From: a virus
Virus record (IMG/VR): IMGVR_UViG_3300037094_000021
Span: 1 to 22,450 of that record
Direction: 5' to 3' (one strand)
DNA: 22,450 bases
Part shown: one piece after another, positions 1-22,450 of the stretch
Layout: each line of letters opens with the position of its first letter
How positions within the stretch are numbered: position 1 is the first letter of the stretch
Program-made: the position numbers and the translations under genes
Notes under the pieces: model-generated
Seen by the model: the letters and a program-made list of their open reading frames with translations, nothing else
What the model was told of the DNA's origin: nothing
Database searches by the model: none

Positions 1-215
1 TATTCGAGACCGATCTTCGTCGTGACGGACCCACGCGACCAGGCTCCAAACTGCGACGGCTGGTAGGTGTTGCCGCCGAACTTCACCGGGAGTTGGCTGT
101 CGGCCGCATAGATCGTCTGGCCGTTCTTGACCGGGCCGATGGCAAAGAGGGTTCGCACCTCGATGGGCACACCGGAGGCAAGCAGCGCCATGAGGTCTGC
201 GGAGTAGGCTTTCAT
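1..215 (-). CDS. DUF2163-like tail-tip protein, N-terminal part (cut by window edge)
   Basis: Only the first 71 residues are present; the gene runs off the left edge. It starts at an ATG (215) preceded by AAGGCGG, 10 bases after the DUF2460 stop. The visible part begins MKAYSADLMALLASGVPIEV and continues through TIYAADSQLPVKFGGNTYQP to VTTKIGLE. That is the layout of DUF2163 N-termini: a short helix, a beta strand with VRTLF, then a strand pair describing the field or surface and ending in a G-L-E turn. In gene transfer agents and related siphophages DUF2163 proteins form part of the tail hub and follow DUF2460, exactly as here. The assignment rests on this fragment plus gene order. A lambda L-like minor tail protein would be the alternative name for the same role. 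Confidence 0.6.
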   Translation of the reverse strand, partial: MKAYSADLMALLASGVPIEVRTLFAIGPVKNGQTIYAADSQLPVKFGGNTYQPSQFGAWSRGSVTTKIGLE

Positions 216-225
216 TTGCGCCGCC

Positions 226-927
226 TTAGAGATTGATGGTTTCGAGCTTCAGGGACTCGAGTTCCCAAAGCTGATAGAGCAGTTCGTTCATGTCCAGAAG
301 GTCTTCGTCGAACTTGCAAAGGTAGCTGTAATTGCCTGCCCAGGAGAGAACGACGCCAGCGGCCGGCGCGGTGTTGAAGGTGACCCATGCCCCGCCCTGC
401 GGCGGCGCTGTGAGGCTGGCCACCGTGTACGCGGAGCCCGAGACCACTGTGCCGTTCGCGTAGATGCCCACCAGCAGCGTGATGTTCTGGATGAGTTCGA
501 GGAGCGTCAAGGTCGTTGCGCCGAACGGTATTCCCGAGCGCCAGAGCGGGAAACTGGTGGTGACCCCGTCGCCCACGGCAAAGAAGCCGTTGCATTGGGG
601 GATGGCCCCCGTGGCCGGAACCTGCGCGACGCTCATGTTGGCGAGGCTGTACTGACTGGGATCGAACAGGAACCAGCCGTAACCGCCGCGGCAGGCCTCG
701 TAGAAGTCCTGGATGTATCGCGCGTCGTCGGCGTAGGCGGTGCCCTGGTTGCAGAGGCCGTTAAAGCTCAACTCCAGTTCGTAAATCACGCTGGTCTGGA
801 GCGTGGCCGAGGCCGGGTGACGCATCGACTTCGGAGTCTGCACAGTGGTCGAGTACTTCGACCGCTTGGCGAACTGCCAGCCCAGACCGGCGCTCGGGAG
901 AACGAGGTTCGGGAAACTTAGGCTCAT
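226..927 (-). CDS. DUF2460 distal tail protein (233 aa)
   Basis: Probable distal tail protein linking the tail tube to the tail tip. The start ATG (927) follows AGGGAGTCAAC, a good ribosome-binding site. The N-terminus carries the F-P-x-L...G-x-x-F pattern. Residues about 68-90 read RYIQDFYEACRGGYGWFLFD, matching the conserved F-x-x-x-R-G-x-x-x-G-F/W-x-x-x-D core of DUF2460. The C-terminus, CKFDEDLLDMNEL then LESLKLETI, matches the family ending (F-D-x-D-x-L-D and an I-x-L-x-E strand). A DGVTTSFPLW segment (about 118-127) is the usual inserted sugar-binding-like loop region. The gene lies directly after the tape measure and before a DUF2163-like gene, the gene order of GTA gp12-gp13. Confidence 0.75.
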   Translation of the reverse strand: MSLSFPNLVLPSAGLGWQFAKRSKYSTTVQTPKSMRHPASATLQTSVIYELELSFNGLCNQGTAYADDARYIQDFYEACRGGYGWFLFDPSQYSLANMSVAQVPATGAIPQCNGFFAVGDGVTTSFPLWRSGIPFGATTLTLLELIQNITLLVGIYANGTVVSGSAYTVASLTAPPQGGAWVTFNTAPAAGVVLSWAGNYSYLCKFDEDLLDMNELLYQLWELESLKLETINL

Positions 928-936
928 GTTGACTCC

Positions 937-3486
937 CTAAATCTTGTTTTGTAGCCTCAGTTGCCGTTGCGCCTGGCGCATGAAGGTATTGCCGTGGGTG
1001 CGCGCCATGCTCTCAACCGATGCACCGTCGATGCCGCTGATATTTGGAGAGTAGTGAAACTGTGGACCGCCGCCGCCTTGCCCACCGTTCTGCGCCATCG
1101 AGATCACCTGCGAGATGCGCGAGTTCTCGCCAGCCGTCGCCACGGCCTCGCCCGAATGCAGCATAGCTACGCCTGTACGTGGGATGTAGTCCGCGCCACT
1201 GGCAAATGCGGCCATCGACGTATACGCGGCCCCCATGCCCGTCATTGCTGCCGCTGCTGCTGCCGCTAACGCTGGGCCGACAATTGGAATCGGAGCAACA
1301 GCAGAGGCCGCTCCCATCGATGCCACTGCCGTGAAGCTGGCGGCCTGAGCCACGTTGGTTGCTGATGTGACCGCGGTCGATGCAGCAGCGGAGGCGGCGT
1401 CACTGGTGGTCTTCGCAGTGTTGGCTGTGACGTGAGCAGCAGTCGTCGCCGTCTCGTTCCCGATGTGCCAGCCGAGTTTCGCCATGAGTGCCGCGAAGAT
1501 GGTCGAGTCCGAAGCCGCGTCCGCTCCCTTGCGGGTAGCAATGCCCCTTGCGTGTGCGACGGTAATCAGCAACTCGTGAGCCGCCCACTTCTCGCCCATC
1601 TTGAGCAGCGCGTTGATGGCCTGCATAGCCATCTGGTCGTACATTTTTTGGAAGGCGACGCCCATGCGCTGTCCGCTCTGGAGCCAGTGGTCGGTGAAGG
1701 TGTTCAGCGGGCCAGTGACCGAGGCGAGAGCTTTGGTATAGACCTGCTGGATGCGCATCGCATCCTGATCCTCGATGATTTGGCGTTCTTTGACGCCCTT
1801 CTCGGTGGCGGCCGTGATCTGATCCTGGAGCTCCTGCCACTCGGCGAGCTCCTTGGTGTCGAGACCAATCGGCCCCATTGGGGCAATGGATTTCTGTCGC
1901 GCTTGAAGGGCCGAGACATCCTTGTTCTGCTCAGTCTGCGATGCCCCCAATTTCTCGCGTTCAGCTTCAGCCTCTGAAATCTGCCCCATGCGCCGCCGTA
2001 GTTCGGCGACCCGCATGGTGGATTCATAGTCGCTGGCATTGAGCCTGATCTTGGCTTCGAGCGCCTTGTTGATGCGCTCGTCGGCCTCGGCTTCGGTCTC
2101 TTTGTGCTCCATGAAGTCGGGCGGAAGCGGCGCGGGCTCGGGGCCGACCTGCGATTTCGCGAGCATGGGCTTGATCTTGCCCTTCTCGCTGATCTCTTTC
2201 TGGAAGGCCTCTTCCGCGCGCAGCAATTGCTCGTGGTGGGTGTTGGTGGTGCGGACGACCTCTTCCCAGTACATGACGGTCGCGCCCAGGCTCTTGCCCT
2301 GCTCGAGCTGCTGCGCGGCGAGGATGTCTTCGTAGTTGACGGCCTTCTCGTGGGGTTCCTTGGGCGGCTTCGGTGGAATGGCGCCGTGTTCACCCTGGAG
2401 TTTCTGAAGCTGGATCGTCTTCTCGATATGAGCCTGCTCCAACTCCTGCACCTTCATCAGGTGCTCGGTGGCCGCAATCTCGTTGGCGAAGTTGGTCTCG
2501 ATGCCCGGCGCACCATCCTTCTCTCCGCTCTGCCATCCCTTGAGCTGGTTCAGGCGGATTTGCAGGGAGGCAAAGAAGGACGTGGACTCGTTCAACTGGT
2601 CCTGCGCGGTTTTCGCCTCAGAGAGATGGCGGGCGTGTTCGCTCACCATCGTCTGCTCGTAGGCGGTCCCGGTTCCACCCATGCCCGTCGTGAGCACTTG
2701 CTTGGTGGTGTCTGCGGCCATCTCCTTGACGACAGCTTCGGCCTTCTTCAGGTCCGCATCGAGCTTTGCATCGAGCTTGTCGACTTCCTCGATGGCCTCG
2801 TCGATGGCCAGCTTTACGCCACTGACCGGCTTGTGCTCCAGCTTCTCGATGGCGATCTGCTCTTTGTCGATCTGGACGTCGAGGGAATCGTTCTGCATCC
2901 GCATGGAGTCGATGTCCGAGCGGATGTCTTCGGCCAGCTTGCGCGCGCCCTCGCCGCCGATGTCGAAGGCCGTGTAGAGCTTTTCCCCGAGGCTGACAAC
3001 GATCATGCCCAGCCCGACAGCGCCGAACGCAGCAGCCGCGAACCCTGAGCCCAGAACCGAACCCAGCCCGAGGCTCTGTACGGCGAACTGTCCGGCCGCG
3101 CGGGCCGCGCCCATCGTGGAACCTTCGAGGACGCGCATGTTCATCGAGGCCACACTGGCCTGCTGAGACATCTCGCGGGTCGAGGCGGCGGCGGCCTTGG
3201 ATGCAGCAGCATCGGCAGCCTTGGCAGCCTGGAGTTGCTTCAGGGCGGCGACCGCCTGCTCCATGGCGGGCACGACAGCCACGTTGGCCGCGGCCAGGTC
3301 CTTCAACTGGGTATTCAGGAAGGTGGCGGCTGCACCGCTCTCTTTCGCGGCGGCTTGGAAGGCCTCCAGGGCAGCGGCTCCGCGCGCGGCGAAGTCCTGC
3401 ATACTGGCGACGGCTTCCTTCTGCTCTGACTTCAATTGCGAGAAGTCGGCTTTGACGCCAACACTTACCAGATAGCCGTCGGGCAT
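937..3486 (-). CDS. Tail tape measure protein (849 aa)
   Basis: This protein sets siphophage tail length and is packed inside the tube before DNA ejection. It is the longest gene in the window and sits between tail chaperones and DUF2460, the fixed position of tape measures. The sequence is largely alpha-helical and Ala/Glu/Lys/Gln-rich (about 15-110, 200-640). It has two hydrophobic stretches, one near residue 145-180 (GLGSVLGSGF...VGLGMIVVSL) and an Ala/Gly-rich one near 730-790, as expected for segments that insert into the host membrane. I start it at ATG 3486, which follows TTGGAGGCAAC. A TTG at 3513 would add nine residues but places the ribosome-binding site inside the gene. By the usual rule of about 0.15 nm per residue the tail would be near 125 nm. 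Confidence 0.88.
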   Translation of the reverse strand: MPDGYLVSVGVKADFSQLKSEQKEAVASMQDFAARGAAALEAFQAAAKESGAAATFLNTQLKDLAAANVAVVPAMEQAVAALKQLQAAKAADAAASKAAAASTREMSQQASVASMNMRVLEGSTMGAARAAGQFAVQSLGLGSVLGSGFAAAAFGAVGLGMIVVSLGEKLYTAFDIGGEGARKLAEDIRSDIDSMRMQNDSLDVQIDKEQIAIEKLEHKPVSGVKLAIDEAIEEVDKLDAKLDADLKKAEAVVKEMAADTTKQVLTTGMGGTGTAYEQTMVSEHARHLSEAKTAQDQLNESTSFFASLQIRLNQLKGWQSGEKDGAPGIETNFANEIAATEHLMKVQELEQAHIEKTIQLQKLQGEHGAIPPKPPKEPHEKAVNYEDILAAQQLEQGKSLGATVMYWEEVVRTTNTHHEQLLRAEEAFQKEISEKGKIKPMLAKSQVGPEPAPLPPDFMEHKETEAEADERINKALEAKIRLNASDYESTMRVAELRRRMGQISEAEAEREKLGASQTEQNKDVSALQARQKSIAPMGPIGLDTKELAEWQELQDQITAATEKGVKERQIIEDQDAMRIQQVYTKALASVTGPLNTFTDHWLQSGQRMGVAFQKMYDQMAMQAINALLKMGEKWAAHELLITVAHARGIATRKGADAASDSTIFAALMAKLGWHIGNETATTAAHVTANTAKTTSDAASAAASTAVTSATNVAQAASFTAVASMGAASAVAPIPIVGPALAAAAAAAMTGMGAAYTSMAAFASGADYIPRTGVAMLHSGEAVATAGENSRISQVISMAQNGGQGGGGPQFHYSPNISGIDGASVESMARTHGNTFMRQAQRQLRLQNKI

Positions 3487-3505
3487 GTTGCCTCCAATAG
3501 AAAAG

Positions 3506-3519
3506 CCGCCCAAAGGCGG
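3506..3519 (-). terminator. Weak hairpin plus CTTTTC ahead of the tape measure ribosome-binding site
   Basis: On the coding strand a CCGCC/GGCGG stem with a four-base loop is followed by CTTTTC and then ATTGGAGGCAAC-ATG. The stem is short, so it is at best an attenuator. It is one of three similarly built elements in the window. Confidence 0.35.
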
Positions 3520-3525
3520 ATCGCT

Positions 3526-3717
3526 TTACTGCTCCCGCTCCCCGTACTCGAAGAACCGGGAGACCATGAGCCGCAACGGTGGGTGCGCATTCAAGCCTTC
3601 GATTATCCATTCCACGTCCGGCCAGGGAATTTCCCAGACCTCCAGCGGACTGATGCCTCCATCCCCGACAAGGCGAGTGTAGATGCGCCGGAAGTCTATC
3701 GGCTCGCCGTTGCTTCC
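3526..3717 (-). CDS. Tail assembly chaperone T segment, read by -1 frameshift from the upstream gene
   Basis: This open frame of 63 codons begins at the GGG-GGA slip point and ends in TAA (3526). It reads GSNGEPIDFRRIYTRLVGDG then EVWEIPWPDVEWIIEGLN and FFEYGEREQ. A small W/P/E-rich segment after the G-type protein and before the tape measure is what GpT-type extensions look like. An ATG exists in this frame at 3768, but it has no ribosome-binding site and would run 51 bases through the upstream frame. A -1 shift joins residue 85 of the G protein to this segment, giving a 148-residue fusion. No known domain is recognisable in the segment itself. The role is inferred from position and from the frame relation. 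Confidence 0.6.
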   Translation of the reverse strand, partial: GSNGEPIDFRRIYTRLVGDGGISPLEVWEIPWPDVEWIIEGLNAHPPLRLMVSRFFEYGEREQ

Positions 3718-3971
3718 CCCAGCTTGATTCCGCTGACCTCGGCGACTTGGGCGAAGAGCTCGTTGCATTCGATCACGGTGAACTCTTCCTCGAACCAGAC
3801 CGAGCTAACTGCGGCGCCCGTCGGATCGGCGTTCTTCATCGAATCGACACAGGCGGTGACGGTTGCATCGAGGGCATTTCCGGCGTTGACCGTCTCGGTC
3901 ATGCGGCGAAGCTGCCCCATCTTGAGCGGCGCGATCTCGACCGCGCGCCCGGTTGAAAGTGTGACGTTCAT
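3696..3971 (-). CDS. Tail assembly chaperone G (91 aa)
   Basis: Probable lambda GpG-like chaperone that coats the tape measure during tail assembly. Start ATG 3971 follows ATGGAGGCAGTT. An ATG at 3983 lies inside that ribosome-binding site and is rejected. The protein starts MNVTLSTGRAVEIAPLKMGQ, a short beta sheet followed by helices. This resembles the small phage chaperones that begin with a strand pair and an L-x-x-G-x-L/R motif. It ends KLGEATASR. The second chaperone frame overlaps its last codons (see the frameshift site), and the tape measure follows, the classical G-GT-H order. A terminator-like hairpin sits just upstream of its ribosome-binding site, which could reduce its level relative to the tail tube. 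Confidence 0.7.
   Translation of the reverse strand: MNVTLSTGRAVEIAPLKMGQLRRMTETVNAGNALDATVTACVDSMKNADPTGAAVSSVWFEEEFTVIECNELFAQVAEVSGIKLGEATASR
3712..3722 (-). promoter_or_regulatory. Candidate -1 ribosomal frameshift site (chaperone G to GT)
   Basis: The message reads AAG CTG GGG GAA GC. A tRNA-Gly on GGG can slip back one base onto GGG because five Gs run together (complement 3716-3720). The A-site GAA to GGA re-pairing is imperfect, so this is a weaker slip site than lambda's GGGAAAG. Downstream, GGAAG and CTTCC could pair as a stimulatory stem. Support comes mainly from the overlap and position of the two frames. Confidence 0.5.
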
Positions 3972-3992
3972 AACTGCCTCCATAGGTGAAAA

Positions 3993-4006
3993 GGGCCGGA
4001 CGGCCC
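3993..4006 (-). terminator. Hairpin with T4 tract between tail tube and chaperone genes
   Basis: Coding strand: GGGCC-GTCC-GGCCC followed directly by TTTTC. It lies after the highly expressed tail tube gene and before the chaperone ribosome-binding site. Two more inverted repeats occur in the same 100-base gap (GCTCGC/GCGAGC at 4032-4055; GGCTC/GAGCC at 4061-4078). Partial termination here would lower chaperone and tape measure expression relative to the tube. Confidence 0.5.
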
Positions 4007-4083
4007 CGTTCAGAGCCGCCCGGTCAAGTTAGCTCGCTGCTGGTTCGCGGCGAGCGCCTGGGCTCATGAAACCGAGCCGCAGA

Positions 4084-4836
4084 TTACACGCTTGCGAAGT
4101 TGTCGATGTAGATCACGCCCGTGCCCGGATCGAAAGCGGAGATGTCGAACTCCGGAATGACAATGTCGCCCTGCTTGAAGTCCATGCTCAACTTTGAGCT
4201 GGAGCACTTGAAGAACTTCTTCGCGTACCCGCCATCCTGGGGGTTGGCCACGTAGACCTCGAAGTACGGGGATTCCTGCTGCACGTTGTTGTTGACCGGG
4301 ACAGAGATGCCCGTGGCAATGGCGTAGGTGTAGTTGATGACCACCTGTGCCGCCGCGTCGGCCGACGCGAAGGTGTAGACGCCCGTTGCCGAGTTCACCG
4401 CGTACTGGCCCTGCGTGGGACCGGAGGCGACCAACTTCAGCGGCGTGAAAGGAGACGCGGCGTAGTTGACGCCGAAGTCCTCGGCGAACGTGCCCGAGCT
4501 TGGCGGCGCAATCGTGACCTGGAACGGCGTGGTTGGAACCGTGGCGATGAAGCCGAAGTAGGGCAGCGTGGCCCCGGTGGCAGCCACTTGCCCGTGGTAG
4601 ATTTCAGCGAAAATCTGGCCGCTGATCTGCGCCGCCTTGGCCTTGATGTCGATCTTGCGTTGTCCGCGGAAGCCGCGCAGCGGGGCTGAGTTCTGCCCGA
4701 AGAGTTTCTTCTCGTCGAAGCTATCGCCCACGCTCACATCCTGGAGCTGGCCGAACACTCTCGGCGTGGGCGTCGGATTTGCGGTCGTTGCGGCGGCCCG
4801 ACCGGCGAGCCACCCTGCACCAAAACTGTTCATCAT
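4084..4836 (-). CDS. Major tail tube protein (250 aa)
   Basis: Forms the stacked rings of the non-contractile tail tube. The N-terminal part has FGQLQDVSVGDSFDEKKLFG then RGQRKIDIKAKAAQISGQIF. This is the pattern of phage major tail proteins: a loop about recognition of the next subunit, then a lysine-rich strand-helix. The C-terminal part (about 165-250) is beta-rich with KKFFKCSSSKLSMDFKQGDI and VIPEFDISAFDPGTGVIYID. The middle (about 85-160) looks like an added beta domain. The ribosome-binding site GAGGAG serves two adjacent ATGs at 4836 and 4833. The second has better spacing, so the first Met may be absent. No tail sheath gene accompanies it, which supports a siphovirus tail. Confidence 0.75.
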   Translation of the reverse strand: MMNSFGAGWLAGRAAATTANPTPTPRVFGQLQDVSVGDSFDEKKLFGQNSAPLRGFRGQRKIDIKAKAAQISGQIFAEIYHGQVAATGATLPYFGFIATVPTTPFQVTIAPPSSGTFAEDFGVNYAASPFTPLKLVASGPTQGQYAVNSATGVYTFASADAAAQVVINYTYAIATGISVPVNNNVQQESPYFEVYVANPQDGGYAKKFFKCSSSKLSMDFKQGDIVIPEFDISAFDPGTGVIYIDNFASV

Positions 4837-4848
4837 TTCGCTCCTCGT

Positions 4849-5373
4849 TTAGATCGTGAGAATTGTGAATGGGACGACCGCGATGGAAAGTTGCGTGCCG
4901 GCGCCGGGCAGTCCGTTGATGCGCTCGACACGCCCCTTGGCTACAACCGAATCGACCAGCCCGCCAAGGGTCTGCTTATTGCCCGGAAGTGTGGGCGTGG
5001 CAGCGTTCAGGACTGCCGTGATGGCCAGATTGAGCGCCTGCGTGGGGATCTGCGTTTCCTGGCCCACTTGCTGCTTTGCGCCGGCGCAGGAGACGATGAC
5101 GACCACGTCCACGCGCAATTCGTACTTGGTGCGCGCCTGAACCGTCTGAATCGCTGGCACGATTTCAAAGCCGAGTTCCTCCTGAAAGAGAGCCGGCAAC
5201 TGGCCCGGCGTGAGCGTCACCCAGTCGCGTGGCACTCGAGACTCGACCGCGAAGGTGGTCGGCTCTCCGCTGACCGGGTCGGTCCAGGTGCAGGCCTGCA
5301 CATTGCCGCTGTCGGTGAGCAGCGCGAAGAAGGCCGCATAGATCGGTTCGAGATTGACGACGCCGTTGTTCAT
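4849..5373 (-). CDS. Tail terminator / tail completion protein (174 aa)
   Basis: Probable protein capping the tail tube at the head-proximal end. ATG 5373 overlaps the upstream stop as ATGA and follows GGAG at suitable spacing. A GTG nine bases upstream lies on the ribosome-binding site and is rejected. The fold pattern is the usual one for tail terminators: an N-terminal helix (NLEPIYAAFFALLTDSG), a strand with W, a long middle region ending in LRVDVVVIVSC, helices (LNLAITAVLNA), then a strand RVERINGLPG and a final TQLSIAVVPFTILTI strand. No catalytic motif is expected. The position between the gp10-like protein and the tail tube agrees with this role. Confidence 0.65.
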   Translation of the reverse strand: MNNGVVNLEPIYAAFFALLTDSGNVQACTWTDPVSGEPTTFAVESRVPRDWVTLTPGQLPALFQEELGFEIVPAIQTVQARTKYELRVDVVVIVSCAGAKQQVGQETQIPTQALNLAITAVLNAATPTLPGNKQTLGGLVDSVVAKGRVERINGLPGAGTQLSIAVVPFTILTI

Positions 5374-5876
5374 TGCACGCACTCCAGCATGGCCGTGGTG
5401 AGGTTGGCCTTGATCTCTGCCGCCTGCTCGTCGAGCGCCGACGTGAGATACGGCCGCGCGGGAATGTTCGAGCCGGGATGATTGACCTTGCGGCGGAAGA
5501 TCATCTGACCGCCCATCGAGAAGGCCAGCGCCTTCGCGTTCAGCGCCTCGATCACATGGGCGCGGGTTGTGCCGCCCTCGTGAAGGATGCGCGCGTAAGC
5601 CTGGGCCGTCGACGCGGTGGGAATGCCCACCAGGCCGGTGACGCTGGTCGAATCTTCATCGACCTCATTCGATACCGACCGGGCCAGATTGCCCGAGCGC
5701 TGCTGCAGCGTCGTTGGACCGGTGGGACCGTTCAGGTGCTCGGCGACAACGTAATTGCGTAGGCCGAGCATCTCGACGCCCATCTGCTTGGCGGTTGCGA
5801 TCTGCATCCGCGCTGCGCCGCCCTCGATGCCGGCGCAGACTTCCGGGACGCCGACGATCTGAAAGGAGACAATCAC
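5370..5876 (-). CDS. HK97 gp10-like head-tail joining protein (168 aa)
   Basis: Starts at GTG 5876, overlapping the connector stop as GTGA. An open frame extends further upstream in this phase but is not coding there because it runs through the connector gene. The protein has an N-terminal strand (SFQIVGVPEV), a long helix (KQMGVEMLGLRNYVVAEHL), then TTLQQRSGNLARSVSNEV. That G-x-L-x-x-S segment is the core motif of HK97 gp10-type and minor tail Z-type proteins. YARILHEGGTTRAHVIEA and PARPYLTSALDEQAAEIKAN match the family's Y-x-x-x-x-E-x-G and R-P-F/Y-L-x-x-A-L motifs. It is translationally coupled on both sides. Confidence 0.78.
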   Translation of the reverse strand: MIVSFQIVGVPEVCAGIEGGAARMQIATAKQMGVEMLGLRNYVVAEHLNGPTGPTTLQQRSGNLARSVSNEVDEDSTSVTGLVGIPTASTAQAYARILHEGGTTRAHVIEALNAKALAFSMGGQMIFRRKVNHPGSNIPARPYLTSALDEQAAEIKANLTTAMLECVQ

Positions 5877-6445
5877 AGGCCCACCACCGCGCGGTCGCGA
5901 TAGAACTCGACCACCGCCTGAACGCCTGGGGCCAAGTCCTTCTGCGAGAAACTGACCGTGGTGATACCGTTCATGCTTTGCGACGTGGTGCCAAGGTTCG
6001 GCTGGCGCCGCAAAGTGAAGACCACCTGGTCGATCACGGCCTGCTCGATGTCGAGCGGCACACTCGCGTAACCGGCCACGTAGACGATCTGCACGTTGCC
6101 GCGGCGCTTGGTGAAGCGGTAGCCGGTGAGCCAGACGGTGAAGCTGTCGTTGGTGTAACCAGGCGTCCATCCGTTCTGCCCTGGATTCGCCTGCTGTGGA
6201 ATGGTGACCCCGTCCACGGTCAGCGACGTAATGCTCTGGATGGGCCAGTAGATCGTGGTGAGCGAGTCGCCGCCCTGCCCGTTGCGCGTCTCGGTGTAAG
6301 TCGAGCTGATGAGCGCGCCGCGGTTGACCTGGGTAAGGAACCACTGGGAGAAGGCCGAGATCAGCCGCGCCAGCACGGTGTCCTGGCTGGTGTCGGTGAT
6401 CTGCATGTACGACTTCACATTTTCGAGCGTGGTTAAATCGGCCAT
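5873..6445 (-). CDS. Head-tail connector, HK97 gp6-like (190 aa)
   Basis: Probable adaptor ring under the portal. ATG 6445 follows GGGAG. The N-terminus (LTTLENVKSYMQITDTSQDTV then ARLISAFSQWF) and the later VYVAGYASVPLDIEQAVIDQVV helix are the hallmark of gp6-type and GTA gp6 connectors: an N-terminal helical bundle, a beta insertion carrying WPIQSITSLTVDG, and the G-Y-x-x-V-P-x-D-I-x-x-A helix. The C-terminal helix with VQAVVEFYRDRAVVGL is also typical. It follows the major capsid gene after an intergenic gap containing two hairpins and is coupled to the next gene by a GTGA overlap. Confidence 0.8.
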   Translation of the reverse strand: MADLTTLENVKSYMQITDTSQDTVLARLISAFSQWFLTQVNRGALISSTYTETRNGQGGDSLTTIYWPIQSITSLTVDGVTIPQQANPGQNGWTPGYTNDSFTVWLTGYRFTKRRGNVQIVYVAGYASVPLDIEQAVIDQVVFTLRRQPNLGTTSQSMNGITTVSFSQKDLAPGVQAVVEFYRDRAVVGL

Positions 6446-6470
6446 GGCATTCTCCCGGTGGAAAGAGGAC

Positions 6471-6511
6471 GGTGGACCAGTTGGGCGGAGGCAATCCGCA
6501 ACTAGTCCACC
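6471..6511 (-). terminator. Long stem-loop between capsid and connector genes
   Basis: GGTGGAC (6471-6477) pairs with GTCCACC (6505-6511). Inside, GTTG..CGGA pairs with TCCG..CAAC with a small bulge, giving an extended hairpin. It has no clear T tract, so it may be an mRNA-stabilising or processing structure rather than a true terminator. Confidence 0.4.
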
Positions 6512-6513
6512 CT

Positions 6514-6545
6514 ATTGGGCCGTCCCGGCGCAGGAGCGGCCCAAT
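6514..6545 (-). terminator. Perfect 9-bp inverted repeat just after the capsid stop
   Basis: ATTGGGCCG (6514-6522) and CGGCCCAAT (6537-6545) are perfect inverted repeats around a 14-base loop, 15 bases past the capsid stop codon. On the coding strand it is followed by AGGG, not a T run. A stability or attenuation role after the most abundant structural gene is likely. Confidence 0.45.
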
Positions 6546-6560
6546 CTTGTTCGGCTCTGT

Positions 6561-8051
6561 TTAGCTTTGGCCCACGTTCTGGATCAGGAAGTGCGCCCAG
6601 TTCGTGTAGCCGATCAGAGCTGCGGTGAGGTACTGACCGTGAACCCGCTTGCGGCTGATCAGCGGCCACTCGTATTCACGCCAGTCGGCAACGCGCGGAA
6701 TCAGCTTGTAGGGCTTGGGCACGTTGGGCGTGGAGTAGGGGAGGTCGAGCGTCAGGCCGAGGATCGTGCCCTGCGGGAACCAGGGATGCGTCTCCAGCTT
6801 GATGAGCTCGCCGGTGAACGGGTTCAAGTAGCTGCCGACCATGATGTTGGCGGTGGTCGAAAGCGTCTCGCCCGTCTTGCCGTCCAAGGTGTAGCGGAAC
6901 AACGGTGCGCCGCCAGCCGCGATGACCTTGCGGTTGATGGACTGCGCCGTGCCAGCATCCACGAGGATGACCTGCGGCCCGAGCTTCCAGTTGTTGTAAA
7001 GCGCGAGCAGTGCGAGGTCGATCTGGGTGATGCCCGCAGCGGAACTCGACACCAGGTTCGCGCCGTCGAGCGAGACCGAGTAGGCGCCCGATGCGCTCTG
7101 CTGAATCTGGGTGATGAGGCCATCGAACACGTACTGGTCGATGGAGTTGTCTGCCGTGATGGCCGTCGCGGCCTGAGTGCCGGCCGGGGGCGCGGTGATG
7201 GTCATGGTATTGACCGGGGTCACTGCGGCCAGATAAGCAGCAGCCTTCGAGGTTCCGATGAACCAGGCATAACCGAACGCGCCCGGTACAGCGGTGACCG
7301 TAGCGGTCAGCGTGCCGGTGCCGGTGATGACCTGGGTGTTCGACTGCGCGGAGACGTTCGAGCTTCCGCCGTTGGTGGTGGTCGTCGAGCCGTCGTTGTT
7401 GGCGCGCACGGTCTGGATCGGCACACCGTTGACGACCGAGCAGAAGCGCAGGCCGTTGTAGGTGAGCGCCACAACCCAGCAGAGATACGTCGCCGCGGTG
7501 ATGGTGCCGCCCGAGTTGGCGCCGGTCAGGACCGGAGCATTCGGGGTGCCGAGCGCGGTCTGTGCCGAGCCGCCAGCCACGGTGATGTTGCCGCCGTTAC
7601 CGAACAGCACCAGGCGCTCTTCTTCCATCAGGTTCGAGTTGAAGAGAGAGACGGTGCGGACGGCCATGGCGTCGTCGAAGCCGCGAGCCAGATCCTCAGC
7701 CTCGAAGGTGATGTCGGCTTCCTGGCCGACCGTGCGGAAGATCGCACTGAAGTCCTGCTCGACCACCGAGATGGAAGCGCCGCGGAGACCTTCGGCAATG
7801 CCCAGGCCACCGGCTGCCGGGTTGATGGCAGTGAGGCGCTTGGCGTTGTGAGCCGTGCCGCCGATGGGCGAAACGGTGCGGGGCAGGTACTTGTTGCGGA
7901 AGGGCGCGAGCACCGGATAAACCTGCTTGAGCAGGGGCTCCAGGTCGTATGCGGCGATGTTGGTGGAGGTACTGATCGTCGCTTTCGAGGCGATTTGTCC
8001 GGTCGCCTTGGCGATCAATTCCTCGATGCGGGTCATGTCTTGTCCGAACAT
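6561..8051 (-). CDS. Major capsid protein with inserted beta domain (496 aa)
   Basis: Head shell subunit, probably HK97 fold. ATG 8051 follows GAGGACAAAAGC. The N-terminal arm and core (about 30-165) include DLEPLLKQVYPVLAPFRNKY, an E-loop-like SPIGGTAHNAKR region and the EADITFEAEDLARG helix. The core resumes at about 301 with TQIDLALLALYNN, QVILVDAGTAQSINRKVIA and a C-terminal LPYSTPNVPKPYKLIPRVAD-type strand, similar to N4-like/HK97-type capsids. Residues about 169-300 are an extra domain rich in Thr/Val/Gly that resembles Ig/fibronectin-like folds (ATYLCWVVALTYNGLRFCS, VPGAFGYAWFIGTS). The protein is therefore long for the family. Position after protease-scaffold and before connector, and flanking hairpins, support the call. 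Confidence 0.82.
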   Translation of the reverse strand: MFGQDMTRIEELIAKATGQIASKATISTSTNIAAYDLEPLLKQVYPVLAPFRNKYLPRTVSPIGGTAHNAKRLTAINPAAGGLGIAEGLRGASISVVEQDFSAIFRTVGQEADITFEAEDLARGFDDAMAVRTVSLFNSNLMEEERLVLFGNGGNITVAGGSAQTALGTPNAPVLTGANSGGTITAATYLCWVVALTYNGLRFCSVVNGVPIQTVRANNDGSTTTTNGGSSNVSAQSNTQVITGTGTLTATVTAVPGAFGYAWFIGTSKAAAYLAAVTPVNTMTITAPPAGTQAATAITADNSIDQYVFDGLITQIQQSASGAYSVSLDGANLVSSSAAGITQIDLALLALYNNWKLGPQVILVDAGTAQSINRKVIAAGGAPLFRYTLDGKTGETLSTTANIMVGSYLNPFTGELIKLETHPWFPQGTILGLTLDLPYSTPNVPKPYKLIPRVADWREYEWPLISRKRVHGQYLTAALIGYTNWAHFLIQNVGQS

Positions 8052-8136
8052 GCTTTTGTCCTCGTCCTCGAAGCGTGATGCGCTACGGGTTTGCAGTTTG
8101 GATTTCGTTGGGGTTGCGCGCCGAGAACAAAGGGAA

Positions 8137-8158
8137 GGGGCCGCAGGTCAGCGGCCCC
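8137..8158 (-). terminator. Perfect 8-bp GC stem between protease-scaffold and capsid genes
   Basis: GGGGCCGC, a six-base loop, then GCGGCCCC. On the coding strand it is followed by TTCCCTTTGTT, a broken T tract. It starts 10 bases beyond the protease stop. It may act as a partial terminator or protect the capsid mRNA 5' end after processing. Confidence 0.5.
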
Positions 8159-8167
8159 GGTTCCTGC

Positions 8168-8485
8168 TTACCGCCCGATGTGCAGCAGGGCGGCTTCCTC
8201 GTTCGAGAGGTAGTGGGGGTTGGACCGGATCGACTTGGCCACGTCGTGCGTACTGCCCGCGGCGACGACCGGCTTGCCTTCGATCTCCGCTGCCTTGGTG
8301 ACCGCGACGGGCGCGGCTGCCGTGACGCTCTTGGGTGCAACCGGCTCGCCTGCAATCAGGTTGGTCAGCCCGGCGAGAGCCTTGGCAATCTGCTCCATGC
8401 TGGCGTTGGTCTTCTCTGCGATTTCCAGGGCCTTGGCGGAGTTGGTCTCAGCCGCGGCGACCTGTGCCTTTTCTGCATCATTCAT
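8168..8485 (-). CDS. Possible nested scaffold from an internal start (105 aa)
   Basis: An in-frame ATG (8485, Met355 of the protease-scaffold) sits exactly where the helical Ala/Glu region begins. It is preceded by GGAAGTAATAGAC, a purine-rich and locally AT-rich stretch with a rare ATA codon, which could act as a ribosome-binding site. Lambda Nu3 and several other phages make scaffold from such a nested start. The ribosome-binding site is only moderate, so this is a proposal rather than a firm gene. Confidence 0.35.
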   Translation of the reverse strand: MNDAEKAQVAAAETNSAKALEIAEKTNASMEQIAKALAGLTNLIAGEPVAPKSVTAAAPVAVTKAAEIEGKPVVAAGSTHDVAKSIRSNPHYLSNEEAALLHIGR

Positions 8486-9547
8486 GTCTATTACTTCCGT
8501 TTCCGAGCTTTCGCTCTGTGGTGTGGTTGGCTGAGTCGCCACCGTTGCAGCCTTTTGAGCCGCAGACTTTTCAGAACCGTCGCCCTCGGTGAACTCGTAG
8601 AGGGCTTGCGTCGCGTCCTCGTGGGCCGCGCACATCTTCGTCAGGCACTTACCCATGTCCTGGCACTTGCACGTCTTGTCGAGGCATTCGCCGATGGAGC
8701 CCAGCGCCTTGGTGCACTTCGCGACCGGGTCTTTCTTGGCCTTCGCGACCGCGTTCGGCGCGCGCTCGGCGAGAGCGGCTTTCATGGCCGACACAGCCTC
8801 GGAGCCTTCCTCGCGGGCCAACTCGACCAGGAGATCGACGCCCTCGGCCATCCACGATTTGAGCTTGGCGGGGATGGGGGAATTGTCGCCCTCGATCTCC
8901 GCTTCCCACTTCGTGTTGCCCTGCAAGTTGGTGATCCAGCCGAGAATGTCGGCCAGGTCGCCGATCTGATAAAGACTCTTTGCAACTGTCTGCTTGGCCA
9001 CTTCGGCCTCCGTTTCTACGGCCGTGGCCGTTTTGAACTTGCGCTCTTCGGTGACGCCCCCAGCCTTGACCGCGGTGAAGACCGCCTCCTCGTTGCAGGG
9101 AAGGTCGCACACGCTGAATTCGATGGGAGCGCAGCTGTACCGCTTGACGCCGGGGTTCGTGCCATCCGACCACTTGTCGCCGACGACGGGGCCGCGGATC
9201 GAGAACCCGGTGTAGGTGCCGTCGAGGCACTTCTGCCACGCCACGTCGTCGGAGATGTAGCTGGTGAGGATGAGCAACTTCTGCTCGTCGTCGTAGACGA
9301 TGGGCTCGGAGAGCTTGCCGACCGCCGAAAGCTGGTGCATCTCGCGGACGTTGCCGAAGCTCTTACCCTGCGACCGCTGCTGCGCGCCTTCCGACCAGGC
9401 CTCGACGTAAGGCTTGGAACTGGCATAGTCGAAAATCTCGCCCTCGGCGTCGATGGCTTCCGATGCGCCGATCCCGGTCACTGTGCGCTTCTCTTCATCC
9501 ACCTTGGAGATGCGGCAGAAGAGGCTTTTCATAATTGGCTTGCTCAT
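8168..9547 (-). CDS. XkdF-like prohead protease fused to a scaffold-like tail (459 aa)
   Basis: Residues about 7-165 resemble XkdF/U35-type prohead serine proteases: VDEEKRTVTGIGASEAIDAE (start of the fold), His71 in REMHQLS, and Ser116 in TYTGFSIRGP, the probable His and Ser catalytic residues. ISDDVAWQKCLDG before the Ser is also family-like. Residues 270-310 hold six cysteines (278, 288, 293, 295, 301, 306). From about 355 to 400 the sequence is an Ala/Glu helix typical of scaffolds (MNDAEKAQVAAAETNSAKAL). The protein ends with an Ala/Val-rich linker and SNPHYLSNEEAALLHIGR. ATG 9547 overlaps the preceding stop as ATGA and follows AGAGGA. It would cleave itself and the scaffold during head maturation. 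The domain split is inferred by eye. Confidence 0.7.
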   Translation of the reverse strand: MSKPIMKSLFCRISKVDEEKRTVTGIGASEAIDAEGEIFDYASSKPYVEAWSEGAQQRSQGKSFGNVREMHQLSAVGKLSEPIVYDDEQKLLILTSYISDDVAWQKCLDGTYTGFSIRGPVVGDKWSDGTNPGVKRYSCAPIEFSVCDLPCNEEAVFTAVKAGGVTEERKFKTATAVETEAEVAKQTVAKSLYQIGDLADILGWITNLQGNTKWEAEIEGDNSPIPAKLKSWMAEGVDLLVELAREEGSEAVSAMKAALAERAPNAVAKAKKDPVAKCTKALGSIGECLDKTCKCQDMGKCLTKMCAAHEDATQALYEFTEGDGSEKSAAQKAATVATQPTTPQSESSETEVIDMNDAEKAQVAAAETNSAKALEIAEKTNASMEQIAKALAGLTNLIAGEPVAPKSVTAAAPVAVTKAAEIEGKPVVAAGSTHDVAKSIRSNPHYLSNEEAALLHIGR

Positions 9548-9744
9548 AAGTCCTCTGGCCCTCCTCCGGGGCGGTGCTCGCCGGGCTTGTGCGGCCACTG
9601 GGTGAGCGCGTTGGCCTGGTGCCTGCCCGCGTGATCCTTGGGAAGCTGGCAGTGAATGTGACGGAAGACCTGAATGCCGAGCTTCATTTCGGCGTTGCAC
9701 TTCGGCTTGTCTTCCCAGAGGCCCTTCCAAATCCGGCTAATCAT
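9544..9744 (-). CDS. Small Cys/His phage protein (66 aa)
   Basis: ATG 9744 follows a strong AAAGGAG with eight-base spacing and overlaps the MuF stop by eight bases. Its stop overlaps the protease start as ATGA. It begins MISRIWKGLWEDKPKCNAEM and contains HIHCQLPKDHAGRH, giving C-x(15)-H-x-C-x(5)-H-x-x-x-H. The C(x5-6)H-x-G-x-H part looks like a small zinc-binding site also seen in the 64-residue protein at 20806-21000. Function unknown. The tight coupling between MuF and protease genes suggests it is a real part of the head operon and not a chance frame. Confidence 0.6.
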   Translation of the reverse strand: MISRIWKGLWEDKPKCNAEMKLGIQVFRHIHCQLPKDHAGRHQANALTQWPHKPGEHRPGGGPEDL

Positions 9745-10564
9745 TGTCGGGCTCCTTTGTGGGCTTTGGAACGTGGACCATCTCCACGCAACAGCAGCGC
9801 GGGTGAAGGGGGACATGCAATGCGCCGCCGGGGAACGGGTCGTCAATCGGAATCTGCCCGGCCGCCTGCGCCAGATCGCACTCGTCGTCGATGTCATGCA
9901 GGTTCGACATCGACAGCGACTTGGTTGTGGCCCCGAGGTTCTTTCCGGTCTGGACCGTGGCCGCTGTCTGCGCAAAGGCCGTCTCGGTCTCTGCGATCAT
10001 CTCCGCGCGGCCGGCGGAGAAGGTGAAGGACTCGTCGATGTGCCGGGCGAGTTGTGCCGGCGTCCATTGCTCGGCGAAGGCCTGCCCGATCATCTCGCGC
10101 AGATCCTCGCGGGTTGTCTCGGTGATGGCCCACTGCGCGCTGGGATTGTCCACCAGAACGCCATCCACCCACTTCTTGCCGACCAGCTCTGCCGAGCGCA
10201 TCTCGGCGTATTCAAGCGCCTGGGTATCGGACAGGTTGAACAGGTCCGAGCCTTCGGTGCTCAGGTTCAGCGTGGCGAAGACCGTCGTAACGGCCTCCTG
10301 CGCCGTCGCTTCGAGGTCGGGTTTCATTTGGCTGGCCAGCGCATCCCACACGCTGAAGTCGATTGCGGCCAGGATGGCCTCAACATCGGGCGGCGTGGTA
10401 TCGCCTGCGGCTTTGTGCACGCCGGGTAGGTACTTCTCAATCACCCGGCTCACCGAGACGCGCTGTGCGGCGAAGAAGCCTTTCAGCGTCGCTTCGATGT
10501 GGTCGGTGGCTGCTCTGCGCTTCGGCCCGAAGTGGGCCGGGTCAATCAGTAGCGGTGTAGAGTT
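9737..10564 (-). CDS. MuF-type head morphogenesis domain, probably made as a -1 frameshift extension of the portal (275 aa)
   Basis: MuF/SPP1 gp7-like protein found inside or under the portal. The C-terminal MuF core is clear: EQWTPAQLARHIDESF, then RAEMIAETETAFAQTAAT, DIDDECDLAQAAGQ and PLHPRCCCVEMV, the family's R-x-x-x-I-A-x-T-E...D...C...P-x-H-P-x-C-x-C pattern. The conserved-looking part extends upstream of the first possible start codon (GTG 10453, no ribosome-binding site): the 38 codons after the A9 run read NSTPLLIDPAHFGPKRRAAT then DHIEATLKGFFAAQRVS. There is no ATG, GTG or TTG in this frame between its previous stop (near 10745) and 10453. The simplest reading is translation by -1 slippage from the portal gene. 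The coordinates given are those of the frameshifted segment. Confidence 0.72.
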   Translation of the reverse strand, partial: NSTPLLIDPAHFGPKRRAATDHIEATLKGFFAAQRVSVSRVIEKYLPGVHKAAGDTTPPDVEAILAAIDFSVWDALASQMKPDLEATAQEAVTTVFATLNLSTEGSDLFNLSDTQALEYAEMRSAELVGKKWVDGVLVDNPSAQWAITETTREDLREMIGQAFAEQWTPAQLARHIDESFTFSAGRAEMIAETETAFAQTAATVQTGKNLGATTKSLSMSNLHDIDDECDLAQAAGQIPIDDPFPGGALHVPLHPRCCCVEMVHVPKPTKEPDND

Positions 10565-11979
10565 TTTTTTTGAGCGACCGCCGCCTTGCTTACCTTCTTG
10601 CCGTCCTTCTTCGGCTTGGGATTGCCGCCGCCCTGGTCGTCGTCGCCGGGCTCGTCCTGGTCTTCCTCGGTGGCCACCATCATGGACGGCTGCGGTGGGT
10701 TGCCGCCCGAGTCTTCCCAGAGCGGCGAGAGGCCGTCGCGCTGGCGTAACTCATCAGCGACGCGCGTCCCGATGGCCACGTTGATCTGATCGACCTGCGC
10801 CTGTTTGAGAGCGTCGGTCTCAGCTTCCTCGTCGTAGACGAACTCGATGTCGGGCGCATTGAAGAGGTCGCGCCGCTGCACGATCTGGTCGATTTCGTTC
10901 TTCACCCAGAAGGTGAGCGGCTTCTCGCCGGATTCCTCGCGGGTGTCGTCTGACTGCTGGGCCGTGGCCCGGTTGTTCTGCTGCACGAACGGCGTCGCCG
11001 TTTCGCCCATCACGTAAGCGAAGATGCGCGCGCACCACTCTTCGAACTTGGGCTGGAACTCTTCCTTCTTGAGCAGTTCGACCTTGCCGCCGTTGGGCAC
11101 GGGCAGGATCTTCACGCGCTCTTCGAGATTGCCGTTGTTCGAGGCTTGAATCTCCCGGATGAGCCGCAGAATCTCTGTCGTGCTCATGTTCTCGGGCATG
11201 GTCATGTACGCGAGCGGGATGTTCGACTCGTCGTACCAGTCCTGGTGCATCACCGTCTTGTAAATCAGGGTGAGGATGATGCCCAGCGTCTGCTCGACGG
11301 GCGAATAGCCGTAGAGCTTATGGTTGCGGACCTTGCCGGGCATGTAAATCAGGTCGCGCGTGGTGAAGTCGATAGCGGGCAGTCCCTTGACGATCTGCCG
11401 GTAAGCGGGCAGCGGGTACATGGGGCGGCGCCCGGTGTTATCGATCAGGACATTGATGGTCGCCCCATCGACGGGCATCAGGTTGAAGATGTCGCCGCCG
11501 CGGGTGCGCTGCACTTCGAGGGTGGGGGCGTCGATCACCAGCCGGTCTTCGAGCAGCATCCCCAGCCACACCGGGAAGCTGTGCGTCGAATCGGGCATCT
11601 GAAAGAAGTTGGTCAGAGCCTGGATGCGCGGGTCTTTGTTCGACCGATCCTTGGTCTGCGCCATGTACTCGCCAGCCTGGGGTTTCAGCCGGAAGTGCCA
11701 GTTCTTGGTGATGATCCTGGCAATGACTTTGTCGATGATGGCGCGGATGAGATAGCAGCCGTCGGCCATCATGCGCAATTGGTGGAAGCCCACCTTCTCG
11801 CCGGCGCGCGGGAGCCAGGTCTGGTTCAGCACCAGCGGGTAATCGAACTGGCGCGGAGGCGTTCCAGCGGGTGCCACCGGCGGGATCGGCGCGGACGGGT
11901 CGTACCATCCCTGCCATGCGGAGCGCAGGCGGTCGATCAGACTCGGACGGTCCGCTGCTACTTGGATTTCAGTGGCCAT
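10546..11979 (-). CDS. Portal protein (477 aa)
   Basis: Dodecameric DNA entry channel at the head vertex. I start it at ATG 11979, two bases after the upstream stop; a TTG at 11985 is possible but less likely. Portal features include the N-terminal clip/wing region (PLVLNQTWLPRAGEKVGFHQ then LRMMADGCYLIRAIIDKVIA), GMLLEDRLVIDAPTLEVQ, YGYSPVEQTLGIILTLIYKT, and the later EEFQPKFEEWCARIFAYVMG and FVQQNNRATAQQSDDTREES segments. These are standard motifs of HK97/SPP1-type portals. The C-terminus (about 430-477) is Asp/Gly/Lys-rich (EEDQDEPGDDDQGGG, NPKPKKDGKKVSKAAV), reads like a linker and ends right after the A9 slippery run. This fits a portal-linker-MuF fusion of 747 residues, with the short portal as the major product. 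Confidence 0.85.
   Translation of the reverse strand: MATEIQVAADRPSLIDRLRSAWQGWYDPSAPIPPVAPAGTPPRQFDYPLVLNQTWLPRAGEKVGFHQLRMMADGCYLIRAIIDKVIARIITKNWHFRLKPQAGEYMAQTKDRSNKDPRIQALTNFFQMPDSTHSFPVWLGMLLEDRLVIDAPTLEVQRTRGGDIFNLMPVDGATINVLIDNTGRRPMYPLPAYRQIVKGLPAIDFTTRDLIYMPGKVRNHKLYGYSPVEQTLGIILTLIYKTVMHQDWYDESNIPLAYMTMPENMSTTEILRLIREIQASNNGNLEERVKILPVPNGGKVELLKKEEFQPKFEEWCARIFAYVMGETATPFVQQNNRATAQQSDDTREESGEKPLTFWVKNEIDQIVQRRDLFNAPDIEFVYDEEAETDALKQAQVDQINVAIGTRVADELRQRDGLSPLWEDSGGNPPQPSMMVATEEDQDEPGDDDQGGGNPKPKKDGKKVSKAAVAQKKTLHRY
10563..10572 (-). promoter_or_regulatory. A9 slippery site joining portal and MuF frames
   Basis: Portal codons CAA AAA AAA ACT contain the canonical heptamer A_AAA_AAA. 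A one-base backward slip gives AAA AAA AAC and enters the open MuF frame. The portal frame stops five codons later (TGA, 10546-10548). A GC-rich hairpin, CGGCCC/GGGCCG with a five-base loop (10523-10539), lies about 24 bases downstream, and AAGG-type purine motifs lie upstream. Nine identical bases also allow polymerase slippage or a sequencing length error. Confidence 0.7.
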
Positions 11980-11981
11980 GC

Positions 11982-12140
11982 TCAACCCCGCTTCGGAAAC
12001 ACGCGCCGCAACGAGCCATGCTTGTCGCGGAAGTAAACGTCCTTGTTCTGTTCACGCACCAGCCGAACCACTTCGGGATCTTCCCCCTTGAGGTCGTCGC
12101 GCAGCTTCATGAGGCCCTTGAGCGTCAGAACGCGCGCCAT
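11982..12140 (-). CDS. Small basic protein before the portal (52 aa)
   Basis: MARVLTLKGLMKLRDDLKGE followed by DVYFRDKHGSLRRVFPKRG. No family recognised. It ends two bases before the portal ATG. The open frame continues upstream to a TTG at 12197 that is part of a strong TTGGAGGCAA ribosome-binding site, but no ATG, GTG or TTG follows that site at normal spacing; the next codons are ATA and GCG. I choose ATG 12140, which has no good ribosome-binding site. Either initiation is unusual or the original start was lost. The C-terminal part (about 25-52) has the charged strand-turn-strand look of a small DNA- or protein-binding module. Confidence 0.4.
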   Translation of the reverse strand: MARVLTLKGLMKLRDDLKGEDPEVVRLVREQNKDVYFRDKHGSLRRVFPKRG

Positions 12141-12184
12141 GGTGCCGATGGGCTGCGGTGGTGTAATGCGCCTGGGAAGTTCCG

Positions 12185-12496
12185 CTATTGCCTCCAATGG
12201 AAAAGGCGTCCCGAAGAACGCCCCTGCCTGCTCTGGCTACTGTCCGCTGAAACGACGACGGGCTTCGATGTGTCGGGTGCGCCATTGACCGTGAGGGCGG
12301 CCAGCACGTCGTCGAGATGCAAACACTCCTTCAGGTTTGGGCAGGGATCGTTCGGCGAACTCGGCGCGATCTTTCCATTGCAGTAGTCGTTGCCAGCGAC
12401 CGCGTCGTACAGAATTCCGACCACCGGCGAACCATAGGAAGGGATCCATACAACCTTGTCGCCGTTCTTTGCTTCACGCCCATTCTTGTAGTGCAT
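12185..12496 (-). CDS. Conserved small phage protein, [16 protein letters not shown] type (103 aa)
   Basis: ATG 12496 follows AAGGAGGCTAACT, one of the best ribosome-binding sites here, three bases after the TerL stop. The N-terminus [20 protein letters not shown] looks like a small SH3/KOW-type beta barrel (G-D-K-V-V followed by VVGILYDAVAGNDYCNGKIA). The middle has CPNLKECLHLDDVLAAL. This resembles a family of short phage proteins often found scattered in several copies. Its first 48 bases recur almost exactly at 21867-21914, joined there to other DNA. Function unknown. The position between TerL and portal may be incidental. Confidence 0.6.
   Translation of the reverse strand: MHYKNGREAKNGDKVVWIPSYGSPVVGILYDAVAGNDYCNGKIAPSSPNDPCPNLKECLHLDDVLAALTVNGAPDTSKPVVVSADSSQSRQGRSSGRLFHWRQ
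12205..12222 (-). promoter_or_regulatory. Hairpin plus CTTTTC ahead of a TTGGAGGCAA site
   Basis: Coding strand: GGCGT, eight-base loop, ACGCC, then TTTTCCATTGGAGGCAA. The last 17 bases nearly match the stretch before the tape measure start. It overlaps the 3' end of the preceding gene. Confidence 0.4.
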
Positions 12497-12498
12497 AG

Positions 12499-14232
12499 TT
12501 AGCCTCCTTCGGCTTGTTTGAGCACCCCGCGCGCAACTTCCGCGGCGTCATGCTGCCCCTGCTCTTCGCAGAGTGCGATCCAGTCGTTGACCTCATCCAC
12601 CGGCAATTCGCCCGGCGGCAGGATGCCCATGCGCACGGTGCGCAGAGCCTCGGACCATTCCCGCGCCTTCGGTGCTTCCGGCGCTCTGGGCGGGTTCTTC
12701 TTGGCTTCCGCAGCCGCGGCCCGCTCGTGATAGTAGTCGGCGATATTGCCCATGGCCGACCTCGTGTAGTTGATGGCCTGGTCGCTGCCGTCCACCATGT
12801 CGTCGGTGGGATAGTTCGGAAAGTTGGCCCACTCCTCGATCAGCTCATCCACCCACACGCGGTGCTGCGGATAGACCTCAACATCGGGCAGGTAGCAGTT
12901 CCCGGCCTCGATGTCTCCCGTCGCTGCCACTGCCCGCGCAAACTTGCTCCCCGTCGGCTCGACCGGAATCAGACCCGGAACACTGGACCGAAGCGAATCG
13001 ATCACCGCAGGCCCGTTGGCCTTGTCTTCGATCAGCACCCGGCTTGCGACCGGCTCTCTCACTCGAAGCCGTTTGACCGCATCCTTCGACGCGGTGAATC
13101 CCATGCGCCCGTGGATCGCATCGAGGAAGTAGCGCCTCGCTCCCTTGATGCCAACCTTGAACCCGGCGACGAAGTCCGCATCCTTGGCGTCCTTGAACGT
13201 CAAGTCCCAGGAGTCAATTACCTGGTCGAACTCATCCGGCACGGCCCGATAAAACTGCCACCACTCCCGCTTGCAGATGTCGCCGCCCTCCGGACTCGGC
13301 CTCTGTTGTGCCTGGGTCTCGAAGGTGCGCCGGTGAATCATCTGCGCGGCGACCACTGCCGGCGTGTGCCTCTCAGGCTGCAGCACGTCGCCAACCTTGC
13401 GTTCCCACTTGCGGCCGGTGACCGGGAAGACGACTTCGAGGTCTGTCTTCGCGTCCTGCACCAGCGGGATGACAACCTGTTTCCACTGCCCCGGCTCGTT
13501 CTTCAACAGCCAGCCGGTAATGTCCTCGTGGTGCGTCCGCTGCTCGATCACCACGATTGCGCCCGTTGCCGGGTCGTTCAACCTGGTGCGGAAGGTCTCG
13601 CGGAACCACGCATGGGCCGTCTTGCGTTCGGCCTCGGATTGCGCCTGGTCTGCGCTCAGGCCGTCGTCCAAGATCAGCGTGTCGCCGCCGCGCCCCGTGC
13701 CCGTCGCGCCCACCGACGTGGCGATCATCTCGCCCTGCTGCTCGTTCTTGTACTGATCGGCGCGGTTGGTGTCGTCGCTGAAGGCCATCGGCCAGAGCGA
13801 CTTGAACCAGGGAGACTCGATCAGGTTGCGGCGCTTGCTGCTGTGCTCCCGGCTCAGGTCGCTCGAGTAACTGGCCGTCAGAAACCTGTGCCGCGCATCC
13901 CGTGCCCATCCCCAGGCGGGAAAGCAGATCGTGCCCTCGGTGCTCTTCGCTGTGCGGGGCGGCACGTTGATGATGAGGCGGAGGCATTCGCGGCGCCATA
14001 CCTTCAGCAGCCACTCGCTGATGAGGTCGTAGTGCGGAGACCAGATCAGCGGCCTGCCCGGCTCCAGCACATCCCACGCCGCGCGAAAGAACTCGGCTGG
14101 CGACGCTTCGAGCTTGGCCCGATATTGGAGGCGCTGCTGCTCTGCCTCGGAGAGCTGTTCGAACTCACGGCGGCGTTCGAGGAGTACTGCCAGCTCGGCT
14201 AACTCCTCGACCGTATAGCGGCTCATGTCCAT
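12499..14232 (-). CDS. terL: Large terminase subunit (577 aa)
   Basis: ATPase and nuclease that packages DNA into the prohead. The ATPase part has an adenine-binding-like WSPHYDLISEWLL (about 64-76), Walker A NVPPRTAKST (89-98), Walker B TLILDD (185-190) and a coupling segment VVIEQRTHHEDITGWLL (227-243). The nuclease part has acidic residues at Asp343 (DSWDLTFKD), Glu402/Asp403 (VLIEDKANGPAVID) and Asp477-Asp481 (TDDMVDGSDQAI), the RNase H-like metal-site layout. It belongs to the TIGR01630-type terminase C-terminal family by these motifs. ATG 14232 follows GGAGGGCGGC; an ATG six bases later is possible. The C-terminal 60 residues are Ala/Glu/Pro-rich and ordinary. Confidence 0.93.
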   Translation of the reverse strand: MDMSRYTVEELAELAVLLERRREFEQLSEAEQQRLQYRAKLEASPAEFFRAAWDVLEPGRPLIWSPHYDLISEWLLKVWRRECLRLIINVPPRTAKSTEGTICFPAWGWARDARHRFLTASYSSDLSREHSSKRRNLIESPWFKSLWPMAFSDDTNRADQYKNEQQGEMIATSVGATGTGRGGDTLILDDGLSADQAQSEAERKTAHAWFRETFRTRLNDPATGAIVVIEQRTHHEDITGWLLKNEPGQWKQVVIPLVQDAKTDLEVVFPVTGRKWERKVGDVLQPERHTPAVVAAQMIHRRTFETQAQQRPSPEGGDICKREWWQFYRAVPDEFDQVIDSWDLTFKDAKDADFVAGFKVGIKGARRYFLDAIHGRMGFTASKDAVKRLRVREPVASRVLIEDKANGPAVIDSLRSSVPGLIPVEPTGSKFARAVAATGDIEAGNCYLPDVEVYPQHRVWVDELIEEWANFPNYPTDDMVDGSDQAINYTRSAMGNIADYYHERAAAAEAKKNPPRAPEAPKAREWSEALRTVRMGILPPGELPVDEVNDWIALCEEQGQHDAAEVARGVLKQAEGG

Positions 14233-14244
14233 GCCGCCCTCCGC

Positions 14245-14484
14245 CTAATGCTTTGTCCGGCCTTCGATCCGAGCGACACGCTCGGTGTGGTCATTCATCC
14301 GGGTTTGGAGGGTGTCCACACGGCTCTCTACGCGGTCCATACTCTTGTCTATCCGCTCCGCCCTGCCCAGCAATTCCTTCACCCCGGCCTTGATTTCGCC
14401 GGCATCGCTGCCTTGCTTCCACGCAGCCCCGGCGAACAAAAGAATCAGCCCCCACAAGGCTATCCACTCTGCAATGGTCATCAT
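14245..14484 (-). CDS. Small membrane protein with coiled coil (79 aa)
   Basis: One N-terminal membrane helix (IAEWIALWGLILLFAGAAW, about 4-22) is followed by a charged heptad-rich helix (AGVKELLGRAERIDKSMDRV then ESRVDTLQTRMNDHTERVAR). This resembles haemolysin XhlA-like or Rz/spanin-like phage proteins, but no lysis gene accompanies it. ATGs at 14484 and 14481 share the GGAG ribosome-binding site; the second has the better spacing. A perfect 8-bp hairpin lies directly upstream of that site. TerL follows 12 bases later. Function unknown; a membrane-anchored accessory to packaging or lysis control is only a guess. Confidence 0.65.
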   Translation of the reverse strand: MMTIAEWIALWGLILLFAGAAWKQGSDAGEIKAGVKELLGRAERIDKSMDRVESRVDTLQTRMNDHTERVARIEGRTKH

Positions 14485-14492
14485 TCATCTCC

Positions 14493-14518
14493 ACCGGGGC
14501 AGTGGTTGCCGCCCCGGT
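14493..14518 (-). promoter_or_regulatory. Perfect 8-bp hairpin abutting a ribosome-binding site
   Basis: ACCGGGGC, ten-base loop, GCCCCGGT, immediately followed by GGAGATGA-ATG on the coding strand. It lies just after the exported-protein stop (14533). It could stop readthrough or limit ribosome access to the next gene. No T tract is present. Confidence 0.4.
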
Positions 14519-14532
14519 CAGTTGGGGCAGCG

Positions 14533-15372
14533 TCAGTACTCGACACAGTTGAAGATGACCTTGTCGGTGGCGACCGAGGTTCCGGTTTGTGTGAAGGTGG
14601 CCGTGGTAGTTGTCGATCCGGTCTGCGCGAAGGTGGCCGCCGGAGTCGTCACATCCCGCATGGAGCAGGCCCACCCGTTCGGCGCGGTGACGCCTGGGGT
14701 GATGACCGCATTACAGGCCGACGTGACGCCGATAGTGAACTGGCCAGCAAGGGCGCCGCCGGTGATGATGGGCGGCGTGCCGCAACCGGAAGAGATGACT
14801 GCGGGCGTGCCGTTGAAGATCAGGCCCCAGGTGCTCTGTGTGCCCGGTGTGCGCGAATCTTGGATGTAGGAGCCAGCCGGAACCGTGGCCGCGCTCACCA
14901 TGGCCTGTGTGCCGCGTTGCGCCCATGCGACATCGGCCAGGACAATGCCGCCACCATTCAGAGCCGCATCATTCAGCGCCTCTTGCAGGCCGTAGGTTGC
15001 GGACGACACCGAATCCTGCCAGTTATGCGTCTTGGTGAAGGTCGCCGTGATCTTGCACAGGCCGGGCGTGTTGGGAAGCGTCAGGGAGCAGTTGGTCAGT
15101 GCGGTCGGCGTAACGGTCTCCGCGCCGATCTTGATGGGCGTGCCCACCGCGAACGGCATGATGATGTGATTGTCGCCGAGGTCGACCAACGCAGTCTTTA
15201 CCGTGATCGACTGCGATCCGGTGGCCGAGTTCCCGAGCATGACCGGCACACTCCAGACGCCGTAGTTATAGGCCAGATACTGACCGGCGACTCGAGAGCC
15301 GGCCACTGTGGACGACTGCCCGAAGGCGGAAACGGCCGCGAGCATGAGAACCATTGCAAATGCCTTGCGCAT
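14533..15372 (-). CDS. Exported Ser/Thr-rich protein (279 aa)
   Basis: ATG 15372 follows AAGAGGTAGCA, two bases after the TerS stop. A clear Sec signal peptide (MRKAFAMVLMLAAVSAFGQ, cut probably after FGQ) leads into a beta-rich body with repeated Gly/Thr/Val strands (VAGQYLAYNYGVWSVPVMLG, ITVKTALVDLGDNHIIMPFA). It has few Cys (for example NCSLTLPNTPGLCKITATF and SSGCGTPP, CSMRDV, FNCVEY), mostly able to form disulfides outside the cytoplasm. The middle has a helix EALNDAALNGGGIVLADVAW. No enzyme motif is visible. I recall similar exported proteins in acidobacterial prophages. It is unusual for a terminase module and may be a host-surface or lysogenic conversion factor. Confidence 0.7.
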   Translation of the reverse strand: MRKAFAMVLMLAAVSAFGQSSTVAGSRVAGQYLAYNYGVWSVPVMLGNSATGSQSITVKTALVDLGDNHIIMPFAVGTPIKIGAETVTPTALTNCSLTLPNTPGLCKITATFTKTHNWQDSVSSATYGLQEALNDAALNGGGIVLADVAWAQRGTQAMVSAATVPAGSYIQDSRTPGTQSTWGLIFNGTPAVISSGCGTPPIITGGALAGQFTIGVTSACNAVITPGVTAPNGWACSMRDVTTPAATFAQTGSTTTTATFTQTGTSVATDKVIFNCVEY

Positions 15373-15374
15373 TG

Positions 15375-15758
15375 CTACCTCTTTTTCTTCCCCTTCGGGG
15401 CGGTTGTCGCTTGGCTCCCCAGGAGTTCTGCGATGCGCAGCTCCAGGGCCTCGCGGGTGTCTGGGATGTCGAAAGGAATCGGCCCACCGTCGGGACCGGA
15501 TACCTCGGACCGCTGCTTGGCTTTGCCTTCCGCCCGGTCGATCAATTCAGCGATGGCCTTCACGTCGCCCTTGACCGCTCGGCCCAGCAGCGCAACGACG
15601 AGCAACTCGGCCCAGGTGCGCCCCTGCTTGTCCTGCTTGCACTTCTCATTCAGCTTTTGCAGAATCACGTCGGTTACAGGCAGCTTCTTCGGCCTGCCGC
15701 CCGGATTGCCTGAGACGCCTTTGGGGAACGGCTTCAGCCCTGAAATGTTGCGCGCCAT
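15375..15758 (-). CDS. terS: Small terminase-like protein, DUF5681-type N-terminus (127 aa)
   Basis: Probable DNA-recognition subunit for packaging. I start it at ATG 15758, two bases after the preceding stop. The N-terminus, GLKPFPKGVSGNPGGRPKK, is the DUF5681 signature (K-P-F-x-K-G-x-S-G-N-P-G-G-R-P-K). The rest is helical: a middle segment LQKLNEKCKQDKQGRTWAEL and VKGDVKAIAELIDRAEGK, a helix-turn-helix-like pair that ends in an R-A-E-G-K motif common in these proteins. The C-terminus is PDTREALELRIAELLG plus a basic tail. DUF5681 genes commonly sit just before large terminase genes; here one exported-protein gene and one membrane-protein gene intervene. Confidence 0.75.
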   Translation of the reverse strand: MARNISGLKPFPKGVSGNPGGRPKKLPVTDVILQKLNEKCKQDKQGRTWAELLVVALLGRAVKGDVKAIAELIDRAEGKAKQRSEVSGPDGGPIPFDIPDTREALELRIAELLGSQATTAPKGKKKR

Positions 15759-15760
15759 AA

Positions 15761-16321
15761 CTACGCCGCCTTCAAGAAGTCGGGCACGATCAAAAGGCCG
15801 CTGTCGATAAACCGCTGTGTGAGCCGGTCCAACGCGACCTGCACGTTCCATGCACTCATCAGGTCAGGAGAAACGTAAGCGATGGGAAGCGCTGGAAGGT
15901 TGGGAGTGTAGTCGTCGAAGTTGCAGGCGCCAGCTTGGCACCAGTCGGTATCACCCACCGCCGTTCCGTGTGGTTGGACGCAACTGTAACCCGGTCCCAG
16001 GGCGGTTCCCTTGCTCGTCTGAACCGAGACCTGAAAGCAAATGTTGGCTGGACTGGTCAGTGTCGTGTCGGGCAAGCCTATTGTGAAGACTCCATTGAGC
16101 ACTGCCGCGCAGACGGGTTGAATTGCAACCTGCCCGCCGCCTGGGGCTCGGTAGGAGATGCTATGGCCGCTCGTGTTCACGGCCTGAAAGCAGATCGTTC
16201 CACTCATCAGATTCTGCGAAGAATCCTGTAGGTATGAGCCTGAGACCGTCACCGTCTGCGCCGGCAGTGAGCTGTAAGCAGCCAGCATTGCCAGCGTCAG
16301 GATGGGGATGCGTAGCTTCAT
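15761..16321 (-). CDS. Exported beta-type protein (186 aa)
   Basis: ATG 16321 overlaps the preceding stop as ATGA and follows GTGAGGCAAGC. A Sec signal peptide (MKLRIPILTLAMLAAYSSLPAQ) is followed by TVTVSGSYLQDSSQNLMSGT, then ICFQAVNTSGHSISYRAPGG and VCAAVLNGVFTIGLPDTTLT. This is a typical beta sandwich seen in acidobacterial phage and surface proteins, with paired cysteines (GTICF, QPVCAAV, ANICFQV, YSCVQP, DWCQAGACNFDDY). The C-terminus is helical (MSAWNVQVALDRLTQRFIDS). It could be an adhesin-like or receptor-modifying product. With the 279-residue protein it brackets TerS. Confidence 0.68.
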   Translation of the reverse strand: MKLRIPILTLAMLAAYSSLPAQTVTVSGSYLQDSSQNLMSGTICFQAVNTSGHSISYRAPGGGQVAIQPVCAAVLNGVFTIGLPDTTLTSPANICFQVSVQTSKGTALGPGYSCVQPHGTAVGDTDWCQAGACNFDDYTPNLPALPIAYVSPDLMSAWNVQVALDRLTQRFIDSGLLIVPDFLKAA

Positions 16322-16536
16322 GCTTGCCTCACTTGAACCCTGAATCCTTCATCTACGCGAACCGTGCCGCCCTTGGGTTGCGCTTTATCCCACCGGACAT
16401 GACACGATCTGCAAAGCCAGCGGATGTCCAGCGGGCGCGAGTAATCCCGATGGGCAGCTTCGATCCTTCTGTCCATGGCTCCGCATTCCTCACAGCAGCT
16501 TGCGCGCCGTCTTGTTTCCGGCAATGATGCGGCCAT
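16318..16536 (-). CDS. HNH/zinc-ribbon protein (72 aa)
   Basis: Contains CEEC (15-18) and CRSC followed by H (42-46), with RIEAAHRDYSRPLDIRWLC between. This is the common phage short protein pattern C-x-x-C...H-x-D-Y-S-x-P-L-x-(I/V)-R-W-L-C-x-x-C-H, a zinc ribbon related to HNH nucleases but lacking the full catalytic set as far as I can see. The first ATG (16536) lies within the end of the truncated ParB frame and has no clear ribosome-binding site. ATG at codon 21 would remove the first CxxC. Its stop overlaps the exported-protein start (ATGA). Confidence 0.6.
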   Translation of the reverse strand: MAASLPETRRRASCCEECGAMDRRIEAAHRDYSRPLDIRWLCRSCHVRWDKAQPKGGTVRVDEGFRVQVRQA

Positions 16537-16660
16537 GCTTGTCGAGCACGATGGACCGGCCAGCGCCCAAATCTTGCAGGCTCTTGCGCACTGCCGAGCG
16601 GCCTCGATCCGTTCCCCGGTTGGCGTTCCGGGCATCGGGAATCAAGTCACTGAGGCTCAC
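16490..16660 (-). pseudogene. Truncated ParB-like nuclease domain (56 codons)
   Basis: Reads VSLSDLIPDARNANRGTDRG, RSAVRKSLQDLGAGRSIVLD then KHGRIIAGNKTARKLL and stops. This is the first half of the ParB/Srx domain found in phage ParB-methyltransferase proteins: I-x-x-L-x-P-D...N-x-R-x-G-T-x-R-G, then the L-G-A-G-R-S-I core and the R-x-I-A-G-N-K motif. The domain normally continues for about 40 more residues, often followed by a DNA methyltransferase. Here a stop interrupts it and the HNH frame takes over in the +1 phase. A GTG at 16660 is the only sensible start; upstream codons overlap another gene. I read it as a recombination remnant. Confidence 0.6.
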
Positions 16661-16667
16661 TCTGTTT

Positions 16668-16943
16668 TCAGTGGATGGCGCCGCAGAGGACGCGGACCGC
16701 GTTCGCTTTGGCCTCGTGGAGCTTGCGGCGTTGCCCTTCGGTGCGGTATTCGCGGGCTTGATTCGCCTTGCGGAGGTCTTTGTAGAGATGACATTTAGAG
16801 TGGTCAAGCTCATACTCCTCTCGAACCGCCATCAAAAGCTCTGGGTCTGCACCTGTGACCCTGCGTAGTTCGATGGTATCGAGGCAATGAAGACACTCAA
16901 GTGAGTTTGTTTCTGGGTGGTAGAGCGTATTTTCAATGTTCAT
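16668..16943 (-). CDS. Zinc-binding small protein, CxxC...HxxxC (91 aa)
   Basis: ATG 16943 follows GTGAGGGGCAA. It reads MNIENTLYHPETNSLECLHC then LDTIELRRVTGADPELLMAV and EEYELDHSKC. The C-L-H-C (17-20) and H-S-K-C (48-51) pairs, separated by a helix starting around PELL, look like a small zinc site often found in phage and bacterial hypotheticals (C-x-x-C, then a helix, then H-x-x-C). The C-terminal half is a basic helix (LRKANQAREYRTEGQRRKLH). Function unknown, possibly nucleic-acid binding. The gene is coupled between the AP2-HNH gene and the ParB remnant. Confidence 0.6.
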   Translation of the reverse strand: MNIENTLYHPETNSLECLHCLDTIELRRVTGADPELLMAVREEYELDHSKCHLYKDLRKANQAREYRTEGQRRKLHEAKANAVRVLCGAIH

Positions 16944-16950
16944 TTGCCCC

Positions 16951-17448
16951 TCACGCCGCACAGGCAAATTCCCCGTGAAATCTCTTCGCAGCCTCGCGGT
17001 AGGCCATATGGGCGAGCTCTGCTTTGGAGTAATTGCCCACCTTGATTCTTTTGCTTGATCGACCGCTCCCGGTCCGAATATGCACCTGCCATGTTTTACT
17101 GAGGCGATCCCAACTGACTCCCTTGAATCCACTTCGGTTGTTGCGATGCCTCCCGCAATTCCGCATATTTTCGGAAGCGCAACAGATGCGCAGATTGGAG
17201 CGGATGTTATTGAGCTTGTTCTTATCGATGTGATCGCTGAGGCGACGATCACCCGCGTCTAATCCAAGGATCGCTCGGTGCATGTAGATCGTCTTGCCAT
17301 CTGAATCCAGTCGAACGGCGTAATAAGACTCTCCGCGTCGCGTCGTCGCGCTCCACTTCCACTGCGAGAGCCATTCGTAGTCGGCCGCATCCACGATAGC
17401 AACCAAACCGCGCGTAAGGGGAATCTCTTTAGTAACAGTATTTTCCAT
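16951..17448 (-). CDS. AP2-HNH endonuclease (165 aa)
   Basis: Combines an HNH nuclease with an AP2 DNA-binding domain, the structure of many phage homing-type endonucleases. HNH part: MHRAILGL (56-63), DHIDKNKLNN (72-81), LRICCASENMRNC (86-98), the H-R...D-H-I-D...N-L-R core. AP2 part: about 105-160, RSGFKGVSWDRLSKTWQVHI then KVGNYSKAELAHMAYREAAK, with the conserved G-x-x-W...W-x-x-x-I and the A-x-x-A-Y-x-x-A-A helix. ATG 17448 follows GGGGGGAGTGT. It lies next to the terminase genes, a common site for such genes in phages. It may be mobile or may assist packaging; the sequence does not decide. Confidence 0.85.
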   Translation of the reverse strand: MENTVTKEIPLTRGLVAIVDAADYEWLSQWKWSATTRRGESYYAVRLDSDGKTIYMHRAILGLDAGDRRLSDHIDKNKLNNIRSNLRICCASENMRNCGRHRNNRSGFKGVSWDRLSKTWQVHIRTGSGRSSKRIKVGNYSKAELAHMAYREAAKRFHGEFACAA

Positions 17449-17472
17449 ACACTCCCCCCTTTTATCCCCCCT

Positions 17473-17754
17473 CTACTGAGCCCACGCCTCCACAAGCGAC
17501 TGGTGGTGTCTGCTGCCACATGCCGCGGCGAACATCACAGACGGCCCCATTCTTGCGGATAGATCGCGGAGTTTCAGAGGGGATTCCTTGACCAGGCGCA
17601 GACGCCAGCGGCCAACGCGCGTAGCGAAGCCGCAGTCAAGCCAGTAAATTGCTGTCTTGGCGTCGATTAGCTCGCAGGGCTGGGTGGTTGACCGCTGGTG
17701 AAAGCGGTAAACCTCGTACATGCGTTCTTCGCGGGAGACACGTTGGCTGCTCAT
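17473..17754 (-). CDS. Unrecognised small protein (93 aa)
   Basis: First gene after the predicted promoter. It reads MYEVYRFHQRSTTQPCELID, then AKTAIYWLDCGFATRVGRWR and KLRDLSARMGPSVMFAAACG. No family recognised. The middle, with an IDAKTAIYWLDCGFA segment followed by basic strands, could be a small DNA- or RNA-binding fold. ATG 17754 has no ribosome-binding site; ATG 17721 (MYEVYRF) has only a weak GAAG. The 5' leader would be about 85-120 bases. GC at third codon positions supports coding. Confidence 0.45.
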   Translation of the reverse strand: MSSQRVSREERMYEVYRFHQRSTTQPCELIDAKTAIYWLDCGFATRVGRWRLRLVKESPLKLRDLSARMGPSVMFAAACGSRHHQSLVEAWAQ

Positions 17755-17841
17755 GGTTCGGGACGACCGGGGAGCGCCGTTCGACCGCGCGCGGCATTGG
17801 GGTCCGCGCTACCTGCACCATGAGCAATATCGTGTGGTGCG

Positions 17842-17873
17842 ATTTAAGTTACCACATTCGGCTGGGGTGTCAA
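17842..17873 (-). promoter_or_regulatory. Candidate sigma70-type promoter
   Basis: Coding strand: perfect TTGACA (17868-17873), then TAACTT at 16-base spacing (17846-17851) or TTAAAT at 20 (17842-17847). It lies in the only gap of over 100 bases on this half of the window, between the end of the 170-residue gene and the 93-residue gene, so it may drive the HNH-terminase-head unit. The -10 match is weak. Confidence 0.45.
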
Positions 17874-17886
17874 TACATCTGCCGAA
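17857..17886. promoter_or_regulatory. Inverted repeat flanking the -35 box
   Basis: TTCGGC (17857-17862) and GCCGAA (17881-17886) surround the TTGACA box. This could be an operator for a repressor or a weak terminator of the preceding gene, whose stop lies two bases away. No T tract follows. Confidence 0.35.
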
Positions 17887-17887
17887 A

Positions 17888-18400
17888 TTATTTCTTGACT
17901 TTCTTCGGCTTCTTCAGCGCCGCCTTCACTTCTTCCGGCCAACACCACCAGGGCGGGCAGCTCGGAGCCGCTGAAACGTGAGGCACCGGCCCGGTCCCGT
18001 TCTCACCTATCGTGAAGCTGATCGAGGGAATTCCGGCTGGGCTCAGGTTGGCACGGTTGGTGTGAATGTCGCCCACGGCCGCGAGATGCAGGATGCTGGT
18101 CTCCTGGCAGAACAACACCAGTTGACCGTGCTGCAGCCGGGGCCGTTCCTCGCCGAACTTCGGCGGCTGCTGGATGAGCATCTCGACCTTGGCTTCGAAC
18201 TCGAAGTAAGGCAGGTTGCGCAGCGTTCGCCCCGTCCCGATCTGTGTCGCCTTGGCCTCACTGAAACAGTAGGGGCATTCGAGCGCGGTGATGGGTTCGT
18301 CTTGCGGGGCCAGCGCCATGCGCACCGGCCCGCACTTTATGCAGGCGAGCCGGGCCAGTATGCACGGGCGCGGCTCGCGATTGAAGATGGAGGTCTGCAT
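17888..18400 (-). CDS. Zinc-ribbon protein with basic tail (170 aa)
   Basis: ATG 18400 follows AGAGGAACGA. CIKC (20-23) and CPYC (42-45) form a zinc ribbon around LAPQDEPITALECPYC. The rest is beta-rich (LPYFEFEAKVEMLIQQPP, HGQLVLFCQETSILHLAAVG). A Pro/Trp-rich stretch (PSCPPWWCWPEEV) and a Lys tail (KAALKKPKKVKK) end it. The protein resembles small phage zinc-ribbon hypotheticals of accessory regions. It starts right after the 257-residue gene. Function unknown. Confidence 0.6.
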   Translation of the reverse strand: MQTSIFNREPRPCILARLACIKCGPVRMALAPQDEPITALECPYCFSEAKATQIGTGRTLRNLPYFEFEAKVEMLIQQPPKFGEERPRLQHGQLVLFCQETSILHLAAVGDIHTNRANLSPAGIPSISFTIGENGTGPVPHVSAAPSCPPWWCWPEEVKAALKKPKKVKK

Positions 18401-18413
18401 TCGTTCCTCTCTG

Positions 18414-19187
18414 TTAGTTGACTGCCAGGGACTTCCGCGCGCCGTTTGGCTTCGATTTTACGCCGTCCTTGCTCTTGCCGCCGCGCCCAGGCCGCGCATC
18501 CACCAGGCGGGGCTTGTCGCCGAAGGGTTCCGGCGCTCCCATCGACTGGCGAACCTGGCTCTCGAACTCCGGTCCCAGATCTTCTTCGAGGCTGGGGTCT
18601 TCGGGGATGTCGCCCGACAGGTCTGAGAGCGTGCCGCTGAACTCGTCGTCATGCTCAGGCTTCAGGTTCTCCAGGCGGTCGGCTTCATCGTCGGGATCGT
18701 CATGCAGCGCAGGCGCGGTCTTCGCCACGGTCACCGTACCGCCGACCGTTGACGGGAACGCCATGTAAACCTCCTGCCCGGCCATCTCGCCGATCCACGC
18801 CCAGAAGTCGCGCGTGAAGGGGCCGTAGGCTTTGAAGTGCAACTCAATCTCCGGGTCGTCGGGTTCGCCGGCGCGGACGATCTTGAAGCCCTTGAGCGAT
18901 GCTCCCGGCAGCCGTGCCGATGGCGGCGCGAACAGCTCACCCTTGGGCGCGTCGTTCGAGAATGCCAGCGCGAGGTCGCTCACTTCCTGCACTTCGGGGT
19001 TCACTTCCGTGAATGCCTTGGACACGGCCTCGAAGCCGCTGCCGACCCAGTCGGGCAGGCTGGCGAACGATTCGCCCGTCAGGGGCATCTGCACCGCGAA
19101 GACGATGCGGCCGTTCGAGCATTGCTTGGTGGGGCTGCCCAGGGTTACCCGGCGGTTGGCGCCGGGGAAGAAGGTGGTCGATTCCAT
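18414..19187 (-). CDS. Unrecognised phage protein with acidic linker (257 aa)
   Basis: ATG 19187 follows AGATGGAGGCAACACA. Residues 1-155 look like a compact domain: FPGANRRVTLGSPTKQCSNG, MPLTGESFASLPDWVGSGFE, then a strand-rich part PEIELHFKAYGPFTRDFWAW and IGEMAGQEVYMAFPST. Residues 160-215 are very acidic (HDDPDDEADRLENL, PEHDDEFSGTLSDL). The end is basic (GKSKDGVKSKPNGARKSLAV). No known domain recognised. The acidic/basic tails suggest partner or nucleic-acid contact. It is coupled to the zinc-ribbon gene that follows. Confidence 0.55.
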   Translation of the reverse strand: MESTTFFPGANRRVTLGSPTKQCSNGRIVFAVQMPLTGESFASLPDWVGSGFEAVSKAFTEVNPEVQEVSDLALAFSNDAPKGELFAPPSARLPGASLKGFKIVRAGEPDDPEIELHFKAYGPFTRDFWAWIGEMAGQEVYMAFPSTVGGTVTVAKTAPALHDDPDDEADRLENLKPEHDDEFSGTLSDLSGDIPEDPSLEEDLGPEFESQVRQSMGAPEPFGDKPRLVDARPGRGGKSKDGVKSKPNGARKSLAVN

Positions 19188-19207
19188 TGTGTTGCCTCCA
19201 TCTTTCG

Positions 19208-19229
19208 GTTGAGAGTTGAGGTTGAGAGC
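19208..19229. repeat. Short GTTGAG tandem repeat
   Basis: Three near-consecutive GTTGAG units between the 257-residue gene and the MazG-like gene. Too short to be an array; may be simple slippage. Confidence 0.5.
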
Positions 19230-19233
19230 TGAC

Positions 19234-19542
19234 CTAGACGGCGCCGCCTACGAAGTTTTCGAGTGATTTCACGGCTTTTACCGCCATCGCTGCAATCTGA
19301 ACCATTTCCTTGCGGATTTCGGTCGGGTCGCGGTCGCGCCGTTTGCGCCGGGCGATGTCCCACACCTCGTCCAGCTCTTCGAGAATCACCGCGTAGGCTT
19401 CATGGAGGCTGGCGAACTTCTCGCCGTGCATCTTCGAGCGTTCAACCTCCCACTGGATTTCGGACAGCAGCGCTGCGGTGTCGCGGTCGATCACCCTCGC
19501 CGGTTCGCATGGGATAACCAAAACTGCATCTATGTGTTCCAT
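19234..19542 (-). CDS. MazG-like nucleotide pyrophosphohydrolase family protein (102 aa)
   Basis: ATG 19542 follows AATGGAGGCAAC; an ATG at 19560 lies on that ribosome-binding site and is rejected. Residues 24-62 and 70-95 form two helices with the metal-binding pattern of all-alpha NTP pyrophosphatases: SEIQWEVERSKMH, then SLHEAYAVILEELDEVWDIA (E-E-L-D-E at 55-59) and EIRKEMVQIAAMAV. Phage versions with H-E-x-Y/A-x-x-x-x-E-E-x-D-E are common. It may degrade altered or surplus nucleotides, in line with the Dam gene next to it. The catalytic set is not fully verified by eye. Confidence 0.6.
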   Translation of the reverse strand: MEHIDAVLVIPCEPARVIDRDTAALLSEIQWEVERSKMHGEKFASLHEAYAVILEELDEVWDIARRKRRDRDPTEIRKEMVQIAAMAVKAVKSLENFVGGAV

Positions 19543-19570
19543 GTTGCCTCCATTGCCCATCCGGGCCGGG

Positions 19571-19966
19571 TTATGCTGCGTTGAAAACTACGATCATGCT
19601 CGGGAATGGTGCGCTATTAGCCGCCCCGCCAAACTTGAGCCTTCCTTTGACGAATCGGATCTCTGCCGCATGAGGCAGGACGATCTCGTGAAACCAGCGA
19701 GTGTCGGTGCGGGCAGGAATCAGGAACACGGCAAGGTCGGCTTCCTGTGCTCGTTCCAAGAATGGCCGCAAGTGTGGGCCGTAGGGCGGATTGCAGAAGA
19801 CTCGCTTGCCGCGCCACTCGACGAACAGCGGAGCCGTTCCATCGATCTCCCCCCCCAGCGGACATGGGTCAAAGTCGAATCCAAACTCGGCGTCGAGCGC
19901 GGCGTAAACGTCCACCGGCGTGGCCCACTCTTCACTGGCCGAACTGAAATAGACAGCAGGATTCAC
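19571..19966 (-). CDS. Phage DNA N6-adenine methyltransferase, Dam family (131 aa)
   Basis: Starts at GTG 19966, overlapping the preceding stop as GTGA, with a GGGGGTGA ribosome-binding site. It has SSASEEWATPVDVYAALDAE, DFDPCPLGG, and the catalytic NPPY (59-62) in VFCNPPYGPHLRPF. FLIPARTDTRWFHEIVLP follows, then IRFVKGRLKFGGAANSAPFP. These are the ordered motifs of the phage N-6-adenine methyltransferase family (PF05869 type). The length is at the short end of the family. Adenine methylation would protect the phage DNA from restriction or time replication. Nearby cytosine-methylase debris suggests this locus exchanges modification genes. Confidence 0.9.
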   Translation of the reverse strand: MNPAVYFSSASEEWATPVDVYAALDAEFGFDFDPCPLGGEIDGTAPLFVEWRGKRVFCNPPYGPHLRPFLERAQEADLAVFLIPARTDTRWFHEIVLPHAAEIRFVKGRLKFGGAANSAPFPSMIVVFNAA

Positions 19967-20328
19967 GCCGTCACCCCCGCGAAGTACTTGCTCACCCACA
20001 CCGCGTGCAGGTTTCCGTTTTTGTGCCCGATCTGCGAGCGCACACAGCGGTCGGTCCGCGCCAGAATGCCCATCACTGCAGCGCGCTTCATGGCCGGCCC
20101 GATGGCTGCCAGGTTGTGAGTGCTTGGCGGGTCGGGCAGCGCCTCGATCTCGGCCAGTACATCGTCGCTGGTGATCTCTGGCTTCTTGCGCGCCGCGGCC
20201 AGCACACAGCCGTCGAAGGTGTGGCGCCACCGGCAGTCGGCGTTCTCGTCGGCCTGCCGCATCCCGTCGGCGATGCGCTCCTGGGTTGCCGGGGCGAGGC
20301 GTTGTGAGTAATCAAGATGCAGTTGCAT
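19963..20328 (-). CDS. Conserved hypothetical phage protein (121 aa)
   Basis: ATG 20328 follows GGAGGGCATCCC. It contains EITSDDVLAEIEALPDPPST then AIGPAMKRAAVMGILARTDR, and VRSQIGHKNGNLHAVWVSKY. I recognise a pattern common in phage accessory genes next to methylase or replication genes: helix with A-D-D-V-W-A, then P-P...R-A-L-G-x-V-M-R-R-A, then a short strand R-x...H...V-W-x-S. No function known. It may be a winged-helix DNA-binding protein. It overlaps Dam and HNH genes at both ends. Confidence 0.6.
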   Translation of the reverse strand: MQLHLDYSQRLAPATQERIADGMRQADENADCRWRHTFDGCVLAAARKKPEITSDDVLAEIEALPDPPSTHNLAAIGPAMKRAAVMGILARTDRCVRSQIGHKNGNLHAVWVSKYFAGVTA

Positions 20329-20809
20329 GGGATGCCCTCCGTTTCGCGTAGAACCTCTCGAAGTTGATTGCCTTGCAGGCGCGACACTGAACGCGCGGAC
20401 TGGTGGAGTACTTGTTAGCCTTATTCACCCAAAGATAGAGATTGTCGCCAGTCAATTCGTGGCCGTTGGCGCAGTGCGCCGGGATGGTTGTCTCTCTCGG
20501 GGCTCTTCTTCCTCGATCCCATGCGTCCTGGATATTTGAGGAGTGGTCGCCTTCGTATAGGTGCGATGGGTTCACGCATTTTCTGTTGTCACATGTGTGG
20601 CAAACTAGACCGTTAGGCTCGCGCCCGTTCGCAATCCACCAAGACGCCCGATGCGCATGGAGGTGGAAACTGTCGAAGCACACCGCCCCATAGCCGACCG
20701 ATATAGGCCCCGTCCACTCCCAGCAGTCGCCTTGCGGACCCAGCCCGGGTGTACGGTCAACACGGGGCCAGAAATGCAGAGATAGTTCGTTGACTGTAAT
20801 GTTGCTCAC
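20312..20809 (-). CDS. HNH endonuclease with C-terminal zinc site (165 aa)
   Basis: GTG 20809 overlaps the preceding stop as GTGA and follows GGCGGAGGGAACC. The HNH_3-type core runs CWEWTGPISVGYG (29-41), HRASWWIANG (53-62), VCHTCDNRKCVNPSHL (69-84) and NIQDAWDRGR (92-101). The C-terminus adds HCANGHELTGDNLYL (112-126) and CRACKAINFERFYAK (142-156), a second C/H cluster seen in many such phage proteins. It is probably a homing-type or accessory nuclease. It overlaps the next gene by 17 bases, so it is part of a coupled string. Confidence 0.85.
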   Translation of the reverse strand: MSNITVNELSLHFWPRVDRTPGLGPQGDCWEWTGPISVGYGAVCFDSFHLHAHRASWWIANGREPNGLVCHTCDNRKCVNPSHLYEGDHSSNIQDAWDRGRRAPRETTIPAHCANGHELTGDNLYLWVNKANKYSTSPRVQCRACKAINFERFYAKRRASHATAS

Positions 20810-21000
20810 GGTTCCCTCCGCCACCAGGTCGAGACCATCACGGTCCCGGCGCGTCTCTCTTCGCAGTGGTCGCCCTCGTGTCCCTGGGGCCGGGTGCAGC
20901 TCTTGAATGGCCACTCCCACTGCCGGTGCAGGCACATCTTGTAACTCGGCTTCGCGGGCGCTTCCGACCATTGTGTCGATCTGCTGGTGTTATTGCCCAT
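20806..21000 (-). CDS. Small Cys/His protein (64 aa)
   Basis: ATG 21000 overlaps the preceding gene by 11 bases, with GGGGGTGA as ribosome-binding site. Contains CLHRQWEWPFKSC then RPQGHEGDHCEE. The C(x5)GHEGDHC shape is like the DHAGRH segment of the small protein at 9544-9744 and suggests a small zinc site. Function unknown. Confidence 0.5.
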   Translation of the reverse strand: MGNNTSRSTQWSEAPAKPSYKMCLHRQWEWPFKSCTRPQGHEGDHCEERRAGTVMVSTWWRREP

Positions 21001-21205
21001 CGCTCACCCCCAGCAACTCCATCGTCGGTTCAGGTTCGATCAGCGGCAGACCTTCCGGGTGCTCGCAGTCGTTGTGCTCAGGCCCGCGCCGTCCGAAGTG
21101 CCAGCGGTCATGGCGCCGGATCGGAAGCGCGCAGCCCGTGCACACCCGCTTCGGTCCTGTGCGCGGCCACGGCTGGCCGCAGGTTGGGCAAGTCTTGTCG
21201 CTCAC
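20990..21205 (-). CDS. Zinc-ribbon protein (71 aa)
   Basis: GTG 21205 overlaps the preceding stop (GTGA) and follows CCGGAGGCGAA. MSDKTCPTCGQPW (CPTC, 6-9) and VCTGCALPI (CTGC, 22-25) form a four-cysteine ribbon; HDRWHFGRRGPEHNDCEHPE follows with further His and Cys. A small treble-clef-like fold, common in phage accessory regions. Function unknown. Confidence 0.6.
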   Translation of the reverse strand: MSDKTCPTCGQPWPRTGPKRVCTGCALPIRRHDRWHFGRRGPEHNDCEHPEGLPLIEPEPTMELLGVSDGQ

Positions 21206-21366
21206 TTCGCCTCCGGGTGTTGGCTCTGATCGAGCCAGTTGGTGGGGTGATCCCAGTTCAGGTTGTCCCAGGTGCCGTCGAAGTTGCAGCCGGCAACCCA
21301 GAGCAGGCCGATGAACAGTGCGCCGACAAACAGGAACGCTGCCATATTGCGGAAGAAGTCCTTCAT
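21202..21366 (-). CDS. Small lipoprotein (54 aa)
   Basis: ATG 21366 follows GAGAGGG and overlaps the preceding stop as ATGA. MKDFFRNMAAFLFVGALFIG then LLWVAGC gives a lipobox V-A-G-C with Cys27. The mature part is about 28 residues (NFDGTWDNLNWDHPTNWLDQ). Rz1-like spanins and superinfection-exclusion lipoproteins are built this way, but with no partner gene the role is open. Confidence 0.6.
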   Translation of the reverse strand: MKDFFRNMAAFLFVGALFIGLLWVAGCNFDGTWDNLNWDHPTNWLDQSQHPEAK

Positions 21367-21539
21367 GCCGCGGCCCTCTCTTTTTGCCCGTCCCGCTGAA
21401 TCGCGCGAACCATCAGCGCGGCCTGCGTGGGCGTGAATTGCGTGTGGCTGGGCCATGCGCGCTGCACACGGTCGAGAATCTCCAGCTCGCCCAGGTGCGT
21501 TTTCTCTTGGACCTCTTCAACCAAATCGAACAGGGTCAT
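21363..21539 (-). CDS. Small helical protein (58 aa)
   Basis: MTLFDLVEEVQEKTHLGELE then ILDRVQRAWPSHTQFTPTQA and a basic end. ATG 21539 overlaps the methylase-remnant stop as ATGA; the lipoprotein start overlaps its own stop as ATGA. The purine-rich GGAAGGA lies at a long but possible spacing. No family recognised. Confidence 0.5.
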   Translation of the reverse strand: MTLFDLVEEVQEKTHLGELEILDRVQRAWPSHTQFTPTQAALMVRAIQRDGQKERAAA

Positions 21540-21876
21540 GCGGTCACCGATCCTTCCGTGTCGAGGTACGCTTCGATGAAGGCGCGCGCCGTTTCAACGT
21601 TGATTGCATCGCCGTAACCGCGCAACTTGACCACTCGGGCGGGATACCCATAAGCCAGAGGGAATGTTCCGGGCTTAACTGGCCTCCACTTTCCATCCCT
21701 GCATCCGATCCAGTCAGCATCTCGCCAGAAGCCGTTAACCGCCCCGTCACGTCGTGGGCCTGCGGCGTGGACCACGCCGCCATCAGAACCGCATCCGCCA
21801 GATTGACCTGGTGACCCTGCTCCTTCCGCATTGCCGCCTTCTCGGGGTCCGTGTAATTCCGAACAGAACCACCTTG
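21536..21876 (-). pseudogene. DNA cytosine methyltransferase 3' remnant, two frames
   Basis: Two frames overlap here and both look like methylase C-termini. One ends at 21536 and reads [40 protein letters not shown] and [18 protein letters not shown], the C-terminal motif of phage C5-methyltransferases (P-G-x-F-P-L-A-x-G-x-P-A-R-V-x-x-L-R-x-Y-G-N-A-I). The other ends at 21544 and reads [39 protein letters not shown] and [20 protein letters not shown], the ending of a second group of phage methylases. No catalytic P-C motif or SAM-binding part is present, so neither is a working enzyme. The first frame is coupled to the next gene by an ATGA overlap. Confidence 0.6.
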
Positions 21877-21914
21877 TCGCCATTCTTTGCTTCACGTCCG
21901 TTTGCGTAGTGCAT
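21783..21914 (-). pseudogene. Chimeric short frame: start of a [16 protein letters not shown] gene joined to methylase DNA
   Basis: ATG 21914 follows AAAAGGTGAGAAT. The first 16 residues, [16 protein letters not shown], match the gene at 12185-12496, then the sequence changes to [16 protein letters not shown] and stops after 43 codons. The first 48 bases are nearly identical to that gene, after which the similarity ends abruptly. The rest is methylase DNA read out of frame. Confidence 0.65.
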
Positions 21915-21943
21915 ATTCTCACCTTTTCTCTCCCCTCAGGGAG

Positions 21944-22087
21944 TCAAGTACGTAATTCCCTAAGTTTGACTAAGTTATTCAACGCGCTAAGTGGCGTGCG
22001 GCCTTGTGCCTGAACGTCAAATGTCATACACTTAGCGATAAACCACTTACCACTGTCCCGCTTAATGGTTATGCGTAAATCTATCAT
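21944..22087 (-). CDS. HicB-like small protein (47 aa)
   Basis: ATG 22087 overlaps the preceding stop as ATGA and follows AAGGAGAAGATGCA. MIDLRITIKRDSGKWFIAKC then MTFDVQAQGRTPLSALNNLV matches the HicB N-terminal domain: G-x-W-x-x-A-x-C/x...D-V-x-x-Q-G-x-T-x-x-x-A-L-x-N-L. It lacks the C-terminal DNA-binding part (about 30-60 more residues) and no HicA-like toxin gene is adjacent. Possibly a free-standing antitoxin-fold protein or a regulatory remnant. Confidence 0.6.
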   Translation of the reverse strand: MIDLRITIKRDSGKWFIAKCMTFDVQAQGRTPLSALNNLVKLRELRT

Positions 22088-22450
22088 TGCATCTTCTCCT
22101 TCTTTGCTCGCTCCGAAGGTAGGACGAACCTCTCAGGCCGCTCTTCTTGGTAAAGCCGCGCCGCTACGGTAGAGGTAATCGGCGCCCGGGTCGGGTCCGG
22201 GTCCTTGATAAGCCAGAACGTGGCGCGAACGTTGTTTAACCGGCCGTTGTTGGACGAAGCCTTGCGAAACCCAGCTCTGTCCAGGGCGATGCCCAAGGCG
22301 CGAAGAGAAGTACGCTTTCGCTCCTCCGGGTCGTAGAGTTGCAACAAATCCTCCGGGGTATAGATCGCGTACGCCTCGGCGCGATGCGAGCCGCTAAACT
22401 TCGGAGCGTCTTGTCTTACCAGATACTTGTCAGGGTCCAGCTTAACTGCC
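22084..22450 (-). CDS. C-terminal part of a probable replication protein (cut by window edge)
   Basis: About 121 residues remain; the gene continues beyond the right edge, with no stop in frame. It reads AVKLDPDKYLVRQDAPKFSG, AYAIYTPEDLLQLYDPEERK and RTSLRALGIALDRAGFRKAS, then TFWLIKDPDPTRAPITSTVA. The L-G-x-A-L-x-x-A-G-F-x-K segment followed by a strand ending in F/Y-W-x-x resembles the winged-helix end of VapE-type and phage primase/helicase proteins. The position at the head of the accessory genes fits a replication module. I cannot see the catalytic part, so the name is tentative. Confidence 0.4.
   Translation of the reverse strand, partial: AVKLDPDKYLVRQDAPKFSGSHRAEAYAIYTPEDLLQLYDPEERKRTSLRALGIALDRAGFRKASSNNGRLNNVRATFWLIKDPDPTRAPITSTVAARLYQEERPERFVLPSERAKKEKMQ

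Follow-up and report, generated by a model that had tools for sequence, protein, structure and literature searches.

The tail region of the virus record IMGVR_UViG_3300037094_000021 very probably uses a −1 programmed ribosomal frameshift to make two tail assembly chaperones from one start codon, the longer of them being a predicted product. The DNA analysed, here called the window, comprises positions 1 to 22,450 of that record (22,450 nt). All features described for it lie on the minus strand, where the tail tube gene, the frames G and T of the chaperone pair, and the tape measure gene follow one another in this order. The G frame (3696..3971) encodes a likely tail assembly chaperone of 91 aa, starts with ATG at 3971, 5 nt behind the Shine-Dalgarno sequence GGAGG (3977..3981), and terminates at TAG 3698-3696. 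The −1 frame, which overlaps G, stays open between 3804 and the stop codon at 3528-3526, so that the possible shift region is confined to 109 nt. Around the site the message has been found to read ATC AAG CTG GGG GAA GCA ACG GCG AGC CGA TAG, and it contains the slip heptamer G_GGG_GAA (3714..3720; zero frame CTG GGG GAA, 3722-3714). A −1 shift at this point joins 85 G residues to the 63 residues of the T domain (3526..3717, 63 codons and the stop), which gives the predicted GT fusion of 148 aa (3526..3971). Among the zero-frame positions listed for the 109-nt shift region, full P-site re-pairing (3/3) has been obtained at one, CTG GGG GAA. The upstream neighbour (4084..4836) belongs to PHROG 8234, for which PHROG gives no function, and we infer its role as tail tube from the position of the gene. 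The downstream neighbour (937..3486) matches phrog_2854, tail length tape measure, with E 2e-6; its start has been placed at ATG 3486, which is accompanied by GGAGG at 3495-3491, and the ORF list has TTG 3513 instead.

Relatives of the locus have been collected at two levels. A scan with G has returned seven loci, L007 at 69% identity and the other six at 86-100%, all of which keep CTGGGGGAAGC, and the G and T alignments as scan queries have added nothing beyond the seven contigs already found with G. With the tail-tube alignment as query, 54 genome contigs have been obtained, together with 534 virus-contig matches, of which the best 80 were kept. Seven phage records were matched by the tube at 35-38% identity, of which four were taken (one Acinetobacter, two Brevundimonas, and one Pseudomonas), so that 139 loci including the window have been examined. 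According to the record titles, the family consists of phages and prophages mostly of Proteobacteria; the contig of L019 (63% tube identity) comes from an Acidobacteria bin, which hints at a possible host for the phage of the window. A script designed to locate the tube gene and, after it, a G frame extended in −1 by a stretch with the PP motif of T, which is invariant in the alignment of the T domain with 32 relatives, has recognised the pair in 129 of the 139 loci, 113 of them distinct and 16 exact repeats over the compared stretch. The ten loci without a pair by this rule have been inspected by eye. L089 has G_GGG_GAA and a T without the PP motif, L134 is ambiguous, and L028 and L072 have no recognisable G/T pair, while the sequences of L080, L101, L122, and L131 end shortly past the tube gene. 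In L079 the slip region (about 2487) is a run of nine As (CTC AAA AAA AAA GCG), at which transcriptional slippage is also possible. L069, a Methylococcales MAG, carries G and T in a single frame of 183 aa (about 1091-1640) with no slip site seen, which is either a genuine loss of the frameshift or an error of the MAG.

An in-frame G_GGG_GA(A/G) has been found within the shift region in 101 of the 113 distinct homologous pairs, a rate that applies to this tail family, as the sample was built from tail-tube relatives and includes the best 80 of 534 viral matches. The remaining 12 pairs comprise nine with the lambda-type G_GGA_AA(A/C/G), one with G_GGG_GAT, one with A_AAA_AAA, and L145, which has no clear site. 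The G_GGG_GAT site belongs to L067 (5278), where the A-site codon is that of Asp and re-pairing on GGA should be worse. Taking the 113 shift regions together, GGGGGA(A/G) occurs 106 times in phase and has been encountered at none of the 6,682 positions in each other phase; the in-frame background amounts to 1 per 6,891 codons of upstream G and 9 per 25,772 tail-tube codons. Clustering preserves this picture, with a G_GGG_GA(A/G) member in 68 of 77 groups at 70% identity and in 34 of 39 groups at 40% identity. The heptamer is held even by narrow shift regions, such as those of L051 (13 nt) and L030 (19 nt), and in L015 a zero-frame stop follows directly after the GAA of the heptamer. In four pairs (L029, L087, L133, and L143) two NNG GGG GAR sites lie within the shift region, so that the choice of the site is not unique there.

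Seven close sequences (the window and six relatives), aligned without gaps over 160 columns, have GGGGGAAG as their longest invariant run, and every other invariant run has been found to span at most two columns. Among 46 G proteins with a mean identity of 24%, the invariant columns are M1 and the Gly85 of the slip site, and Gly81 and the slip-site Glu86 are nearly invariant. Elsewhere in the G genes (67 clusters), Gly-Glu is encoded as NNG GGG GAR in 5 pairs and otherwise in 39. A group of homologous pairs has GGG GAG in L046 and GGA AAA or GGA AAG in L032, L048, L059, L124, and L142; these sites lie at equal distance from the G stop and lead to the same post-shift T start, Asp-(Phe/Trp)-Asp. 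These are two heptamers occupying one and the same place. The base ahead of the G run has been observed to be never G (0/101 sites). The idea that a run of six Gs is avoided as harmful has been set aside: NGG precedes other GGG codons in just 2 of 49 G-ending codons, and as other GGG codons of these genes also rarely give six Gs, we do not claim a special selection. An earlier note, made from the letters of the window, had described overlapping chaperone frames ahead of a tape measure gene and a 148-residue fusion by a −1 shift at CTG GGG GAA, had likened the pair to the conserved G/GT arrangement, and had made this dependent on conservation of the G run. Recomputation of both frames and of the fusion, the tube gene upstream, the run kept in 101 of the 113 distinct pairs, and the nine further pairs of lambda type have borne out this description.

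From these sequences we infer the occurrence and the rate of slippage, the tRNA pairing, and the roles of both products as follows. Most ribosomes would read G to its own stop and make the 91-residue gpG, and a minority, with GGG occupied by tRNA-Gly and GAA by tRNA-Glu, would slip back by one base. In the P-site, tRNA-Gly would re-pair perfectly, GGG to GGG, and the A-site tRNA-Glu would re-pair with GGA via a G:U pair at the middle position, upon which the slipped ribosomes would continue into the T domain and produce gpGT of 148 residues. Following the lambda precedent, gpG may bind the tape measure protein, and gpGT may connect the tape measure protein with the tail tube subunits. Regarding the heptamer, the earlier note had correctly stated that the site is not lambda's GGGAAAG and that its A-site match is imperfect: the site deviates from the canonical X_XXY_YYZ, with a match of 3/3 in the P-site and 2/3 in the A-site in the −1 frame, and the A-site is fully paired only when the middle G:U pair is counted.

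From the imperfect A-site, the same note had suggested that the slip mechanism may differ, with P-site GGG slippage. In its strict form, tRNA-Gly on GGG would slip alone, the A-site would be empty or indifferent, and any codon could come next. The perfect P-site re-pairing beside an A-site match of just 2/3 by identity would fit such a process, and so would L067, which has G_GGG_GAT and no GAR site. In a count of G_GGG_NNN that makes no assumption on the A-site codon, the 113 shift regions contain 154 in-phase sites, and in 48 of them a codon other than GAA or GAG comes next. However, the other 106 are followed by GAA (90) or GAG (16), with AGC as the next commonest codon at seven, whereas upstream of the shift regions in G either codon comes next in 1 of 27 such sites. 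Moreover, any G_GGG_NNN at all is present in only three of the 12 pairs without GAR (L067, L082, and L145), and nine of the 12 use G_GGA_AA(A/C/G), in which AAA and AAG let both tRNAs re-pair. The choice between the two Glu codons points in the same direction, as GAA lies far above its background. The first G_GGG_GA(A/G) site per pair (n=101) has GAA in 89 and GAG in 12 cases, compared with 440 GAA and 582 GAG in the whole G genes, and over the 67 clusters the GAA:GAG ratio is 56:11 at the site versus 220:334 in the background, a bias whose p-value is only indicative, since the sequences are related. Slippage with an indifferent A-site is therefore considered unlikely. The GAA/GAG bias and the swaps with lambda-type sites indicate that the A-site tRNA matters, and tandem slippage, in which tRNA-Glu re-pairs on GGA by the middle G:U pair, is the likely mode suggested by the codon counts.

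Alternatives that dispense with ribosomal slippage have been found to be much weaker. The G run could act as the Shine-Dalgarno sequence of a separately started T protein, and the T frame of the window does contain an ATG at 3768, upstream of the run. Of the 101 relatives that carry the site, however, not one shows an ATG, GTG, or TTG of the T frame 3-15 nt past the run, a result that bears on the refuting condition named in the earlier note, relatives with a separate ribosome-binding site for the second frame. Within the first 20 T codons ATG occurs in 9 of 101 and any of the three start codons in 30 of 101. An independent start does not require that the run keep one phase with respect to G, as it does (106 : 0 : 0 over the three phases), and initiation of this kind is very improbable. 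A similarly poor prospect is given to transcriptional slippage, by which the mRNA would gain or lose a G: the site is a homopolymer run, and the nine As of L079 make such slippage plausible, but the conserved part includes the A-site GAA, relatives substitute GGGAAA heptamers without a long run, and a run of five Gs is short for slippage of the RNA polymerase. Finally, G and T could be one frame that was broken by an error in sequencing or assembly or by decay of the gene, as the single frame of the MAG relative L069 might suggest, but 129 of the 139 loci (113 distinct), drawn from isolates, MAGs, and virus contigs, repeat the −1 arrangement in the same phase, which leaves hardly any room for this reading.

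At the level of the family, both a predicted downstream structure and a candidate upstream Shine-Dalgarno-like element accompany the site, and both are weak in the window. The folding of the sequence downstream of the 101 sites has been compared with shuffles and gives mean z of −0.87 (40 nt), −1.09 (60 nt), and −1.71 (90 nt), versus −0.26 and −0.14 for 60-nt control stretches 150 nt away. In the 67 clusters, pairing of the 5′ arm exceeds that of the shuffles at offsets 12-19, and arm starts at 12-14 correspond to a spacer of 5-7 nt; at offset 14 the pairing probability reaches 0.86, compared with 0.56 in shuffles. As z falls below −2 in only 20 of the 67 clusters, some members lack a strong stem; L031 and L077 are relatives that have one. 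At 8-21 nt upstream of the site, Shine-Dalgarno cores have been detected in 29 of 67 clusters, whereas five intervals further upstream, used as controls, have them in 4, 3, 5, 13, and 11 of 67. The core starts peak at −14 in the family, and the only element of the window, the weak candidate stimulator GAGGT (3736..3740), extends from −20 to −16, with 15 nt between it and the heptamer; it is kept in L005, L006, and L007 and absent from L019, L075, and L076. A G at −11 and GGC at offsets 12-14 are probably due in part to the conserved glycines of G and T, so that both the Shine-Dalgarno and the stem signal may be partly coding.

The downstream fold of the window itself is not unusual (z +0.63 at 60 nt, −0.88 at 80 nt, and −1.03 at 90 nt). 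Its candidate stem (3672..3708; 5′ arm 3708-3702, 3′ arm 3678-3672) is separated from the heptamer by a 5-nt spacer, and in the clade of the window this 7-bp stem, located where the family leads one to expect it, has 85.7% of its cells paired, with both sides changed in 3 of 7 pairs. Its pairing is reached by 7 of 500 shuffles and its covariation score by 10 of 500, scores that are not probabilities, and the pairing falls to 29-45% when the partner is displaced by 1-3 columns. These modest values are suggestive of a stem in the clade, and a second helix is predicted in the same alignment between columns 65-68 and 78-81.

The assignment of G as a chaperone relies on its predicted fold and on gene order. 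The Pfam search has given no match for the G, T, or tape measure protein of the window, PHROG none for its G or T, and tblastn of its G against the phages collection none either; the G proteins of eight relatives have Pfam matches below the curated cut-offs only, and the profile of the G alignment has no credible match among solved structures (best E 0.055). An AlphaFold model of G based on 46 sequences reaches a mean pLDDT of 88; its confidence is low from roughly the slip site onward. The solved structures that match it best are YqbN (3klu, Z 7.5), which we take to be a chaperone, and the HK97 tail assembly chaperone (2ob9, Z 6.7), both scores lying below 8, the caution line of the structure tool itself. 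Foldseek places 2ob9 at rank 1 in the PDB (probability 0.96, E 0.24), and in neither library does the model have a match with an E of 0.001 or below. In the viral library, 219 matches with E up to 10 have been returned, and the best 50 of these include several named tail assembly chaperones, with N15 GT at rank 29. With due caution for these modest scores, the model suggests a tail assembly chaperone fold, and together with the gene order it makes the identity of G as a chaperone likely. Five of the eight G proteins of relatives tested match PHROG 7947, whose function is listed as unknown (L015 6679-6990, L018 6666-7010, L023 4769-5086, L036 4791-5195, and L038 4657-5022). PHROG 7947 thus holds gpG of this tail family and may be a family of tail assembly chaperones, which provides a suggested function for it.

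The gap that separates T from the tape measure gene (3519-3490 in the window) looks like an insertion spot. In the window it contains only a terminator-like hairpin (CCGCCTTTGGGCGG followed by CTTTTC), whose strength is not above that of shuffles. The same gap is occupied in the near-identical L005 by a 111-aa ORF with a signal-peptide-like start (4477-4812), in L015 by a GDSL esterase, and in L018 by a small ORF.

More tentatively, G_GGG_GAR may quite possibly represent a real non-canonical class of slip sites, in which tRNA-Glu re-pairs via its middle U35:G, which has arisen independently in chaperone genes of unrelated actinobacterial and proteobacterial phage lineages, is interchangeable with the lambda-type G_GGA_AAR, and acts together with an upstream Shine-Dalgarno element and a stem 5-7 nt downstream. 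If so, the preference of GAA over GAG would mean that the rate is tuned by the zero-frame wobble pairing. Slip sites with lysine codons in E. coli prefer AAG, and the direction of this tuning would be the opposite. The natural G_GGG_GAA, G_GGG_GAG, and G_GGA_AAR sites in homologous genes offer a test bed for the tolerance of A-site mispairing. Annotation may overlook this family-wide signal, which extends over more than 100 distinct gene pairs in phages and prophages; in the Acinetobacter and the two Brevundimonas records, G and T have been annotated as separate hypothetical proteins.

Several known systems share parts of this arrangement. The G/GT pair of lambda, according to a review, slips at G_GGA_AAG, has a molar ratio of 30:1, and has a T that links to the tail subunit (PMC5009743). 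The window resembles it in that −1 slippage, here predicted, would give two chaperones of different length from a single start; the heptamer and the protein sequences are different from those of lambda, and the A-site re-pairing is imperfect. The dnaX-type signal combines a Shine-Dalgarno-like element, a slippery heptamer, and a hairpin (PMC3711429). Candidates for all three parts are seen at the level of our family; gene and heptamer differ from those of dnaX, and both stimulators are weak in the window. For two HK97-like chaperone genes outside this family, 6-7% frameshifting has been measured in E. coli in another study, and in P2-like Burkholderia phages the GGGGGAA string is described as a ribosome-binding site. 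Among the papers found that combine GGGGGAG with frameshifting, none appears, judged by title, to deal with translation.

Two known systems carry the heptamer itself. For gp14/gp14A of the Corynebacterium phage phi16, GGGGGAA has been reported, with an internal Shine-Dalgarno sequence GAGG and an H-type pseudoknot proposed by the authors (PMC5506516), and we have confirmed the site and its codon phase in the phi16 record. The window shares with phi16 gp14 this phase of GGGGGAA and its place, close to the end of a gene that is flanked by those for the major tail protein and the tape measure. Profiles of the G, T, and tube proteins of our family have not found the phi16 proteins (best E 0.072, three proteins searched), so that, unlike the site, the proteins have no detectable kinship. 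The PRFect study (PMC10885494) lists GGGGGAA as a "fivetwo" motif in about a thousand actinobacteriophage cases, counts 2,397 tail assembly chaperones among 2,476 joined SEA-PHAGES genes, and already raises G:U pairing at the second tRNA for GGGGGAA. The window shares with these "fivetwo" cases the heptamer, the −1 direction, and the tail assembly chaperone gene. Unlike those actinobacteriophages, its family belongs by record title mostly to phages and prophages of Proteobacteria, and it differs from that set by an A-site GAG in 12 of 101 sites and by swaps with the lambda-type GGGAAA. As GGGGGAA is already known from PRFect and phi16, the kind of site is known, and the family of the window provides many further members, in which the site tolerates GAG and exchanges its heptamer with the lambda type.
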